A stretch of DNA of 64,000 bases, taken from Mucilaginibacter rivuli. Lineage in GTDB: Bacteria > Bacteroidota > Bacteroidia > Sphingobacteriales > Sphingobacteriaceae. Where the stretch lies: NCBI RefSeq assembly GCF_019391655.1, contig NZ_JAHXPQ010000002.1:372001-436000 (forward strand), in the 5' to 3' direction. The position numbers were made by a program, and so were the translations under genes. How positions within the stretch are numbered: position 1 is the stretch's first letter; every line of letters begins with the position of its first letter. Of the stretch, positions 1-64,000 are shown piece after piece. The notes below the pieces were generated by a model. That model was given only the letters and a program-made list of their open reading frames with translations. It was not told the DNA's origin and made no database searches.

Positions 1-320
1 CCCGCTATAGAAATGGATGGTATAAAAGCCCCGGTATACGCGGGCGCGCATCTTTAACAGCGTATCCACGTGCAGATATGTTTGATATGATAAAACAAGA
101 GGATGAACTGTTAATGGAAGGTGGTTTAGAAGTAGCTTATGAAGGCCATCGTTGGGAAGATCTGTTACGTATTGCTATACGCAGGTTCCAAACTACCGGT
201 AATTATAGGGTATTGTCGGATAAAGTTGGCGATAAATTAGCTAAGGACGGATATGGTGGTGCAGCTATTGCACAAGCCAAATTACAAGCCGGCGATTTTT
301 ATTTACCGTTTAACTGGTAA
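1..320 (+). CDS. SusD/RagB-family outer-membrane lipoprotein, C-terminal end only
   Basis: The reading frame is open from the first complete codon (base 3) to the TAA at 318-320, so the gene begins outside the window. SusD proteins are surface lipoproteins that bind glycans and cap a SusC TonB-dependent porin. The visible piece holds the family's C-terminal signature: an ER-rich helix reading 'LEVAYEGHRWEDLLR' (family pattern 'rrlELafEGhRwfDL'), followed by the usual ending in which a 'FYLPFNW' stretch closes the protein. A SusC partner is expected just upstream. A strong terminator lies 31 nt downstream, so the SusCD transcript probably ends here, apart from the FAS1 lipoprotein and enzyme operon. 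The assignment is firm although only about 106 residues are visible. Confidence 0.9.
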   Translation, partial: RYRNGWYKSPGIRGRASLTAYPRADMFDMIKQEDELLMEGGLEVAYEGHRWEDLLRIAIRRFQTTGNYRVLSDKVGDKLAKDGYGGAAIAQAKLQAGDFYLPFNW

Positions 321-350
321 ACTTTAATTTAAAACATCAATTTAAATTTG

Positions 351-384
351 AGCCCCTTAAGCAATTAGCTTAAGGGGCTTTTTT
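351..384 (+). terminator. Rho-independent terminator after susD
   Basis: A perfect 12-bp stem (AGCCCCTTAAGC / GCTTAAGGGGCT) with a 5-nt loop is followed by TTTTT. It lies 31 nt after the susD stop. Confidence 0.92.
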
Positions 385-422
385 ATGGTAATCCTTTTAA
401 TTATGAAAAAAGGATTGCCATA
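384..422. repeat. Second hairpin directly after the susD terminator
   Basis: TATGGTAATCCTTTT (384-398) pairs with AAAAGGATTGCCATA (408-422) with one G-T type mismatch and a 9-nt loop. It abuts the preceding terminator. It lacks its own T-tract and could be a back-up terminator, a protective 3' structure or a small decayed palindromic repeat. Confidence 0.6.
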
Positions 423-821
423 AAAATAAATCAACAATAGTTATTGATTATTTGAATATTTATTGTGTATATCAAAAAAATAATATTACCTTAATGTATT
501 ATTTCTCCGCGTTAATTTACTGCGTTATAACAATCAACATCAGCTGTTTTTTGAACAATAAATTTCAGAAATGCCATTTGGGAAAAGAATTGTATTTCTT
601 GCTTAGCGGCGAAATATTTTTATTTCAATGAATATTTGATTTGTGCAGGATAGTGCAGGACAGTTGAGGGTAAAATACTGTGTAGCTTTAAGTTATAATT
701 AGCCAATTATAAAACCGATTTTAATAATTTTTAACGCGTTGCGATTATTGTTAATAACACATGGAGTATTGTTGACGCACTTTTTTGTTGCTAACCTATA
801 AACCAATTTAATTTAAATATA
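423..821. other. AT-rich intergenic region upstream of the FAS1 lipoprotein
   Basis: About 400 nt without a convincing ORF. It is strongly AT-rich and presumably contains the promoter of the FAS1 lipoprotein gene. No exact Bacteroidota -7 element (TAnnTTTG) was found close to the start codon. No RNA gene or repeat was recognised. Confidence 0.5.
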
Positions 822-2537
822 ATGCGAATATCTCCCAATCTTAGGTTAATAGTAATATTTGTAGTTTTTTTTACAAGTTTATATTTAACAAGTTGTAAAA
901 AGAGTATTTACCCAATATTGGTAAATAACCAGCTCAACATCAGCGGCTATCTGGAGTCCGACCCAAGCCAGTATTCCCTATTTTACCAAATGATGGTGCG
1001 TACTAAAGCCGAAGGTTTTTTACAGGCTTATGGCGCTTATACTGTATTTGCGCCCAATGATGATGCGGTTAAACTTTACATGAAGAGTAAAGGAAAGACT
1101 TCGGTTAATGATTTTCCTATAGATTCGTTAACACAATTGGTTAATTATCATATTATCCAGAATGATACCATCAGTACCAATTTCTTTATTGATGGTAAAT
1201 TACGTACACAAACAATGTTTGGTCAATACTTAACCTCTGGTGTGATCAATCTTAATGGTACATCAAGCTATGTTATAAATGGCCAGGCACTCATTTTAAA
1301 ATCCAATATAGGTTGCGGTAATGGCATTTTGCATGTTATCGATCATGTATTACAACCGGCAACACAAAACATAGCTCAACTCATAAAAAACAACCCCAAA
1401 TACAGTATATTTTACCAGGCATTAGTACGAACCGGATATTATGATACCCTGAATGTTGCTCCTAAGGATAATCAGAACAGGCCTGGGCAACTATTTACTG
1501 TATTTGCCCAAACTGATTCGGTGTACCTAAGTATAGGTATCCCTACTGTTGATGCATTGCAAGCTAAATATTCTGCAGTAGGTAGTAGCCCTTTACGTAA
1601 CCCTAATGATGGTTTTTATAATTATGTAGGTTATCATATTTTGCCTGAGAACAGCTACCTGACGGATATTTTAAGTAAAAGCTCACACTTATCGATAACC
1701 CCGGGTAAAGATGTAATATCAGATGTGCTTCAAAATCAAACTATTCAGTTAAACTATGATTTAATCAACGGTGTACAATATCCGGGCGCATCGGTAGATA
1801 GGGCACATAGCAATATTCCTGCAACAAATGGTGTATTGCACTCGGTAGCCGGTGATATTTTTATTAAAATATTCCCGCCAACGCGAGTTGATTGGGATTT
1901 GGCAGATCAGCCCGAGTTCCGCAAACAATCATCAATTTTCCGTATTGCCGGTAAAACAGCAGTAAGCTTGCCAAGCCCGATGACCAATATTACCTTTACA
2001 GCAGGCGGTACAATTGGGTACGTTTGTCAGGCGGCTAATAATGGAACATATTTTTGGTGGAACGATGTTCTTACATTGAGCTTTTTTAGAACAGGTTCGG
2101 GTAGGATAAATGATATCAGTTTCACTACTCCTGTTATTGTTAAAGGAAAATACAAAGTATGGATATGTTACCAACGTAGCAGTGCTACAGCAGGAGGTCA
2201 GTTTTACTTTGATAATCAACCGCTTCAAAATATTGTGCCTAATTTCCAAACCATTTTTAGCAACGGAACAGACTCTGGTCCGGTATTAGAATCAAAAGGT
2301 ATTAAACGCTACACCGAAGCGCCGCCATCAACAACGGGTAATAATGTGTATAGCAATACATTCGGTTTTTACTTAGGTGTTGCAAACGTAACCACAACAG
2401 ATCGTCATATTCTTAGAGCGGTAGCTATAGGCGGTGGCGATGCGGCAGCAACCTGGGATTTGATCCAATTTATACCTTTTGACCAGGATCAGGAAAGTCC
2501 GAGATATTACAGGAGAGATGGCTCTGTAACTAATTAA
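822..2537 (+). CDS. FAS1 (fasciclin)-domain surface lipoprotein of the PUL
   Basis: 571 residues. The N-terminal hydrophobic stretch ends in 'LTSCKKS', a lipobox with a charged +2 region, so the product should be lipid-anchored and probably surface exposed. Two fasciclin repeats follow: roughly residues 40-180 ('AYGAYTVFAPNDDA', 'LVNYHII', 'NGILHVIDHVL') and about 185-350 ('LFTVFAQTDS', 'NYVGYHILP', 'NGVLHSVAGDIF'). The C-terminal 220 residues are a beta-rich region I do not recognise, possibly carbohydrate binding. FAS1 lipoproteins often sit beside SusCD pairs in Bacteroidota, where they may act as auxiliary glycan-binding proteins; that role is inferred from position. The gene has its own terminator, so it is probably monocistronic. 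Confidence 0.85.
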   Translation: MRISPNLRLIVIFVVFFTSLYLTSCKKSIYPILVNNQLNISGYLESDPSQYSLFYQMMVRTKAEGFLQAYGAYTVFAPNDDAVKLYMKSKGKTSVNDFPIDSLTQLVNYHIIQNDTISTNFFIDGKLRTQTMFGQYLTSGVINLNGTSSYVINGQALILKSNIGCGNGILHVIDHVLQPATQNIAQLIKNNPKYSIFYQALVRTGYYDTLNVAPKDNQNRPGQLFTVFAQTDSVYLSIGIPTVDALQAKYSAVGSSPLRNPNDGFYNYVGYHILPENSYLTDILSKSSHLSITPGKDVISDVLQNQTIQLNYDLINGVQYPGASVDRAHSNIPATNGVLHSVAGDIFIKIFPPTRVDWDLADQPEFRKQSSIFRIAGKTAVSLPSPMTNITFTAGGTIGYVCQAANNGTYFWWNDVLTLSFFRTGSGRINDISFTTPVIVKGKYKVWICYQRSSATAGGQFYFDNQPLQNIVPNFQTIFSNGTDSGPVLESKGIKRYTEAPPSTTGNNVYSNTFGFYLGVANVTTTDRHILRAVAIGGGDAAATWDLIQFIPFDQDQESPRYYRRDGSVTN

Positions 2538-2560
2538 TAAAAACATAAATCTTATAATTT

Positions 2561-2592
2561 ATGCCACTCCGCTTTTACGGAGTGGCATTTTT
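2561..2592 (+). terminator. Rho-independent terminator after the FAS1 gene
   Basis: ATGCCACTCCG pairs perfectly with CGGAGTGGCAT around a 6-nt loop, followed by TTTT. It separates the FAS1 gene from the enzyme operon that starts at 2820. Confidence 0.92.
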
Positions 2593-2819
2593 GTTGAAGC
2601 AGGACACCACAGGTTGCCCTATTGCGGTATTTGAGGTAAAATAGATGATTATTTACAGGCTTAATGCCTGAATGTAAAAACCAGTTTTAACCAAAATGCC
2701 CTTAATAATATATTTACTGGAGTTTTTATGCCTTTTATTAACTGTGAAGCGCTTTTTTAAAGCATCAATCATTTAACTATTTCCGTATAATATCACCAGC
2801 TAAATAACCTTCCGCAGAT

Positions 2820-5741
2820 ATGAGATCGTACTTTTTGAAATTTTCACCTCTTATTTTATTAGCCTTTGGGGTAACAATGTTGTTATCGTCATTCGTTGCG
2901 CCACCTGTTCATCAGATATCGCTGGCGGGCCAATGGAAATTTCAGATCGACTCGCTTGATAAAGGCGTAACTGATAAATGGTTCAGCAAAAAATTGAAAG
3001 ATGTGATCAAACTGCCCGGCTCAATGACCGAGAACCTGAAAGGGAACGACATCACACTCAAAACTAAGTGGACAGGCAGTATTTACGATAGCTCATTCTA
3101 CTATAACCCACGCATGGCCAAATACCGCCAGCCGGGTAATATAAAAATACCTTTCTGGCTAACGCCGCCAAAGCACTATACCGGCGCGGCCTGGTATCAA
3201 AAAGAAGTAGTTATCCCAGCCAATTGGAAAGGCCAGCGTATTGTGCTCGAACTGGAGCGTTCGCATACCGAAACGCGTGTTTGGGTGGACGATGCCGAGA
3301 TAGGCATGCAAAATACCATGGTGGTGGCACAAAATTTTGATTTGGGATTGAAGCTAAGTCCCGGAAAACATACGATCACACTACGTATTGATAACAGGAT
3401 AAAAGATATCAATGTAGGCGCGGATTCGCACAGCTTAACCGATCATACCCAAGGTAATTGGAACGGTGTAGTTGGTAAGATCACTTTAACCCAAGGCGCT
3501 AATATTTATTTTGATGATGTGCAGGTATACCCCGACCTGAAAAATAAAGTTGCCCATATTAAAATGGTAATAAAAGGCAATAAGGATGCAGCAGGCAAAA
3601 TTACCCTATCGGCAAAAAGTTTTAACACCATGCAAGTTGTAAAGGTAGTGCCGGTTACAAAAAGCGTAAGCCTTAAAAATGGTGATACCGAACTGAATGC
3701 AGATTTGCCAATGGGCAGCAAGGTTTTAACCTGGGATGAATTTAGCCCGGCTTTGTACATGCTCACAGCTAAACTAACCACAATTGCCGGTACAGATGAA
3801 AAGCAAATCGAGTTCGGTATGCGCGATTTTAAAGCTGTGGGAAGGCACTTTGAAATAAACGGACGCCCGGTGTTTTTGCGTGGTACGGTTAATAATTGCG
3901 AGTTCCCGCTTACGGGTTATGCCAATATGGATGTACCTGCATGGGAGCGGATCTTTAACATATCTAAAGAGCATGGTTTAAACCACATGCGTTTCCACAG
4001 CTGGTGCCCGCCCGAAGCTGCTTTTATAGCTGCAGATAAAATAGGTTTTTACCTGCATGTTGAAGGGCCAAGCTGGGCAAACCACGGTACATCCTTAGGC
4101 CGGAACCTGCCTATAGATCAGTTTATTTACGATGAAACAAACCGTATGGCTAAGGTTTATGGTAATTACGCATCATTTTGTATGATGGCTTACGGCAATG
4201 AGCCAAGCGGTAAACAGGAAGAGTACCTGGGTAAATTTGTAAACTATTGGAAAGCTAAAGATAGTCGTCGTTTATACACAGGTGCAGCCGTTGGTGGCAG
4301 CTGGCCTGTAATACCAGAGAATGAATACATGTCGCGTGCGGGTGCTGTACGCGGGCTTAGCTGGGGGCGGGATCTGCCCAACTCAATGGAAGATTTTAAT
4401 AAAGGTGTGAGCGCTTTTAAAGTGCCTTTTGTGGTACACGAGATGGGGCAATGGTGCGCTTACCCGGATTTTAAAGAGATAAAAAAATATACAGGAGTTT
4501 ATAAAGCCAAAAACTTTGAGTTGTTTCAGGAAGATCTTGCCGACAGGGGCATGGGCGACCAAGGCGAACAATTTTTAATGGCAACGGGCAAGCTACAGGC
4601 GCTTTGTTACAAAATGGAGATAGAGAAAGAACTGCGCTCATCGGATATATCCGGTTTCCAAATGCTGTCGTTAAATGATTATCCCGGCCAGGGTACAGCC
4701 TTGGTAGGCGTATTGAATGCCTTTTGGGGTAGCAAAGGATATATCACCGCGACACAATTCTCGCGTTTTTGTAATTCGGTGGTGCCTTTAACGCGTATCC
4801 CCAAGTTTGTTTATACCAATAACGAAACTTTTACTGCCAATGCCGAGCTGTATAACTATAGTGCCGGTAAATTGAATAGTGCTAAAGCCGTATGGCGCAT
4901 TAAAGATGAAAAGGGCAATATATTGGCAAAAGGTGATTTTGCTGCCAGAACTTATGATATTGGCAGTTGTATCCCTTTAGGGAATATTTCATGGCCATTA
5001 GCTTCGGTTAAAGTGCCGGCTATGCTCAACCTTGAAGTTGCTATTGATAACACCAATTACATTAACGACTGGAACTTCTGGGTATACCCCGCTGTAAAAC
5101 CCGAGGTTAAAAAAGATGCGGTGTATTACACCACGAGCCTGGATAAACAAGCCGAAGAGGTATTGAACAACGGGGGCAAAGTATTTTTAAATGCTGCAGG
5201 TAAAGTAGTAAAGGGTAAAGATGTGGTAGAAACCTTTACCCCGGTTTTCTGGAATACATCATGGTTTAAAATGCGCCCGCCACATACATTGGGCATCTTG
5301 TGCAACCCTGCAAACCCGGCATTTGCATCTTTTCCAACCAGTTACCACAGCGATGTGCAATGGTTTGATATTGTAAACAAGGCACAGGTAATGCAACTGG
5401 AAGATTTCCCGCAAGGCTTTAAACCAATTGTGCAACCCATAGATACCTGGTTTTTAAACCGCCGCTTGGCATTGGTATTTGAAGCTAAGGTTGGCAAAGG
5501 TAAGCTGATCGTTTCGAGCGCTAACCTGGCTGCAGATATGGACGATAACCATCCGGCGTCAAAACAATTGTATTCCAGTTTGCAGCAATACATGGTTTCG
5601 GATAAGTTCAATCCGGCATACAGCGTTGATCTGGCCGTAGTGAAAGATATTTTTGAGACTGGCTCTAAAGAAAAGTTTACTACCTATACCAAAGATAGTC
5701 CTGACGAATTGAAACCAAAACCGAAGCTGAATGCCCAATAA
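2820..5741 (+). CDS. Glycoside hydrolase family 2-type enzyme (secreted, 973 aa)
   Basis: First gene of the enzyme operon. A signal peptide covers about residues 1-27. The next 200 residues form a GH2 sugar-binding jelly roll ('LAGQWKFQIDS', 'GAAWYQKEVVIP', 'RSHTETRVWVDD'). An immunoglobulin-like domain follows, then a TIM barrel from about residue 345 ('HFEINGRPVFLRGT', 'NHMRFHSWCPPEAA'). The proposed acid/base is E461 in 'AYGNEPSG' and the proposed nucleophile is E541 in 'VVHEMGQW', both matching GH2 strand-end glutamates. A 300-residue C-terminal beta-rich extension makes it longer than simple beta-galactosidases. GH2 covers beta-galactosidases, beta-glucuronidases and beta-mannosidases; the sequence alone does not settle specificity. 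In this locus it probably removes a sugar from pectin side chains in the periplasm or at the surface. Confidence 0.85.
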   Translation: MRSYFLKFSPLILLAFGVTMLLSSFVAPPVHQISLAGQWKFQIDSLDKGVTDKWFSKKLKDVIKLPGSMTENLKGNDITLKTKWTGSIYDSSFYYNPRMAKYRQPGNIKIPFWLTPPKHYTGAAWYQKEVVIPANWKGQRIVLELERSHTETRVWVDDAEIGMQNTMVVAQNFDLGLKLSPGKHTITLRIDNRIKDINVGADSHSLTDHTQGNWNGVVGKITLTQGANIYFDDVQVYPDLKNKVAHIKMVIKGNKDAAGKITLSAKSFNTMQVVKVVPVTKSVSLKNGDTELNADLPMGSKVLTWDEFSPALYMLTAKLTTIAGTDEKQIEFGMRDFKAVGRHFEINGRPVFLRGTVNNCEFPLTGYANMDVPAWERIFNISKEHGLNHMRFHSWCPPEAAFIAADKIGFYLHVEGPSWANHGTSLGRNLPIDQFIYDETNRMAKVYGNYASFCMMAYGNEPSGKQEEYLGKFVNYWKAKDSRRLYTGAAVGGSWPVIPENEYMSRAGAVRGLSWGRDLPNSMEDFNKGVSAFKVPFVVHEMGQWCAYPDFKEIKKYTGVYKAKNFELFQEDLADRGMGDQGEQFLMATGKLQALCYKMEIEKELRSSDISGFQMLSLNDYPGQGTALVGVLNAFWGSKGYITATQFSRFCNSVVPLTRIPKFVYTNNETFTANAELYNYSAGKLNSAKAVWRIKDEKGNILAKGDFAARTYDIGSCIPLGNISWPLASVKVPAMLNLEVAIDNTNYINDWNFWVYPAVKPEVKKDAVYYTTSLDKQAEEVLNNGGKVFLNAAGKVVKGKDVVETFTPVFWNTSWFKMRPPHTLGILCNPANPAFASFPTSYHSDVQWFDIVNKAQVMQLEDFPQGFKPIVQPIDTWFLNRRLALVFEAKVGKGKLIVSSANLAADMDDNHPASKQLYSSLQQYMVSDKFNPAYSVDLAVVKDIFETGSKEKFTTYTKDSPDELKPKPKLNAQ

Positions 5742-5806
5742 CAACGAAAACTTAATAAGCGATTTAGTTTTAAAAAATTAAATTTGAATACCATTATAAA
5801 CCATCA

Positions 5807-8128
5807 ATGATAAATTATATTAAAAAGATCAGCGTGGGTGTGCTCGCGTTAAGTACATTCGCGGCAAACGCGCAAACCCGTCAAACCATATCGTTCGATA
5901 AAACATGGGCCTTTGAACAAAGTGATGCCACCGGTGCCGATAAGGTGAGTTTCGATGATTCGAAATGGAAAGTGCTTGACGTACCACACGATTGGAGCAT
6001 TAGCAGCCCTACCAGTCAGAATAACCTTACCGGCCGTGGCGGTGGTTACGTGGTAGCAGGCATAGGCTGGTATCGTAAGCATTTTACATTGAGCGATGCC
6101 GATGCACAAAAGCGTGTATTTATTGATTTTGATGGTGTAATGGCCAACAGCGATGTATGGATAAACGGCTATCATTTAGGCAAACGTCCTTATGGTTATA
6201 TCAGTTTCGAGTATGAACTGACCGGCCACCTTAATTTTGGCGCAGGCAAAACAAACGTAATATCGGTACGTGCCGATAATGCAGCACAGCCGGCATCACG
6301 TTATTATACCGGTTCTGGTATTTATCGCCACGTGTATTTAAAAATAACCGACCCGGTACATATTGATAACTGGGGCATATTTGTAACCACACCACAGGCA
6401 ACAGCAGCAAAAGCTACTGTACACATTAAAACTACCGTATTTAACTCCGCCCAAAGCAGCAAAAAATTCACAGTATCTACAAACCTGGTATCGCCTGATG
6501 GTAAAGCCGGAGCAGGTGCTGTTAGCAAACAACAGATTGTTGAGTCGGGCAAAAGCGCCATCGTTGAGCAGGATATAGCTGTGGCTAATCCTACATTATG
6601 GGATACGCATAATCCGGCCATGTATAGCGCTGTGACTAAAGTCAGTACCGATAAGGTAGTTGATGAGCAAAAAACAGCATTTGGTATTCGCGATATTAAA
6701 TTTACAGCTAACCAAGGCTTTTTGCTAAATGGTAAAAAGGTAATGATAAAAGGTGTTTGCTTACACCATGATGCCGGCGCGGTTGGTGCCGCAGTACCTT
6801 TACGCGTATGGGAACGCCGTTTAGAAATATTGAAAAATATTGGTGTTAACGGCATCCGTACTTCGCATAACCCAACTTCGCCTGAGTTTTTAGACCTGTG
6901 CGATAAAATGGGCTTTTTGGTAATGGACGAAAACTTTGATACCTGGGAAGCTAACAAAGTACGGGGTAATGGCGGTTATGATAAGTTTTTTAAAGAGTGG
7001 GGCATGATAGATGCCCGCGACCAGGTAATGCGCGACCGCAATCACCCCTCGGTGGTAATATACAGTGTGGGTAACGAGATACACGATGCGTTGAATGATT
7101 CGGCCGGATTTAAAAAATATCGCGACCTGCAAAATGTATGTCACCAATACGATCCGACACGCGAGGTAACGATGGCCTTGTTCCGCCCGAATGTATCAAA
7201 GGTGTACAGCAATGGTTTTGTTGAGAAGATGGATGTGGTTGGACAGAACTATCGCGAGAATGAGCTTACTGCCGAGCACGAAGCACATCCAAACCTTAAA
7301 GTAATTGGTACCGAAAATGGCCATACCCAACAGGCATGGCTGGCTTTACGCGATAACCCTTACATGGCAGGCCAGTTTTTATGGGTTGGTGTTGATTATT
7401 TAGGAGAGGCTGATTGGCCGAACGTAATTAACGGGCAAGGTGTTTTTGACCATACCATGGGCACCAGGCCATTAAGCCTGCAGCGCGAAAGCTGGTGGAG
7501 CGAAAAACCTGTAGTGCATATTGTGCGCAAGCAGGAAAACGCGGGTGTAGGCCCGGTAGTTGCCGACTGGACACCTGCCGATTTTGATACTTACGATGAT
7601 GCCCGTGTGCAGATATATACCAATTGTGATGAGGTGGAATTGTTCCTTAACGGTAAATCATTAGGTACCAAGCCAAAGAACAAGAACGACTCGCCTGTTG
7701 ATTTTGCTGTGACCTTCGCTAAGGGAACAATTAAAGTTGTGGGAAAGAATAATGGGAAAGAAGTTGTTTCTGAAGAATTGAAAACAGCGGGTGAGCCTGC
7801 AAAAATATTGCTATCTGCGGATAAGAATAGCATTGCCAATAGCTGGGAAGATGTAAGCTATGTTACCGCAACAGTAGTTGATGCCAATGGCATACCATGC
7901 CCTATGGCAGATAAAATATTAACTTTTAGCGCGAAAGGTGCAGGCGTAATCAGCGCTACCGATAATGCTGATGTAGGCAACCAGGATGTATTTGCATCAC
8001 CGGTAAGGCACAGCTATCGTGGTAAAGCGATAGGAATTATAAAAGCGAATGCACCTTCGGGCAAAATTATAGTCAAAGTAACATCACCGGGTTTAGGTGA
8101 GGGTACAATAACAATAGATGTAAAGTAA
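5807..8128 (+). CDS. GH2 beta-galactosidase-like enzyme (secreted, 773 aa)
   Basis: Starts 65 nt after the preceding GH2 gene. A signal peptide ends near 'TFAANAQ'. Domain order is sugar-binding (about 25-180, 'WKVLDVPHDWSI', 'GIGWYRKHF', 'NSDVWINGYHLG'), Ig-like (about 185-290), TIM barrel ('VCLHHDAGAVGAA', 'GIRTSHNPTSPEFLDLCD'), then C-terminal DUF4982-like and Ig-like domains (from about 590, 'VQIYTNCDEVELFLNGKSLG'). The acid/base is E424 in 'SVGNEIHD' and the likely nucleophile is E503 in 'GTENGH'. The architecture matches Bacteroidota beta-galactosidases used on plant glycans. The next gene starts 7 nt after the stop, so the two are co-transcribed. Beta-galactosidase specificity is the best guess, not proven. 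Confidence 0.88.
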   Translation: MINYIKKISVGVLALSTFAANAQTRQTISFDKTWAFEQSDATGADKVSFDDSKWKVLDVPHDWSISSPTSQNNLTGRGGGYVVAGIGWYRKHFTLSDADAQKRVFIDFDGVMANSDVWINGYHLGKRPYGYISFEYELTGHLNFGAGKTNVISVRADNAAQPASRYYTGSGIYRHVYLKITDPVHIDNWGIFVTTPQATAAKATVHIKTTVFNSAQSSKKFTVSTNLVSPDGKAGAGAVSKQQIVESGKSAIVEQDIAVANPTLWDTHNPAMYSAVTKVSTDKVVDEQKTAFGIRDIKFTANQGFLLNGKKVMIKGVCLHHDAGAVGAAVPLRVWERRLEILKNIGVNGIRTSHNPTSPEFLDLCDKMGFLVMDENFDTWEANKVRGNGGYDKFFKEWGMIDARDQVMRDRNHPSVVIYSVGNEIHDALNDSAGFKKYRDLQNVCHQYDPTREVTMALFRPNVSKVYSNGFVEKMDVVGQNYRENELTAEHEAHPNLKVIGTENGHTQQAWLALRDNPYMAGQFLWVGVDYLGEADWPNVINGQGVFDHTMGTRPLSLQRESWWSEKPVVHIVRKQENAGVGPVVADWTPADFDTYDDARVQIYTNCDEVELFLNGKSLGTKPKNKNDSPVDFAVTFAKGTIKVVGKNNGKEVVSEELKTAGEPAKILLSADKNSIANSWEDVSYVTATVVDANGIPCPMADKILTFSAKGAGVISATDNADVGNQDVFASPVRHSYRGKAIGIIKANAPSGKIIVKVTSPGLGEGTITIDVK

Positions 8129-8135
8129 TACCAGG

Positions 8136-8903
8136 ATGAAAAAATACGTAGTATCAACATTATTTGTATTGGCAATAGCTATTGCCGCTTTTAAAAACCA
8201 GGATAAGCCAACGCTTTATATGATAGGCGACTCCACCATGCACAATAACGATAAAGAACTTTGGGGTTGGGGGAGCACTATTGTTGATCTGTTGGATACC
8301 TCAAGAATCAAAGTGGTTAATGCGGCTCAAGCAGGCCGCAGTACGCGCACCTTTGTAAAAGAGGGCCGCTGGGCAAAGGTGATGGCAACTATTAAACCCG
8401 GCGATTTCGTTATCATGGGTTTTGGCCATAATGAAGGCTCAAAACCCGATACGACCAAGGCCGGTTACCGTGGTGTGTTCAAAGGTATCGGTGAAGATTC
8501 CGTTGTACTGAACTGGGCTGCAGGTGCGGAAACCGTACATGCTTATGGCTGGTATTTACGCAAGTTTATCCGTGATGCTAAGGCAAAAGGTGCAACGCCA
8601 ATTGTAGTATCCATGATCCCGAGAAGGGAATGGGATAAGGTTAGCGGTAAGATCATTTTAGCAGATAAAGACTATGGCCTGTGGGCAAAACAAGTTGCCG
8701 AGCAGGAAGGAGTTACATTTGTTGACCTTAACGGTATCACCGCTGCAAAATATGACCAGTTAACGCACGACCAGGTTTTTGCGTTGTTTGGCACAGACCA
8801 TACCCATACCAATAAAGCGGGCGCGGTTATTAATGCGCAATCGTTTGTTGATGGTTTAAAACTGCAGCCAAAGGTTGCCTTAAATAATTATTTAAAAAAG
8901 TAA
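8136..8903 (+). CDS. SGNH-hydrolase acetylesterase, rhamnogalacturonan acetylesterase-like (CE12)
   Basis: 255 residues with an N-terminal signal or hydrophobic stretch (about 1-20). The GDSL block reads 'MIGDSTMHNN' with nucleophile S33; block III is 'GFGHNEGS', which supplies the oxyanion-hole Asn; the C-terminal 'GTDHTHTN' provides D221 and H224 of the catalytic triad. This matches the CE12 / RGAE family that removes O-acetyl groups from galacturonate in rhamnogalacturonan. It abuts a paralogue by 1 nt. Block III has Glu where the more common form is 'GHND', a modest variation. Deacetylation should expose the backbone to lyases and to the GH105 enzyme in the same operon. Confidence 0.87.
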   Translation: MKKYVVSTLFVLAIAIAAFKNQDKPTLYMIGDSTMHNNDKELWGWGSTIVDLLDTSRIKVVNAAQAGRSTRTFVKEGRWAKVMATIKPGDFVIMGFGHNEGSKPDTTKAGYRGVFKGIGEDSVVLNWAAGAETVHAYGWYLRKFIRDAKAKGATPIVVSMIPRREWDKVSGKIILADKDYGLWAKQVAEQEGVTFVDLNGITAAKYDQLTHDQVFALFGTDHTHTNKAGAVINAQSFVDGLKLQPKVALNNYLKK

Positions 8904-8904
8904 T

Positions 8905-9708
8905 ATGAAATTCAGAATATCTATAGCGGCATTACTTGCCGGTTTTTGCCTTTTTTGCTCTTTTGTTATTTTACAGGATAAACCTACTTTTTATTTGATT
9001 GGCGATTCGACAGTAAAGAACGGTCAGGATGACGGTCAACATAAAGGTGCTCAAGGCCAATGGGGCTGGGGACATTTTATTCATGAGTATTTTGATTCGA
9101 CAAAGATCAACATAGAGAATGATGCCCTTGGCGGGACAAGCAGCCGTACATTTTATAACAACCCTAAACTGTGGGCAAAGGTGATCCCCAAAATTAAAAA
9201 AGGCGATTTCCTGATCATACAGTTTGGTACCAATGATGCCAGTCCGATAAACGACAGCACCCGTGCCCGCGGTACGATGCGGAACAATAGCGACAGCACC
9301 GTTCAAATTACCAACATGCTTACCCACCAACCAGAAACGGTACACAGCTATGGCTGGTATATACGCCAGTTTGTTGATCAGGCTAAAGCCAAAGGCGCTA
9401 CCGTAATGGTTTGCCCGCCGGTACCAAAAAACAGTTGGAAAAATGGCAAAGTAAACCGCAATGCCGATAGCTGGGGCCTTTGGGCATCGCAAGCTGCGGC
9501 GCAATCGGGCGCATATTATATCGATATCAATAAAATTATTTGCGACAGGTATGAAGAGGAAGGCGAGGCTCATGTAAAGGCTACCTATTACGCAGCCGAT
9601 GCTACCCACACCATTGAGGCCGGTGCAAAGGCAAGTTCGGAATGTGTAATGAAAGGCATTAAAGCAATTCCTGATTTAAAACTGAATGATTATTTGCTGA
9701 ATAAATAA
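8905..9708 (+). CDS. Second SGNH/CE12-type acetylesterase, tandem paralogue
   Basis: 267 residues, starting 1 nt after the stop of the previous esterase. The N-terminus is a signal peptide ('IAALLAGFCLFCSFVI'). Nucleophile S35 sits in 'LIGDSTVKNG', block III is the canonical 'QFGTNDAS', and D232/H235 lie in 'DATHTIEAGAK'. It shares the fold and 'ETVHSYGWYIRQF' signature of its neighbour ('ETVHAYGWYLRKF') but is clearly diverged, so this is an old duplication with probable division of labour, for example different acetyl positions or chain lengths. It should act in the periplasm or at the surface on acetylated pectic oligosaccharides. Confidence 0.87.
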   Translation: MKFRISIAALLAGFCLFCSFVILQDKPTFYLIGDSTVKNGQDDGQHKGAQGQWGWGHFIHEYFDSTKINIENDALGGTSSRTFYNNPKLWAKVIPKIKKGDFLIIQFGTNDASPINDSTRARGTMRNNSDSTVQITNMLTHQPETVHSYGWYIRQFVDQAKAKGATVMVCPPVPKNSWKNGKVNRNADSWGLWASQAAAQSGAYYIDINKIICDRYEEEGEAHVKATYYAADATHTIEAGAKASSECVMKGIKAIPDLKLNDYLLNK

Positions 9709-9751
9709 TAGCTGTTAGCTTTGGTTCTCCGTTGAGAACAATATACCGTTT

Positions 9752-11905
9752 ATGAGAAAAACCTGTTATTTATCTGTTATTGCACTATGCCTGTTTGCCG
9801 GGCTTAATGGTTATGCGCAAAAAACTATCACTAAGATAGATCGTAAAGCACTTGTTGAGCGGCACAAGGTTATGAATACAAAAGTTGATCCTTTATCATC
9901 GTTAACAGTAGGTAACGGGCGTTTTGCCTTTACAGTTGATGTTACGGGTTTGCAAACTTTCCCCGAAACTTATGAGAAAGGCGTACCGCTGGGTACACAA
10001 TCAGAATGGGGATGGGATAGCTTTAAAGATACCGCGGGTTACAAGTTTGAAGAATCTTTAAAAAACTACCATATCAATGGCCGTGATATCAGCTATGGTG
10101 TGCAGGTGAAAGACCCTAAACGTAGTAATGATGCCGGTAACTGGTTCAGGGAAAACCCGCACCGCTTGCAGTTGGGTAACTTTGGTTTGCTCATCCTGAA
10201 AAAGAATGGCAGCGAAGCTACTATTGATGATATTAAAGATATTCACCAGGTGTTAAACCCCTGGAACGGCGAAATAAAAAGCCATTTTACTGTAGAAGGT
10301 GAATCGGTTGATGTAATAACTTACGGGCACCAGGTTGCAGACGCGGTTGCCGCGCAGATCACTTCAACCCTGGTTAAAGAGGGGCGTTTAAAGGTAACAC
10401 TGAAACTGCCATACCCAACCAACCAGTTTACGGATATGGGTGTGAATTATAAAAATCCTGAAAAGCATACCTCGGGTATTGGTGTGGTATATGGTAATAA
10501 AGCGAACATCTGGCACCAACTGGATGCCATGCGTTATTGGATGGACCTGGAATGGAGTGGCAAGGCATCGTTAACCAAAGCTAAAACCCACGAGTTTTTG
10601 ATATCGCCTGATAAGGTGAGCGATGTACTGGCTGTATCGATAAAATTTTATCCTCTTGCAAAAAAGGTACTATCGCCGGTTAATTTCGAAGAGACAAAAA
10701 CCAGCAGCATAAACGAATGGAAAAAATACTGGCTGCGTGGCGGCGCGGTTGATTTTTCGGGAAGTACCGACAAGCGTGCGTTTGAATTAGAGCGCAGGGT
10801 TATCCTGTCGCAATACCTGCTTAAAGCACAGGAGGCAGGCCAATACCCTCCGCAGGAAACAGGCTTGACCTACAATAGTTGGTATGGCAAACCACACCTC
10901 GAAATGCATTGGTGGCATGATGTGCATTACCCGCTTTGGGGTAGGGAAGACCTGCAGGAGCGGAGCATGGGTTGGTACCAGGATATTAAAGGCAAGGCCA
11001 AAGCCATTGCCGAGCGCCAGGGCTTTAAAGGCGTACGCTGGCCTAAAATGACTGATAACGCGGGAGAGGAAAGCCCGTCATCGGTAGGGGCGTTTTTGAT
11101 CTGGCAGCAGCCACATTATATTTATATGGCCGAGCTTGATTACCGTAATCATCCGAATAACGAAACATTACAGAAGTACAAAAACCTTGTTTTTGCCGAT
11201 GCCGATTTTATGGCGTCATACGCTTATTTTGACAAGGTTAAAAAACATTACACGTTGGGCCCCGGCCTGATACCATCGCAGGAAGTGCATAACCAGGCTA
11301 CCACTATTAACCCGCCTTACGAGTTAACTTATTGGCACTGGGCATTGGGCGTAGCGCAAAAATGGAGAGAGCGTTTAGGTTTACCCCGAGATAAAAGCTG
11401 GGATGAGGTAATGAATAAATTAGCGCCATTGCCACAACAGGATGGTGTTTACCTGGCTGCCGAGAGCGCGCCTGATTCGTACACCAATCCTAAAAACAAA
11501 ACAGACCATCCAAGTCAATTGGCTGCTTATGGTATGATGCCGTACAGCAAAATGATGGATACTACAGTGATGCGTAAAACGTTTGATTTGATATGGACAG
11601 ACTGGACATGGAGCCATACCTGGGGCTGGGATTTCCCGATGGCAGCTATGACAGCCGCGCGTTTAAATATGCCGAATAAAGCTATTGATGCGTTGTTTAT
11701 GCCTGTTACCACCAACACCTATTTAAACAACGGCCATAACTACCAGGATGACAGGCTGACCATTTACATGCCGGGCAATGGTGGAATATTAACCGCTGTA
11801 GCGATGATGTGTGCAGGATGGGATGGCTGTAAGGTGAAAAATCCGGGTATACCAAAGGACGGCACATGGAAAGTGAAATGGGAGGGTTTGAAAAAAATGC
11901 CCTGA
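9752..11905 (+). CDS. Six-hairpin (alpha/alpha)6 glycosidase-like protein, family uncertain
   Basis: 717 residues with a signal peptide ending near 'LNGYAQ'. The N-terminal 300 residues form a beta-sandwich-like domain ('LSSLTVGNGRFAFTVDVTGLQTF'), followed by an aromatic-rich helical region with motifs such as 'HLEMHWWHDVHYPLWGR', 'SSVGAFLIWQQPHYIYMAE' and 'WTWSHTWGWDFPMAAMTAARL'. This layout recalls clan GH-L/GH-M style (alpha/alpha)6 enzymes (GH65, GH95, GH15). I cannot place it in a CAZy family by eye. Acidic residues in 'NAGEESPSS' and 'IPSQEVHNQ' are candidate catalytic groups. Its place between the acetylesterases and GH105 says it acts on the same substrate. It may be one of the less characterised pectin or glucuronidase families. 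Confidence 0.7.
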   Translation: MRKTCYLSVIALCLFAGLNGYAQKTITKIDRKALVERHKVMNTKVDPLSSLTVGNGRFAFTVDVTGLQTFPETYEKGVPLGTQSEWGWDSFKDTAGYKFEESLKNYHINGRDISYGVQVKDPKRSNDAGNWFRENPHRLQLGNFGLLILKKNGSEATIDDIKDIHQVLNPWNGEIKSHFTVEGESVDVITYGHQVADAVAAQITSTLVKEGRLKVTLKLPYPTNQFTDMGVNYKNPEKHTSGIGVVYGNKANIWHQLDAMRYWMDLEWSGKASLTKAKTHEFLISPDKVSDVLAVSIKFYPLAKKVLSPVNFEETKTSSINEWKKYWLRGGAVDFSGSTDKRAFELERRVILSQYLLKAQEAGQYPPQETGLTYNSWYGKPHLEMHWWHDVHYPLWGREDLQERSMGWYQDIKGKAKAIAERQGFKGVRWPKMTDNAGEESPSSVGAFLIWQQPHYIYMAELDYRNHPNNETLQKYKNLVFADADFMASYAYFDKVKKHYTLGPGLIPSQEVHNQATTINPPYELTYWHWALGVAQKWRERLGLPRDKSWDEVMNKLAPLPQQDGVYLAAESAPDSYTNPKNKTDHPSQLAAYGMMPYSKMMDTTVMRKTFDLIWTDWTWSHTWGWDFPMAAMTAARLNMPNKAIDALFMPVTTNTYLNNGHNYQDDRLTIYMPGNGGILTAVAMMCAGWDGCKVKNPGIPKDGTWKVKWEGLKKMP

Positions 11906-11997
11906 TCCGTCAGGATGGTGTAGGATAGTTAATTATCAAAATAGGCTTAATATCGGGGCATAATTGCTTTCCGGCATAAGCCAAAAAATAAACCACA

Positions 11998-13167
11998 ATG
12001 AATAAAACGTATTTTAACCTGAAAAGTGCTACGCTGATAGTTTTAGCATTGTTTGCTTCGGCCGCATCACAGGCACAGGATAAGCTGCCAACCAAGAAGA
12101 AAATATTTGCGAGCATGGCAATAGCTAATAATTACTTTATGGCTAAATGGCCCGATGCAGGCGCTCCGGTAACTACCAAAAACCCGGAAGGTAAAATGGT
12201 TACCCGCACCAGCGAGCTATGGACACGCGCCGTATATTATGAAGGTGTGATGGCTTTTAACGAGGTTTGTCCGGATAAAAAATTAGTGAACTACGCTGTA
12301 GAGTGGGGTGAAAAACACAAATGGAGTCCGCGCGGCGCGGTGAATACGCCTAATGCGGATAACCAATGCTGCGGCCAAACCTATGTTGACCTGTACAACC
12401 TTGACCCTAAGCCGGAGCGTATTGAAACCATCAAAAAATGTATTGACCTGAGCATTGCCGATGAAAAAAACGACGGCGCATGGACTTGGGTTGATGCCAT
12501 CCAAATGGCGATGCCTTTGTATGCTAAATTAGGTGTGATCTATAAAAACGACCCGAAATACTTTGATAAAATGTATACCATGTATAACCACACTAAAACC
12601 ATACAGGGTGGTGGCTTATACAATACCAAAGAGCATTTATGGTGGAGGGACAAAGATTTTGTGCCGCCATACAAGGAGCCTAATGGTGCTAATTGTTACT
12701 GGAGCCGTGGTAACGGATGGGTGTATGCCGCATTGGTGCGTGTAATGGCAACCATCCCGAAAGGAACCGCGCATTACGATGAGTACAAACAGACCTTTTT
12801 GGAGATGAGCAAAGCCTTAGTTCCGCTGCAGCGCGAAGATGGTTACTGGAACGTAAGTTTAATGGACCCTACGCACTTTGGTGGCAAGGAATTAACCGGT
12901 ACATCCCTGTTTGTTTACGGTATGGCATGGGGTATTAAACAAGGCTGGTTGGATAAAAAAACTTACCTGCCTGTTATCACCAAAGCATGGAATGTGATGA
13001 TAAAAGACTCGTTGCACCCTGAAGGATTTTTGGGCTATGTACAGGGTACAGGTAAAGAGCCTAAGGATAGCCAACCGGTAAGCTATACCAATATCCCTGA
13101 TTTTGAGGATTATGGTTTAGGTTGCTTTTTACTGGCAGGTGCTGAGTTGAGTAAGTTGGCTAAGTAG
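11998..13167 (+). CDS. GH105 unsaturated rhamnogalacturonyl hydrolase (YteR/RhiN-like)
   Basis: 389 residues, signal peptide ending near 'SAASQAQ'. The fold is a six-hairpin barrel with GH88/105 motifs: 'RTSELWTRAVYYEGVMAF', 'GAWTWVDAIQMAMPLYAKLG' with candidate catalytic D166, 'YWSRGNGWVYAALVRVM', 'QREDGYWNVSLMDP' and 'TGTSLFVYGMAWGI'. GH105 enzymes hydrate the 4,5-unsaturated uronic acid left at the non-reducing end by polysaccharide lyases, releasing it from rhamnose-containing oligosaccharides. Its presence implies that a lyase works on this substrate; none is visible in the window, so it should lie upstream. The following gap holds a REP-like palindrome. Confidence 0.9.
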   Translation: MNKTYFNLKSATLIVLALFASAASQAQDKLPTKKKIFASMAIANNYFMAKWPDAGAPVTTKNPEGKMVTRTSELWTRAVYYEGVMAFNEVCPDKKLVNYAVEWGEKHKWSPRGAVNTPNADNQCCGQTYVDLYNLDPKPERIETIKKCIDLSIADEKNDGAWTWVDAIQMAMPLYAKLGVIYKNDPKYFDKMYTMYNHTKTIQGGGLYNTKEHLWWRDKDFVPPYKEPNGANCYWSRGNGWVYAALVRVMATIPKGTAHYDEYKQTFLEMSKALVPLQREDGYWNVSLMDPTHFGGKELTGTSLFVYGMAWGIKQGWLDKKTYLPVITKAWNVMIKDSLHPEGFLGYVQGTGKEPKDSQPVSYTNIPDFEDYGLGCFLLAGAELSKLAK

Positions 13168-13229
13168 ATTTTGTCATTGGGGCATTGGTCATTAGGTCAT
13201 TGTCTGGAATAGGAAAAATAAGCAAATTT

Positions 13230-13310
13230 GTCATTGCGAGGCACGAAGCAATCTCAGCGATAGGGCGTACGCCTACCGTTCTTAGTGATTGCTTCGTGCC
13301 TCGCAATGAC
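13230..13310. repeat. REP-like palindromic repeat, copy 1 (perfect 24-bp arms)
   Basis: The left arm (13230-13253, beginning GTCATTGCGAGGCACG) and right arm (13287-13310, ending CGCAATGAC) are exact reverse complements over 24 bp. The 33-nt loop contains the palindrome GGCGTACGCC. The same arm sequence recurs at 15732. It lies wholly in the gap between the GH105 and GH31 genes and is predicted to fold strongly in the operon mRNA. Confidence 0.92.
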
Positions 13311-13323
13311 ATAAAGGGGATAC

Positions 13324-15720
13324 ATGAAGTACAAATACATATTTTTAGCTATAATATTACTCACCTTTTCCGCGAAAGCGCAGACAGGTCTTGGCAGTAA
13401 CACATCCTACAAAAAGGAAGGTAACATACTAACATTCCATAACACTAACGGCGATGTTAAACTGGAGTTTTGCTCGCCTGTTATGTTTAGGGTACGCGCA
13501 AGTTGGACACGTAGTTTTGAGGCTGATGAGCATTTAATGCAGGAAAATTATGCATGGCCTGCGTTTGATTTTAAAGTTGCCCCAACTACAAAAGGGTTTA
13601 CAATAACAACCGGGAAGCTCACTGTTAAAGTTAATAAAGCGCCATTTGGTATAGACGTTTACAGTGCCGATGGTAAACTGCTTTCGGCAGAAGCCGGTGT
13701 TGCCAGGCTTGTAGATACTGTGAGCTGTACCAGGCAATTGGGTGCCAACGAGCGCTTCTTTGGCTTTGGTGAGCGGATGGATAATATTGACCAGACGCAT
13801 AAACTGATCAATTTAAATGTAGGCCGTGGTAAAAGTCGTGATAACCTGATAGGTGCTTACAATGTATTGGAAGCCAATTACTGCCCGGTGCCCTTTTTTA
13901 TGAGTACTAAGGGTTATGGGATATTCTTACATAACTCGCACGCTACAGAGTGGGATATGGGTAATAGCTCAGCAAACAGCTATTCGTTTAAAGCTAAGGG
14001 CGGCGAGTTGGATTATTACTTTATGTATGGCCCCGATTTTCCATCAATATTGAAAAGTTATACATCGATAACCGGCCGCTCGCCGCTATTGAACCGCTTT
14101 GGTTTTGGTTTGCAGCAGGGTACTTATTCCGGGGGTGTTTGGGGACATGAGGAATCAACTTCGGATAAATACCCTGTAGCCTTGTTAAAGAAAATGCGTG
14201 AGCTGGGTATCCCTGTAGATATTTTATGGCTGGATTCTACCTGGCGCTTATTCGGTACGGTGGGGGGCAAAGGCGCGACAACATTTGAGTGGCGCGAAAC
14301 CTTTAAAAATCCGAAAGGGATGTTTGACAGCCTGTACGCCAATCATATTAAAATGGTGGGCTTGCATATTCGTCCACGCTTTGATAATGCAAATAAACTA
14401 ACCCTGTTAACCGATGCGCAGAACCAGGGTTTTACTTATCCTGAGCCAAACAGTAAGGGAGAGTTTGTGAATTTCTTCGACCAAAAAGCGGTTGATTGGT
14501 GGTGGAACAATGGTGTGATGAAAGTAGCATCAATGGGCGCTAAATTTTTGAAAACTGACGAAGGCAGCGCTTTTGGAGCATTGGCTAATGAGAGCGACAA
14601 AGTTGGTCCGCAGGGTAAAGAGGTTGAAGGTTTACACAATGTTTTCCCGATAGCTTATGCTAAAGCGCCGTACCTGCATTTCCAGGAGCTGAATGGTTTT
14701 AGAGGCATGAACCAAACCCGTGAGGGCTATGCGGGTATACAACGTTATCCATACATTTTTGCGGGTGACTGGCCAAGCGAGTGGCAATATTTTGCCCCTG
14801 TTATTAAGGCAGGTATCAATATCGGCCTTTCGGGCGTGAGTGATTGGGCGCATTGCATGGGTGGTTTTGAGCACCCTGCAGACCCGGAATTATATATCCG
14901 CTGGACACAGTTTGGTTTTTTTAGTCCGGTTGCTTTGGTGTTTGGTTTTGACCATCCCGGGTACAAAGAACCATGGAGCTATGGTGAGGAAGCTTTAAAG
15001 AACTTTAAGAAGTATGATCTGCTGCGTTACCGTTTGATACCGTATATCTACAGCAACGCCTTTACAGCTTACCAAACCGGAACCCCTATAATGCGTGCTT
15101 TGGTATTGAATAACCAAAACGATCCGAATACTTATGATATAGCTGATCAATACATGTTCGGCAGCGAAATGATGGTTTGCCCGGTTACGGTTAAAGGAGC
15201 CGAAACACGCACAATTTACTTCCCGGAAGGAACATGGTATGATTACTGGACGGGCGAGAAATATACGGGCAAGCAATATGTGCACGTGTTAACGCCACTT
15301 GATAAATTGCCGGTATACGTTAAAGCAGGAGCGATCATCCCGATGCAGCCCGAAATGAAGTATATGGATGAAAAGCCTGTGGATGTGGTTACATTGGATA
15401 TATGGCCTGCGAGAAATTCATCATTCGATTTGTATGAGGATGATGGTTTGAGTTTGAAATATAAAGATGGCAATTACGCTTTAACAAAGGTAACTGCTTT
15501 ACAAGGCAAAGATGGTTACCAGGTGAGCATTGATAAACCGCTTGGTAAGTTTGTACCAACAAGCCATACTTATGCTTTGAACATCCACTGGAGTGGAAGG
15601 AAAGTAAGTACAGTTGCAGTGAACGGTAAAGAAGTAAAAGACTGGAACCTGGATAAAGGTATTTTGACTATTAAAACCGGGTTGAGTAACAGCGAAAATA
15701 TTAATGTCATTATAAAGTAA
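13324..15720 (+). CDS. GH31 alpha-glycosidase (alpha-glucosidase/alpha-xylosidase type)
   Basis: 798 residues with a signal peptide ending near 'TFSAKAQ'. Order: N-terminal beta-sandwich (about 25-220), TIM barrel with 'VDILWLDSTW' and 'HIRPRF', then two C-terminal beta domains ('MFGSEMMVCPV', 'GTWYDYWTGEKYTG', 'KAGAIIPMQP', 'LYEDDG'). The nucleophile is D412 in 'FLKTDEGSAFG' and the acid/base is D482 in 'GDWPSEW', the two GH31 signature sites. GH31 covers alpha-glucosidases, alpha-xylosidases and alpha-galactosidases; 'KTDEG' fits the alpha-xylosidase/alpha-glucosidase-like subgroups, but specificity cannot be read. It probably trims an alpha-linked sugar from the same pectic substrate. REP-like repeats flank it on both sides. 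Confidence 0.9.
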   Translation: MKYKYIFLAIILLTFSAKAQTGLGSNTSYKKEGNILTFHNTNGDVKLEFCSPVMFRVRASWTRSFEADEHLMQENYAWPAFDFKVAPTTKGFTITTGKLTVKVNKAPFGIDVYSADGKLLSAEAGVARLVDTVSCTRQLGANERFFGFGERMDNIDQTHKLINLNVGRGKSRDNLIGAYNVLEANYCPVPFFMSTKGYGIFLHNSHATEWDMGNSSANSYSFKAKGGELDYYFMYGPDFPSILKSYTSITGRSPLLNRFGFGLQQGTYSGGVWGHEESTSDKYPVALLKKMRELGIPVDILWLDSTWRLFGTVGGKGATTFEWRETFKNPKGMFDSLYANHIKMVGLHIRPRFDNANKLTLLTDAQNQGFTYPEPNSKGEFVNFFDQKAVDWWWNNGVMKVASMGAKFLKTDEGSAFGALANESDKVGPQGKEVEGLHNVFPIAYAKAPYLHFQELNGFRGMNQTREGYAGIQRYPYIFAGDWPSEWQYFAPVIKAGINIGLSGVSDWAHCMGGFEHPADPELYIRWTQFGFFSPVALVFGFDHPGYKEPWSYGEEALKNFKKYDLLRYRLIPYIYSNAFTAYQTGTPIMRALVLNNQNDPNTYDIADQYMFGSEMMVCPVTVKGAETRTIYFPEGTWYDYWTGEKYTGKQYVHVLTPLDKLPVYVKAGAIIPMQPEMKYMDEKPVDVVTLDIWPARNSSFDLYEDDGLSLKYKDGNYALTKVTALQGKDGYQVSIDKPLGKFVPTSHTYALNIHWSGRKVSTVAVNGKEVKDWNLDKGILTIKTGLSNSENINVIIK

Positions 15721-15730
15721 ACTAATGATA

Positions 15731-15832
15731 TGTCATTGCGAGGCACGAAGCAATCACTGAGAAAGGTCGCGAACCATACAGGGCGTTTATCTGTCGCAGA
15801 GATTGCCACGTCGTTCCTCCTCGCAATGACAT
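15731..15832. repeat. REP-like palindromic repeat, copy 2 (asymmetric arms)
   Basis: The left arm from 15731 starts TGTCATTGCGAGGCACGAAG and continues identically to copy 1. The right arm (15801-15831) starts GATTGC and ends TCCTCGCAATGACA, but its middle carries a different version (CACGTCGTTCCTCC), so the ends pair and the centre does not. It looks like a hybrid of two repeat subtypes. It lies between GH31 and GH43. Confidence 0.85.
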
Positions 15833-15844
15833 AAATTTTAACAT

Positions 15845-16771
15845 ATGAAAAAAACACTTCTCTCCACCATTGTCCTCCTCATCGCGATAAGCACCTTCGC
15901 GCAGCAAAAGGAAATTTATATGTTCAGTTATTTTAAGAATAACGGGCAGGATGGCTTGCACCTGGCTTACAGCGAAGATGGCTACCAATGGAAAGCGCTG
16001 AAAGGCGACAGTTCATTTTTAAAGCCGATGGTGAGCAAGGATAAGATCATGCGCGACCCCTGTATTATTCGTGGCACTGATGGTTTGTTCCACATGGTTT
16101 GGACAGATAGCTGGACGGACAGGGGTATTGGTTATGCCAGCTCGAAAGACCTGGTACATTGGAGCGACCAGGTGCAACTGATGGTGATGGAAAAGGAACC
16201 GACAGCGCAAAACTGCTGGGCACCGGAGATCACTTATGATGATGCCACCAAAACTTACATGATCTATTGGGCGACTACCATTCCGGGGCGCTTCCCGCAA
16301 AGGGATACATCTGCCGAAGGGAAAAAACTGAATCACCGCATTTACTATCAAACCACAAAAGATTTTAAAACCTTTAGTGATACCAAAGTATTGTACGATC
16401 CCGGTTTCAGTACCATTGATGCTACTATTGTGAAGGATGGTAAGCATTTCATCATGTTCTTTAAAGACGAAACCAAGTTACCGGCACAAAAGAACCTGCA
16501 TATCGCGTACAGCAAAAACCTGACCGGACCCTATGGCGACCCTACGCCAAAAATTACCGGCGAATACTGGGCCGAAGGGCCAACTACAGTTAAAATAGGC
16601 GATAAATGGATAGTTTACTTTGATAAATATACCCAGCATAAATACGGCGCGATAACATCAACTGACCTGAAGAACTGGACCGATATTTCTGACCAGATCA
16701 AATTACCATCGGGCATTCGCCACGGTACTATATTCAAGATCACTGCCAAAGAATTTGAAGCGTTGAAATGA
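15845..16771 (+). CDS. GH43-type five-bladed beta-propeller glycosidase
   Basis: 308 residues with a signal peptide ending 'AISTFAQ'. Propeller motifs include 'KIMRDPCIIRGTDGLFHMVW' (D71 in the usual position of the GH43 base), 'NCWAPEITYDD', 'STIDATIVKDG' (D192) and 'YWAEGPTTVK' (E244, candidate acid). These spacings fit GH43-like enzymes, which include alpha-L-arabinofuranosidases, beta-xylosidases and exo-beta-1,3-galactanases. The length is short, so there is only the propeller and no accessory beta-sandwich. It is last in the enzyme operon; no clear rho-independent terminator follows, only a third REP-like hairpin. Arabinose or galactose release from pectin side chains is the likely job. 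Confidence 0.82.
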   Translation: MKKTLLSTIVLLIAISTFAQQKEIYMFSYFKNNGQDGLHLAYSEDGYQWKALKGDSSFLKPMVSKDKIMRDPCIIRGTDGLFHMVWTDSWTDRGIGYASSKDLVHWSDQVQLMVMEKEPTAQNCWAPEITYDDATKTYMIYWATTIPGRFPQRDTSAEGKKLNHRIYYQTTKDFKTFSDTKVLYDPGFSTIDATIVKDGKHFIMFFKDETKLPAQKNLHIAYSKNLTGPYGDPTPKITGEYWAEGPTTVKIGDKWIVYFDKYTQHKYGAITSTDLKNWTDISDQIKLPSGIRHGTIFKITAKEFEALK

Positions 16772-16862
16772 TTTCGGAGGTCGGAAGTCTGATGTCTTAG
16801 AATGTCGGCTATCTTGCTTATATTGTATGAGGTGTTGAGATGAATACACCTGTTTTTTTACT

Positions 16863-16966
16863 ATGTCATGGCGAGGAGGTACGACGTGGCCATCACTGAG
16901 GCAGGTAGGCAATATGCATGGTTCGGATCTTTCTCAGTGATGGCCACGCTTTGCTCGCCATGACAT
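16863..16966. repeat. REP-like palindromic repeat, copy 3
   Basis: The left arm (16863-16900) starts ATGTCATGGCGAGG and ends GGCCATCACTGAG; the right arm (16933-16966) starts CTCAGTGATGGCC and ends CTCGCCATGACAT. The outer 13 and inner 13 bases pair perfectly, with mismatches between. The core differs from copies 1 and 2 (GGCGAGG rather than TGCGAGG), so it is a diverged member. It could also act as the 3' end structure of the enzyme operon. Confidence 0.82.
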
Positions 16967-16991
16967 GGTGGAGAAACACCTGTTTTTATCT

Positions 16992-17013
16992 GCACATACA
17001 CGCATTTGCACAT
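16992..17013. repeat. GCACAT-type dispersed motif, copy 1
   Basis: A 22-nt stretch (GCACATACACGCATTTGCAC plus AT) matches 19 of 22 positions with 46299-46320. It lies 55 nt before the LutC-like gene. Function unknown. Confidence 0.5.
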
Positions 17014-17068
17014 TTATTAAATAATTATTCGCAATTTTAGCTTTTCAAGTTTTAATGTCCTGATTTTA

Positions 17069-17653
17069 ATGAGTAGAGAAAGTATATTGGCAGCAGTAGC
17101 GGCAAATCAGCCGGGTTCCATGCCGTTACCTGATATCAGTTTTTTAATGGGCGATGCTACAGACGCTATCGCAAATTTTACCACTACCTTAACCACTATT
17201 GGTGGCAAGGTTTTAAATGTTACTGGTTTTGACGAGATAAAAGCGCTCATCCCGCAGCATTTTGATGCTGAAAAGCGTGTAGTAAGTACCTTGACCGAAC
17301 TGGCAGATATTGCAGAGTTGAACCAGGGCGAAGCTATGGATCCGCATACCTTAGAAGATATTGAGCTCACCATCATCAAAGCGCACCTTGCCGTTGCCGA
17401 AAATGGCGCCGTATGGGTAACCGAAGAATTAATGGGCCAACGTGTGCTGCCATTTATTTGTCAGCACCTGGCGGTAGTGGTTGATGCCAAAACCATTGTA
17501 CCAACCATGCATGAGGCCTATCAAAAAATAGGTACGGGTGCTTACGGGTTCGGTACATTTATAGCGGGCCCTTCAAAAACCGCGGATATTGAACAATCAT
17601 TGGTGCTTGGTGCACACGGTCCGCGCAGCATGACCATCTTTTTATTGGGATAA
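17069..17653 (+). CDS. lutC: LUD-domain protein, LutC/YkgG-like
   Basis: 194 residues. The LUD fold is shown by 'GAVWVTEELMGQRVLPFICQHLAVVVD' and the C-terminal 'GTFIAGPSKTADIEQSLVLGAHGPRSMTIFLLG', which match LutC. LutC belongs to the LutABC system oxidising L-lactate to pyruvate. LutA (cysteine-rich CCG protein) and LutB (iron-sulfur protein) are not beside it here; instead an enoyl-CoA hydratase starts 1 nt after its stop. LutAB may be encoded elsewhere, as is common in Bacteroidota, or the protein may have another role. Confidence 0.8.
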   Translation: MSRESILAAVAANQPGSMPLPDISFLMGDATDAIANFTTTLTTIGGKVLNVTGFDEIKALIPQHFDAEKRVVSTLTELADIAELNQGEAMDPHTLEDIELTIIKAHLAVAENGAVWVTEELMGQRVLPFICQHLAVVVDAKTIVPTMHEAYQKIGTGAYGFGTFIAGPSKTADIEQSLVLGAHGPRSMTIFLLG

Positions 17654-17654
17654 G

Positions 17655-18446
17655 ATGTTTGAAGGATTACTGAAAAAGAACGAGGCTTATGTAAACAGCG
17701 ATACCGATCATTTCGGTGTTACTACCATCGCGTTTTATCACCCGGCCCAAAACTCGTTACCGGCAAATTTATTGCACCAACTGGCTGAGGCGATAGAAGC
17801 CGCGGGTATCAATCCGGATACGAAAGTTATTGTTTTAAAAAGCGATGGCGACCATGCTTTTTGCGCAGGTGCGAGCTTTGATGAATTGCTCCAAATAAAA
17901 ACCAAAGAAGAAGGTAAAAACTTTTTTATGGGTTTTGCCAATGTAATAAATGCCTGCCGTAAATCGCCAAGGATAATTATAGGCCGTGTTTATGGTAAAG
18001 CTATTGGCGGCGGTGTTGGTATAGCCGCGGCTTGCGATTATTGCCTGGCTACACAAAATGCCGAGATCAAACAAAGTGAACTTAGCATAGGCATAGGCCC
18101 GTTGGTGGTAGGCCCGGCTATTATCCGTAAGATAGGCTTAAATGCTTTCTCCAGGTTATCATTAAACGCTACAGATTATTACTCTGCCTTGTGGGCAAAA
18201 GATAAGGGCTTGTATGCCGAAGTATATGAGCGCCGCAAGGATATGGATAAAGCCATCGAAGTATTGGCCATGAAAATTGCCGAATGGAACCCCCAGGCGC
18301 TTGCTGTTCACAAAAAAACATTGTGGGAAGGCACCGAAAACTGGGACGAGCTTTTAGCTGAACGTGCAGCGATAAACGGCGAATTGGTACTTTCGCCGCT
18401 TGCCCAAAATACCATACAGAATATAAAACCGGGTATAAAAAAATAG
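17655..18446 (+). CDS. Enoyl-CoA hydratase/isomerase family protein
   Basis: 263 residues of the crotonase superfamily. The oxyanion-hole segments are visible: 'AFCAGASFDELLQIK' (CAG-type first loop) and 'GRVYGKAIGGGVGIAAACDYCLAT' (second loop). 'EIKQSELSIGIGPLVVGPAIIRKIG' corresponds to the active-site helix, with E in 'QSELSIGI' at a catalytic position. Members hydrate or isomerise CoA thioesters in fatty-acid or branched-chain amino-acid breakdown; it resembles methylglutaconyl-CoA hydratase-like proteins of Bacteroidota, but I am not certain. It is coupled to the LutC-like gene (1-nt gap), so the two should be translated together. Confidence 0.85.
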   Translation: MFEGLLKKNEAYVNSDTDHFGVTTIAFYHPAQNSLPANLLHQLAEAIEAAGINPDTKVIVLKSDGDHAFCAGASFDELLQIKTKEEGKNFFMGFANVINACRKSPRIIIGRVYGKAIGGGVGIAAACDYCLATQNAEIKQSELSIGIGPLVVGPAIIRKIGLNAFSRLSLNATDYYSALWAKDKGLYAEVYERRKDMDKAIEVLAMKIAEWNPQALAVHKKTLWEGTENWDELLAERAAINGELVLSPLAQNTIQNIKPGIKK

Positions 18447-18547
18447 CACTCAATTTATTCGGTGCAAAATCTGCAAAACATAAAACAAAAATTTAAAATC
18501 CGGCGTATAACTGATCACGTATCTGATTAATAGTTAAACTCCGGGTT

Positions 18548-18967
18548 ATGAATTATCTTATTTATGTGAGCACATCTTCGAGGTTGTTAAATACAGACGA
18601 CCTGGGCCAAATACTTTTAGAAGGCAGAAAAAACTTCAATAACAGGGGGATAACAGGTATGATGCTGTACAGCAACGGAACAATATTCCAGGCGCTTGAA
18701 GGCGAAGCCGAAGAATTGGACCAACTCTTTGAAGGTATCCGTCATGATGATTCTCAAAAAAGTATTATCAAACTAAAAACGGGCAGTTCAGTCAGTCGTA
18801 CTTTTTCGGATTGGTCGGTGGGTTTCAAAGCATCATGTACCGACATGGTTACACATGTAACCGGTTTTGTTGACCCTTTAAAACACGATTTTTTAGATGC
18901 ATATAACCATCAGCACCCGGCCATAAATTTGTTAAAATCATTCGCGCAGTATAACTTGCAATACTAA
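18548..18967 (+). CDS. BLUF-domain (blue light, FAD) protein with altered active site
   Basis: 139 residues, a stand-alone BLUF domain. The first strand 'NYLIYVSTSS' gives the flavin-adjacent Tyr (Y6); 'GITGMMLY' and 'FQALEGE' follow, with Gln at Q48. The Tyr-to-Gln spacing of 42 equals that of Slr1694/PixD (Y8-Q50) and AppA (Y21-Q63). In those proteins an Asn 18 residues before the Gln (second N of 'RNN') contacts the flavin; here the run is 'RKNFNNRGITG' and Phe30 occupies that place. The later Trp ('SDWSVGF') is retained. It may signal to unknown partners through protein contacts. The gene stands alone, 101 nt after the enoyl-CoA hydratase. Confidence 0.88.
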   Translation: MNYLIYVSTSSRLLNTDDLGQILLEGRKNFNNRGITGMMLYSNGTIFQALEGEAEELDQLFEGIRHDDSQKSIIKLKTGSSVSRTFSDWSVGFKASCTDMVTHVTGFVDPLKHDFLDAYNHQHPAINLLKSFAQYNLQY

Positions 18968-19058
18968 GCAATACATTAGTTCATTTCATTGTTTGCCCTT
19001 GTTGTTTATCGGATAATAACCTTATTTTCGGTTGGCAAAAAAATCGCCTATTCCAAAT

Positions 19059-20348
19059 ATGGTTGACAAATCCGAAGCTATTGCACACCGCCTTAAATCT
19101 ATTATAGGGGGCTCTGTTGGCAATTTAGTAGAGTGGTACGATTGGTATGTGTATTCGGCGTTTTCGCTGTATTTCGCGGGTGCATTCTTCCCGGAAGGAA
19201 ACGAAACCGCGAAACTATTGAACGCCGCAGGTGTATTTGCCCTTGGCTTTTTAATGCGGCCCATAGGCGGTTGGCTAATGGGTACATATGCTGATAAAAA
19301 AGGCCGTAAGGCGGCATTAACTTTTTCTGTATTGCTAATGAGTGCCGGTTCATTGCTTATCGCGATAGTGCCCGGATACGAGCATATAGGTATTGCTGCC
19401 CCAATAATTTTAGTGCTTGCGCGAATGCTGCAAGGTGTAAGCGTAGGAGGAGAGTACGGTACAAGCGCCACCTACCTGAGCGAAATGGCAACGAAGGAAC
19501 GCCGGGGCTTTTACTCCAGCTTTCAATATGTAACATTGATAATGGGGCAACTGTTAGCATTGGCTGTACTGGTGCTTTTACAACGTTGCTTTTTAACACA
19601 ACAACAATTACATAGCTGGGGATGGCGTATCCCTTTCGGGATAGGTGCAGTGCTGGCGGTATCTGCCATGTACTTGCGGAGAAGCCTTGTAGAAACCGAG
19701 TCATTCAGCAAAGAGAAAGAGCCATCTGTTAATCGTGGTACCATGCAGGCTTTATTAAAGCATCCAAAGGCGGTGCTGTCGGTTATTGGTTTAACGGCTG
19801 GTGGTACTGTGGCATTTTATACCTTCAGCACCTATATGCAGAAGTTTTTAGTGAATACATCGGGCTTTAGTAAGAATGACGCAACCTTGATTTCGGCGTT
19901 AACGTTGTTTGTGTTTATGCTGTTGCAGCCGGTATTTGGTTTATTGTCCGACAAGGTGGGCCGCAAACCACTACTCATCGCTTTCGGTATTTTGGGAACG
20001 ATAAGTACTTATCCGATCATGACGACCCTTGGCCACACGCACGATATGTGGATGGCTTTTGGCTTAATTATGCTGGCTTTAGCTATTAATACGTTATATA
20101 CCTCAATAAACGCGGTCGTGAAAGCGGAACTGTTCCTGGTAAATATCAGGGCTTTGGGTGTAGGATTTCCATACGCTATAGCGGTATCCGTTTTCGGTGG
20201 AAGCGCCGAATGGGTGGCCCTGCAGTTTAAAGACCATGGCCATGCCGATTGGTTTTACTGGTACGTTACGGCGTGTATTGTGGTATCGCTTGTGGTATAT
20301 ATTGTAATGAATGATACACGCAAGCATTCAAAAATTGAAACGAACTGA
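19059..20348 (+). CDS. MFS transporter, metabolite:H+ symporter (KgtP/ProP-like) type
   Basis: About 430 residues with 12 predicted transmembrane helices. The N-terminus shows the MHS hallmark 'GGSVGNLVEWYDWYVYSAF', followed by 'LMRPIGGWLMGTYADKKGRKAAL' (MFS motif A loop), 'LARMLQGVSVGGEYGTSATYLSE' and the second-half loop 'GLLSDKVGRKPLL'. Relatives carry alpha-ketoglutarate, proline/betaine or citrate with protons. The frame is open back to a TTG at 19032; I prefer the ATG at 19059 because homologues start a few residues before this hallmark and the first nine codons look like spacer sequence. Substrate cannot be assigned. The DUF72 gene starts 10 nt after the stop, so the two may be co-transcribed. 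Confidence 0.87.
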   Translation: MVDKSEAIAHRLKSIIGGSVGNLVEWYDWYVYSAFSLYFAGAFFPEGNETAKLLNAAGVFALGFLMRPIGGWLMGTYADKKGRKAALTFSVLLMSAGSLLIAIVPGYEHIGIAAPIILVLARMLQGVSVGGEYGTSATYLSEMATKERRGFYSSFQYVTLIMGQLLALAVLVLLQRCFLTQQQLHSWGWRIPFGIGAVLAVSAMYLRRSLVETESFSKEKEPSVNRGTMQALLKHPKAVLSVIGLTAGGTVAFYTFSTYMQKFLVNTSGFSKNDATLISALTLFVFMLLQPVFGLLSDKVGRKPLLIAFGILGTISTYPIMTTLGHTHDMWMAFGLIMLALAINTLYTSINAVVKAELFLVNIRALGVGFPYAIAVSVFGGSAEWVALQFKDHGHADWFYWYVTACIVVSLVVYIVMNDTRKHSKIETN

Positions 20349-20358
20349 TATTTGAATT

Positions 20359-21276
20359 ATGGAATTTGGAAGAGTTACTGATGAACAATTGCCCCTGGTG
20401 GATTTTACTTTACCGCCCGACCCGCAATTAACGATTGATACACTAAAGGTTGCCGGCAATAAGAAACAACTGGAAGTACACGTAGGCTGTGCTAAATGGG
20501 GGAGGAAAGAGTGGATTGGCCAGATATATCCTGAAAAGACAAAGGAGGCCAATTTTTTAGATGAATATGTAAAGCACTTTGATTGCATTGAGCTTAACGC
20601 GACGTTTTATAATGTGTATCCTGCATCGACGATCGAAAAATGGAAAGCTAAAGCTGTTTCGCAGCCGGGTTTTAAGTTTTGCCCTAAATTTTCGCAGAGC
20701 ATAAGCCATATTAAAAGGCTTAAAAATGCAGCCGAGGTGACTACGCAATTTTATGAAGGCATTATGGCCTTTGGCGACCTGCTCGGCCCGCTGTTTTTGC
20801 AATTGGGCGATAATTACACACCCAAAAGTTTACCCGAGTTAAAAGCCTACCTGGAAGATCTGCCACGTGACGTGCCTGTATATGTTGAGGTGCGACACAA
20901 AGACTGGTTTGCCGTACCCGAAATACGCGATGAATTTTTTGGAATGCTTAAAGCATTAAACATTGGCGCGGTAATAACGGATGCTACCGGGCGCCGAGAT
21001 TGTGTGCACATGGAGTTGCCTACTCCGCATGCCTTTATTCGCTTTGTCGGCAATGGTTTGCACGATACTGATTATAAACGTATTGATGAGTGGGTGCAGC
21101 GCATTAAGCAATGGCGCGACCAGGGTTTGCAGTCGTTATGGTTTTTTATGCACCAACATGATGAGCGGTACTCACCCGTGCTGGCCGATTATGTTACCGA
21201 ACAACTGAACAAGGAATTAAGCCTTGATTTGATGCGACCGAAGTTTATAAAAAAGGATGAGGGCTTGTTTGGGTAA
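20359..21276 (+). CDS. DUF72 family TIM-barrel protein (YecE-like)
   Basis: 305 residues. DUF72 motifs are plain: 'VHVGCAKWGRKEWIGQIYP', 'FDCIELNATFYNVYPASTIEKW', 'FKFCPKFSQSISHIKRL', 'LFLQLGDNYTP', 'VPVYVEVRHKDWF' and 'AFIRFVGNGLHDTDYKRIDEW'. The family is a predicted TIM barrel related to endonuclease IV/sugar isomerase folds; its biochemical role is not established. It starts 10 nt after the MFS transporter. It ends at 21276 immediately against the convergent DUF1345 gene (21277), leaving no room for a separate terminator. Confidence 0.9.
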   Translation: MEFGRVTDEQLPLVDFTLPPDPQLTIDTLKVAGNKKQLEVHVGCAKWGRKEWIGQIYPEKTKEANFLDEYVKHFDCIELNATFYNVYPASTIEKWKAKAVSQPGFKFCPKFSQSISHIKRLKNAAEVTTQFYEGIMAFGDLLGPLFLQLGDNYTPKSLPELKAYLEDLPRDVPVYVEVRHKDWFAVPEIRDEFFGMLKALNIGAVITDATGRRDCVHMELPTPHAFIRFVGNGLHDTDYKRIDEWVQRIKQWRDQGLQSLWFFMHQHDERYSPVLADYVTEQLNKELSLDLMRPKFIKKDEGLFG

Positions 21277-21951
21277 TTAACTCACCAGGCCCGATATCAC
21301 ATTAATACTCAGAGCAACAATAGCCGTATTAAAAGCAAATGATATGAGCGCATGCAGTAATGCAATACGGCGTATTGGGCGCGATGCTATTTCCACATCG
21401 GATACCTGGAAGGTCATGCCGATAACAAAGGAGAAGTAGACAAAGTCGAGGTAGTCCGGTTCTTTTTCATCGGGGAATTGCAAGCCGCCTATTACAGCAT
21501 CTTCAGGATCTTTTTTATCGGGCGTACTGGTGTAGTACATGTGCGCGTAGCTCATTGTAAAAACGGTATGCAACATCCACCATGAAATTACTACTGAACT
21601 GATGCACATTAAAATTGTGTGTGTAGCACCTTCGCTATGGCCTTTTGCCGCCTTGAGCAGAAAGATAATAGAGAACAAGCTCACGCAGGATGCCATGATA
21701 ACAAAAAGTAATACGATAGTGCGGTTGGAATCCTTCAACCGGGCAATTTGCCTTATCTCGCGTGGATGCGCGCCCAATATCACTGTCCATGCTAAAATAA
21801 TGATGGTAAGCGCGCAAGCGCTCCATGATACCATGATCATTGCCGGTGCCGACATGTGACCCCACTCTAAACAGATGGTTACCGCTGTTACTATGAGCGC
21901 TATCATTAAGCGGTGGTGGGCGTCTAAGCGCAAGAGTATGTTCTTTGGCAT
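21277..21951 (-). CDS. DUF1345 integral membrane protein
   Basis: 224 residues with about five hydrophobic helices. The diagnostic DUF1345 segment near the C-terminus is 'DYLDFVYFSFVIGMTFQVSDVEI' followed by 'RRIALLHALISFAFNTAIVALSIN'. 'HTVFTMSYAHMYY' also fits. The family has no firm function. It lies 1 nt after the ywbE stop and 4 nt beyond that argH-side cluster, so the probable transcript is argH-ywbE-DUF1345. Confidence 0.88.
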   Translation of the reverse strand: MPKNILLRLDAHHRLMIALIVTAVTICLEWGHMSAPAMIMVSWSACALTIIILAWTVILGAHPREIRQIARLKDSNRTIVLLFVIMASCVSLFSIIFLLKAAKGHSEGATHTILMCISSVVISWWMLHTVFTMSYAHMYYTSTPDKKDPEDAVIGGLQFPDEKEPDYLDFVYFSFVIGMTFQVSDVEIASRPIRRIALLHALISFAFNTAIVALSINVISGLVS

Positions 21952-21952
21952 A

Positions 21953-22153
21953 TCAGTCTTCCCCGATGATTTCTATAACACGGCCAACCTGACCGTCTTC
22001 CAAACGTACTTTTATTCCGCGAGAGTGATGTGATGAACTGGTTAACAGGTCTTTTACAAAACCGCGGGTACGGTTACCGCTGCGCTGGTCCTTTTTCAGT
22101 ATGATATCAACTTCGAGGCCGGGGTAAATATCGCTGCGGTTTTGTCCATTCAT
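21953..22153 (-). CDS. ywbE: YwbE family protein (DUF2196)
   Basis: 66 residues, matching the whole short YwbE family: 'IYPGLEVDIILKKDQRSGNRTRGFVKDLLTSSSHHSRGI' carries its KOW/SH3-like small basic barrel, followed by 'VRLEDGQVGRV'. Function unknown; the family looks like a small nucleic-acid-binding barrel. It sits 4 nt downstream of argH and 1 nt upstream of the DUF1345 gene on the same strand. Confidence 0.88.
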   Translation of the reverse strand: MNGQNRSDIYPGLEVDIILKKDQRSGNRTRGFVKDLLTSSSHHSRGIKVRLEDGQVGRVIEIIGED

Positions 22154-22157
22154 AATG

Positions 22158-23492
22158 TTATGCGATCAATTCTTTAACAGCCTGTTCTACTTTATCAAAG
22201 TTAAACTGCCCAACTATCGTTTGCATAGCTGCCGTAATATGCTCATTACCTAAATTACCAATACTCCCCTCGTGGGTATGGTTAACTGTTTTATCCGGGT
22301 TAAATTCACCGTTCTCAATGGCTAAGCCAACCTGTTTGTATGCATCGCGGAAAGGCGTGCCACTTAATACCAGTCGGTTCACTTCTTCCACGCTAAACAG
22401 GTATGCGTATTTTGCATCATCAAGGATATTGTTCTTTACTTCGATATGCTCCAGCATAAACTTAGCCATGTGCAGGCAGTTTTTAATATCCGCGAAAGCG
22501 GGGAATAACAGCTCTTTTAGTAATTGAAGTTCGCGGTGGTAACCCGATGGCAGGTTCGTGGTCATCATGGCAACATCTGTTGGTAATGCCTGAAGGCGAT
22601 TGCAGCGGCCGCGCATAATTTCCCAAACATCAGGGTTCTTTTTATGCGGCATAATGCTTGAGCCGGTTGTCAGGTTTTCGGGGTAGCTTACAAAGGCGAA
22701 GTTTTGGCTCAGGTACATGCACTGGTCCATAGCCATTTTACCCAGCGTTGCCGCGATGGATGATAATGCCTGCGCGATGATACGCTCAGTTTTGCCACGG
22801 CCCATTTGCGCGTACACCACATTATAGTTCAAGCTTTCAAAACCTAATAACTCGGTAGTCATGGTGCGGTTAAGGGGGAATGAAGAGCCATATCCTGCTG
22901 CCGAACCCAATGGGTTTTTATTGGTGATGTGGTAAGCGGCTAAAACCATTTCCAAATCGTCAATCAAGCTTTCCGCGTAAGCGCCAAACCACAGGCCAAA
23001 TGATGATGGCATGGCTATCTGCAAATGCGTATAACCGGGTAGGAGCACTGCTTTATGTTTCTCGCTGAGGCTGATCAGCAGGTCAAACAAGGCTTGTACA
23101 GATTCTACAACCTCCTGTAATTCGTGGCGGAAGAAGAGTTTCAGGTCAACTAAAACCTGGTCATTACGTGAGCGGCCGCTGTGTATCTTTTTGCCTGCTT
23201 CGCCAATGCGTCGCGTAAGCAAAAGCTCCACCTGCGAGTGTATGTCTTCAACTTCGGGTTCAATTTTAAAATTACCGGTTTGTATTTCGGTGTATATCTT
23301 TTTCAGTTCTGCCTGTACAGTAGTAAGGTCGGCAGCATCGAGCAAGCCAACACTTGCCAGCATACGGGTATGCGCAAGTGATCCCAGTACATCAAAAGCG
23401 GCCATTTGTTCATCAAACTCACGGTCGCGCCCAACAGTAAAACTTTCCACCAGTTCGTTCACGCTGATGGTTTTTTGCCATAATTTGGTCAT
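22158..23492 (-). CDS. argH: Argininosuccinate lyase
   Basis: 444 residues, normal length. It cleaves argininosuccinate to arginine and fumarate, the last step of arginine synthesis, in the cytoplasm. The superfamily signature is 'TTGSSIMPHKKNPD' with the catalytic Ser in the flexible loop; 'KIHSGRSRNDQVLVDLKLF' and 'LPGYTHLQIAMPSSFG' are also typical. The ATG at 23492 gives the expected N-terminus 'MTKLWQK'. The other arg genes are not in the window. It heads a minus-strand group with ywbE and the DUF1345 gene and is divergent from the pentose-phosphate operon. Confidence 0.96.
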   Translation of the reverse strand: MTKLWQKTISVNELVESFTVGRDREFDEQMAAFDVLGSLAHTRMLASVGLLDAADLTTVQAELKKIYTEIQTGNFKIEPEVEDIHSQVELLLTRRIGEAGKKIHSGRSRNDQVLVDLKLFFRHELQEVVESVQALFDLLISLSEKHKAVLLPGYTHLQIAMPSSFGLWFGAYAESLIDDLEMVLAAYHITNKNPLGSAAGYGSSFPLNRTMTTELLGFESLNYNVVYAQMGRGKTERIIAQALSSIAATLGKMAMDQCMYLSQNFAFVSYPENLTTGSSIMPHKKNPDVWEIMRGRCNRLQALPTDVAMMTTNLPSGYHRELQLLKELLFPAFADIKNCLHMAKFMLEHIEVKNNILDDAKYAYLFSVEEVNRLVLSGTPFRDAYKQVGLAIENGEFNPDKTVNHTHEGSIGNLGNEHITAAMQTIVGQFNFDKVEQAVKELIA

Positions 23493-23893
23493 GCTACAAA
23501 GATGCTATAAATAATTTATTTTGGTAGTTTTGGTGTGTTAAAACTAAAAGTTGATACTTTTATATATTCGCTGTTGAAGCGGGATTTTAAGGAGAGCTTG
23601 ATATAGACTGAATTTTTGCGATTATTGTAAAAATTTAGATTTTCGACGATAAATACGTTGAGAATTGCATGTTTTTTAATAATTTAATATAAATTTGAAC
23701 GTCAAAACATGATATATATCATATTTTTGATAATTTTTAACTGATTCTGCGCTAACAATTGCTATTAATTGATTGAAAAATGAATAAAATGCATGATTTT
23801 TTGCAGTTATTCATCCAAAACTTAAAAATAATACAATAAAAAGATTAATTGTGGGGCTGTATTCGCCACATTTAATAATACCATTATAACTAA
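23493..23893. other. Divergent AT-rich promoter region between argH and the pentose-phosphate operon
   Basis: About 400 nt with no ORF, extremely AT-rich, between two divergent operons. It should hold both promoters. A candidate plus-strand promoter is listed separately. The roughly 200 nt between that candidate and the start codon would be a long leader, or a second promoter lies closer. No riboswitch fold was recognised. Confidence 0.6.
23664..23697 (+). promoter_or_regulatory. Candidate Bacteroidota sigma-A promoter for the pentose-phosphate operon
   Basis: ATTG at 23664-23667 and TAAATTTG at 23690-23697 (consensus -7 TAnnTTTG) are separated by 22 nt, within the 17-23 range known for Bacteroidota. 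The region is AT-rich, so chance matches are possible. Confidence 0.35.
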
Positions 23894-24643
23894 ATGAAAA
23901 ATACTTCGGCAGGGGAGCGGATACTTTCTATTGACATTGGGGGCTCGCATGTAAAAGCTGTTATCCTGAATCAGGAGGGCGAGATGCAGATGGAGTATAA
24001 AAAGATCGCTACTCCGCCAAACCCTACTCCCAAAAAACTGATCACTACTATTCAGGAATTGCTAAAGGATTTTCCAACATACAATAATGTATCAGTAGGT
24101 TTTCCGGGGTATGTAAAAAATGGTACCGTATTTACAGCGCCAAATCTGGGTACTAAAGCCTGGGTAGGTTTTGAGTTGGCTAACGCTCTCGAAAAAACAT
24201 TGGGCAAGCCAACGCAGGTAGTTAACGATGCCGATATGCAGGGTTTAGGTGTAGTTGATGGTAAAGGCTTTGAGCTGGTTGTTACGCTGGGTACAGGTTT
24301 TGGTACGGCCTTATTAATGAATGGCGTATTACTGCCGCACCTTGAATTGGCTCACCTGCCGGTAACCAAAAGCAAAACCTATGATAAATACATAGGCGAA
24401 AAAGCATTGGAAAAAGAAGGCATAGAAAAATGGAACGAACGCGTTAAGTATGTAATTGAAACATTTAAAACAGTATTCAATTACGATAGGTTATACATAG
24501 GCGGGGGCAATGCTTCAAAACTTAATTTTAAACTCGATAGTAACATCACCATCGTATCAAACCGCGATGGTATTAAAGGTGGCGCAAGGTTATGGCGGAT
24601 GCAGGAAACGCACGAGCAGGTAATAGCGGCAAAAAGTAAATAA
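23894..24643 (+). CDS. ROK-family sugar kinase, polyphosphate glucokinase-like
   Basis: 249 residues, first gene of the pentose-phosphate operon. The ATP/phosphate-binding loop 'LSIDIGGSHVKAVIL' and 'VTLGTGFGTALLMNG' are typical ROK motifs; 'VVNDADMQGLG' holds the catalytic Asp. It is shorter than most ROK glucokinases and lacks the Cys-rich zinc motif; length and 'HLELAHLPV' are reminiscent of polyphosphate glucokinases (PPGK). It would make glucose-6-phosphate, the substrate of Zwf encoded later in the operon. Donor (ATP or polyphosphate) cannot be told from sequence. Confidence 0.82.
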   Translation: MKNTSAGERILSIDIGGSHVKAVILNQEGEMQMEYKKIATPPNPTPKKLITTIQELLKDFPTYNNVSVGFPGYVKNGTVFTAPNLGTKAWVGFELANALEKTLGKPTQVVNDADMQGLGVVDGKGFELVVTLGTGFGTALLMNGVLLPHLELAHLPVTKSKTYDKYIGEKALEKEGIEKWNERVKYVIETFKTVFNYDRLYIGGGNASKLNFKLDSNITIVSNRDGIKGGARLWRMQETHEQVIAAKSK

Positions 24644-24671
24644 AAGAACTATCACAACACAATAAATACAA

Positions 24672-26684
24672 ATGGATTCTAAAAATCAGGAAATTGAAAA
24701 GTTAGGTATCGATACCATCCGCCTTTTATCTGCGGATGCGGTACAGAAAGCAAATTCGGGCCACCCGGGAACGCCAATCGCGCTTGCGCCAATGGCACAC
24801 GTGTTATGGACACAGTTTTTAAATTATAACCCTAAAAACCCTGATTGGGCAAACCGCGATAGGTTTATCCTTTCGGCAGGGCATGCGTGTATGTTACAGT
24901 ACAGCATTTTGCACCTTACGGGATATGATCTTTCGTTAGATGACCTGAAAAATTTCCGCCAGATGAACAGTAAAACTGCTGGTCACCCTGAGTATGGCTT
25001 GTGCCCGGGTATTGATGTAACTACCGGCCCCTTAGGTGCAGGTTTTGCAAATGGCGTAGGTTTTGCCATAGGGCAGAAACACCTTGCCGCATATTACAAC
25101 AAACCAGGCTTTGATATTTTTGATTACCATGTTTACGCTATCTGCAGTGATGGTGATATGATGGAAGGTGTAGCATCAGAAGCTGCATCGTTAGCCGGCC
25201 ATTTGGAATTGGGTAACATTATCTATCTATATGATGATAACAAAATATCGATAGAAGGCAGCACTGATATTGCCTTTAACGAAGATGTAGATAAACGTTT
25301 TGAAGCATACGGGTGGCATGTACAGCATGTTGAAGATGTCAACGATATTCACGCCTTAGCTTTGGCACTGCGTAACGCGAAAGCCGAAAAGCAAAAACCA
25401 TCGTTGATACGCGTACGTTCACTCATCGCTTATGGCAGCCCTAACAAGGCAGGTACTGCAGGTTCGCACGGTAGCCCGCTTGGCGCTGATGAGATCAAAT
25501 TAGTAAAAGAGTTTTTTGGTTTCGATCCTGAAAAATCATTTAACGTACCGGCCGAGGTTGAAAAATATTATGCTGAGGCAGGTGCAAAAGGTACTGCCAA
25601 AGAAGAAGCATGGAAAAAACTATTTGCCGATTACAAAGCTAAATTCCCTGAATTAGCTGCTCAGTTTGAAGCCGCGTTTAAAGGCGAATTGCCTGCAGGC
25701 TGGGCTGATAGCTTGCCAACGTTTAAAGCTGATGCCGGTAAAATGGCAACACGCCAGGCATCGGGTAAGGTATTAAATGCTATCGCGGCAAAATTACCGC
25801 ACCTTATTGGTGGCGCGGCAGATTTATCGCCATCAACAGAAACTAACTTAAAAGAATCAGATTCTTTCACCAGCGAAAACCGTGCAGGCCGTAACTTCCA
25901 CTTTGGTATCCGTGAGCATGCCATGGGTTCGGCAATGAATGGTATGGCCTTAACCAAAGGTATTTTACCTTTCGGTGCTACTTTCCTGATGTTCTCTGAA
26001 TACATGCGCCCGCCTATCCGTTTGGCGGCAATTATGAAGATCAACCCGATATTTGTGTACACACATGATAGTATTGGTTTGGGCGAAGATGGAACTACTC
26101 ACCAACCGGTTGAGCAATTAATATCATTACGTTCTATTCCTAATAACATTGTATTGCGTCCTGCTGATGCTAATGAAACGGCTATCGCATGGAAATTTGC
26201 TATAGAGCACAAAGGTGGCCCAACTGTATTGGTGTTCACCCGCCAGGGATTACCTATCCTTGACCAGGACAAATATGGTAAAGCAACAGGCCTGGTTAAA
26301 GGTGCTTATGTATTATCAGAACCGGAAACAAAACCTGAATTGATCTTGATCGGTACAGGTTCTGAAGTAGCTTTGGCTATATCGGCACAAGCCAAACTAA
26401 AAGAAGAAGGTATTGCCGCGCGTGTGGTAAGTATGCCATCGTGGGAATTGTTTGAAAAACAAGATGCCGCTTATAAAGAAAGCGTGTTGCCTAAAGCATT
26501 GAAAAAACGTTTAGCTATTGAAGCAGGTTCAGAATTGGGCTGGCATAAATACATTACCGACGAAGGTGATACCGTAACCATGCCAGGCTTTGGCGAATCT
26601 GCCCCGGCAGAAGAGCTGAACAAACATTTTGGCTTTACAGTTGAAAATGTAGTTAACAAAGCGAAAGCAGTTCTTGGAAAATAG
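24672..26684 (+). CDS. tkt: Transketolase
   Basis: 670 residues, full length. N-terminal thiamine-diphosphate domain: 'ANSGHPGTPIALAPMAHVLW', 'GPLGAGFANGVGFAIG' and the ThDP motif starting 'CSDGDMMEGVASEAASLAG' and ending near 'YLYDDN'. Middle Pyr domain: 'GIREHAMGSAMNGMAL', 'THDSIGLGEDGTTHQPVEQ'. C-terminal domain: 'LILIGTGSEVALAI'. It moves two-carbon units between xylulose-5-P, ribose-5-P and erythrose-4-P in the non-oxidative branch. It follows the ROK kinase by 28 nt. The gap after it holds an AT-rich inverted repeat. Confidence 0.97.
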   Translation: MDSKNQEIEKLGIDTIRLLSADAVQKANSGHPGTPIALAPMAHVLWTQFLNYNPKNPDWANRDRFILSAGHACMLQYSILHLTGYDLSLDDLKNFRQMNSKTAGHPEYGLCPGIDVTTGPLGAGFANGVGFAIGQKHLAAYYNKPGFDIFDYHVYAICSDGDMMEGVASEAASLAGHLELGNIIYLYDDNKISIEGSTDIAFNEDVDKRFEAYGWHVQHVEDVNDIHALALALRNAKAEKQKPSLIRVRSLIAYGSPNKAGTAGSHGSPLGADEIKLVKEFFGFDPEKSFNVPAEVEKYYAEAGAKGTAKEEAWKKLFADYKAKFPELAAQFEAAFKGELPAGWADSLPTFKADAGKMATRQASGKVLNAIAAKLPHLIGGAADLSPSTETNLKESDSFTSENRAGRNFHFGIREHAMGSAMNGMALTKGILPFGATFLMFSEYMRPPIRLAAIMKINPIFVYTHDSIGLGEDGTTHQPVEQLISLRSIPNNIVLRPADANETAIAWKFAIEHKGGPTVLVFTRQGLPILDQDKYGKATGLVKGAYVLSEPETKPELILIGTGSEVALAISAQAKLKEEGIAARVVSMPSWELFEKQDAAYKESVLPKALKKRLAIEAGSELGWHKYITDEGDTVTMPGFGESAPAEELNKHFGFTVENVVNKAKAVLGK

Positions 26685-26692
26685 TTCATTAG

Positions 26693-26776
26693 TTCAATGG
26701 TTCATTAGTTTGTTGGTGCAAAGTTTAATACACTTGACAGGACTAATGAACCAATAACCTAATGAACCAATAAACT
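26693..26776. repeat. AT-rich inverted repeat between tkt and rpiB
   Basis: Two copies of (G/A)GTTCATTAGTT on the left (26693-26710) face two copies of CTAATGAACCAATAA on the right (26742-26776). GGTTCATTAG pairs in several registers. It is a spacer element built from repeats of one word, with no ORF; a related element lies before gnd. Confidence 0.7.
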
Positions 26777-26780
26777 AAAA

Positions 26781-27224
26781 ATGAAGATAGGTATCGCGTC
26801 AGATCATGGTGGGTTTGAACTAAAAGAGATCATTCATCCTTTCTTAACCGGTTTAGGTTATGAGGTGGTTGACTTTGGTCCTGATCACCTTGATAACAGT
26901 GATGACTATCCGGACTATGTGATACCGATGGCTAAAGCCGTTGCAGCAGGTACGGTTGATCGAGGCATTGCTATTTGCGGAAGCGGGGTAGGGGCCTGCA
27001 TTGCGGCTAACAAAGTGCACGGTGCAAGGGCTGCCCTGATTGGCGATCATTTTTCTGCTCACCAGGGTGTAGAGGATGATAACATGAACATCATGTGCCT
27101 TGGCGGGAGAATAACAGGTTACGCGGTAGCACAGGAGTTGATAACAGTATTTTTAAAGGCGGAATTTACAGGGCTTGAGCGGCATAACCGCAGGATAGCA
27201 AAAGTTAAAGAATTAGATAAGTAA
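26781..27224 (+). CDS. rpiB: Ribose-5-phosphate isomerase B
   Basis: 147 residues, the usual RpiB/LacAB size. Signature regions: 'IGIASDHGGFELKEII' (phosphate binding), 'GTVDRGIAICGSGVGACIAANKVHGARA' with the catalytic Cys in 'AICGSG', and 'HNRRIAKV' at the end with phosphate-binding Arg/His. It interconverts ribulose-5-P and ribose-5-P. It lies between transketolase and transaldolase in the operon. Confidence 0.96.
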   Translation: MKIGIASDHGGFELKEIIHPFLTGLGYEVVDFGPDHLDNSDDYPDYVIPMAKAVAAGTVDRGIAICGSGVGACIAANKVHGARAALIGDHFSAHQGVEDDNMNIMCLGGRITGYAVAQELITVFLKAEFTGLERHNRRIAKVKELDK

Positions 27225-27242
27225 AGACACACAAACAGTACA

Positions 27243-28337
27243 ATGGAAAACAACGTAAAACAAATACACAGCTTTGGACAGAGCATCTGGCTGGATTTTA
27301 TAGATCGTGAAATTATGGCATCGGGTAAATTACAAAGCCTGATAGATGTTGATGGTGTAAGGGGTGTAACATCAAACCCTGCAATTTTTGAAAAAGCAAT
27401 TACCAGCAGTTCTGATTATAATGCTGATATTAAGGCTGCTGCCGCCAGCTCTAAAACAAACGAAGAGTTGTTTTTTAAATTAGCTATAAAAGATATTCAA
27501 AATGCTTGCGACCTGTTTGCAGGCTTATACAACGAAGCGCCAAAAGGCTCTGATGGTTATGTAAGTTTAGAGGTGTCGCCGTTTTTAGCTTTAGATACCG
27601 AAGGTACAACCAAACAAGCTTTAGAACTTTGGAAAGCTGTTGGCCGTGATAACGTGATGATCAAAATTCCGGGAACACAACCGGGTTTACCGGCCATCCG
27701 CACGGCTATCAGCGAAGGCTTAAATATTAACGTTACTTTATTATTTGGTTTGCCACGTTACGCGGCAGTTGCCGAAGCTTACATAGCCGGTTTAGAAGAC
27801 CGCCTGGCAGCAGGTAAAGCTATAGATAACATATCATCAGTAGCAAGTTTCTTTTTGAGCCGTATTGATGTTGTTGTTGACCCTATTCTTGAAGCAAAAG
27901 CCGAGAAAGAATTAACCGGCGAAGTTGCTATCGCATCAGCTAAAAAAGCATACGAAATTTACAAACAAGTGTTCAGCGGCGAGCGTTGGGAAAAATTAGC
28001 AGCCAAAGGCGCTAAACCACAACGTTTGTTATGGGCAAGTACAGGTAGCAAAAACCCGGCTTTTAAAGACACTAAATATGTTGAGGCTTTAATTGGCCCC
28101 GATACTGTTGATACTGTGCCTTTAGAAACCATTGAAGCTTTCCGCGATCATGGTATTGCTGCAGATACATTGGAGTTGGGTTTAGATAACGCGACAGCGA
28201 TATTAGAAAAAATAAAAACCTTAGGTATTGATATTGATGCCATCACTCAACAATTAGAGGATGAGGGTATCGAAAAATTCAATAAACCTTTCGAAAAACT
28301 ATTGCAAGCGATAGAAGATCAAAAAGCTAAAGTTTAA
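27243..28337 (+). CDS. tal: Transaldolase
   Basis: 364 residues, the long class of transaldolase found in actinobacteria, cyanobacteria and many Bacteroidota. 'GVRGVTSNPAIFEKAI' is signature 1; 'NVMIKIPGTQPGLPAIRTA' carries the Schiff-base Lys (in 'MIKIP'). 'INVTLLFGLPRY' and 'RLLWASTGSKNP' complete the barrel. It transfers dihydroxyacetone units between sedoheptulose-7-P and glyceraldehyde-3-P. It starts 18 nt after rpiB, and the HAD gene starts 6 nt after its stop, so these are co-transcribed. Confidence 0.96.
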   Translation: MENNVKQIHSFGQSIWLDFIDREIMASGKLQSLIDVDGVRGVTSNPAIFEKAITSSSDYNADIKAAAASSKTNEELFFKLAIKDIQNACDLFAGLYNEAPKGSDGYVSLEVSPFLALDTEGTTKQALELWKAVGRDNVMIKIPGTQPGLPAIRTAISEGLNINVTLLFGLPRYAAVAEAYIAGLEDRLAAGKAIDNISSVASFFLSRIDVVVDPILEAKAEKELTGEVAIASAKKAYEIYKQVFSGERWEKLAAKGAKPQRLLWASTGSKNPAFKDTKYVEALIGPDTVDTVPLETIEAFRDHGIAADTLELGLDNATAILEKIKTLGIDIDAITQQLEDEGIEKFNKPFEKLLQAIEDQKAKV

Positions 28338-28343
28338 GCATAC

Positions 28344-28964
28344 ATGAAAGCTACGCCGGTAAAGGTTTTATTTTTTGATGTAGGTGGAGTGCTGCTTAGC
28401 AATGGCTGGGGGCATGAGTCGCGGGTAAAGGCTGCAAAAAAGTTTGGTTTTGATTATGACGAGGTAAATGCTTTGCACAATTTCATATTCAACGTTTATG
28501 AAATTGGCAGTATTACTTTAGATGATTACCTCGACTTTGTAATATTTACCTGTCCGCGCGATTTTACCCGCGAAGATTTTAAAGCCTTTATGTACGATCA
28601 ATCGGTAGAGCTACCCGGAATGTTGAAATGGCTTAAAGCCTGGAAAAAAGATTGTGGTTTCCGCATCATATCCATCAATAACGAAGGTAAAGAACTGAAT
28701 GATTACCGTGTGCAAAAGTTTAAACTTGATGAATGCTTTGATGCATTTATATCATCGTGCGAGGTGAAAATGCGTAAACCCGACCCCGGCATATTTAAAC
28801 TCGCCATGGGTATTGCGCAGGTATCCGAAAAGCAGTGTGTATATTTTGATGACAGGGTAATGTTTGTGAATACAGCAAAAAACCTGGGAATCAATGCGTA
28901 TCAGCATGTGAGTTTTGAGGAAACGAAGGCAATACTGGAGCAATTGAAGGAAGAAAATAGTTAG
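28344..28964 (+). CDS. HAD-superfamily phosphatase inside the pentose-phosphate operon
   Basis: 206 residues. HAD motif I is 'LFFDVGGVLL' (first Asp nucleophile; second catalytic Asp replaced by Gly, as in other class I HADs of the 'FDVGGVL' type). Motif II is 'IISINNEG', motif III Lys lies in 'VKMRKPDPGIF', and motif IV is 'VYFDDRVMFVNTAKNLG'. The helical cap fits the YihX/epoxide-hydrolase N-terminal-like subgroup. It sits 6 nt after tal and upstream of gnd, so a role in sugar-phosphate metabolism or in removing inhibitory side products is likely but inferred. Substrate unknown. Confidence 0.85.
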   Translation: MKATPVKVLFFDVGGVLLSNGWGHESRVKAAKKFGFDYDEVNALHNFIFNVYEIGSITLDDYLDFVIFTCPRDFTREDFKAFMYDQSVELPGMLKWLKAWKKDCGFRIISINNEGKELNDYRVQKFKLDECFDAFISSCEVKMRKPDPGIFKLAMGIAQVSEKQCVYFDDRVMFVNTAKNLGINAYQHVSFEETKAILEQLKEENS

Positions 28965-29062
28965 TTTATTGTTATTAGGTTATTGACTTGTTAGGTTACT
29001 AAGAATAAAATCGGCCTAAGATCAGATAACCAATAACTCAATAACCAACAACATAACAACTC
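28965..29062. repeat. AT-rich inverted repeat between the HAD gene and gnd
   Basis: The left side has ATTAGGTTATTGACTTGTTAG; the right side has ATAACCAATAACTCAATAACC. GGTTATTGA-type words pair in several registers. Its composition resembles the element between tkt and rpiB. There is no ORF. Confidence 0.6.
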
Positions 29063-29069
29063 AAACAAA

Positions 29070-30485
29070 ATGAGCAAATACGATTTTGGAATGATAGGCC
29101 TGGGTACCATGGGCCGCAGCCTGTTATTAAACATGGCTGATCATGGTGTAAACGGTGCCGGCTTTGATAAAGATGCCGCTAAGGGTGCGCAACTTGAAAC
29201 TGATGGAGCAGGAGCCAAAGGAAATGTAAAAGGTTTTAGTGATGTAGAGCCTTTTGTGGCCAGCCTGAACAGCCCTAAAGCTATTATGATGCTGGTACCC
29301 GCCGGTAAAATTGTTGACGAAGTTATAGAAGAACTATTGCCTTTTTTAGATAAAGGTGATATTTTGATAGATGGCGGTAATTCGCATTTTACCGATACTA
29401 ACCGCCGTGTAGATTATTTGGAAGCAAAAGGTTTCCATTTCTTCGGTATGGGTGTATCAGGTGGCGAAGAAGGCGCGCGCCGTGGTCCGAGCATGATGCC
29501 CGGTGGTGATAAAGCCGCTTACAATGTAATGAAACCAATATTAGAAGCCATTGCCGCTAAAATAGACGGTGTGCCTTGTGTAACTTACATTGGCCCGGGA
29601 GCATCAGGCCACTTTGTAAAGATGGTGCATAACGGTATAGAGTATGGTTTAATGCAGCTTATTGCCGAAACTTACGAAGTATTGCGTAATGGCCTGCAAC
29701 TAAGCAATGAAGAGATACACGATGTGTTCGCGAAATGGAACGAAGGCCGCTTGTCGTCATTCCTGATCGAGATCACCCGCGATATATTTACGTACAAAGA
29801 ACCGGGTGCCGACCATTTATTGGTTGATGATATTAAAGATGAAGCACGTGCCAAAGGTACCGGTAAATGGACATCGCAAATAGCTTATGATCTGGAATCG
29901 CCTATCACTGTTATCGATGCTTCGGTATCCATGCGCGATCTGTCTAAATACAAAGCTATCCGCGTTAAAGCTGCAGATCTATATACTCAAAGCGTTGCTT
30001 TAAATGTAGATAAAGAAGCATTCTTAAAATCATTGGAAGAAGCGTTCTTTTTCAGTATGATTATGAGCTATGCCCAGGGCATGTTTATGTTGTCGAGGGC
30101 ATCGGCCGAATATAAATATGATCTGCAATTAGACGAGATAGCGAAAATATGGAGAGGCGGCTGTATCATCCGCTCCAAATTCCTGGAGAATATATACGGA
30201 GCATACGGTAAAAATAAAGCGCTTGAGCATTTATTACTGGATGCAGATGTAGTTGCTTTAGTGCAAGGCGCTACACAAGGTATGCGTACAGTGGTATCAT
30301 CTGCTGTTAGTGCCGGTATTGCTTTGCCATGCTACTCGGCTGCTTTAAGTTATTTTGATAACTTTAAAACGGCTAATATGCCATCTAATCTTACACAAGC
30401 GCAGCGCGATTACTTTGGCGCCCATACTTATGCATTAAATGGCAAAGAAGGGTTTTTCCATACACAATGGATGCCTAAATCTTAA
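29070..30485 (+). CDS. gnd: 6-phosphogluconate dehydrogenase (decarboxylating)
   Basis: 471 residues, standard length for the dimeric enzyme. Rossmann fingerprint 'GMIGLGTMGRSLLLNMADHG'. The signature 'GVSGGEEGARRGPSMMPGG' and 'FVKMVHNGIEYGLMQLIAE' hold substrate and catalytic residues (Lys and Asn of 'KMVHNGIEY'). It oxidises and decarboxylates 6-phosphogluconate to ribulose-5-P. Zwf follows 15 nt downstream. The conserved ending '...GKEGFFHTQW' is complete. Confidence 0.97.
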   Translation: MSKYDFGMIGLGTMGRSLLLNMADHGVNGAGFDKDAAKGAQLETDGAGAKGNVKGFSDVEPFVASLNSPKAIMMLVPAGKIVDEVIEELLPFLDKGDILIDGGNSHFTDTNRRVDYLEAKGFHFFGMGVSGGEEGARRGPSMMPGGDKAAYNVMKPILEAIAAKIDGVPCVTYIGPGASGHFVKMVHNGIEYGLMQLIAETYEVLRNGLQLSNEEIHDVFAKWNEGRLSSFLIEITRDIFTYKEPGADHLLVDDIKDEARAKGTGKWTSQIAYDLESPITVIDASVSMRDLSKYKAIRVKAADLYTQSVALNVDKEAFLKSLEEAFFFSMIMSYAQGMFMLSRASAEYKYDLQLDEIAKIWRGGCIIRSKFLENIYGAYGKNKALEHLLLDADVVALVQGATQGMRTVVSSAVSAGIALPCYSAALSYFDNFKTANMPSNLTQAQRDYFGAHTYALNGKEGFFHTQWMPKS

Positions 30486-30500
30486 TTAAACCTATCACAG

Positions 30501-32024
30501 ATGAAATCGATCATAAAATCACAACCCACCATCTTTGTTATTTTTGGTGGTACCGGCGACTTGAGCCAGCGCAAAATTGGCCCGGCGCTTTATAACTTGT
30601 TTTTAGATGGCTGGATGCCGCAACAATATGCCATTATAGGTACAGGCCGAACCAAGCTTAGTAATGGTGATTTTAGCGAGCGTGTGCTTGATGGTATTAA
30701 CCAGTTTTCGCGCACCGGTAAAGCAAAAAAAGATAAGTGGGATTCTTTTTCAAAACACCTGGCTTACCAGGTATCTGATGTTAACGACTCGGAAACCTAT
30801 AAAGAATTTGGAAAACGTATTGAAGAATACAAAGCAGAGTGGGGGCAAGATCCGTATGTGATCTATTACCTTGCCGTGTCGCCTAATTTCTTCCCTATCA
30901 TCGCTTCCAATATCTCGAAAGCGCATTTGGCAGATAACCCGGAAAGAACCCGTATTGTTATAGAAAAACCTTTCGGGCATGATCTGGAAACTGCCAAAGA
31001 GTTAAATACACTGTTAACCAGTATATACAACGAAAAACAGATATATTGTATTGACCACTATTTGGGTAAAGAAACGGTGCAGAATATTATGGCCTTCCGT
31101 TTTGCCAACTCTATACTGGAGCCAATATGGAACCGCGATAATATTGAACACGTGCAAATATCTGTAACCGAGCAATTGGGTATGGGTGAGCGCGGCGATT
31201 ATTATGATGGCGCAGGTGCTTTGCGCGATATGGTACAGAATCATATTTTGCAGTTGCTTTGCCTTGTGGCGATGGAACCACCTATAAACTTTAGCTCTGA
31301 GGAGTTGCGTAACCGTAAGGTAGAAGTATTGCGTGCTATGCGCCGTTTTTCGGCAGAAGATGTGCGTATGAGCACCGTTCGCGGTCAGTATGGCCGTGGC
31401 TGGATAGAAGGTAAAGAAGTACCGGGCTACCGCGAAGAATCAAAAGTAAAACCCGAATCAAACACCGAAACTTTTGCAGCCATTAAATTTTTTGTTGACA
31501 ACTGGCGCTGGCAAGGCGTGCCGTTTTACCTGCGTACAGGTAAAAGGTTGCACCAATCGTCGTCGGTTATCAGCATCCAGTTTAAGGATGTGCCGCACCG
31601 CGTTTTCCCGCCGGAGGCTACAGAAAGCTGGCAGCAAAACAGGCTCATTATCAGCATTCAGCCTGAAATGAGTATCCGTTTGCAAGTGCAGGCAAAACGC
31701 CCGGGATTGGATATGATATTAAATACTGTTGATATGGTGTTTGATTATAGCGGAACCTATACCAGTGATGCGCCCGAAGCTTACGAAACCTTGTTACTGG
31801 ATACCATGCTTGGCGACCAAACGCTATTTATGCGCGGAGACCAGATAGAAGAAGCCTGGGAATTGATCATGCCAATATTAAAAACATGGGAATCGCGCAA
31901 GAGTATCAACTTTCCTAATTATTCGGCCGACTCATGGGGCCCTGAAAATGCAGAGGCGTTAATTGCCCGCGATGGTTTCCATTGGTTTACCCTGCCTTTA
32001 AATAACGGTAAAAAGAAGAAATAA
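30501..32024 (+). CDS. zwf: Glucose-6-phosphate 1-dehydrogenase
   Basis: 507 residues. N-terminal Rossmann 'IFVIFGGTGDLSQRKIGPALY', then 'RIVIEKPFGHD' and the active-site signature 'IDHYLGKETVQNIMAFRFANS' region with catalytic His/Lys in 'DHYLGKE'. It catalyses the first oxidative step, glucose-6-P to 6-phosphogluconolactone. It follows gnd by 15 nt and is 2 nt before pgl, so the three oxidative-branch genes are together, in reverse order of the pathway. Confidence 0.97.
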   Translation: MKSIIKSQPTIFVIFGGTGDLSQRKIGPALYNLFLDGWMPQQYAIIGTGRTKLSNGDFSERVLDGINQFSRTGKAKKDKWDSFSKHLAYQVSDVNDSETYKEFGKRIEEYKAEWGQDPYVIYYLAVSPNFFPIIASNISKAHLADNPERTRIVIEKPFGHDLETAKELNTLLTSIYNEKQIYCIDHYLGKETVQNIMAFRFANSILEPIWNRDNIEHVQISVTEQLGMGERGDYYDGAGALRDMVQNHILQLLCLVAMEPPINFSSEELRNRKVEVLRAMRRFSAEDVRMSTVRGQYGRGWIEGKEVPGYREESKVKPESNTETFAAIKFFVDNWRWQGVPFYLRTGKRLHQSSSVISIQFKDVPHRVFPPEATESWQQNRLIISIQPEMSIRLQVQAKRPGLDMILNTVDMVFDYSGTYTSDAPEAYETLLLDTMLGDQTLFMRGDQIEEAWELIMPILKTWESRKSINFPNYSADSWGPENAEALIARDGFHWFTLPLNNGKKKK

Positions 32025-32026
32025 TA

Positions 32027-32743
32027 ATGCTGCACATTTTTAATACAACAGACGAAGTATTACATGGCCTGGCTGCTTTTTTTATACAAGCAGCCAATAA
32101 GGCTATTGCCGCTAACGGGCAATTTGTGGTTTCTCTTTCGGGAGGAAGCTCACCTAAAAGCTTGTATGAGCTATTGGCATCAGAAACCTACAAAGATCAG
32201 GTTGATTGGAAAAAGGTTTATTTCTTTTTTGGTGATGAGCGTAATGTACCCGATACCGATAAAGACAGTAATGCCTTAATGGCACAAAAGGCATTGTTTG
32301 AGCCATTAAAAATAGCTTCGGGGCAAGTGTTTAAGGTGGATACATCGTTACCCCCAGCCGAAGCTGCAGATGATTATACAGATACTATCAATCACTTTTT
32401 TAATAATGATGTCGTGAAGTTCGACCTTGTGTTATTAGGGTTAGGAGATAATTCGCATACCGCATCACTATTTCCGCATACGCCGATATTGAATGATAAA
32501 TCAGCGAGTGTAAAGCCTGTTTGGCTTGAAGATCAGCAGGTATACCGCATCAGTTTTACAGCGCCTTTAATTAACCAGGCAACGCATATCGCTTTTTTGG
32601 TTTATGGTGCAGGTAAGGCAGAGGCTGTACATCATATACTAAAAGATCCGGTTAATATCCCGGAATATCCTGCTCAGTTGATCAGGAAAGATGTGGATTG
32701 GTTTTTAGATGAACCTGCCGCATTCATGCTAAATATTGGGTAA
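32027..32743 (+). CDS. pgl: 6-phosphogluconolactonase
   Basis: 238 residues, DevB/SOL-type lactonase. 'FVVSLSGGSSPKSLYELLA' and 'KVYFFFGDERNVPDTDKDSN' are the family signatures; 'FDLVLLGLGDNSHTASLFPHT' holds the proposed catalytic His region. It hydrolyses 6-phosphogluconolactone. It starts 2 nt after zwf and ends the operon; a terminator follows within 16 nt. Confidence 0.95.
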   Translation: MLHIFNTTDEVLHGLAAFFIQAANKAIAANGQFVVSLSGGSSPKSLYELLASETYKDQVDWKKVYFFFGDERNVPDTDKDSNALMAQKALFEPLKIASGQVFKVDTSLPPAEAADDYTDTINHFFNNDVVKFDLVLLGLGDNSHTASLFPHTPILNDKSASVKPVWLEDQQVYRISFTAPLINQATHIAFLVYGAGKAEAVHHILKDPVNIPEYPAQLIRKDVDWFLDEPAAFMLNIG

Positions 32744-32758
32744 TAATATAAATTACAT

Positions 32759-32795
32759 AAAAAAGAGGCTGCCCTTTTGAGGGAGCCTCTTTTTT
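32759..32795 (+). terminator. Rho-independent terminator of the pentose-phosphate operon
   Basis: AGAGGCT-G-CCC pairs with GGG-AGCCTCT (one bulged G), flanked by A6 on the left and T6 on the right. The symmetry of A and T tracts would let it work in both directions. Confidence 0.9.
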
Positions 32796-32864
32796 ATTGC
32801 GCAATGATATATAGATATTCATAACATTAACCTAATCTTACTTTAACAAACTAAATCGCAATTT

Positions 32865-33614
32865 ATGACTAAATTATTTACCAATTTAATTATTATGAGT
32901 ATGTGCGTGGCATTTTTAACGTCATGCAGTACCCTAAAAAACTATGATTTTAAAACCGCTGGAATTGCGGCCACCGACTCGACTTATTTGGTAACCCCGG
33001 AAGGAACACGTGTTAACGCTTCAACTATTGAAGTTAATCCTAATAAGGTTACTGTGGATGGTAAGCCTTATCCGTTAGACGGCATAGCATACATCAAAAC
33101 AAAACAAATGTATTTTGGTGTGCATGATAAGAAGATACTTTTAGGCGAAGTTTATGGTAAAATAAACGTATTGTACCAACTCGTGAGTACACCCACATAT
33201 GGCTCATCCACTCCAAATGCAGCTCCCGGGTCGTTTGGTTATCATAATATGGTAACCGGGCATAACACATCAAAAAAATACTATATCCAAAAAAACGGCT
33301 CGACAATTATTGATAAAATGAGTCCTGGTATAGTGTTGGATTATGTATCAGATAATGAAGAGGCATCCCAAGTGGCTATAGGGGCAAGGAATTGGAAAAG
33401 AGGCTATTTGGCGTCATGGGCTGGGATTGTGGCAGGTACGGTTTATGCATTTAAAAATTTGTTTACCACAGAAACGACTGCGAGTGGTAGTATTAAACCG
33501 GTAAATTTTACAGGCCCGTTTATTGTACTCGGAGCGTCTGTAACGGGTGCCACACTTAGCAGTTATATGTATAATACCCAAATGATGAAAGCTGTTGAGA
33601 TATACAACAGGTAA
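32865..33614 (+). CDS. Uncharacterised lipoprotein
   Basis: 249 residues. The N-terminus 'MCVAFLTSCSTLKNYD' is a lipobox (cut before Cys22). The middle has beta-rich segments ('VTVDGKPYPLDGIAYIKTKQMYFGV') and a Gly/Ser/Tyr-rich stretch ('YGSSTPNAAPGSFGYHN'). Two hydrophobic segments near the C-terminus ('YLASWAGIVAGTVYAF' and 'GPFIVLGASVTGATLSSYMY') could be membrane-inserting or amphipathic hairpins. No family recognised. It is a single gene between two terminators. Confidence 0.7.
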   Translation: MTKLFTNLIIMSMCVAFLTSCSTLKNYDFKTAGIAATDSTYLVTPEGTRVNASTIEVNPNKVTVDGKPYPLDGIAYIKTKQMYFGVHDKKILLGEVYGKINVLYQLVSTPTYGSSTPNAAPGSFGYHNMVTGHNTSKKYYIQKNGSTIIDKMSPGIVLDYVSDNEEASQVAIGARNWKRGYLASWAGIVAGTVYAFKNLFTTETTASGSIKPVNFTGPFIVLGASVTGATLSSYMYNTQMMKAVEIYNR

Positions 33615-33650
33615 AGCGGAATTTATAAATATTGTATTGTTTACCGCTAT

Positions 33651-33682
33651 AAAAGAAGCTATCCGAAAAGGTAGCTTCTTTT
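33651..33682. terminator. Bidirectional terminator between the lipoprotein and ybjQ genes
   Basis: AAAAGAAGCTA pairs perfectly with TAGCTTCTTTT around a 10-nt loop. A-tract and T-tract flank it, so it can end both convergent transcripts. Confidence 0.9.
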
Positions 33683-33704
33683 GTTTTTGGGTAGTATTTA
33701 GATA

Positions 33705-34034
33705 TTATACCTTTTCTACAACTACGGCGGTGCCATAAGCCAATACCTCGGTAATTCCGTTCATTACCTCGTTAGCATCGTATCGCATATTGATCACCGC
33801 GTTTGCACCCAACGATTGGGCATGCTGCATTAATAATTGAAAAGCTTCTTCACGCGCATTTTCGCAAAGTTCAACATATATGGAGAGCCTGCCGCCAAAT
33901 AACGATTGTATGCCACCTGCAAAGTTTCCTACCAGGCTGCGGCTACGCACTGTGATACCACGCACTACACCTAATTGTTTGGTTACTTTATAACCTTCTA
34001 AACTAATACTGGTTGTAATTAATGATCTGTCCAT
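33705..34034 (-). CDS. YbjQ/UPF0145 family protein
   Basis: 109 residues, matching the whole family: 'ITTSISLEGYKVTKQLGVVRGITVRSRS' at the start and 'AREEAFQLLMQHAQSLGANAVINMRYDANE', then 'TEVLAYGTAVVVEKV'. The fold is a pentameric beta-alpha repeat domain sometimes labelled heavy-metal-binding (DUF74); no metal ligand set stands out here. Function unknown. It is monocistronic. Confidence 0.9.
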   Translation of the reverse strand: MDRSLITTSISLEGYKVTKQLGVVRGITVRSRSLVGNFAGGIQSLFGGRLSIYVELCENAREEAFQLLMQHAQSLGANAVINMRYDANEVMNGITEVLAYGTAVVVEKV

Positions 34035-34240
34035 TGCTTTAAGTTTATTTTAGTTTTTAGATTAAATGTAACCATTGTTTGTTACAGTAAATAATGGTCG
34101 GTAAAAGTTTTAAGAGCACTTGCTTTTATTTCTTATCGGCAAACATTACTATTTCACCGACAAAATAGAGGTGTTTACCTAATTCATCTGGTGTAGTTTA
34201 AGCTATTGCGGCATCTTTGTTATATAAAACAACAGCAGCC

Positions 34241-34399
34241 ATGATCGCAAAAATATTGATACTACTGATAATTTTAAGTTGTGTATTTGCCAAATACACT
34301 ATTAACAAACTGCATCGCCAGCACAAGTTTAAACCGGTTACTATCAGGGTTGATTTTTTGAACGGTTTACATTACAATGACCAAAATAATATACAGTAA
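34241..34399 (+). CDS. Small single-helix membrane protein (52 aa)
   Basis: ATG at 34241 gives 52 residues with one N-terminal hydrophobic helix ('MIAKILILLIILSCVFAKY') followed by a basic linker ('KLHRQHKFKP'). It is 2 nt upstream of another tiny membrane-protein ORF. No family recognised. Support comes from clean helix-plus-basic layout and clustering, so confidence is moderate. An in-frame TTG at 34217 is less likely. Confidence 0.5.
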   Translation: MIAKILILLIILSCVFAKYTINKLHRQHKFKPVTIRVDFLNGLHYNDQNNIQ

Positions 34400-34401
34400 T
34401 T

Positions 34402-34503
34402 ATGAATATTGAAACGTTCAGGAACGATAAATTGCCTAAAATGCTAAACTATGTACTGTTTTGTTACTGTGTGATTATTGGCATTATATTGGGTATAGCT
34501 TAA
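34402..34503 (+). CDS. Tiny membrane protein (33 aa)
   Basis: ATG at 34402 to TAA at 34501-34503, starting 2 nt after the previous stop. It has a polar charged N-terminus ('MNIETFRNDKLPKML') and a C-terminal transmembrane helix ('YVLFCYCVIIGIILGIA'). The short spacing suggests translational coupling to the upstream small protein. It could be a spurious ORF, but hydrophobic continuity to the very end argues for coding. Confidence 0.45.
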   Translation: MNIETFRNDKLPKMLNYVLFCYCVIIGIILGIA

Positions 34504-34538
34504 ACAACAACGAAATAAAAACTTAAATCAACTTAGCC

Positions 34539-34730
34539 ATGGAAAACATGAACGCAATACTCGAAAAACTAATGCTTAACCGTACTGCATTATTAATTAA
34601 ACGTTATGATGCTGAATTGAAAGAAATTTTAGATACCGATCTTCAGGCTTACAGAGCATCACATACAAATACCTTACGCAACTCCAGCGACAGCAAACGT
34701 GGCACTAATGGAAGCCGCTTAGTTGCCTGA
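34539..34730 (+). CDS. Small soluble protein (63 aa)
   Basis: 63 residues. An amphipathic helix rich in Leu, Lys and Glu ('AILEKLMLNRTALLIKRYDAELKEILD') is followed by a Ser/Asn/Arg tail ('TNTLRNSSDSKRGTNGS') that looks disordered. It is third in a row of small genes, followed 35 nt later by a good hairpin terminator. No family recognised. Confidence 0.5.
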   Translation: MENMNAILEKLMLNRTALLIKRYDAELKEILDTDLQAYRASHTNTLRNSSDSKRGTNGSRLVA

Positions 34731-34765
34731 TCAATCATATATAAATAAATTTGCCTGTTTAAAAC

Positions 34766-34797
34766 AAAAAGGGTTTCAATAATGGAACTCTTTTTTT
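34766..34797 (+). terminator. Rho-independent terminator of the small-protein cluster
   Basis: AAAAAGGGTTTC pairs with GGAACTCTTTTT over 12 positions with two G-U pairs, loop AATAAT, then more T. Its presence supports a real transcript upstream. Confidence 0.8.
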
Positions 34798-34888
34798 GTT
34801 TAGCGTTATGTTACAATAATGTTTGGTAATGATACGTTGATTGCATTAAAAAGCTATATTTAAAAAAAATATAAAGTAGTTAATTGAT

Positions 34889-35662
34889 ATGCAACTCAAC
34901 CAATCTTATACTAAAATTAAATTTGTTTTTATAGTATGCCTGTGTGTTATGGCGGTAAACGCCAGGCTTTATGCCAAAGCAAACCCTAAAGTGCTTATAT
35001 TTTTTAAAGAGGTAGGAGAGTACCACCATACGGTTACCCCAACCGCTATTAACGCGATCATAAAATTGGGTGAGCAAAACGCTTTTGATGTAGATACTAC
35101 CACCAATGCAGAAAACTTTACCGAAGAAAACCTGAAGCAATACTCGGCAGTTATTTTTTTAAATACCGAAGGCGATGTGTTGGAAGATGATCAGCAGGAA
35201 ATATTTAAAGGCTATATTAATCACGGTGGCGGCTTTGTTGGCATACACTCGGCAACTGATACCGAGTTTGAGTGGAACTGGTATGGCCGTTTGGTAGGTG
35301 CTTATTATAAAAATCATCCGGATGTTCAGGCTGCAACACTTAAAATTGTTGATCCCAACCAATTGTCAACCCAAGGTTTACCGCTGGTATGGAAACGTAC
35401 TGATGAATGGTACAATTTCGGCTGGTATAATGATGATATTAAGTTTTTGGTGGTGATAGAAGAAGGTAGTTATGCCGGGGGGCGTAACGGGGGCGAACAC
35501 CCTATAAGCTGGTACCATAGTTTTGATGGGGGACGTGCTTTTTATACGGCCATGGGCCATACCGAAGAATCGTATGCTGAGCCACTGTTTCTTAAACACA
35601 TATTAGGCGGTATTGAATATGCTATGGGTAAAAAGGCCAATAATCAATCAAACGCGCGGTAA
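34889..35662 (+). CDS. ThuA-like domain protein (secreted)
   Basis: 257 residues. A signal peptide ends around 'NARLYA'. The ThuA/trehalose-utilization-like glutamine-amidotransferase fold is marked by 'KVLIFFKEVGEYHHTVTPTAI', 'YSAVIFLNTEGDVLEDDQQEIFKGYINHGGGFVGIHSATDTE' and 'HPISWYHSFDGGRAFYTAMGHTEESY'. The classical nucleophile Cys is absent, as usual for ThuA-like members. These proteins occur with sugar degradation genes in Bacteroidota; no substrate is proven. It is convergent with, and 6 nt from, the next gene. Confidence 0.87.
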   Translation: MQLNQSYTKIKFVFIVCLCVMAVNARLYAKANPKVLIFFKEVGEYHHTVTPTAINAIIKLGEQNAFDVDTTTNAENFTEENLKQYSAVIFLNTEGDVLEDDQQEIFKGYINHGGGFVGIHSATDTEFEWNWYGRLVGAYYKNHPDVQAATLKIVDPNQLSTQGLPLVWKRTDEWYNFGWYNDDIKFLVVIEEGSYAGGRNGGEHPISWYHSFDGGRAFYTAMGHTEESYAEPLFLKHILGGIEYAMGKKANNQSNAR

Positions 35663-35668
35663 TTCAAC

Positions 35669-35995
35669 TTAAGGCTGTAGTATAGTTTCGATGCTGTTGA
35701 TGCCAAGGTAGCCGGTAATTATATTATCTATCAGGTCTTCTAATGCCAGGCTGTTTACATCATCAATATAATGCTCTGATTTTCCCACCAGAACATCGTT
35801 GCCGTTTATGGTTATCTTATACAAATAAGTCTCGTAAAAATCTGGCTGGCCAATTTCTATCCCATCAGTGGTTTGAGTGATGACAAGATGAATATCCGAC
35901 TTGATTTTATCAGTAAGACCCGCGTTTAGAGATGTGCTGAATAACCGGTATAATTCATCCTGCGATGGCGAAATATTTGTTTTGTAGGTTTTCAT
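35669..35995 (-). CDS. Uncharacterised small protein (108 aa)
   Basis: 108 residues, no signal peptide or membrane helix. Alternating strands 'DIHLVITQTTDGIEIG' and 'YLYKITINGNDVLVGKSEHYIDD' followed by a C-terminal helix ('LALEDLIDNIITGYLG'). No family recognised. It lies 42 nt upstream of the DUF5686 gene on the same strand. Confidence 0.6.
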   Translation of the reverse strand: MKTYKTNISPSQDELYRLFSTSLNAGLTDKIKSDIHLVITQTTDGIEIGQPDFYETYLYKITINGNDVLVGKSEHYIDDVNSLALEDLIDNIITGYLGINSIETILQP

Positions 35996-36037
35996 AATAA
36001 TGTACTAACATTATTTGAAACCATAAGTTTTAAATAA

Positions 36038-38596
36038 TCAGAGCCTGAATTGCAGGGTTAATCTTGGCGCAAACCTATCCGGCAGGTTACCCATATTATC
36101 AATATGGTCGGTATGGGTCATCCTGTACATAAAATCAATACGGATAATTTTCAGGATGTTTTCAAGTCCATAGCCTAATTCAACATAGGGTTCGCTGTTA
36201 AGACTTAAATTAACCCTTCTGCGACCCCGGGCAAAGCCTTCGTTATTAGCTGCAGTAAGGCTGCCATCCAATATGTTTACCACAGCTACAGTACGTAGAT
36301 TAAGCGCTTTAAGTAATGGAATACTGTTAGTGATTAACCCTTCCATGTGCTGCGTGTACGTTAACGAAAAATACCTATCGCTGGTATACTCTAAAAAACG
36401 CATGGTATTAAAGTTGAAACGGTGATTTTCTAATAATGGATAAGGCAATGTACTTGGTATGTAGCCTGCTATAAAAGAATAATCGCCACGGCCAAAGATA
36501 CCCATGTGTACCTTTTGCTGAAGGTTGAACCCTAATTTATTGTAAGTAAAATCGCCACCAAATTGTTTAATACCGTGTGTATACCTAAAGGTAAGTATAG
36601 GGGCATCGGTACCACCGTTAATGCTTATTCTTTTGTTAATTTTTGATGACTGCAATTGCCTGCGGCCGGGAGTCCATTGCAACTCAGTGCGAACTTCGGC
36701 AGTTTGATAGTCTTTTAAATTCTCGCTATCGGTAATATCCCTGTAATCAAAATTAAAGAGAGGGTCGAACGTGCTGTATTTAAAAAAGACCCTGCCTAAA
36801 AGGTTGCTTGTAATATCCGATTGTATGTAAGCCTGGCTAACATTCTCTATAAAAGGGCCGCGTTTGCTGATGGTGCCATTTAACAAAGCTGCCGTAAAAA
36901 CGTTGTTGGTTAGGAATGCGTAATTTTCATACTGATACCCTGTTTGTGCAATATCATGCGTGTAAGATAAGCCGCCTTGCACCCATGGCTTACGCGAAAA
37001 TATATAATCCACTGAGGCGTTGCCAGATAACCTATGATCGCTAAAGCCGAAAGATGCCCATGCCCCTAAAATGATCTTGTTACTAAAAGCACTGTTTGTA
37101 ATGCCGCCCAAGCGTATCACACTTCCCTGCAGGTCATTGTGGCTATAGGTATAAGGGTAGGGGCCCAGGCTTATTTTACCAAGTTTGTAATACCCGTTAA
37201 TTAAGGTACCTGCAATGCTTGTGTACGTTTTAATGATCGGCATTTTTTTGACCGTGTCAATCATTTTATATACGTTTTTATCTGCCGCAGTTAGGGTATC
37301 GCGCCTGTTTTTATCCCAATAGCTTTCGTCTTTTTTGTTTACATCATCGGCTAAAATAACAGGCTCTTTGAAAATGTCATCAGGATAGTTTTTATTTACC
37401 TCAAAATCGCCGTTAGATAAATAGAAGGTTGCAATAAAGCCTGTCCAGTCTTTTTTTACACTCGAAATATGTAGAACTATCCGGGTACGTGTAGGCAGCC
37501 ATGCAGTAGTGCCTTGTGGCTGGTGCATTTCCTGCTGGATACGTATACCATTTAAAAAGTTGAGGTTTGCGTCGGGCGATATATCAGTATTAATACGGTA
37601 TAGGGCATAATCATCTTTTGTAATCCACATCGTTCCGCTAAACGACAAGTCGTGAGCGCGTTTAGGTTTAAACTCAATTTTATAATATGCTTTTCCGTTT
37701 ATTTTATCGTTGTCATCGATAAGCTCATAATTATAGAAAGTTCTCCAGCTATCGGTAAGTGGGGAAATAAAATCTTTATTGGCCAGCCTGAGGTAGTTTT
37801 TGTAAAAATTGTATTGCAGGAAAGTAGTACCAACAAGCTGCGATATTAAAGACTCATCCTCAATACCCACACCAACTGATTTTGAACGTTCCACATGTTC
37901 CGACTTACGATCGGGATTGGTTTGATAGTAATAGTTGGATATCGTTTCGGACATGAAAATTGGAAGAACTGGAGAACCCTCATCATTGTTCAGTTTTTTT
38001 AAACTGTCCATCAACGGAAGAATATCTCGCATTACCCTCCGTGATTTCATTTTTTCACTCAGGTTACTTGCCGATAGGGTAATACGGTTATAGCTTTTGT
38101 ACTGGTAGCTTTGCAGTTTTTGCAGGTCGTTATCGGGCTTATGTTTAACAACATTACGCATAATTTCCCAAGCCGGGTTCTCGTATGCTTTTGGTGTGAT
38201 ATTTACCGTTTTGAGCGATTTGGCGTTGACTGTTAATTTAAAATTTATCTCAATATTGCCAGATTGTGGTATGGTTTTACTGCCTGTTAAATAGCCTACA
38301 TAACTTGCGTAAATAGAGTCGGATGCTAATTGGCGCGGAACAATTAAATGATAGTTGCCATCAAAATCGCTTGAGGCTGCTTTGCGAGTGCCGCCAATTA
38401 GTTTTACCGATACCGTTACATATGGAATAGGCTCGCCGGTTTGTGCATCGTTGATTTTGCCGGTAATGGTGCGCGACTGTTGTGCACAGGCCTTATTGGC
38501 CAATGAAGATATAAACAGAAAAAATAAGCCCAGTAAAATACAACCTGTAGTAGTTAAGGGACTTTTTAAATAAGGAATTTTAGTACTCAATCTCAA
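36038..38596 (-). CDS. DUF5686 outer-membrane protein with carboxypeptidase-regulatory-like domain
   Basis: 852 residues. A long N-terminal signal peptide (about 1-39, ending 'NKACAQQ'), a CarboxypepD_reg-like domain ('RTITGKINDAQTGEPIPYVTVSV', 'GNYHLIVP'), then the DUF5686 region ('NPAWEIMRNVVKHKPDND', 'YEFKPKRAHDLSFSGTMWITKDDYALYRI') and a C-terminal beta-rich half ending 'FAPRLTLQFRL' with a terminal Leu-Arg-Leu strand like outer-membrane barrels. Function unknown; common in Bacteroidota. The only available start is TTG (38596 or 38590): an in-frame TGA lies just upstream and no ATG precedes the signal peptide. Confidence 0.88.
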   Translation of the reverse strand: MRLSTKIPYLKSPLTTTGCILLGLFFLFISSLANKACAQQSRTITGKINDAQTGEPIPYVTVSVKLIGGTRKAASSDFDGNYHLIVPRQLASDSIYASYVGYLTGSKTIPQSGNIEINFKLTVNAKSLKTVNITPKAYENPAWEIMRNVVKHKPDNDLQKLQSYQYKSYNRITLSASNLSEKMKSRRVMRDILPLMDSLKKLNNDEGSPVLPIFMSETISNYYYQTNPDRKSEHVERSKSVGVGIEDESLISQLVGTTFLQYNFYKNYLRLANKDFISPLTDSWRTFYNYELIDDNDKINGKAYYKIEFKPKRAHDLSFSGTMWITKDDYALYRINTDISPDANLNFLNGIRIQQEMHQPQGTTAWLPTRTRIVLHISSVKKDWTGFIATFYLSNGDFEVNKNYPDDIFKEPVILADDVNKKDESYWDKNRRDTLTAADKNVYKMIDTVKKMPIIKTYTSIAGTLINGYYKLGKISLGPYPYTYSHNDLQGSVIRLGGITNSAFSNKIILGAWASFGFSDHRLSGNASVDYIFSRKPWVQGGLSYTHDIAQTGYQYENYAFLTNNVFTAALLNGTISKRGPFIENVSQAYIQSDITSNLLGRVFFKYSTFDPLFNFDYRDITDSENLKDYQTAEVRTELQWTPGRRQLQSSKINKRISINGGTDAPILTFRYTHGIKQFGGDFTYNKLGFNLQQKVHMGIFGRGDYSFIAGYIPSTLPYPLLENHRFNFNTMRFLEYTSDRYFSLTYTQHMEGLITNSIPLLKALNLRTVAVVNILDGSLTAANNEGFARGRRRVNLSLNSEPYVELGYGLENILKIIRIDFMYRMTHTDHIDNMGNLPDRFAPRLTLQFRL

Positions 38597-38980
38597 TGCT
38601 CAGCAAAAAAATGTATATAGCCTAATTCATAAAAACACCTTCTAAAGCTACCGCGATGCGCAATGTTTAATAGCCGGATCAAATATGGATATAAGTGCTG
38701 AGAATGAAGCATAGTTCACCATCAGGAGTTGGGTCCATAGTTAATTAATAGGGTGTGGGTCAGCTTTGCAACAAACCTTTTACAAATATACTGTTTGATT
38801 AACAATAATGAAATTCAGCAATGTCTAGTTTCGTTATTATTATCAAAATTTAAGTAAAGGTCAATTTTTATTAGAAAAATGTTAGTACCGCAATATAAGC
38901 ACGATAATTATTTAAACAAATAGCTTTTCGTTTTTTATTAGATGACAAATAGTTGACAAAGGTTGCAGAAGCCTGATTAA
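38597..38980. other. Intergenic region upstream of the DUF5686 gene
   Basis: 384 nt between two minus-strand genes. It is AT-rich, without an ORF of note, and should contain the DUF5686 promoter on its left side. I see no hairpin terminator for the AI-2E transporter gene at its right edge. Confidence 0.5.
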
Positions 38981-40087
38981 TTAGTCGGTAATTTTCTCTG
39001 CTAAAGTGTTTTTTCTGCGGATACTCCACACCTCTCCCTTATGCCGCGTAGGTACAATGTCGCCCAATAGTTTGGCCCATGGCCTCAAGTCGTCAACCCT
39101 ATCGAAAACTATTTTTAATATTGCAACAAGCGGAATGGATAAAAACATACCCGAAACACCCCAAAGTGCGCCACCCAATAATACCACAACAACAGACACC
39201 AGGGCGTTGATCTGTACTTTGGAAGATACAACACGCGGTATCAAAATGTGGTTGTCAATAAACTGAACCACCATAAAGGAGATGATGATACCCAGATGGG
39301 TTGAGTAACCGTCTTTAGTAACTGTAGCTATAAGCAACGGGATAGCTATGGCGATAATGCCACCAATATAGGGCAGCATATTCAATATGGCGCCCATTAC
39401 ACCTATTAATATGGCATAGTTTAAACCCAGTATTAACAGGCCTGCCGAGTTTAATATTGCTACAATAAAGGCCTCGATCAATAAACCAACCATATAACTT
39501 TGAACAGCGTGTTTGGCCTGATTTAATATGATACGTACCGAAGGTGAGTTTTTTTCGGAGAATATTTCGTACAAGAAATTGATGAGCAGTGTTTTATAGA
39601 ACAGGATCATGAAAACATAAACCGGTATCAGTACCAATACACTTAATGTAGTAAGCGCGGTGCCAACGGTTGAGCCTATAAGTGCCTTACTGCTGTTTAA
39701 AGCCTCGTTCAGCAATTGATCTTGTTTGGGGATGCTAAATTTAAAAGTTTGTTGCACCCATTGCTGGAACTGGATGAACATGTGTGAAAACTTTCCCTGC
39801 AGTGCCGGGAAACTCTCGCTAAAATGTATCATTTGCATCGAGAGGAAGAACAGGATACTCCCAACAATGGCATATGCGATTAGTATGGTCAATAAAATTG
39901 CCGGTATAGCCGGGATCTTTATCCGCAGGAACAAACTATATAACGGGTTTAGCAATATTGCAATAATGAACGAAAACGCGAGCGGTACAATGATGCTTTG
40001 TAAGGTATATAGAATATACGTCAGCAAAACGAGGCCGAATAATATTACCGTGGTTTTAAGATAGAATGGGTATTGTTTTACAGTCAT
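38981..40087 (-). CDS. AI-2E family transporter (TqsA/YhhT/PerM-like)
   Basis: 368 residues with about eight hydrophobic helices. The family pattern is N-terminal 'LYTLQSIIVPLAFSFIIAILLNPLYSLF', a soluble middle, and C-terminal 'GVMGAILNMLPYIGGIIAIAIPLLIA' with 'FIDNHILIPRVV' and 'GALWGVSGMFLSIPLVAILKI'. Members export autoinducer-2 or act as ion/proton antiporters; substrate is unknown. Its ATG overlaps by 4 nt the stop of a 25-residue membrane ORF, so the two are almost certainly translated together. Confidence 0.92.
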   Translation of the reverse strand: MTVKQYPFYLKTTVILFGLVLLTYILYTLQSIIVPLAFSFIIAILLNPLYSLFLRIKIPAIPAILLTILIAYAIVGSILFFLSMQMIHFSESFPALQGKFSHMFIQFQQWVQQTFKFSIPKQDQLLNEALNSSKALIGSTVGTALTTLSVLVLIPVYVFMILFYKTLLINFLYEIFSEKNSPSVRIILNQAKHAVQSYMVGLLIEAFIVAILNSAGLLILGLNYAILIGVMGAILNMLPYIGGIIAIAIPLLIATVTKDGYSTHLGIIISFMVVQFIDNHILIPRVVSSKVQINALVSVVVVLLGGALWGVSGMFLSIPLVAILKIVFDRVDDLRPWAKLLGDIVPTRHKGEVWSIRRKNTLAEKITD

Positions 40088-40161
40088 TTGCCTCTAACTT
40101 TATATATAATGCCTACAATTAATACCAATATAGCTAATATACCAAAAATGCCCGGTCCCAT
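40084..40161 (-). CDS. 25-residue hydrophobic membrane peptide coupled to the AI-2E transporter
   Basis: ATG (complement of 40159-40161) to TGA (complement of 40084-40086) encodes 25 residues: 'MGPG', a single hydrophobic helix ('IFGILAILVLIVGIIY'), then basic 'KVRGK'. The TGA overlaps the transporter ATG as ATGA. The positive C-terminus after the helix and the overlap are the evidence. It may be a small accessory subunit or a leader whose translation delivers ribosomes to the transporter start. Confidence 0.6.
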   Translation of the reverse strand: MGPGIFGILAILVLIVGIIYKVRGK

Positions 40162-40255
40162 AGTTTAATTGCATAGTTTATTATGTTGATGAACACCGAT
40201 ATTAAGATAATGTTTGAATAAGGTACTATAAGTTGTAATGCAGGCCGGAAACAGA

Positions 40256-40285
40256 AAAGGCTCCGGTTTTCCGGAGCCTTTAATA
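40256..40285 (-). terminator. Rho-independent terminator after the ytxH-like gene
   Basis: AAAGGCTCCGG pairs perfectly with CCGGAGCCTTT around TTTT. It lies 17 nt past the stop of the minus-strand YtxH gene and before the 25-residue ORF. The A-tract on the plus strand gives the T-tract on the minus. Confidence 0.9.
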
Positions 40286-40301
40286 ATAAATTAACTAAAA
40301 C

Positions 40302-40571
40302 TTAGTTCGCTGAAATGGCCGCATCTGCAGCTGTATCAACTTTCCTTTTTACGATGTTACGTGCGTTGTTTACCGCGTCGTCTTTCAGGCTGGATACGTT
40401 GTTTGCTGTAGCTTGTGCTTTGCTTTTAATCGAATCAATAAGATCGGCAAAATAATCAGCTACTTCTCCTCTTACTGCTGAGCCTCTTTCCGAACTGATC
40501 AATACACCTACTGCCGCAACTACTGCCGCGCCTACCAATACGCCTGCTATAACCTTTGTTTGAGTTTTCAT
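40302..40571 (-). CDS. YtxH-domain protein
   Basis: 89 residues. An N-terminal hydrophobic Gly/Ala helix ('VIAGVLVGAAVVAAVGVLIS') runs into 'SERGSAVRGEVADYFADLIDSIKSKAQ', the YtxH pattern (helix followed by charged coiled coil). Homologues in Gram-positives respond to stress; here the role is unknown, probably inner-membrane stress related. Ala-rich C-terminus. It has a terminator downstream. Confidence 0.85.
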   Translation of the reverse strand: MKTQTKVIAGVLVGAAVVAAVGVLISSERGSAVRGEVADYFADLIDSIKSKAQATANNVSSLKDDAVNNARNIVKRKVDTAADAAISAN

Positions 40572-40744
40572 AACTAATATTTAAATAGTGAATATTTATT
40601 TCATTGTTATAGTTGAACAACAGAAAACGGATACTGTTTAGAAAATTGAAAATAAAAAATATTCAATTAATAATTAATTATTGCAACTACTCTGATGATT
40701 GATGCGTACAAGAGAGGGAGTTAACAATTAGAAGATTAGTGAAG

Positions 40745-43700
40745 ATGTTAAGCCCCCGATTAATTAAACGCACCCTATGCTGGTTCATTATAATAATGAA
40801 CTATGTAAACATTGCTAACGCGCAAACCATTGCAATAGGCAATGTTGATGCCGGGCCTTACACTCCGGGATCAAGCATCGGCGTACCGGTTACTATTTCA
40901 GGCAATGCCTGCATCGCTCAAAACAATACATTTACATTATATATCTCTTCGGTACCAAATGGTACACCAGATACTCAAATAGGAACTTATTCAGGTTTTT
41001 ACACCAGCTTTGTGAACGGCGTTTTACCAGCTACAATAGCACCGGGTTCTTATAACCTGGAGGTAAGGGCCGGCAGTCCGCAAATTGTTAGCGCAAAAGC
41101 TACAATAAACGTGATAGCGGGCAGCGCAGTAACTGCAAAAATCACATCGCAAAGTATCAGCAGCTCAAACCAGGATGTTTTTGGGAATTGCAATGGCAGG
41201 GCTGGTAACTTTGATTTTTTAGATCAGTCCACATCAGGCAGTACGGTAACAGCCAGTTTTTATAATGAGCTGAGCCACGTTAACGAAGGGGTTTTAACCT
41301 TAAACCCAAGTTTGTCTTTCCCGGCTAAAACGGCACATTATACCATTTTAGTTAAGGCGGTTAATAATGGCATTGTAGCTACCAAAGCTTATGCTTTAGT
41401 TAACAACTTAGTAAACACCAGCTTTGGCGCAACCGGCAGCAACACCGTCTGCTTAATAAACGGTAAAGGAACACTCATTTATAATATGGATGTTGCATCG
41501 GCTAATGGCTTGCAAAAAAACTATCCGGGCAACGTTTATAATGTTGACTGGGGAGATGGTAGCAGCAACAAATACACTTTTTGCGAAATTAACGCTGTTG
41601 GCGGCCAGATCAGTCATGACTATACCACATCATCATGCGGTCTGCGAACACAGGGACATGCCAACATGTTCCCGGTAAATATTATGGTGAGCAGTCCGTA
41701 TTGCGGTACTGTAGGTACACAGGTTACCAGCTATGCAAAAGTGCTTAACCCGCCAAATAACGTATTTACAGCAAGTAACTATGCTTGTGTAAATGCACCT
41801 GTTAGCTTTAACAATACTTCTTTTCCCGGAGATGACCCGACCATCGCCAGCGCTAATTGCGTAAATGAAGGTGCGCGTTATAGCTGGTATATTGATGGCG
41901 CGCTTAAAGCAACCAACAAACAATTATCAGATGTATTTGCCTACACCTTTACCACAACCGGAACACACACCATTATGCTGCACCTGCAACAAAGCGGTGA
42001 TGTTTGCGATGCTGCTGATGTAAGCCGTACCATTTGCGTTGAGGCCGCACCAAAACCTAAATTTACTTTAACCGATTCTGTTTACTGCAGTGCATCAACT
42101 GTATCACCAACTGATCTGTCGGTAGTAGATAACAGCTGCTCGGGTAACAATCACCAATATACCTGGACAGTTACCGGCCCGCAGGCAGTAGCGTATGTTA
42201 ACGGTACCAACGAGCACAGCAAACAACCACAGTTTGTATTTGCCCTTGCCGGGAAATATAAAGTAATGCTGAGCATTGATGCCCCATGTGGTGCGATAAG
42301 CACAGAAACAAAAACTATCCTGATCAATACTAACCCGGTTATTAAATTATCGCCCGATTTTGAATCATGCGGTAAGGGGCATTTGATCACCTTTGATGAT
42401 AAAACCACACAAAGCACTACTACCTTTTCGGGAACGGCTTACGAAGTAGCCGATACTTACACCTGGACAGTAACAGGCGGAAGCTATACTTTTCAGAATG
42501 GCACAACCGCAAACAGCAAATACCCGCAAATTTTTTTTGCTGATTTTGGGCAGTATACTGTAACTGTAACGCACAAAAATAATTGCGGTACAACTTCGGC
42601 ATCACAAAACATCAACTTTAAACAATCGCCAACAGTATATGCCGGTCCTGACCAATTAGGTGTTTGTCCGAATACGGCGATTACCCTTGCCGGGACAATC
42701 ACCGGTACGCAGCCACAGAGCTTTGAATGGGTAGGGGGTACAGGTACATTCGCGCCAAACAGGAATACACTGAACGCGGTATACACACCATCAGCAGCAG
42801 AAGGCACAACAGGTAAAGTTACACTTACTTTAAAAGCCATCACACCAAACCCGCAACCCTGCGATGTGGTAACAAGTGATGTAAATATCACCATCAATCC
42901 TATAAACAGCATTACTTCCGACGCCGCCAAAACTATTTGTACAGGTACAGCAGTTAACTACCAGCCGGCAGCAGTTGCAGCTAACAGCACCTTTGTTTGG
43001 GTAGCAACCGGCACCTTAAACGCAAGTGGTTACAAACTTGTAGGCAGCGGTGCTATAAACGATATCATAACAAATACCAGCACTACTAACAATGCCATTG
43101 TAACGTACATTGTTACCCCGGTAATTAATGGCTGTAATGGTATTGCGTTTACATTTAAAGTAACAGTTACACCAAACCCTGTTGTTAACGCAACTTTAGC
43201 TAACGCCGCTGTATGTAGCAGCACAGGCGCTGGTATCACTTTAGCTTCGAACCTTGAAAATACAACCTTTACCTGGAGCAGCACAACATCAGGTGCAGGT
43301 GTAAAGGGAAATACCAACCAGGCTACCGCTACAGCGGCTGCTAAAATTGATGATATCCTGATCAATACCACAACTACAACACAGACTGTAACTTATACAA
43401 TCACACCTGTTAACACCAACGGCTGCACAGGCACACCGGTTGTTGTTACCGTAAGTGTATTGGCGCCACCGGTACAAGCGATAGCCGGGCCTAACGAAAA
43501 TATTTATAACGCGGCATCGTACACATTAAAAGGAAATGCTGCCGCACCATCAACAGGGAAATGGACGTTGGTATCTGCAAACGGCCCGGTAACATTTGCC
43601 GATGCTACGCAAGCCGATACCAAAGTGAGCGGCCTGCAAAGCGGCAAACAATATACCTTCAGGTGGACAATTACCGGCGCTGCAGGCTGCGCGCCAACAA

Positions 43701-46153
43701 CAAGCGATGTGGTTATTACCAACCTGGCTACGGTTACCAATACCATCAGCTTTGGTCAGGTGCAGGTTTGCCAGGGTACAACCATCTCTATAGCGGGCAG
43801 CGACCCAACAGGTGGCGATAACGTTTATGCCTATAAATGGCAAAATAGTACAGATGGTGCTAACTGGCAGGAAATGAGCGGCCAAACCGGCCATGACCTG
43901 ACAACGGTGCTTATTGCCGATACTTATTACCGCCGTACCGTAACATCAGGCACGTTTAGTGAGCAAAGTAATGGTGTGCTGGTAAAAGCTACTCCGCAGA
44001 TATCGCCAAACAACATCAGCGGTGCTCAAACCATTTGCGCAGGTACTGCACCAACTATTATAAACGGTAATGTACCACAGGGTGGTGGTGCGGGTTACAG
44101 CTATCAATGGCAAAAAAGCGAAGACAACGGCAAAAGCTGGACCGATATCAGCGGTGCAACATTGGGCAGCTATCAGCCAACCGTATTACAGGTAACTACA
44201 CAATTCCGCAGAAATGTAAGTACTGTAATTTGTAGCGGCCCTTTCCAAAACAGCAGCGCCGCGGTTACCGTAACAGTAAACCCTAACGCTAAAGCGGAAT
44301 ATACTTTTGCAACCGACAGGTCATGCGCGCCATTTGTTATCGATAATCAAAATATCAACGCGGTTGATTATGCCGACAGAAATTCAACCTACACCTGGTA
44401 TGCCAATGGCGTGCAAATAGGTACAGGTTTAAACTTCCCGGGCTATACCTTAAAAAATGATGGCGATACCGTGAACATCAGGTTAGCTACTACCAGCAAA
44501 TTTGGTTGTGTTAATGATGTATTTGCCCATACCTTTGGCGCGGCGCAAAAAGTAACCGCAGCCTTTACACAAGACATTACAAAGAATTGCGGAACAACCG
44601 TTGTTCGTTTCACCAACAAATCAACCGCGTTAAACAACGCTACTTATTTTTGGGATTTTGGCAATGGCTCAACATCAACAGCTCAAACACCTAACGGCAT
44701 TACGTTTAAAGCCGACCCTATTGGTAAAGATGCGATTTATACCGTTACGCTTACCGTTACAACAGGCTGCGGTATTAAAACTACCACATCAACAGTAACC
44801 ATTAAAAGCGCACCACGCACCATTGTAACACCTGATGCTGTGGTAGGCTGCTCGCCGTTTACCGTGAACATGATCAACCACTCAACAGGTGGAGGTACTT
44901 ACACTTATGATTTTGGTGATGGACAAGGCCCTGTAACAGTTGCCGATACACAAACTGTTAAGCACACTTATAATACACCAAAAACTAAAAGTTATACCAT
45001 ACAGGTAACATCGCAAAGCGAATGCGGTATAGGCGCTACACAAACTTATGTGGTTACGGTATCGCCAAACACTATTTCGCCCGCGTTTTTGGTTGACGCG
45101 CCGCAACTGGCCGGCTGCGCCCCATGGAATGTAACTTTCCATAACAATACCACAGGCGCCAATACTTTTACTTATGATTTTGGCGATGGTACCCCCATCA
45201 AAAATACCAACATTTACCCTGAACTGGTGAACCACACCTTTGCGAAAGGCGGTGTATATACTGTTAAAATGACTGCTACAAACGGTTGTTCCGTTATTAT
45301 ATCAACACAGGTAATAACAGTTTACCCGCAACCGGTGCCTGCTTTTACAGCCAATGTTACCACCGGCTGTACCCGTGTTAAAGTAAGCTTTACCAACCAA
45401 ACTCAGCTGGCCAATAATTACATCTGGGATTTTGGTGATGGTACAACATCAACCGAAGCTAACCCTACACACGTGTTTGATTATACCAAATCGCCATACA
45501 CTGTAACCCTAAGCGCGCAAGCCGATCTGGGTTGCCCGGGCACTATAGTTAAAAAGGCGTACATCACCGTTACAGCTCCACCAAAATCTGATTTTACCAT
45601 CGGGCCTGATTCGGTATTGAATTATCCTGATAAGAACTTCACATTTACTAACCGCAGCCAAAATGCTGTTGCCTGGAGGTGGAGCTTTGGCGATGGCAGT
45701 ACATCGAGTCAACAAAACCCTGTTCACGCTTATGCGGATACCGGCAGCTATAAAGTAACACTCGTAGTTTACAACATACAAGGTTGTGCTGATACCATTA
45801 CAAGGAAAGCCCGTATTAAAGGCACCCCGGGGCAACTGTATATGCCAAATGCTTTTATGCCAAACAGCCTGCACAGTAATCTTACTACTTTTAAAGCCAT
45901 AGGCTCGGGTATTAAAGAATGGCGCATGCGTATCTTCAATAACTTTGGTCAACTGATTTGGGAAACCGATAAGTTATCGACTAAAGGTGAACCAACCGAA
46001 GGCTGGGATGGTACCGTAAAAGGCCAGCAGGCACAGGTAGGTGTTTACGTTTGGGAAGCCACCGCAACATTTACCAACGGACAGGAATGGAAAGGTATGA
46101 GTTATGGCAATAACCAGCCAAAAAGAAGCGGCTTGGTTAATTTGGTAAGATAA
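40745..46153 (+). CDS. Giant PKD/Ig-repeat surface protein with T9SS type B sorting domain
   Basis: About 1802 residues, secreted. The signal peptide ends near 'NIANAQ'. The body is a string of Ig-like and PKD repeats; PKD 'FGDG' cores stand at 'YDFGDGQGPVTV', 'YDFGDGTPIKN', 'WDFGDGTTSTEANPTH' and 'WSFGDGSTSSQQNPVHAY', with more degenerate copies upstream. The final 85 residues ('LYMPNAFMPNSLHSNLTTFKAIGSGI' region to 'WDGTVKGQQAQVGVYVWEATATF') form the type B C-terminal domain used by the type IX secretion system. The protein should be exported across the outer membrane as an adhesin or surface structure. A GTG at 40739 is also in frame; I take the ATG at 40745. A heptanucleotide array follows its stop directly. 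Confidence 0.92.
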   Translation: MLSPRLIKRTLCWFIIIMNYVNIANAQTIAIGNVDAGPYTPGSSIGVPVTISGNACIAQNNTFTLYISSVPNGTPDTQIGTYSGFYTSFVNGVLPATIAPGSYNLEVRAGSPQIVSAKATINVIAGSAVTAKITSQSISSSNQDVFGNCNGRAGNFDFLDQSTSGSTVTASFYNELSHVNEGVLTLNPSLSFPAKTAHYTILVKAVNNGIVATKAYALVNNLVNTSFGATGSNTVCLINGKGTLIYNMDVASANGLQKNYPGNVYNVDWGDGSSNKYTFCEINAVGGQISHDYTTSSCGLRTQGHANMFPVNIMVSSPYCGTVGTQVTSYAKVLNPPNNVFTASNYACVNAPVSFNNTSFPGDDPTIASANCVNEGARYSWYIDGALKATNKQLSDVFAYTFTTTGTHTIMLHLQQSGDVCDAADVSRTICVEAAPKPKFTLTDSVYCSASTVSPTDLSVVDNSCSGNNHQYTWTVTGPQAVAYVNGTNEHSKQPQFVFALAGKYKVMLSIDAPCGAISTETKTILINTNPVIKLSPDFESCGKGHLITFDDKTTQSTTTFSGTAYEVADTYTWTVTGGSYTFQNGTTANSKYPQIFFADFGQYTVTVTHKNNCGTTSASQNINFKQSPTVYAGPDQLGVCPNTAITLAGTITGTQPQSFEWVGGTGTFAPNRNTLNAVYTPSAAEGTTGKVTLTLKAITPNPQPCDVVTSDVNITINPINSITSDAAKTICTGTAVNYQPAAVAANSTFVWVATGTLNASGYKLVGSGAINDIITNTSTTNNAIVTYIVTPVINGCNGIAFTFKVTVTPNPVVNATLANAAVCSSTGAGITLASNLENTTFTWSSTTSGAGVKGNTNQATATAAAKIDDILINTTTTTQTVTYTITPVNTNGCTGTPVVVTVSVLAPPVQAIAGPNENIYNAASYTLKGNAAAPSTGKWTLVSANGPVTFADATQADTKVSGLQSGKQYTFRWTITGAAGCAPTTSDVVITNLATVTNTISFGQVQVCQGTTISIAGSDPTGGDNVYAYKWQNSTDGANWQEMSGQTGHDLTTVLIADTYYRRTVTSGTFSEQSNGVLVKATPQISPNNISGAQTICAGTAPTIINGNVPQGGGAGYSYQWQKSEDNGKSWTDISGATLGSYQPTVLQVTTQFRRNVSTVICSGPFQNSSAAVTVTVNPNAKAEYTFATDRSCAPFVIDNQNINAVDYADRNSTYTWYANGVQIGTGLNFPGYTLKNDGDTVNIRLATTSKFGCVNDVFAHTFGAAQKVTAAFTQDITKNCGTTVVRFTNKSTALNNATYFWDFGNGSTSTAQTPNGITFKADPIGKDAIYTVTLTVTTGCGIKTTTSTVTIKSAPRTIVTPDAVVGCSPFTVNMINHSTGGGTYTYDFGDGQGPVTVADTQTVKHTYNTPKTKSYTIQVTSQSECGIGATQTYVVTVSPNTISPAFLVDAPQLAGCAPWNVTFHNNTTGANTFTYDFGDGTPIKNTNIYPELVNHTFAKGGVYTVKMTATNGCSVIISTQVITVYPQPVPAFTANVTTGCTRVKVSFTNQTQLANNYIWDFGDGTTSTEANPTHVFDYTKSPYTVTLSAQADLGCPGTIVKKAYITVTAPPKSDFTIGPDSVLNYPDKNFTFTNRSQNAVAWRWSFGDGSTSSQQNPVHAYADTGSYKVTLVVYNIQGCADTITRKARIKGTPGQLYMPNAFMPNSLHSNLTTFKAIGSGIKEWRMRIFNNFGQLIWETDKLSTKGEPTEGWDGTVKGQQAQVGVYVWEATATFTNGQEWKGMSYGNNQPKRSGLVNLVR

Positions 46154-46244
46154 GTCAAGAGTCAAGAGTCAAGAGTCAAGAGTCAAGAGTCAAGAGTCAA
46201 GAGTCAAGAGTCAAGAGTCAAGAGTCAAGAGTCAAGAGTCAAGA
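46154..46244. repeat. Heptanucleotide tandem repeat (GTCAAGA)13
   Basis: Thirteen perfect head-to-tail copies of GTCAAGA, 91 nt, begin at the base right after the TAA of the PKD gene (46151-46153). There is no interruption. The unit length is not a multiple of three. A direct tandem of this size is prone to slippage. Confidence 0.97.
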
Positions 46245-46298
46245 GAATTTGGCGAGGCAAGTTATGAGTTTTGGTGAGGGGAAATAATTTGCATATTT

Positions 46299-46320
46299 GC
46301 ACATATACACATTCGCACAT
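46299..46320. repeat. GCACAT-type dispersed motif, copy 2
   Basis: 22 nt (GCACATATACACATTCGCAC plus AT) matching 19 of 22 bases at 16992-17013. It ends 6 nt before the preferred GT8 start codon. Confidence 0.5.
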
Positions 46321-46326
46321 CAGAAT

Positions 46327-47232
46327 ATGACCACTAAACCAGCCCAGGCAACTATTCCTTTAGTTATTGTAACAGATGAGCACTATGTGATCCATTTGGC
46401 TGCGTTACTCAAGTCGGTGGAACTGAATCATCATTCGGGCGAGCATATTGCGGTTTATGTGATAGCGGATGGGGTTAAGCCGAAGAGCCAAAAAAAGATC
46501 GAGGCATCGGTTAGTGCGGATATGTTCAGCATTAGCTGGATAAAAATGGAGGATACCATCCCGCCGGGAGTTACCCTGCCATTAGACCGTACATCATACC
46601 CTGTAACCATATATTTGCGTTTGTTTATCGCCAATATAGTTCCGAAGGATACAAAAAAAGCCCTCTTCCTGGATGTGGATATGATTGTGCTGGAAGATGT
46701 GAGCAAACTTTATAACCACAATCTTGGCGATAATGTTATTGCCGCTGTGCAAGACCCACGCCTGCTTACTTTTGATAACGATTGGGGGGGCATATTCAAT
46801 TATAAAGAATTAGGTTTTGATGCCAAGACTAAATACCTTAATACCGGCCTTATCATATTTGATATGGAAAAATGGGTGGCGGGTAATTATGCCCAAAAGA
46901 TAATTGATGGTATAAACGATAATATCAAATATGCCAATTATCCCGATCAATATGGGTTTAACATTGTGATGGCCAACAAATGGTTAGAACTGGATACAAA
47001 ATGGAACTACTTTGCATCGGGCGATGAAGAGAAACCTTACCTTGTACACTTTATATCGCGTAAGCCATTTTATACTTCGTACGCGTACAATTCTAAATAC
47101 AAAGAGCTTTTTTACAAATACCTCAAACTAACCGAATGGCGTAATGCCAAACCTATCGGCGAAATGGACAGGTATGTTAAAAAGCTGAAAAATATCTGGG
47201 TGAAGATAAAAAAGAAGGTAGGATTAAAGTAA
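46327..47232 (+). CDS. Glycosyltransferase family 8 protein
   Basis: 301 residues from the ATG at 46327; an in-frame TTG at 46297 would add 10 residues encoded by the dispersed repeat and is unlikely. The GT8 fold shows 'PLVIVTDEHYVIHLAALLKSV', 'YLRLFIANIVPKDTKKALFLDVDMIVLEDV' with the metal-binding DxD ('DVD'), and 'KYLNTGLIIFDMEKW' plus 'HFISRKPF'. It transfers sugars from UDP-donors, probably to LPS, exopolysaccharide or glycoprotein. Lys-rich C-terminus ('VKKLKNIWVKIKKK') could contact membrane. It stands alone rather than in a polysaccharide gene cluster. Confidence 0.9.
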   Translation: MTTKPAQATIPLVIVTDEHYVIHLAALLKSVELNHHSGEHIAVYVIADGVKPKSQKKIEASVSADMFSISWIKMEDTIPPGVTLPLDRTSYPVTIYLRLFIANIVPKDTKKALFLDVDMIVLEDVSKLYNHNLGDNVIAAVQDPRLLTFDNDWGGIFNYKELGFDAKTKYLNTGLIIFDMEKWVAGNYAQKIIDGINDNIKYANYPDQYGFNIVMANKWLELDTKWNYFASGDEEKPYLVHFISRKPFYTSYAYNSKYKELFYKYLKLTEWRNAKPIGEMDRYVKKLKNIWVKIKKKVGLK

Positions 47233-47261
47233 TAGTTCATCTTATCCCAAAACCAAAAAAA

Positions 47262-47285
47262 CCCTGTTACACAGGGGCCAAAAAA
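47262..47285. terminator. Short bidirectional terminator between GT8 and the DUF1059 gene
   Basis: CCCTGT pairs with ACAGGG around TAC; A-tracts on both sides of the plus strand give a T-tract on the minus strand. The stem is only 6-7 bp. It most clearly serves the minus-strand DUF1059 gene. Confidence 0.55.
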
Positions 47286-47298
47286 ATCACTAATTGTT

Positions 47299-47469
47299 TT
47301 ATACTTCCCTTATCAGGGTTTTTATCTGGTCGGCCATTTCAGCAGTTACGGTGGTGCCATGTACGGTTTGAGCATGTTCGGCAGCCATAGCTAAAATTTC
47401 TTCTTCGGTAGCGGCGGTTACTACGGCTTTGCAATCGAAGCCTGCATCTGAGCAATTTAATGTTTTCAT
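47299..47469 (-). CDS. DUF1059 family small protein
   Basis: 56 residues from the ATG at 47469; upstream in-frame codons look like leader. It matches DUF1059: 'MKTLNCSDAGFDCKAVVTAATEEEILAMAAEHAQTVHG' contains two Cys (in 'NCSDAGFDC') and the His of 'EHAQTVHG', possibly a small metal site. Function unknown. A Crp/Fnr regulator lies upstream on the same strand, 93 nt away. Confidence 0.85.
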   Translation of the reverse strand: MKTLNCSDAGFDCKAVVTAATEEEILAMAAEHAQTVHGTTVTAEMADQIKTLIREV

Positions 47470-47562
47470 GATCTGATCTTGATTTTTTAATTGTTTACAC
47501 CACAAAAGTATAAGAGCTTAAAAATCAAAACGGTATCAAAAGATACACAAGCAAAAATAAAT

Positions 47563-48192
47563 TTACAGGAGTTCTATCCGGCTACGGTATAGCTTTATTT
47601 TTTGCTGCTTTTCATGATCCTTTAAAATACGGGATATTACAACGCGTGTAGTGCCTAATTCGGATGCCAGTTGCTGGTGCGATATTTCGATGGTGGAGCT
47701 GTTTTCTTTTGCGGCTTTGTTCTGCAGGTATTCCAATACCCTAACGCTGATGGGATCGAATACAATACCTTCAAAAGAGTTGATCAGTTCATCGTATCGG
47801 CGACGAAACATGTTCATTACATAGCGGTTCCACGACGGGTATTTTAACTGCCATTGATCGATGAGGCTGGCCGGGAAAATAAGTACTTCGGCAGGTTCGG
47901 TAACAATGCCGTGCGAACTGCTCTGATTGTTGAAGTAAGCCGCCGCTAAACTCATGGTGCAGGTTTCTTCAGCACGAACATAATACAGCAGTATTTCCCG
48001 GTCTTCCTTTTGCTGGTACACCCTGATAGCGCCTTTTAATACAATAGGTAAAAATTTTACGTATTGCCCATCGCGCACAATAACATCGCCTTTGTTAAAA
48101 GAAGCCAGTTGGCCATGTTTCAACAACTCCTCTTTAAATTCGGGTTCTGTAAAAAAGCTTAGTTTTTTAAACAGGTCGGCGTCAATGTTCAT
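47563..48192 (-). CDS. Crp/Fnr family transcriptional regulator
   Basis: 209 residues from the ATG at 48192. N-terminal cyclic-nucleotide-binding-like beta roll ('FNKGDVIVRDGQYVKFLPIVLKGAIRVYQQ'), long helix, and a C-terminal winged HTH ('ISHQQLASELGTTRVVISRILKDHE'). The phosphate-binding cassette residues of true CRP are not clear, and there are no N-terminal FNR Cys ligands. It resembles the many Bacteroidota Crp/Fnr proteins without known ligand. It might control the adjacent DUF1059 gene. Confidence 0.9.
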   Translation of the reverse strand: MNIDADLFKKLSFFTEPEFKEELLKHGQLASFNKGDVIVRDGQYVKFLPIVLKGAIRVYQQKEDREILLYYVRAEETCTMSLAAAYFNNQSSSHGIVTEPAEVLIFPASLIDQWQLKYPSWNRYVMNMFRRRYDELINSFEGIVFDPISVRVLEYLQNKAAKENSSTIEISHQQLASELGTTRVVISRILKDHEKQQKIKLYRSRIELL

Positions 48193-48247
48193 CGGTTTCA
48201 AAATGTTTATTTACCCAAATATCATCAAAACTCAACTCATATTATTC

Positions 48248-48880
48248 CTACAATAATTTCTCCCGTTCAACCAAAGCTTTTATTGTATCCGGGGCTGTCA
48301 TTAAAAAGGTTTGTATATCCAATTTTTGCGCGGTGGCCAGGTGTTGCGGGCTATCATCAATAAATAAGGTCTCGGCCGGGTTAAGATTACTATCCTGCAA
48401 TACAAACTCGAAAATATTGGCATTGGGCTTACGCATGCCCATAAAATGCGAATAATATACCTTTTCGAACAGGTGGGCATTGCCATCAAAGTCAAACTCA
48501 CGTTTCAGGTATCCCATAATATGATCGTAATGTATAGCGTTGATGTTGCTGAGTAAAAAAGTGCGGTATTTACCCTTTAGCTGTAACAACAAATCATGTG
48601 TGCCAGGTTGTATACCTAACAGCATGCTGTTCCATGCAGTATCAATTTGTTCGTCGGTTAAATTATCATTATTTGCTGCCAAACGTATCTGGTCGCGGAA
48701 TTGCGCGGCGGTGATCTCGCCTTTATCAAAAGCGTCAAATAGCGAGCTCTGTTGTTTATGCCCAAAAAATGATTCAACGTTTGTAATGCCGAGTTTAGCC
48801 CAGGCCTGTTGTGCAAGCGAAAAATCTATATTGTAAATTACGTTGCCGTAATCGAAAATGATGTTTTTGATGTTATTCAT
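48248..48880 (-). CDS. HAD-family hydrolase
   Basis: 210 residues from the ATG at 48880. Motif I 'IIFDYGNVIYNIDFS', motif II 'TFLLSNINAIHYD', motif III Lys in 'MGMRKPNANIF' and motif IV 'TLFIDDSPQHLATAQ'. The first motif has Asp then Gly-Asn, the YihX-like 'FDxGxVI' subgroup, which acts on sugar phosphates such as glucose-1-P in Escherichia coli. Substrate here is unknown. It is divergent from the YncE-like gene. Confidence 0.88.
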   Translation of the reverse strand: MNNIKNIIFDYGNVIYNIDFSLAQQAWAKLGITNVESFFGHKQQSSLFDAFDKGEITAAQFRDQIRLAANNDNLTDEQIDTAWNSMLLGIQPGTHDLLLQLKGKYRTFLLSNINAIHYDHIMGYLKREFDFDGNAHLFEKVYYSHFMGMRKPNANIFEFVLQDSNLNPAETLFIDDSPQHLATAQKLDIQTFLMTAPDTIKALVEREKLL

Positions 48881-49014
48881 ATGGATATGTATAAGCAGCA
48901 AATATATTAGTTAGGCATAGCAAAATTGATACTGAATGAATAATTGTATCATTATTATGTTATACAGTTTTACTACAGAATTTAATGGTAAAATAGCATT
49001 AAAATATCTCAAAA

Positions 49015-50034
49015 ATGAAATTCATAAAAAACACTATAGCAGCAACGTTATTATGCAGTGCTATTATTACCACACCGTTTGTAGCGCTATCTCAGCAAAA
49101 AACCGGCTTTAAAATATTAGCTAACCATAAAATTGGCAGCTCCGGCGGTTGGGATTATATTACTGTTGATGCCATCTCAAAACGTTTATATGTATCGCAT
49201 GGCACGCAGGTTATTGTTTTAAACACAGCCGGCGATTCGGTAGGCGTTATCCCCAATACTCAAGGTGTACATGGCATAGCGCTCATCCCATCAATGGGTA
49301 AAGGTTACACCAGTAATGGTCGTGCAAATACCGTAACGGAGTTTGATCTGAAAACTTTAAAAGTTTTAGGTGAATACCCTGTGGGCCAAAATCCTGACGC
49401 TATTTTTTATGATGAGTTTTCGAAAAAGGTTATCACCTGTAATGGCAGGAGCAAAGATGCTACGGTTTTTGATCCGGCAACAAATAAAGTTGTAGCAACC
49501 GTTGCGCTTGGCGATAAGCCCGAAACCGCAGTAAGCGATGGTAAAGGAAAAATATTTGTGAATGGCGAAACTACAAGCAACATCATAGTATTTGATGCAA
49601 GCACATACAAAGTGCTAACTAAATATAAAATAGATGGTGGCGAAGCACCTACAGGACTGGACATAGACCGTAAAACCAACCGTTTGTTTATTGCATGCAG
49701 CGATAGCAAAACAATGGTGATAATGGATGCGGCCAATGGCAAAACGATAGCCAAGTTCCCTATCGGGGATTCTGATGGGTTGGTGTTCGATCAAAGTTTA
49801 AAATTAGCCTATGCCTCAAATAATGAAGGGACTATCAGCGTAGTAAGAGAGTTAAGCGCCGATAAATTTGAGTTTGTTGAGAATATTACATCACAACCAA
49901 GTGCACGTACCATAGGCCTTGATCAAACTACACATCACCTGTTTTTACCGGCAGCCAAAACAGAGCCCAACACTGCAGGCGGAAGGCCAAAGCAAGTGCC
50001 GGGTAGCTTCCATGTGATTGAAGTAGGTAAGTAA
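49015..50034 (+). CDS. YncE-like beta-propeller protein (secreted)
   Basis: 339 residues with a signal peptide ending near 'VALSQQ'. Repeated propeller blades read 'KRLYVSHGTQVIVLNTAGDSVGVIP', 'VTEFDLKTLKVLGEYPVGQNPDAIFYDEF', 'ATVFDPATNKVVATVALGDKPETAVSDGKG' and 'NIIVFDASTYKVLTKYKIDGGEAPTGLDIDRKTNRLFIACSD'. This is the YVTN/YncE 'NHL-like' layout; the seventh blade closes at the C-terminus. Function unknown, probably periplasmic binding. A perfect terminator follows 12 nt downstream. Confidence 0.88.
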   Translation: MKFIKNTIAATLLCSAIITTPFVALSQQKTGFKILANHKIGSSGGWDYITVDAISKRLYVSHGTQVIVLNTAGDSVGVIPNTQGVHGIALIPSMGKGYTSNGRANTVTEFDLKTLKVLGEYPVGQNPDAIFYDEFSKKVITCNGRSKDATVFDPATNKVVATVALGDKPETAVSDGKGKIFVNGETTSNIIVFDASTYKVLTKYKIDGGEAPTGLDIDRKTNRLFIACSDSKTMVIMDAANGKTIAKFPIGDSDGLVFDQSLKLAYASNNEGTISVVRELSADKFEFVENITSQPSARTIGLDQTTHHLFLPAAKTEPNTAGGRPKQVPGSFHVIEVGK

Positions 50035-50045
50035 AGCATAACTAC

Positions 50046-50082
50046 AACCCCGTTTATAACTCTTATAAACGGGGTTGCTTTT
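50046..50082 (+). terminator. Rho-independent terminator after the YncE-like gene
   Basis: AACCCCGTTTATAA pairs perfectly with TTATAAACGGGGTT (14 bp, loop CTC), then GCTTTTT. Confidence 0.9.
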
Positions 50083-50109
50083 TACTAAATTAACCCTTAA
50101 GTTTATGAT

Positions 50110-50571
50110 ATGAAAAAGGCCATCATAAACACCGCACTTTTGTTTGTTTGCGCGATCCTGCTTTTATCCGGATCTAAGTCAGCCCTTGTTGCTGAAAACG
50201 CCAAATATGTATCCCGGTTACAAAGCACCGAAAAGCCGCTTGATATTGTTATTAACCATATACATGAGGGTAAACAGCAACGTATGTCTTCAATACATAA
50301 TTCATTAGCCGGAAGCAGATTGGCGTTTATTTTTCATGACGGATCGCGGATAGTGTTGAATTTCCTAAAACCTATCAGGGTAGGTAATTATGAGATACGC
50401 GACCGTTCAGCAGAAATACAGGCGATATATTATCCGGCAGGCGGGTATCCTAAGGTATTGCAGGGGTATACAACCATTTATACGCTAAAACCAATAACAG
50501 GCAGGATAGCACAGTTGTATGATGCCGATCATGAGTTGCATATGTCATCGGCGAGTGTGTTCTCTTTTTAA
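50110..50571 (+). CDS. Uncharacterised secreted protein (153 aa)
   Basis: 153 residues with a signal peptide (about 1-28: 'INTALLFVCAILLLSGSKSALVA'). The mature part has strands 'RLAFIFHDGSRIVLNFLKPIRVGNYEIRD' and 'QAIYYPAGGYPKVLQGYTTIYTLKPITGRIAQLYDADHE'. No family recognised. It is a single gene, 108 nt before the tRNA, and is the last chromosomal gene before the mobile element. Confidence 0.6.
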   Translation: MKKAIINTALLFVCAILLLSGSKSALVAENAKYVSRLQSTEKPLDIVINHIHEGKQQRMSSIHNSLAGSRLAFIFHDGSRIVLNFLKPIRVGNYEIRDRSAEIQAIYYPAGGYPKVLQGYTTIYTLKPITGRIAQLYDADHELHMSSASVFSF

Positions 50572-50679
50572 GATATTGTATTTGTAATACAAGGCTTTAC
50601 AAATAAATTGAAATGAGTTTTTGCAATTCGCCCTATTTTGCGTAAAATTGCAGCCGAAATAAAAACACCTATTTCAAGC

Positions 50680-50753
50680 GCGCCTATAGCTCAGTTGGTT
50701 AGAGTAGAAGACTCATAATCTTTTGGTCCCTGGTTCGAGCCCAGGTGGGCGCA
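50680..50753 (+). tRNA. tRNA with anticodon CAT (elongator Met or Ile2)
   Basis: A 74-nt cloverleaf: acceptor GCGCCTA pairs with TGGGCGC and discriminator A; D arm GCTC/GAGT; anticodon arm GAAGA/TCTTT around CTCATAA (anticodon CAT at 50714-50716); T arm CCTGG/CCAGG around TTCGAGC. A G1-C72 pair rules out initiator tRNA. CCA is not encoded. Met versus lysidine-modified Ile cannot be separated by eye. The mobile element begins just past its 3' end. Confidence 0.95.
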
Positions 50754-50773
50754 CGTAAAATCTGCTGATTTTC

Positions 50774-50806
50774 AGGCAGTTACAAATAATTTGTAACTGC
50801 CTTTTT
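50774..50806 (+). terminator. Rho-independent terminator after the tRNA
   Basis: AGGCAGTTACAAA pairs perfectly with TTTGTAACTGCCT around two bases, followed by TTTT. It lies 20 nt after the tRNA, either as its native terminator or inside the element end. Confidence 0.9.
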
Positions 50807-50812
50807 GTTTTT

Positions 50813-50829
50813 GGTACGAAATAGGTACG
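50813..50829. promoter_or_regulatory. GGTACG direct repeat near the element end (possible recombinase arm sites)
   Basis: GGTACG occurs at 50813-50818 and 50824-50829, 11 nt apart start to start, about one helical turn. Position 60-76 nt from the tRNA end is where arm-type integrase or excisionase sites would be. Interpretation is inferred. Confidence 0.3.
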
Positions 50830-50985
50830 GATTTTAGATAGCTTTATTTATCCTTTATCGTTTCGTTATTTTGAAAGTGGAAGGTTTTTTAATTGTTTAA
50901 CAAAAATTGATGTATCTTTTTAAATTAGAAAATACAGTTTTCTTCAAGAAATCTGAGTGAATCTTTGTATTTTCATGCATCTACT

Positions 50986-52539
50986 ATGACATCGGAACAA
51001 AAAAAATTATTAGGTGCTTATTATACTCCCGAACCAGTAACAGATGCTTTGTGTTCCTGGGCAATAAAAAGGCCAACAGATATTATACTTGAACCAAGTT
51101 TTGGTGGATGTAATTTTTTAACATCCAGTTTGGTGATTTTGACATCTCTTGGCAACGCGAACCCAGAACAAAATATCTACGGCTTCGATATAGATACCTC
51201 TGCTTTTGAGTTACTTAAAACCAAAGGCATTGAAAGTGCTAATTTTATTTACGAAGATTTTCTTTATTCCGACACGCAAGTAAATCAAATTCAAGTGGAT
51301 GTAATAATTGGCAACCCACCATACTTACCAATTCATAAATTAAACACCAAATACAAAGAGAATCTTTATTCGAAATTCAAACGTAGCGCGATAAAAATAC
51401 CTCGTAGGTCAAGTTTATGGGTGTACTTCATAGTGCATTCCTTTCAATACCTAATGCGCGGGGGGAAGATGGCATGGGTTGTACCTGACAGCATTTCGTT
51501 TACAGACTACGGGAAACATCTTTTGAATGAACTTGCGAAAGTTTTCACCAGTGTAGAATTGATACGGACAGATGAAAGGTATTTTTATGATGTTGGTACG
51601 CACGAAAAAACAGCGCTATTACTTTGTGAAAATTATCAAAATGGAACTACAAAGGTAAAGGTGTTCGAATATGACACACTAAATGAAGTGCTGAAGGCAA
51701 TTCGCTCTAAAAAGAAGAAGATAACCGCTCCAAAAGCCGAACAAAAGGCGGTACAACCAAGCGGGTTTTCACTCGTGAAATTAGGGGATATTTTTACTAC
51801 CCGCATTGGTATCGTAATTGGTGCTACAAAGCTGTTGGCTTATAAAAAGAAACAAGCGTTTAATTCAGCTTATTACCCCGAATATTTTTATCCAGTTATA
51901 ACGAAAGGAAAGCAGTTAAGTAATCTTGTAATCAATAGGAAAGCGATATTAAAAAATGAAGAACTTCCAATATATTTATTTGACGCCATTAAACTTGAGG
52001 AAAAAGAGCCGATAAGATTTAAAGAGTTCATCGACACTTTTCCTCAGGAAATCCTGATTAACCAGACATTTAGGAACCGAAAGAAGCTGTTTGGATATGA
52101 TGATTATAATCATCCAGACGCTTTTTTAACCTATTTTTCTCAAGGCCTTCCTAAATTAATAATAAATATAGACAAAGAACTAAACTGTACTAATTCAGTT
52201 CATAGATTATACTTAAAAGATAAGTTTAGGAATCAACCGTGGGTAATGCAACTGGTAAGCGTCCAGTTATTTTGTGAATTTTTGAGAAAAGCAGTTACCG
52301 ATTTAGCGAGGCAGTATGGCAATAAAATAAAAAAGTTTGAACCAAGTGATGCACAAAAGATACCAATATTAATACCTTCATCGGTGGATGCTGTATTCAT
52401 CAACGAGTTACAATCCGTGTTTGAGCAAATAATTACGTTGATAGAAATAAATAAATACCAGGAGGCTAAAGATGTTGGGAACTCTTATTTGACTAAGTTG
52501 ATATTTTTGCCAGTCTTAGATTCTGCGATAGCGAGCTAA
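50986..52539 (+). CDS. N6-adenine DNA methyltransferase, Eco57I/TaqI-like (orphan)
   Basis: 517 residues from the ATG at 50986; an in-frame TTG at 50965 is less likely. Motif X 'LGAYYTPEPVTDALCSWA', motif I 'LEPSFGGCNFL' for S-adenosylmethionine, and the catalytic motif IV 'IGNPPYLPI' (N110-Y113). 'GGKMAWVVPDSISFTDYG' continues the class I methyltransferase fold. From about residue 250 a TaqI-specificity-like target-recognition half follows ('VKLGDIFTTRIGIVIGATKLL'). No nuclease motif (PD-ExK) was seen and no restriction gene is adjacent, so it is an orphan or partner of the minus-strand operon whose stop lies 4 nt away in convergent orientation. Confidence 0.88.
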   Translation: MTSEQKKLLGAYYTPEPVTDALCSWAIKRPTDIILEPSFGGCNFLTSSLVILTSLGNANPEQNIYGFDIDTSAFELLKTKGIESANFIYEDFLYSDTQVNQIQVDVIIGNPPYLPIHKLNTKYKENLYSKFKRSAIKIPRRSSLWVYFIVHSFQYLMRGGKMAWVVPDSISFTDYGKHLLNELAKVFTSVELIRTDERYFYDVGTHEKTALLLCENYQNGTTKVKVFEYDTLNEVLKAIRSKKKKITAPKAEQKAVQPSGFSLVKLGDIFTTRIGIVIGATKLLAYKKKQAFNSAYYPEYFYPVITKGKQLSNLVINRKAILKNEELPIYLFDAIKLEEKEPIRFKEFIDTFPQEILINQTFRNRKKLFGYDDYNHPDAFLTYFSQGLPKLIINIDKELNCTNSVHRLYLKDKFRNQPWVMQLVSVQLFCEFLRKAVTDLARQYGNKIKKFEPSDAQKIPILIPSSVDAVFINELQSVFEQIITLIEINKYQEAKDVGNSYLTKLIFLPVLDSAIAS

Positions 52540-52543
52540 ACGC

Positions 52544-53248
52544 TTAGTTCCCGTAACAATAGTCACGAACTAAGCATTTATTATTATAGTTACCAGAATT
52601 TATGTGACTCCGTATATTTTCAAAATAGTGGTTAGATAGAAACATTTCATTTTTGTAAACTAACGAACGCCACTCTGGATTTTCGATTATTTTTTTCGTT
52701 TTGTCTGTCCTGAGTTCACACAACAACGTATCCAACAAGAGGGCAATATTTACTGGCGAGAAATTCAGTCTTGGGAGTGATAGCCAATGCTCCATTAAAT
52801 TATCAGTTATTTCTAAATTTCCCATCTCCGGCGTTGGCTTACCACCATATTGCAAATGATATATAGGCGAAGGTTGCTTTATATTGGCGCCAGGCGCAGG
52901 CGGCAAAGCATAATCAAAATGAAACTTTCTTATTAATTCCTTTTTTAAATCGTTTTTACCAGTAATTGCTAAAAAGTAACTACATAGAGAATAATTCCCC
53001 GTCACATTTGCACCTAAAAGTACTGTGTGAGGTGCGTCTTGCACTTCCATCTCAAAATCGATGTGAAGAATAAAGTCACCAGTTGTTTTGGTAAGTAATG
53101 CTTTGTTATCGTAATAAGCTTGTTGAATTTTATCAAATAACGAAGGCAACTCTTTAAACATTGTTGCTCTCGTGCTTATATGCTCGAGAGTTTTTACTTC
53201 ATTTTTTTTAAATTCGATAATTGTAGGTTGCTTATCATTAATCTTCAT
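52544..53248 (-). CDS. Unknown protein, third gene of the kinase operon (234 aa)
   Basis: 234 residues; its ATG overlaps the REC gene stop as ATGA. No signal peptide, membrane helix or motif recognised. Segments include 'GDFILHIDFEMEVQDAPHTVLLGANVTG', 'KFHFDYALPPAPGAN' and 'PSPIYHLQYGGKPTPEM'; 'LLLDTLLCELRTDKT' is helical. Cys residues are scattered ('NKCLVRDYCYGN' at the end). Because it is strictly coupled to a histidine kinase and a REC protein, it is probably the output or regulator of that pair. No database family came to mind. Confidence 0.75.
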   Translation of the reverse strand: MKINDKQPTIIEFKKNEVKTLEHISTRATMFKELPSLFDKIQQAYYDNKALLTKTTGDFILHIDFEMEVQDAPHTVLLGANVTGNYSLCSYFLAITGKNDLKKELIRKFHFDYALPPAPGANIKQPSPIYHLQYGGKPTPEMGNLEITDNLMEHWLSLPRLNFSPVNIALLLDTLLCELRTDKTKKIIENPEWRSLVYKNEMFLSNHYFENIRSHINSGNYNNKCLVRDYCYGN

Positions 53249-54225
53249 TCGGCAGGATTCATTAATCTGATATCTTCAAAAAACAATAAACTCTCGTAAT
53301 CGGGATGAAGTGAAGTATATTTTAGCCGCATGGGTTCTTCCTTGGCTCCCTTGGTCTCATCGATAAATGCAACCGTTTCAGGAAAACTTTCGCCTGAAGC
53401 ATAGCACTTGGCAAAATCATTTTCATCCAGCCCTTTAATTCCACGGCCTTTTTCCCAAGGTAAACCGCGAACCTTACTATTCAACGATATGCAATCCAGC
53501 AACTCGCTTTTCCACCATCTTTCTCCTGCTGAGTTTGCGAATACTCCCTTGTATCTTGCCTTTTTAAACTTTTTTTCCAGTCCATTAAAAGCATTTGGCG
53601 TTATCCCTGCCAATGTTGAAGCCCAAAGTTGATTATATACAAAGCCTGGTCTGGCCAAAAGCACCCCTCGAGCCCATCGTGAAATCTCAACTGCTAAACC
53701 TCTGTCGTTTAAGTTTTCTTTCAGGGCGGTAGGTATGATCGATTTTAAATTTTCGCGATCTTGAGAAGGCGGCTGAAACAGATTTATAAGTCCCTCCAAA
53801 TCATGAGGCTTGTTATTTCTTATCAAGGCAAATGATTTAGCGATAGCTAAAATTTCAGTATAATGATTTGAAATATTTTCAATCGGCAGAATTTCTTCGT
53901 ACAACGCTTTCTGTTGACTATCAACGACGCCGGGATCAACCCCCGATATGCAAATTATGGGACATTCAGGCCATTGCTCCCGTATGTATGCAGCAGCCGT
54001 TGATCCTTTTTTAAACACACCTGAACTTGCGTCCTCCAAATTATGGTCAATTATAAGCAAGTTCGGCTCATTCCCATTTAGTATTGATGCTAATACATCA
54101 TTTAAATTTTTGTTTTTTACGTCTTTGAAGTCGATGGATACGTTTAATTGATTAGACATTGTTTTTGAGCCATCCAGCCTTTGCGGGTTGTCGTCAATCC
54201 AAATAAATTTTAGCTTTTTACTCAC
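53245..54225 (-). CDS. Response-regulator-like protein: REC domain with novel C-terminal domain
   Basis: 326 residues if started at GTG 54225, which overlaps the kinase stop as GTGA; a TTG at 54255 would give a 34-nt overlap and is less likely. N-terminal REC features are acidic D11/D12 in 'FIWIDDNP', phosphoacceptor-like D60 in 'NLLIIDHNLED', and Ser94 in 'CPIICISGVDPG'. The usual 'KP' near 105 is not clear. The remaining 200 residues ('LAVEISRWARGVLLARPGFVYNQL', 'GERWWKSELLDCISLNSK') have no HTH or enzymatic signature that I recognise. It probably relays phosphate from the upstream kinase to a non-transcriptional output. Confidence 0.8.
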   Translation of the reverse strand: MSKKLKFIWIDDNPQRLDGSKTMSNQLNVSIDFKDVKNKNLNDVLASILNGNEPNLLIIDHNLEDASSGVFKKGSTAAAYIREQWPECPIICISGVDPGVVDSQQKALYEEILPIENISNHYTEILAIAKSFALIRNNKPHDLEGLINLFQPPSQDRENLKSIIPTALKENLNDRGLAVEISRWARGVLLARPGFVYNQLWASTLAGITPNAFNGLEKKFKKARYKGVFANSAGERWWKSELLDCISLNSKVRGLPWEKGRGIKGLDENDFAKCYASGESFPETVAFIDETKGAKEEPMRLKYTSLHPDYESLLFFEDIRLMNPAE

Positions 54226-56471
54226 GGTAATTTGATTTCTAAATTTGCGCTCCAACCTGTAGGCGGTTTTATAAACCTTACCTTGCCACTATGAGCGTTT
54301 ACGATTTCTTGAACTATACCCAAACCTAATCCACTTCCACTGCCGACTATCATTTTATCTTCGGGATTTAATCTCTTTTCTAAGTTTTTGTATAGCTCCC
54401 CTTCAGGATCAGAAATAAACGGAATAAACACCTCATTAAATTTAGATTCATCTAAACCTAACCCTGTATCGCGAACGCTGATGACGTTAAAGCCATCGCT
54501 ACGCTGGGCAGTTATTTGTATTCTTCTATTTTTACCAGCCGCTATAACCGACTTGATAGAGTTAGATAATACATTCAGCAAAACAGAATATACCTCAGCC
54601 TCTAAAATATTTTTAATTACTATGTTGTTGGCCACTCCACTGTAATCTATATCAATTTCATACTTGTGTGTAATTAGAGTAAATACCTTTTCAACTTTAA
54701 TAATCTTATCTTTCAAAGCCACTTGTCCGGGCTTTGACTGTTTTTGATCAACACTAATTAGTGAAGTCATTTTTAACAAGTCGTCAAGTCGGTCTTTTAA
54801 CTCTGAAAAAGTTGAAGTAATTTTTAGCACCTCATTTCTTTCTTTAATTCCAAGCTTAACCGCTAAATGGGTTAAAGAATTTTTGCTTTGTTCTAAAAGG
54901 CCAAGCAACGATTTTACTTCATGTGAAAATATCAACAGTAACGTTGATGTTGAAGCGACTAAACGCAAATGCAGTAATTCAGCTTTATTGCTGGCATTCT
55001 GTTTTTTTATTACTTCCGTTGCCTTTAAGAAAGAAACTTGCGCGTTTTGGCGTTGATAATCAGGTAGGGTATTAACAATATTTGTAACCTCACGCTCTAA
55101 ATAGCCAATCGCCGCATCAATATATTTTACTGGCTCAATTGTCTCATTTAAAAGGCCTTCAAAATCTCTTGCTGCTTTAAGTGATTCTTCCTGCGCTTGT
55201 TGACGAATAAAAAAATCGCGATAAATAGTCGACCAATCAATAGAATACCTTACAAATTGTTTCAGCTCATCAACAGCTGTGGAGGAAATAAACCCCTCAC
55301 GATTGAGTTTCATCTCAAATCCTTTTGAAGTTTCACCTATATTAACATTTCCCAAATAACTTCGCATAGACAGCATAGTGAGCAATGTACGTGATGGATC
55401 TACACCTTTCAACGTTTGAGCAAATGCTAACAGTTCATTTTTGGGCGAAGCCTTTCGGATACCTCGATCTTTGTCAATTTCTAACCAATCATCATCACCA
55501 TAAGGGAACACGCGGAAATTTTTATATTTAACTTGAACTCCGCCCCATTCCGGCAATATTTTTTCCATGTTACTTAGGGAGTTCAAAGATGTATCACGCA
55601 TTTGGGCGCGTTCACCAACCATTATCCCAACCCTAAGGGATATATCATTTAGATGGGGGAAAGTCTGTGTAGACGTTATCGTCTTCTTTCCTATTCCTAA
55701 GGCATCGAGTTCACATACGGCTTGGTGCTTTTCATTTATTTTTGCGGTTAATGTTCCCCACCCTGAGTTTATGAAATCTTCTCGAATATCTCGGACCCCT
55801 CCTTCGAAATCTGGAGCGACAATTTTAACAGTGAAACCAGGGTCATCCTGAAACCCTTTTCGTTGCGTGCCGCTATTTGCAGATAAAACGGCTAATTGCC
55901 TTTTCAGCCAATTCCACCCCCGTAAATTCCATTCCTCGGTTATATCTGTAATCACTAAAGTTGTTCCAGTAACGTAATTCGTACCTGTTATTTGTTCACC
56001 GGGGCAATCGATATCGGTAACTTCAGTTCCAGGTTTAAAATCAGTCCAGGGAAACAAGACTTCCGTCTTTTCTACATTTGGTTGCAAACCGACCAAATTA
56101 CCTTCCGATGTACTTATAGAGATGAGCCGAAGTTTGCCGCCTAACCTTCTACATGAAAACCTTCCAATACCTTTCGCCCCTGTTAACGGACGTCCAAAAA
56201 CCGCTGAAACGTCATTTGCGGCCTTATTTGTAGTAGCAATTCGCATCCAATAACTCTGTATTGCGTTAAAATTCATGCCCTTTCCATTGTCAATAACATG
56301 AATTTCTGATTTGCCATCACTGTCGCTTTTAAAAACAATTTCAACTTCAGTTGCATCAGCATCATAACAGTTTTTCACTAACTCAACTAAAGCGATATGA
56401 ACCGTTTCAACCAGTTTTTCGCCCAGCTCTCTTAGTAAGGCACTGTCAACTTTAAATCTCAATATACTCAT
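54222..56471 (-). CDS. Histidine kinase with two GHKL ATPase domains
   Basis: 749 residues, cytoplasmic (no membrane helix seen). The N-terminus is a full GHKL ATPase of Hsp90/MutL/MORC style: 'ELVKNCYDADATEVEI' (N34), 'HVIDNGKGM' (D61-G63-G65) and 'GAKGIGRFSCRRLGG' (98-112). After about 250 residues of a middle domain and coiled region, an H-box 'LIFSHEVKSLL' gives a phosphoacceptor H517. The C-terminus is a second HATPase_c domain: 'VLLNVLSNSIKSVI', 'VRDTGLGLDES', 'GSGSGLGLGIVQEIV' near 710. It is the first gene of a three-gene operon coupled by GTGA and ATGA overlaps. Signalling role is supported by the adjacent REC; sensed signal unknown. Confidence 0.88.
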   Translation of the reverse strand: MSILRFKVDSALLRELGEKLVETVHIALVELVKNCYDADATEVEIVFKSDSDGKSEIHVIDNGKGMNFNAIQSYWMRIATTNKAANDVSAVFGRPLTGAKGIGRFSCRRLGGKLRLISISTSEGNLVGLQPNVEKTEVLFPWTDFKPGTEVTDIDCPGEQITGTNYVTGTTLVITDITEEWNLRGWNWLKRQLAVLSANSGTQRKGFQDDPGFTVKIVAPDFEGGVRDIREDFINSGWGTLTAKINEKHQAVCELDALGIGKKTITSTQTFPHLNDISLRVGIMVGERAQMRDTSLNSLSNMEKILPEWGGVQVKYKNFRVFPYGDDDWLEIDKDRGIRKASPKNELLAFAQTLKGVDPSRTLLTMLSMRSYLGNVNIGETSKGFEMKLNREGFISSTAVDELKQFVRYSIDWSTIYRDFFIRQQAQEESLKAARDFEGLLNETIEPVKYIDAAIGYLEREVTNIVNTLPDYQRQNAQVSFLKATEVIKKQNASNKAELLHLRLVASTSTLLLIFSHEVKSLLGLLEQSKNSLTHLAVKLGIKERNEVLKITSTFSELKDRLDDLLKMTSLISVDQKQSKPGQVALKDKIIKVEKVFTLITHKYEIDIDYSGVANNIVIKNILEAEVYSVLLNVLSNSIKSVIAAGKNRRIQITAQRSDGFNVISVRDTGLGLDESKFNEVFIPFISDPEGELYKNLEKRLNPEDKMIVGSGSGLGLGIVQEIVNAHSGKVRFIKPPTGWSANLEIKLP

Positions 56472-56653
56472 GCTTTATATTTGGAATATCATAACCAAGG
56501 TAATGATAATCTAAAGTTATCAATATTCATAAACTGAATACGTGTTTGCCCTAAATTTTTCGCCTTGCATCATTTTTTTATTTTTTCATCAGCTCTCTCA
56601 AACAATTCATTAATTTAGGCAAATACGTTTAGTAGACACCGTAATAATGATAT

Positions 56654-56932
56654 ATGAAACTGGATATCGAAGTCATCTGCCTTGAAGAACCTGCTTTTTA
56701 CAAACTATTGGAAGATGTTGTTAAACGGCTAAAACTTGAAAATAATATTCAAGAAGATGAGTATATTACTGGTGAAGAAGCTATGAGAAAACTTGGTATT
56801 ACCAGTAAAACCACCCTACAAAAACTCAGGGATAACGGGAGTATAAGTTTTACAAAGGATACTCCGACAATGATGTACAATGCACAATCAATTTCCGTAT
56901 ATCTCAAAAGTAAAACCCTAAAAACATTTTAA
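56654..56932 (+). CDS. Excisionase-like helix-turn-helix protein
   Basis: 92 residues. The middle 'EYITGEEAMRKLGITSKTTLQKLRDNGSISFTK' is the HTH_17/MerR-like winged helix common in Bacteroidota conjugative-element excisionases and regulators. N-terminal helix precedes it ('YKLLEDVVKRLKLENN'). It may control excision or transfer genes. The next gene starts at the base after its stop (56933), so both are coupled. Confidence 0.82.
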   Translation: MKLDIEVICLEEPAFYKLLEDVVKRLKLENNIQEDEYITGEEAMRKLGITSKTTLQKLRDNGSISFTKDTPTMMYNAQSISVYLKSKTLKTF

Positions 56933-57211
56933 ATGGAAAGCAACCAAATATCCGAAGAGCAAGAATATGTAGATGCGTTCAATTTAGGCAATATATTGAG
57001 CAAATATTCACCAGAGATAGGCGATTTTATACTTGGGCTTAATTTTAAAGGCTCTCAATTAAAAGCTGTACAAGATGGCGTTAAACTCTCAATAGATAAG
57101 GAAAAAGCACAGGCTACCCCAAAACCATCTTTTCTAAAAAACGATCGGTTTAGCAACAACGATGCCGATAAAGAGTTGCAATCAGGCAAAAACATTGAAC
57201 CCGAAAAGTAA
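56933..57211 (+). CDS. Uncharacterised element protein (92 aa)
   Basis: 92 residues, directly following the HTH gene with no spacer. Composition is polar: 'YVDAFNLGNILSKYSPEIGDFILGLNF' helix followed by a Lys/Asn/Glu-rich tail ('KPSFLKNDRFSNNDADKELQSGKN'), probably disordered. No family recognised. It converges with the next minus-strand gene 4 nt away. Confidence 0.6.
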   Translation: MESNQISEEQEYVDAFNLGNILSKYSPEIGDFILGLNFKGSQLKAVQDGVKLSIDKEKAQATPKPSFLKNDRFSNNDADKELQSGKNIEPEK

Positions 57212-57215
57212 TCGA

Positions 57216-57734
57216 TTAAATCGGCTCAATATCGGGTTCAACATTACCGTTATTGGGATTAGTCAATTTCGCTATACGTTCTCTATACCCCTGGTCGGCA
57301 CGTTCATCGGATAGCTTTTTATCCATATAGTCCGATGATGTATCCATGTCTTTTTTCTCACCCCGCCGTTCCTTAATTTGAAATCTGCTTAGGTTCTTGT
57401 ATTCACCTTCTCCTATATGTATTTCTAAGGTTGAGCGAATTTGCTTTGCGGTTTTTTCAGCAACGCCTTTTAAACCTTGTTCAATTTTACCTCTTAAATC
57501 ATTTTGTACATCTGCCTTGCGTTGCTTTAACTCTTCGCGCCTGCGTTGGTAAACATTGTTATTATCGTTATTATAGCCGGGAGGCCTTAACTCAAATCGT
57601 GGTCCACGATCTGCCGGTAAATTATCCAGTTCTACTTCTATATTAAACAATTCAAACTGCGCCTCACGTGTAGGCTGCTCGAATTGGGAAAACTGCGGCG
57701 GGTATAGCGGTTCAAATAAATTCTCTGTCCCCAT
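57216..57734 (-). CDS. Uncharacterised element protein (172 aa)
   Basis: 172 residues, very polar. A Pro/aromatic-rich N-terminus ('FEPLYPPQFSQFEQP') leads into a charged helical region ('RRREELKQRKADVQNDLRGKIEQGLKGVAEKTAKQI') and a Lys/Glu/Asp-rich tail. It looks like a coiled-coil or scaffold-type protein. No family recognised. Its ATG (57732-57734 complement) overlaps the ATG of the divergent 227-residue gene. Confidence 0.6.
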   Translation of the reverse strand: MGTENLFEPLYPPQFSQFEQPTREAQFELFNIEVELDNLPADRGPRFELRPPGYNNDNNNVYQRRREELKQRKADVQNDLRGKIEQGLKGVAEKTAKQIRSTLEIHIGEGEYKNLSRFQIKERRGEKKDMDTSSDYMDKKLSDERADQGYRERIAKLTNPNNGNVEPDIEPI

Positions 57735-58416
57735 GTTTTTATTGAATTATTCGGAAATCTATACTAAGATACATTTATTAGATAATTGTTGCATAGAAAA
57801 AGTTGAGGATAGTTTGACAGATCAGTTACCTGCTGCCCAACAAGCCGTGTTTACATCTATGGATGGTAGAAATGAAGCAATTAAATGGGGTGACCTGGAA
57901 GTCGCGGCGAATACACTTCCTGCGTATGAGCAAACCGGATTACTTCTAATTAAAGAACGTTTGGGTTACTTGCCCCCATCAAATATTACTTTACCAATTG
58001 AACCCCATTTACGTACACTACTCTCGAATTACAAAGCGGGTGTTATATCATTTGATAAAATGATAAAGATTGCAGACGAATATATTAAACTTGCTCGTAA
58101 CGAAGATATAAGGCGGAATACGACATTAGTGTACGATCAACAAATGTATGAGAAGTACCATACTTTTTTACCGCATTTGACTAATGCAGTACAACAGCGA
58201 ATAGCGAAATTCCTTGGTTTCATGCCCGATACAAATTACTCTGTAGAAGCAGAAATATTTTTGAGGAAAGTTATGGCCACCGACACGGTATACCTCGGCA
58301 ATGAAATTACTGAATATGACAAGCAAGCTATCACGATATTATTATATCGTAAACGATTATTAGCGTCAGGCTTACAAATTGCAAATGCAATGGCTTTGAT
58401 ATTCGCTACTGGCTAA
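57733..58416 (+). CDS. Uncharacterised element protein (227 aa)
   Basis: 227 residues from the ATG at 57733, largely helical ('AAQQAVFTSM', 'PHLRTLLSNYKAGVISFDKMIKIADEYIKLARNED'). No motif recognised. This ATG shares two bases with the divergent gene's ATG, leaving no upstream room for translation signals; a start at the ATG at 57859 (185 residues) is an alternative. No close functional neighbour. Confidence 0.6.
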   Translation: MFLLNYSEIYTKIHLLDNCCIEKVEDSLTDQLPAAQQAVFTSMDGRNEAIKWGDLEVAANTLPAYEQTGLLLIKERLGYLPPSNITLPIEPHLRTLLSNYKAGVISFDKMIKIADEYIKLARNEDIRRNTTLVYDQQMYEKYHTFLPHLTNAVQQRIAKFLGFMPDTNYSVEAEIFLRKVMATDTVYLGNEITEYDKQAITILLYRKRLLASGLQIANAMALIFATG

Positions 58417-58571
58417 TGCTATCTCTTGAAATACACATCTGTTTTCATGAAAATTGTCTTCCATGCTCCATCTTACTAAATTGCAACTAACGCTAAATTT
58501 GCAAATGGCAATAAAATGATTTTTATAGCGGGGTCGCTGTTAATTGTTTAGAATTATATATTAATGAGTAA

Positions 58572-59645
58572 TCATTTATTTACCTTCAAAGGATTTATTT
58601 CCTTTAAATACCATCTGTCATCACAGTATAGCAAATGCACATCAAGTAAATAATTTACTGGCTTGGTATAATGCTTAGCATATTTTATCCATTTTGTTTC
58701 TAACGTCCCCACTTGCTCAAGTGAAGTATACAAATTGTCTAAGTCTTCCTCATTAACAACAATTGGGGGATTATCTATGTCGAAAGCTGCTCTTATATTG
58801 TGTCGGCTATCGATAAACATATCGGCTATAAAAAACAATTTAACTTGGCTGGATGCTGAGCATCTATCTAATAAATCAAATTTGAAATCCCAAACGTGCA
58901 CCTGATTAATCTTCCAATAATCAATATAGGTTTCGGAAAAATTATCCAGGCTGTTTTGCCATTTCGTTCTTCTAACATTTGGATGCCAATAGGTGAAACC
59001 TATCTCGGTCATAAATGTACATTCAACATAGGCAAGATAATCAACAATAAATTCTTCTACCTGCGTTTCAGCGATCGCTTTGATTTTATCGAATTCAATT
59101 TTTTTATTATTTGAAATTCCCGGCAATTCATGACGCAACTTTTCTTCTTTTGATATCGGATCATAAAAATCGTTTACTAAGTAAATGTCTAATTCAGGAT
59201 GATGTTTTGTTATAAACGAATGTAAAAATAACTCACCACAAATATTATCTCTTGTACTGTAATCATCGGAATAAGCGCTTAACTTAATCTCATTTCCTAC
59301 ATCAGGGGGTAATGTTTCTCCCATTGCAAAAAAGGCGTTCGCAAATAAATAACTATCAATTTGCTGATAATCGCCAAATACTCGTACACCTTGTACGGCC
59401 GAATTATCATAGTTTGTTAGTGTACGATAATAAATTCTCCAATCACCATGCTCGCCAATTACCTTTGAGATGACGAAAAGAAATTCGCCTTTTTCAATTC
59501 TTTTGGCTTTCCAAATAGATTCCGATTTGTGAGCGTAATATCGGCCGGTACTTGTTTTCCCTTCATCATCTTTAAGGATATTTTTCACAAAATAATCAGC
59601 GAACTTATAATAGAACTTCTCGAATACCTTTTTGTGAACCCTCAT
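58572..59645 (-). CDS. Uncharacterised element protein (357 aa)
   Basis: 357 residues, cytoplasmic, aromatic- and acid-rich: 'FYYKFADYFVKNILKDDEG', 'HGDWRIYYRTLTNYDNSAVQG', 'LDIYLVNDFYDPISKEEKLRHELPG', 'KLFFIADMFIDSRHNIRAAFDIDNPPIVVNEE'. No motif recognised. It could be a defence or regulatory cargo gene, but that is only from its place in the element. It follows the 132-residue-type gene on the same strand after a 147-nt gap that contains an inverted repeat. Confidence 0.65.
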   Translation of the reverse strand: MRVHKKVFEKFYYKFADYFVKNILKDDEGKTSTGRYYAHKSESIWKAKRIEKGEFLFVISKVIGEHGDWRIYYRTLTNYDNSAVQGVRVFGDYQQIDSYLFANAFFAMGETLPPDVGNEIKLSAYSDDYSTRDNICGELFLHSFITKHHPELDIYLVNDFYDPISKEEKLRHELPGISNNKKIEFDKIKAIAETQVEEFIVDYLAYVECTFMTEIGFTYWHPNVRRTKWQNSLDNFSETYIDYWKINQVHVWDFKFDLLDRCSASSQVKLFFIADMFIDSRHNIRAAFDIDNPPIVVNEEDLDNLYTSLEQVGTLETKWIKYAKHYTKPVNYLLDVHLLYCDDRWYLKEINPLKVNK

Positions 59646-59697
59646 TGCAAACTACTGTGATTTACTGACGGTAAATATACGAGTGTACTACGCACAA

Positions 59698-59735
59698 AAT
59701 CTTACAATCTCACAAAATTCATAATGTAAGATTGT
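59698..59735. promoter_or_regulatory. Overlapping inverted repeats, candidate operator
   Basis: AATCTTAC (59698-59705) pairs with GTAAGATT (59726-59733), and ACAATCT (59704-59710) pairs with AGATTGT (59729-59735). They lie about 55-90 nt upstream of the 357-residue gene start and look like a regulator-binding site rather than a terminator (no T-tract). Confidence 0.4.
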
Positions 59736-59792
59736 GGTTAAATATCCTTCCGATCATTGTGGTGTGATATGATACAATATGTTTTGATATGG

Positions 59793-60167
59793 CTATCTGT
59801 TAAAATTGAGAGTTGAATTTTTAGCCAGTTTATCTAAAAACTTTTGGTTGTGATCTACAAGTTCTTTGAAATTTTTATTAACCATGTGAATTGATTCCGG
59901 AACACCGTTACGACAGTATCCTCCGCCTAAAATCGTTTCGCTATATGCTGTAAAATCGTTAAGAGCCTGGAGATATCCAAGCGCCCGCTCGCGACCAAAT
60001 TTAGCTTCGTACCGCTCAAAGTCGGATTCTTCAATCAATTTCCCTTGCTGACCAATAGCAATACTCCTTGGGAAATCGATATAGCCCTCAAAAAAATCCA
60101 TAGTGCCCTCCTGGTTAAAAAGCGGATGGTAAGCCAAATGGTTGATTCTGTCAATCAAATTCGACAT
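59793..60167 (-). CDS. Uncharacterised element protein (124 aa)
   Basis: 124 residues from the ATG at 60167; a TTG at 60191 would add eight codons. Features: 'DFFEGYIDFPRSIAIGQQGKLIEESDFERYEAKFGRERALGYLQAL' and Cys/Asn near 'GGYCRNG'. Mostly helical with acid/base patches. No family recognised. It is divergent from the small 65-residue gene that follows. Confidence 0.55.
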   Translation of the reverse strand: MSNLIDRINHLAYHPLFNQEGTMDFFEGYIDFPRSIAIGQQGKLIEESDFERYEAKFGRERALGYLQALNDFTAYSETILGGGYCRNGVPESIHMVNKNFKELVDHNQKFLDKLAKNSTLNFNR

Positions 60168-60282
60168 ATGCCAAATAAAGGACGAAATCAAGAAATGGGA
60201 ATAACACCGAAATCCCTAACATTCAGGTTGCGAATTGCCGAAACGCAGTAATAGTAGGCACAGACACCAAATTCTTAAGATC

Positions 60283-60480
60283 ATGAGTTTTACAAAAGAT
60301 CAACAGAACATGTTAAATGCAGGTGGCTACAAAGCATCAACCAATGATTCCAACAAATGGATCAATGGCAGTGGCCACACTGTTACTAACAGAGGTGGTA
60401 CAACGATCTTCAATACAGATCGCCATACCACAAACGGAAGCGGTATTTCGAATACCACTTTCGGTAAGAAAGTGAAATGA
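60283..60480 (+). CDS. Small Gly/Asn/Thr-rich protein (65 aa)
   Basis: 65 residues from the ATG at 60283 (an in-frame TTG at 60235 is less likely). Composition is Asn, Thr, Gly and Ser rich with repeated 'NG' and 'TT' ('WINGSGHTVTNRGGTTIFNTDRHTTNGSGISNTTFGKK'), probably unstructured or beta. No family recognised. It is followed by its own strong terminator before the transfer genes. Confidence 0.55.
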   Translation: MSFTKDQQNMLNAGGYKASTNDSNKWINGSGHTVTNRGGTTIFNTDRHTTNGSGISNTTFGKKVK

Positions 60481-60491
60481 TAGCTTTCTTA

Positions 60492-60526
60492 AGCCATCCA
60501 TTGCCACTGCGATGGATGGCTTTTTA
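60492..60526 (+). terminator. Rho-independent terminator before the transfer module
   Basis: AGCCATCCAT pairs perfectly with ATGGATGGCT around a 10-nt loop, then TTTT. It ends the 65-residue gene and insulates the coupling-protein gene 24 nt later. Confidence 0.9.
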
Positions 60527-60549
60527 ATAACAACTAAGCAATTACAGCA

Positions 60550-62049
60550 ATGAAAAAGTTTGATTTAGATACCCCCCTTATCCAGTTTGAAGATAGCACA
60601 GGCAAACATGCCTGGGCCATCCGCAATGCAGTTGAGGGAGTACAAATATTCGGTGGTATAGGTTCAGGCAAAACTTCCGGCTCTGGTAGAACTTTGGCAA
60701 TCAAATATTTAACTGCGGGTTTTGGTGGTTTGGTTTTAACCGTAAAACCGGATGAAAAGGATATGTGGAAGTATTATTGCGAGGTTACAGGGCGCTCTTC
60801 CGATTTGGTTATAATTGAACCAGGTGGTGAATATGGGTTTGATTTTTTACAATATTTATCAAGCCAAAAGAATTCCGAAACACCGATAACAGCTAACATC
60901 TTAGAAACGCTGAAAACTGTTATTCGGGCATCCGAGGAAAAAAGTAGTGGCAGATCGGACGACCCATTTTGGGAAAAGTCGTTGGACATGCTGTTATTCC
61001 ATGTTATCGACCTATGCTCAATCGCTTACGGTAATACAAGCGTACAAACCATGTACGATATAGTGCAAACCTTGCCTAAACTTACCACCGCGCCAAAAGA
61101 AGATAACAAAGCTACCGCATTTGAAAGTGCCTTTAAAAAGGCTAAGGCGATTGTCGAAGTTGAAATTGAAAAATGGTATAAAACCCTTTCACAGTTTCAA
61201 AAGGATGCATTAGGCGAAGAGGAAGAGTTTGAAGAGGCCGTTATGGATGCAATTCCGCAAGCGAGGCTACTTAAGTTTTTAGATACTTTCTTTTTTGAAA
61301 CCTTTAAAAACCTGAGCGATAAAACCCGCTCGATAATTGAGTTCAGTTTTAATGGTTTTTTGTTTCAACTTTTAAGAGAGCCTATCTATTCTATGTTTTG
61401 TAAAACCAAAAAGAATGTGAGGCCGGAAGATAGCTTAGAAGGTAAAATCATCCTTATTAACCTGCCTGTAAAACTTTACAATAAGGTAGGCAAAGATTGC
61501 CAAACACTCTTCAAATACATCTGGCAGGTCGAGATGGAGAAGCGCAATGCACTAACCAATGATCGCCCTGTGTTTCTATGGGCAGATGAAGCGCAAAACT
61601 TCTTCACGGAACATGACCCTATATTTCAAGCAACTGCGAGAAGTAGCCTTGTGGCAACAGTTTACATTACACAAAACCTACCTAACTACCATATGGCGAT
61701 GGGTGGCTCAAAAACGGACGACCGGGTAAAGGGCTTCTTAGGTACGCTCGGCACCAAGATATTTCACGCCAATGGCGATATAGAAACAAATAAATACGCT
61801 TCGGAATTAATAGGGGATGCTTTTTTTTATGACCCTTCCCGCTCTGTAACAACCGCCGAAAAGTTCTCTCGTAGCGACAGCGTAGGCCTTAAATTGGATA
61901 GGAGAATTAGGCCGGAAGAGTTCATATGCTTAAAAACGGGTGGCGAAAGAAACAACTACCGAGTTGAAGCCTATATCCAGGTTCAAGGCGATCAGTTATT
62001 TGAGGGCGGAAACTTTAAAAAGGTAAAGTTTAATCAAAAGTATAATTAA
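60550..62049 (+). CDS. TraG/VirD4-type coupling ATPase, without obvious membrane anchor
   Basis: 499 residues. Walker A is 'GGIGSGKTSGSGRT' (about 35-48), Walker B is 'PVFLWADEAQNFF', and 'ATVYITQNLPNYHMAMGG' resembles the motif III/sensor of TraD/TraG DNA translocases. T4CPs link a relaxase-DNA complex to the secretion channel. No N-terminal transmembrane helix is present; the next gene encodes a four-helix membrane protein that may supply it. Gene order, ATPase then membrane protein then relaxase, is compact. The 'TraD_N'-type domain assignment rests on these motifs only. Confidence 0.82.
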   Translation: MKKFDLDTPLIQFEDSTGKHAWAIRNAVEGVQIFGGIGSGKTSGSGRTLAIKYLTAGFGGLVLTVKPDEKDMWKYYCEVTGRSSDLVIIEPGGEYGFDFLQYLSSQKNSETPITANILETLKTVIRASEEKSSGRSDDPFWEKSLDMLLFHVIDLCSIAYGNTSVQTMYDIVQTLPKLTTAPKEDNKATAFESAFKKAKAIVEVEIEKWYKTLSQFQKDALGEEEEFEEAVMDAIPQARLLKFLDTFFFETFKNLSDKTRSIIEFSFNGFLFQLLREPIYSMFCKTKKNVRPEDSLEGKIILINLPVKLYNKVGKDCQTLFKYIWQVEMEKRNALTNDRPVFLWADEAQNFFTEHDPIFQATARSSLVATVYITQNLPNYHMAMGGSKTDDRVKGFLGTLGTKIFHANGDIETNKYASELIGDAFFYDPSRSVTTAEKFSRSDSVGLKLDRRIRPEEFICLKTGGERNNYRVEAYIQVQGDQLFEGGNFKKVKFNQKYN

Positions 62050-62081
62050 CAGAATAATCACAAATATTAAAAACTAAGAAA

Positions 62082-62843
62082 ATGAAAAGGAACTTGTATT
62101 ACAAAGGAATGTACCAAAGGAAGAATGTTATTAAAGACGCGTTGATGTCATTAGGCGCATGGACGTTATCATGGCCGCGTTTATTGCTTGAAGTTTTTAT
62201 CCGTAAAAACTTTGGGGAGCGTTACTTCTCATTGTTTACGGCCATATCCTTAACCTGTGTTTTATTTTGGTTGCCGATAGGCATCGATAGAGCACGCTTA
62301 CCGTTTGGCGGTGGTTCGGTAACAAGTGTTATTGGTCACAACGCCACATGGTATGTTTACTTGGCGGCGTTCGTGTATTTTGCATTTAAAAGGCAAAAGG
62401 AAATTAAACGAGAAAGAAGCTGGTTTGAAAAAAAGTTTAGCCTTTACAACGGCGACATTAACCCACGCTTCCACAATTTAAAAATTGGCAATTGGGTTAT
62501 TGATCGCCGCACAATTTCAACAACGTATGAGCCGCTCTTCTGCTTTATTGTTGGCTTAGTACTTACGGCTTGCCTTCAAAAAATTGGAGTGTTAATCATC
62601 TACAGTAGCATCTGTTATGGAGTTAGCTATTATGGTGAGTATTTGAGTGGCGATCATTTTGTTATGGATATGATGGATGAAATGATAGCAAACGAGAACC
62701 TTGTAAAGTCGTTTGTAAACCAAGCCCCGCCCGAAAAAACTAACGGTTTTGAAGTAAAAGGTACTCCGCCGAACAACCCTGATTTCAGACGAAAAGTAGC
62801 TGACAACATGTTAGCGGACGATGAACCTGTAGAGGTTTATTAA
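62082..62843 (+). CDS. Four-helix membrane protein of the transfer module
   Basis: 253 residues. Hydrophobic stretches: about 48-68 ('FSLFTAISLTCVLFWLPIG'), 87-102 ('ATWYVYLAAFVYFAF'), 152-167 ('PLFCFIVGLVLTACL') and 171-191 ('GVLIIYSSICYGVSYYG'). A basic loop ('RQKEIKRERSWFEKK') lies between. The C-terminal 60 residues are soluble and acidic. No family recognised. It starts 32 nt after the ATPase gene. It may anchor that ATPase, which lacks its own helices. Confidence 0.7.
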   Translation: MKRNLYYKGMYQRKNVIKDALMSLGAWTLSWPRLLLEVFIRKNFGERYFSLFTAISLTCVLFWLPIGIDRARLPFGGGSVTSVIGHNATWYVYLAAFVYFAFKRQKEIKRERSWFEKKFSLYNGDINPRFHNLKIGNWVIDRRTISTTYEPLFCFIVGLVLTACLQKIGVLIIYSSICYGVSYYGEYLSGDHFVMDMMDEMIANENLVKSFVNQAPPEKTNGFEVKGTPPNNPDFRRKVADNMLADDEPVEVY

Positions 62844-62847
62844 GGCA

Positions 62848-62930
62848 TAAGCACTGCTTAGGGAAGATGTCTGATGCTATTTTATAATCGGGTCTTAATT
62901 GTTTTGTTAACAGTGCCTAAGCAGTGCTTA
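62848..62930. repeat. 15-bp perfect inverted repeat, candidate oriT
   Basis: TAAGCACTGCTTAGG (62848-62862) and CCTAAGCAGTGCTTA (62916-62930) are exact reverse complements, 53 nt apart. Each arm is itself a near-palindrome (TAAGCAxTGCTTA). They lie 69 nt upstream of the relaxase start. Inverted repeats beside a nic site are the hallmark of oriT; nic cannot be located by eye. Confidence 0.6.
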
Positions 62931-62999
62931 CCTAATTCGTGTTTAATAAAGTTAAAGTTATAACATTAACAGTATCCAAATACTGTAAAACTTCCACGC

Positions 63000-64000
63000 A
63001 TGATACGCATGGTTCAAAGTAGTTCATCAGCACATGCCAAAGCATACTTCTCTGATGCACTCCAAAAAACAGACTATTATTTAAACGACCAAGAACTGCA
63101 AGGGCAGTTTTTTGGTCGTTTGGCCGAACGCATGGGTATAAAAAAAGAGGCAACAAAGGATGTCTTTTTTGCTTTGTGTGAAAATATAAACCCCGCCAGC
63201 GGTGAGCAGTTAACACTACGTAATAGGGATGATAGAACGGTTGGATATGATATTAATTTTCATTGCCCGAAATCGGTATCAGTCATAAATGCGCTATCCG
63301 GCGATAATCATATTATAGCGGCATTTCAAGCAAGCGTTTATGAAACCATGAAAGATATCGAAGCCGATAGCATGACCCGTGTACGCAAAAATGGGGCCTA
63401 TGAAGATCGTAAAACAGGCGAGCTGGCCTGGGCAGAGTTTACCCATCAAACGGCTCGGCCTGTGGACGGCTCTGTGCCCGACCCTCACTTACACAGCCAT
63501 TGCTTTGTATTCAATGCTACATGGGATGCGCAAGAAAAAGAAATTAAGGCCGGGCAGTTCAGGGATATCAAAAGAGATATGCCTTATTACCAGGCTCGAT
63601 TTCATAAAATACTCTCCGATAAATTAATTGACCTTGGTTATCAAATTAAGCGCACCAACAAATCGTTTGAGATTGAGGGTGTACCTAAAGGCGTGGTTGG
63701 ATTATTTAGCAAGCGTACCAACGAGATCGGTCAATTTGCTAAAGAGCACGGCATTACTGATGCCAAAGCAATGAGCGAATTGGGCGCGCGCACCCGTTCA
63801 AAGAAGCAAAAAGGGCTAACGATGGCCGAATTGAAAACCGAATGGGTAAAACAAATAAACGAAGAGGTTATTTATGAGCCACAAGAAGCGGATAAGGCAA
63901 TTCGCTTCGCTCCGAAAAAAGAGGCTATTAAAGCCAAAGCTGTTGATTGCATCGACTATGCCGTTAACCATGCTTTTGAGCGGGCTTCTGTAATGCCCGA
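63000..64000 (+). CDS. MobF-family conjugative relaxase (TrwC/TraI-like), C-terminus outside window
   Basis: ATG at 63000 and an open frame to the window edge (333 residues seen). N-terminal tyrosines Y16, Y26 and Y27 ('KAYFSDALQKTDYYLNDQE') match the catalytic region of MobF enzymes, and the HUH metal site is H163-L-H165-S-H167 in 'PDPHLHSHCFVFN'. 'GYDINFHCPKSVSVINAL' is the palm strand. The relaxase nicks oriT and stays linked to the transferred strand. A C-terminal helicase domain is expected outside. MobF relaxases are unusual in Bacteroidota, where MobP and MobB/MobV types predominate. Confidence 0.92.
   Translation, partial: MIRMVQSSSSAHAKAYFSDALQKTDYYLNDQELQGQFFGRLAERMGIKKEATKDVFFALCENINPASGEQLTLRNRDDRTVGYDINFHCPKSVSVINALSGDNHIIAAFQASVYETMKDIEADSMTRVRKNGAYEDRKTGELAWAEFTHQTARPVDGSVPDPHLHSHCFVFNATWDAQEKEIKAGQFRDIKRDMPYYQARFHKILSDKLIDLGYQIKRTNKSFEIEGVPKGVVGLFSKRTNEIGQFAKEHGITDAKAMSELGARTRSKKQKGLTMAELKTEWVKQINEEVIYEPQEADKAIRFAPKKEAIKAKAVDCIDYAVNHAFERASVMP

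Follow-up and report, generated by a model that had tools for sequence, protein, structure and literature searches.

A predicted DNA-modification-linked defence system built on a MORC-type histidine kinase, a receiver protein and a candidate effector

We analysed a 64,000-nucleotide stretch of Mucilaginibacter rivuli DNA (the window) and found a soluble kinase (HK), a receiver protein (REC) and a 234-residue protein (U) encoded next to an adenine DNA methyltransferase; the trio recurs beside DNA-modification genes in distant bacteria and one archaeon. Judged from sequence and gene order, the four proteins probably form (we put the probability at about 0.58) a defence system linked to DNA modification, with a His-to-Asp phosphorelay likely standing in for a directly acting restriction enzyme. 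In the usual picture of restriction, a single enzyme inspects its recognition site and then cuts.

Table 1. Features of the locus and of the predicted element around it
Feature	Position in window	Strand	Description
HK	54222..56471	minus	soluble kinase, 749 aa; paraMORC-type GHKL ATPase, H-box and HATPase_c
REC	53245..54225	minus	326 aa; receiver domain 3-141 and C-terminal part ~142-326
U	52544..53248	minus	234 aa; predicted effector with H110-x-D112 ... P128-x-x-H131 ... R160
Adenine DNA methyltransferase	50965..52539	plus	Eco57I/N6_Mtase-type, NPPY motif; convergent with U
tRNA-Met	50680..50754	plus	3'-most 47 bp (50708-50754) recur 29.4 kb downstream, outside the window
TraG/VirD4-like coupling protein	60550..62049	plus	on the same predicted element as HK-REC-U

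The reading frames of HK, REC and U overlap pairwise, and U ends 4 nt from the methyltransferase gene; the coordinates confirm this layout, which a first-pass annotation of the DNA had reported. An integrase gene adjoins the far copy of the tRNA-Met repeat. The repeat is the predicted attachment site of a mobile element, which is predicted to carry the trio.

HK contains an N-terminal HATPase_c_3 domain (residues 24–130) and a C-terminal HATPase_c domain (626–739), with H517 located in the H-box. Its catalytic residues are invariant in 25/25 aligned kinases, and the H517 column of the kinase alignment holds histidine in all 124 rows that have a letter there. Among the 29 kinases that accompany the REC type of the window (REC2), H517, N633, N637, D668 and the checked G-box glycines are all invariant, and N34 and D61 are kept in the 28 with a letter (28/28). 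HK and REC together have the phospho-acceptor His, the N and G boxes and the receiver Asp of a two-component system. Domain matches and conserved residues agree with the first reading of HK as a GHKL N-terminus (N34, D61) joined to an H517 H-box and HATPase_c. The kinase ORF of one locus (L003) is short (626 aa) and without the N34 region, so not every family member is intact. Of 395 Bacteroidota genomes sampled, 67, including that of the window, encode relatives of the N-terminal half at E 1e-12 or better, some of which are not full kinases.

For comparison of loci, we used genome matches at E 4e-41 or better (39 stretches; the window's own place and G765 were left out). Four of 134 paraMORC ORFs were dropped as shorter than about 500 aa, leaving 130, and dereplication at 95% identity removed L110, L114, L118, L139 and L191, leaving 125. 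Methyltransferase and effector labels are BLAST clusters of which single representatives were Pfam-checked; the labels of L117/L118 (U) and L051 (REC7) were set by hand from hhalign, and that of L049 (metallo-β-lactamase fold, MBL) from its annotation. The next ORF lies on the same strand for 121 of the 125 paraMORC ORFs, with a gap of 30 nt or less in all 121, a figure that uses longest-ORF starts and is biased towards overlap.

A U homologue directly follows REC in 29/29 dereplicated loci with REC2, although profile comparison alone (hhalign 91%) links four of the homologues, one from L117 and three in group U30, to the window U. The order HK-REC-U is kept in all 29. A related N6-methyltransferase is nearby in 26 of the 29 loci, and the order HK-REC-U-methyltransferase on one strand is found in nine. 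Two of the three methyltransferase-less loci end at contig edges and the third (L164) has SspB-C-D. The same one-strand order is present in all seven loci found by a REC profile search of genome contigs, which belong to Bacteroidota, an Ectothiorhodospiraceae MAG and a Pyrinomonadaceae MAG. Homologues are thus not the single, unlinked genes that the first-pass annotation had named as evidence against itself, and its interpretation is supported in part, as to a conserved, predicted three-gene relay tied to DNA modification. The convergent methyltransferase, whose relevance it had also suggested, is not incidental, since a related one is so often nearby and in nine cases in operonic order.

In the wider family, an ORF of at least 250 aa from a methyltransferase cluster lies within −2 to +4 ORFs of 108/125 kinases. 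The loci of three of the other 17 (L164, L198 and L199) have phosphorothioation genes, nine reach a contig edge on at least one side (L087, L088, L092, L096, L120, L124, L150, L155 and L156), a transposase gene disrupts L049, C5-cluster ORFs lie farther away in L159 and L173, and L182 has a short methyltransferase-cluster ORF at a contig edge. In L115 (REC4), no modification gene was found within 17 kb. The C5 label denotes cluster 0, whose methyltransferases we take to be of C5 type by their motifs; the tested motif is missing in 8/50 counted ORFs of the cluster, and 21 short members are presumably Vsr.

These counts bear on an abortive-infection relay, in which HK would sense a phage event unrelated to methylation, U would be a host-arresting toxin and the methyltransferase would be an independent or protective passenger. 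The effector slot and conserved polar residues of U would suit such a relay, as would the 91 viral contigs with relatives of the HK N-terminal half (80 kept; the collection is viral by selection). However, the frequency of methyltransferase-cluster ORFs near the kinases, and the fact that the window methyltransferase is of a type found in other U loci, make this explanation unlikely.

The window methyltransferase matches those of nine U loci outside its kinase clade at E 2e-68 to 8e-64, and those of L001–L007 and L162, inside its nine-locus clade, at E 7e-37 to 3e-23. It is thus nearer to the methyltransferases from outside the clade than to those inside (FastTree kinase tree), a pattern that exchange of modification genes between loci of this system would produce.

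Phosphorothioation is a predicted new modification partner for kinase/receiver pairs. In L164, a REC2/U locus, SspB-SspC-SspD precede HK in the same orientation, SspD being 8 nt away from it, and SspC and SspD homologues lie upstream of the kinase in L198 and L199, giving three phosphorothioation-gene loci with HK relatives. L164 also has PbeA and a PbeC/LmuB-like ATPase, which could serve the phosphorothioate mark, so that U need not be the restriction arm there. The SspABCD, Dnd and Pbe systems combine a modification module with a separable defence module (PMC10853773); the main text of that paper does not use the terms GHKL, Hsp90, receiver, MORC, two-component or phosphorelay.

REC contains the receiver triad D11, D12 and D60, with D60 present in 58/58 aligned rows, and PF00072 is matched by 53 of the 58. 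The usual receiver lysine at the end of β5 could not be placed: where K is one of the commonest residues shown at positions 111–118, it reaches at most 15/58. Matches to solved structures are confined to the receiver part, in line with the initial description of a D11, D12, D60 receiver with no visible output domain.

The gene that follows the receiver differs between REC types. An HNH protein is next in 15/15 loci of one sister type and an MBL-fold protein in 7/7 loci of another (one member of each checked, the former by Pfam), the MBL arrangement of L049 being split by the transposase gene. REC type and effector type show no cross-pairing in 51 loci (29 U, 15 HNH and 7 MBL). Since both track kinase clades in the FastTree kinase tree, the pairings represent few independent events.

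Ordinary histidine kinases often adjoin response regulators, and the adjacency of HK and REC alone is therefore little evidence for a defence relay. It is the usual layout of a transcriptional two-component system, in which phospho-REC would control the methyltransferase, other restriction-modification genes or the element, with U as an accessory; this comes near the speculation in PMC8011034, in its available text, that the HEF_HK pair directly or indirectly controls restriction-modification. We consider it quite unlikely, as the partners of the REC types are HNH, MBL-fold or U proteins and a search of REC, in which its C-terminal part was barely tested, gave no output domain that binds DNA.

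U matches no recognised protein family. The structure prediction called for by the first-pass annotation gave a confident model with no usable fold match in the PDB or among viral folds. Residues H110, D112, P128, H131 and R160 are kept in 29/29 U proteins, and U is probably a metal-dependent enzyme built on H110, D112, H131 and R160. The term nuclease for U derives from the other proteins that fill the U slot in sister groups. As first proposed, U would be the output of the relay; that proposal holds as far as U occupies the effector slot in 29/29 loci, and we regard U as a predicted new effector family. That U is instead a reader or adaptor (e.g., for modified DNA), with the REC C-terminal domain or a host nuclease attacking DNA, is very unlikely. 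In its favour, the C-terminal half of REC is well conserved (W184, G194, W237 and W238 in 58/58) and has no fold match (~142–326), and four of 58 rows weakly match a toxin family of restriction-endonuclease fold (best E 0.014); against it, sister groups fill the U slot with HNH or MBL-fold proteins and their REC proteins are short (209–248 aa).

Detocs also uses a phosphorelay in phage defence. To our knowledge, it has no MORC-type ATPase and no methyltransferase, both of which distinguish HK-REC-U, and its effector acts on nucleotides. PADLOC gave no match for REC or U, which is compatible with the first-pass remark that the locus matches neither Detocs nor BREX. Neither PglZ nor BrxC is among the listed PADLOC matches of ten window proteins around the locus, in keeping with the earlier view that the domains do not indicate BREX; some of the matches listed for the methyltransferase (the best 25 of 38) are PglX. 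Residues 5–194 of HK match the N-terminal part of BbrUII/HgiDII restriction enzymes (NF050001; E 2.8e-21), but the match is limited to that part and its 75.7 bits fall short of the cut-off (550); the remainder of HK is a kinase.

The published system nearest to this one is HEF_HK/Response_reg_2, a kinase and a receiver protein encoded next to restriction-modification genes (Bellieny-Rabelo et al. 2021, PMC8011034). Like HK, HEF_HK is soluble and has an N-terminal HATPase_c_3, a DHp-like region, a C-terminal HATPase_c and a receiver neighbour. HNH_2, MvaI_BcnI, EcoRII-C and Vsr are reported in its neighbourhoods, and the available text shows no function for the pair. At E 0.05, the HEF_HK model (PF19191) does not match the window kinase; it also has no match in the window's genome and none in ten more kinases (eight from other clades, two from the U clade). 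The same model passes its cut-off in the genomes G608 and G781. Response_reg_2 (PF19192) is not among the matches of the window REC, nor among the 25 of 29 families listed for the 58 REC rows. HEF_HK loci mostly have a C5-methyltransferase, whereas the window has an N6-methyltransferase plus U, and the available text of PMC8011034 mentions neither a U family nor a pairing of receivers with effectors, nor any connection with phosphorothioation. The window system is of the same known kind as this pair, with a predicted new effector family and a putative new modification partner.

ParaMORC GHKL ATPases with intact motifs are operonic with DNA methylases and nucleases, including HNH (Iyer et al. 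2008, PMC2292703). HK shares with them the N-terminal GHKL domain, intact ATP-binding motifs and a place in a modification locus. The extensions described in its available passages are an RE-fold nuclease and TIR, whereas HK has a kinase; the word receiver is absent from the text and histidine kinase appears only in naming the GHKL fold.

In the modification-linked relay that we favour, the methyltransferase would put a mark on host DNA. The MORC/MutL-type ATPase of HK would engage DNA or a DNA-bound complex and sense the missing mark (or a phage-made state), upon which the C-terminal kinase would autophosphorylate H517 and pass the phosphate to D60 of REC. Phospho-REC would then bind and activate U via its own C-terminal domain, and U would cut nucleic acid or stop the phage or the cell in some other way.

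More tentatively, such loci may represent a large overlooked class of restriction run by two-component signalling, in which a soluble MORC-type kinase would sense whether DNA bears the local mark (N6-methyladenine, C5-methylcytosine or phosphorothioate) and the relay would free an interchangeable effector (an HNH nuclease, an MBL-fold hydrolase or the HxD...PxxH...R enzyme U). If so, a phosphorelay between sensing and cutting would let restriction work with thresholds and amplification, be reversed by phosphatase activity and use a single sensor design with several effectors. U would be an additional effector family whose candidate active site is defined, and the 2021 HEF_HK pair, along with soluble MORC-type kinases at large, would gain a concrete, testable job.

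The three minus-strand genes that the first-pass annotation had described as joined by GTGA and ATGA overlaps were confirmed, as was its adenine methyltransferase (MTase), which ends 4 nt away in convergent orientation. The two GHKL-type ATPase domains that it had assigned to the kinase (HK) were both matched.

Operon, adjacent methyltransferase and bounding tRNA gene in the window
Feature	Position	Strand	Remarks
HK (soluble kinase, 749 aa)	54222-56471	minus	HATPase_c_3 N-terminal, HATPase_c C-terminal (Pfam)
REC (receiver protein, 326 aa)	53245-54225	minus	GTG start within HK stop (GTGA); receiver match sub-threshold
U (predicted effector, 234 aa)	52544-53248	minus	ATGA overlap with REC
Adenine methyltransferase	50965-52539	plus	N6_Mtase/Eco57I; stop 4 nt from U
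tRNA-Met	50680-50754	plus	bounds the locus

U matched no Pfam family, and neither REC nor U had a match in PADLOC. There, two type II restriction enzyme models matched HK, in their ATPase part alone, and TmtA matched it weakly; the MTase matched chiefly type II methyltransferases.

A profile search for the three-gene order had been suggested as a check. Scanning genome contigs with the REC profile gave seven loci, all with HK-REC-U-MTase on a single strand; in one, L003, the kinase ORF is shortened. The same order occurs on a Hymenobacter plasmid (L050), where the set lies close to a prokaryotic Argonaute (pAgo) and a type IIG, MmeI-type enzyme. A Paraburkholderia plasmid has MTase-HK-REC-U, with U detected by a weak profile match only (E 8.5e-4). 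On a plasmid of the archaeon Halomicrobium (L047), HK-REC-U is found with an N6-MTase two ORFs away on the opposite strand; its 269-aa U-family ORF after REC lies between 12358 and 13311, where the PLSDB gene table has no entry. A Deinococcus gobiensis plasmid carries MTase-HK-REC-HNH. In a Pseudanabaena plasmid (L049), HK-REC precedes an MBL-fold gene in two pieces with an IS982 transposase gene between them, and no MTase was seen in this neighbourhood. Five U-type loci on viral contigs (L083, L085, L097, L099 and L100) lie near integrase-like genes (labelled by eye) and a common 347-aa gene, as if all were situated in a single prophage integration region.

HK belongs to the paraMORC class, with a MORC/MutL-type N-terminal GHKL ATPase. 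A profile of its N-terminal half matched in 67 of 395 Bacteroidota genomes (E 1e-12 or better) and in 91 viral contigs, 80 of which were kept. With 39 genome neighbourhoods, the earlier loci and the window as input, 134 paraMORC ORFs were found, of which 130 were long enough and 125 remained after 95% dereplication. The next ORF is on the same strand in 121 of these 125, always with a gap of at most 30 nt and overlapping in 81 (longest-ORF starts); before dereplication, nine clusters cover 117 of 126 next ORFs. Effector pairing was followed for three receiver clusters: REC2, the window's type, is followed by U in 29/29 dereplicated loci, REC7 by an HNH protein in 15/15 and REC16 by an MBL-fold protein in 7/7, with L117 and L118 labelled by hand as U, L051 as REC7 and L049 as MBL. 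An MTase-cluster ORF of at least 250 aa lies within -2 to +4 ORFs of 108 of the 125 kinases (C5-type 50, Eco57I-type N6 48, N6/N4-type 10). As an alternative to the relay proposed below, abortive infection independent of methylation is unlikely.

In an alignment of 25 kinases with Bacteroidota, proteobacterial (Ectothiorhodospiraceae, Paraburkholderia), Pyrinomonadaceae, Pseudanabaena, Deinococcus and haloarchaeal rows, the invariant residues include, in the first ATPase, E30, N34, D37, D61 and those of the G-boxes; next, H517 and E518; and, in the second ATPase, N633, N637 and D668 together with three glycines. Across the set of 125, the H517 column is H in all 124 rows with a letter and the N34 column is N in 123/123. 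D668 is kept in 118/123 overall but in 29/29 of the window's type, and the second ATP site is therefore less strict outside that type. D11 and D60 of REC are invariant (58/58), D12 is present in 57/58 and position 94 holds T or S throughout (58/58); the lysine typical of receivers could not be placed in this 58-row alignment. In the predicted REC structure (pLDDT 93.6), residues 3-141 match receivers by structure search and the remainder is without assignment. Gene regulation by a transcriptional two-component system seems a somewhat poorer alternative still.

The predicted structure of U (pLDDT 92.8) has four consecutive long strands and a fifth short strand, with flanking helices on both sides; structure searches gave no usable match in the PDB or among viral folds. 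H110 and D112 fall on predicted strand four and H131 on predicted strand five; together with P128 and R160 they are kept in 29/29 divergent homologues, and may mark a metal or catalytic site. That U is instead a reader is the least probable of the alternatives.

Among the 29 REC2/U loci, 10 have the nearest N6-MTase upstream and 9 have it in third place, in both cases on the same strand. In 5 more, the window included, it is also third but on the opposite strand; 2 have another placement, and none was found in 3. In the kinase tree, the window's kinase clusters with L004 and other HK-REC-U-MTase loci. The window's MTase matches those of nine other U loci better (E 2e-68 to 8e-64) than the MTases of L001-L007 and L162, for which E is 7e-37 to 3e-23. 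Four of the nine (L082, L083, L085 and L086) share the window's opposite-strand layout; among the nine, the kinase of L082 branches closest outside the window's nine-locus clade and the other eight lie further out. Kinase and MTase group differently, which indicates that the modification gene was exchanged in one of the two groups.

Two of the REC2/U loci without an MTase (L087 and L092) are located at contig ends. The third, L164, lies on a 238-kb contig, where SspB, SspC and SspD share the strand of HK and 8 nt separate the SspD stop from the first in-frame ATG of HK; a YhcG-like protein, PbeA and a PbeC/LmuB-like ATPase are encoded there too. In this stacked island (G716:C45:198000-217000), the YhcG-like nuclease, SspB-C-D and HK-REC-U run on a single strand and are followed by PbeA and the ATPase in convergent orientation. 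In L198 and L199, which belong to a different clade of kinases and also have no MTase, homologues of SspC, SspD and PbeA lie upstream on the same strand. An ATPase-like gene is also among their upstream genes, and the partner of their kinase is 632-637 aa long.

The last 47 bp of the tRNA-Met recur 29.4 kb further on (97.9% identity), where a tyrosine integrase adjoins the far copy; the operon and MTase lie at the tRNA end of this element. It also encodes a TraG/VirD4-like coupling protein, a protein with AAA_30 and TraI-helicase-associated domains, and a Toprim-domain protein. An ArdC-type antirestriction protein (3819-4724 of L201, a stretch of this element) shares the element with the putative restriction locus. 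Between 57216 and 59645 of the window, the element's ORFs of 172 and 357 aa are without a Pfam match, and a 227-aa ORF gave a weak one only.

The nearest published system is the HEF_HK (PF19191)/Response_reg_2 (PF19192) pair, which, in the available part of the paper (PMC8011034), is alike in architecture class, R-M neighbours and nucleases recorded nearby, and is tied by its authors to paraMORC ATPases. Neither domain was matched in the window's HK and REC, HEF_HK had no match in the whole genome, and Response_reg_2 is not among the families listed (25 of 29) for the 58 REC rows. The L199 kinase scores slightly under the HEF_HK cut-off. The accessible text of Iyer et al. 2008 (PMC2292703) places paraMORC families in R-M operons that also have nucleases of the HNH and RE-fold types. 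In the available text of the open-licence PMC papers searched, we found no U family, receiver-effector pairing or phosphorothioation link.

The observed anatomy comprises a kinase that has a phospho-His and conserves both its ATP sites, a receiver that has its Asp, an effector position occupied by U, an HNH or an MBL-fold protein depending on the type of receiver, and a modification module whose chemistry varies. From this anatomy we infer all five steps of the proposed mechanism, in which the relay would probably stand between recognition of unmodified DNA and effector attack.
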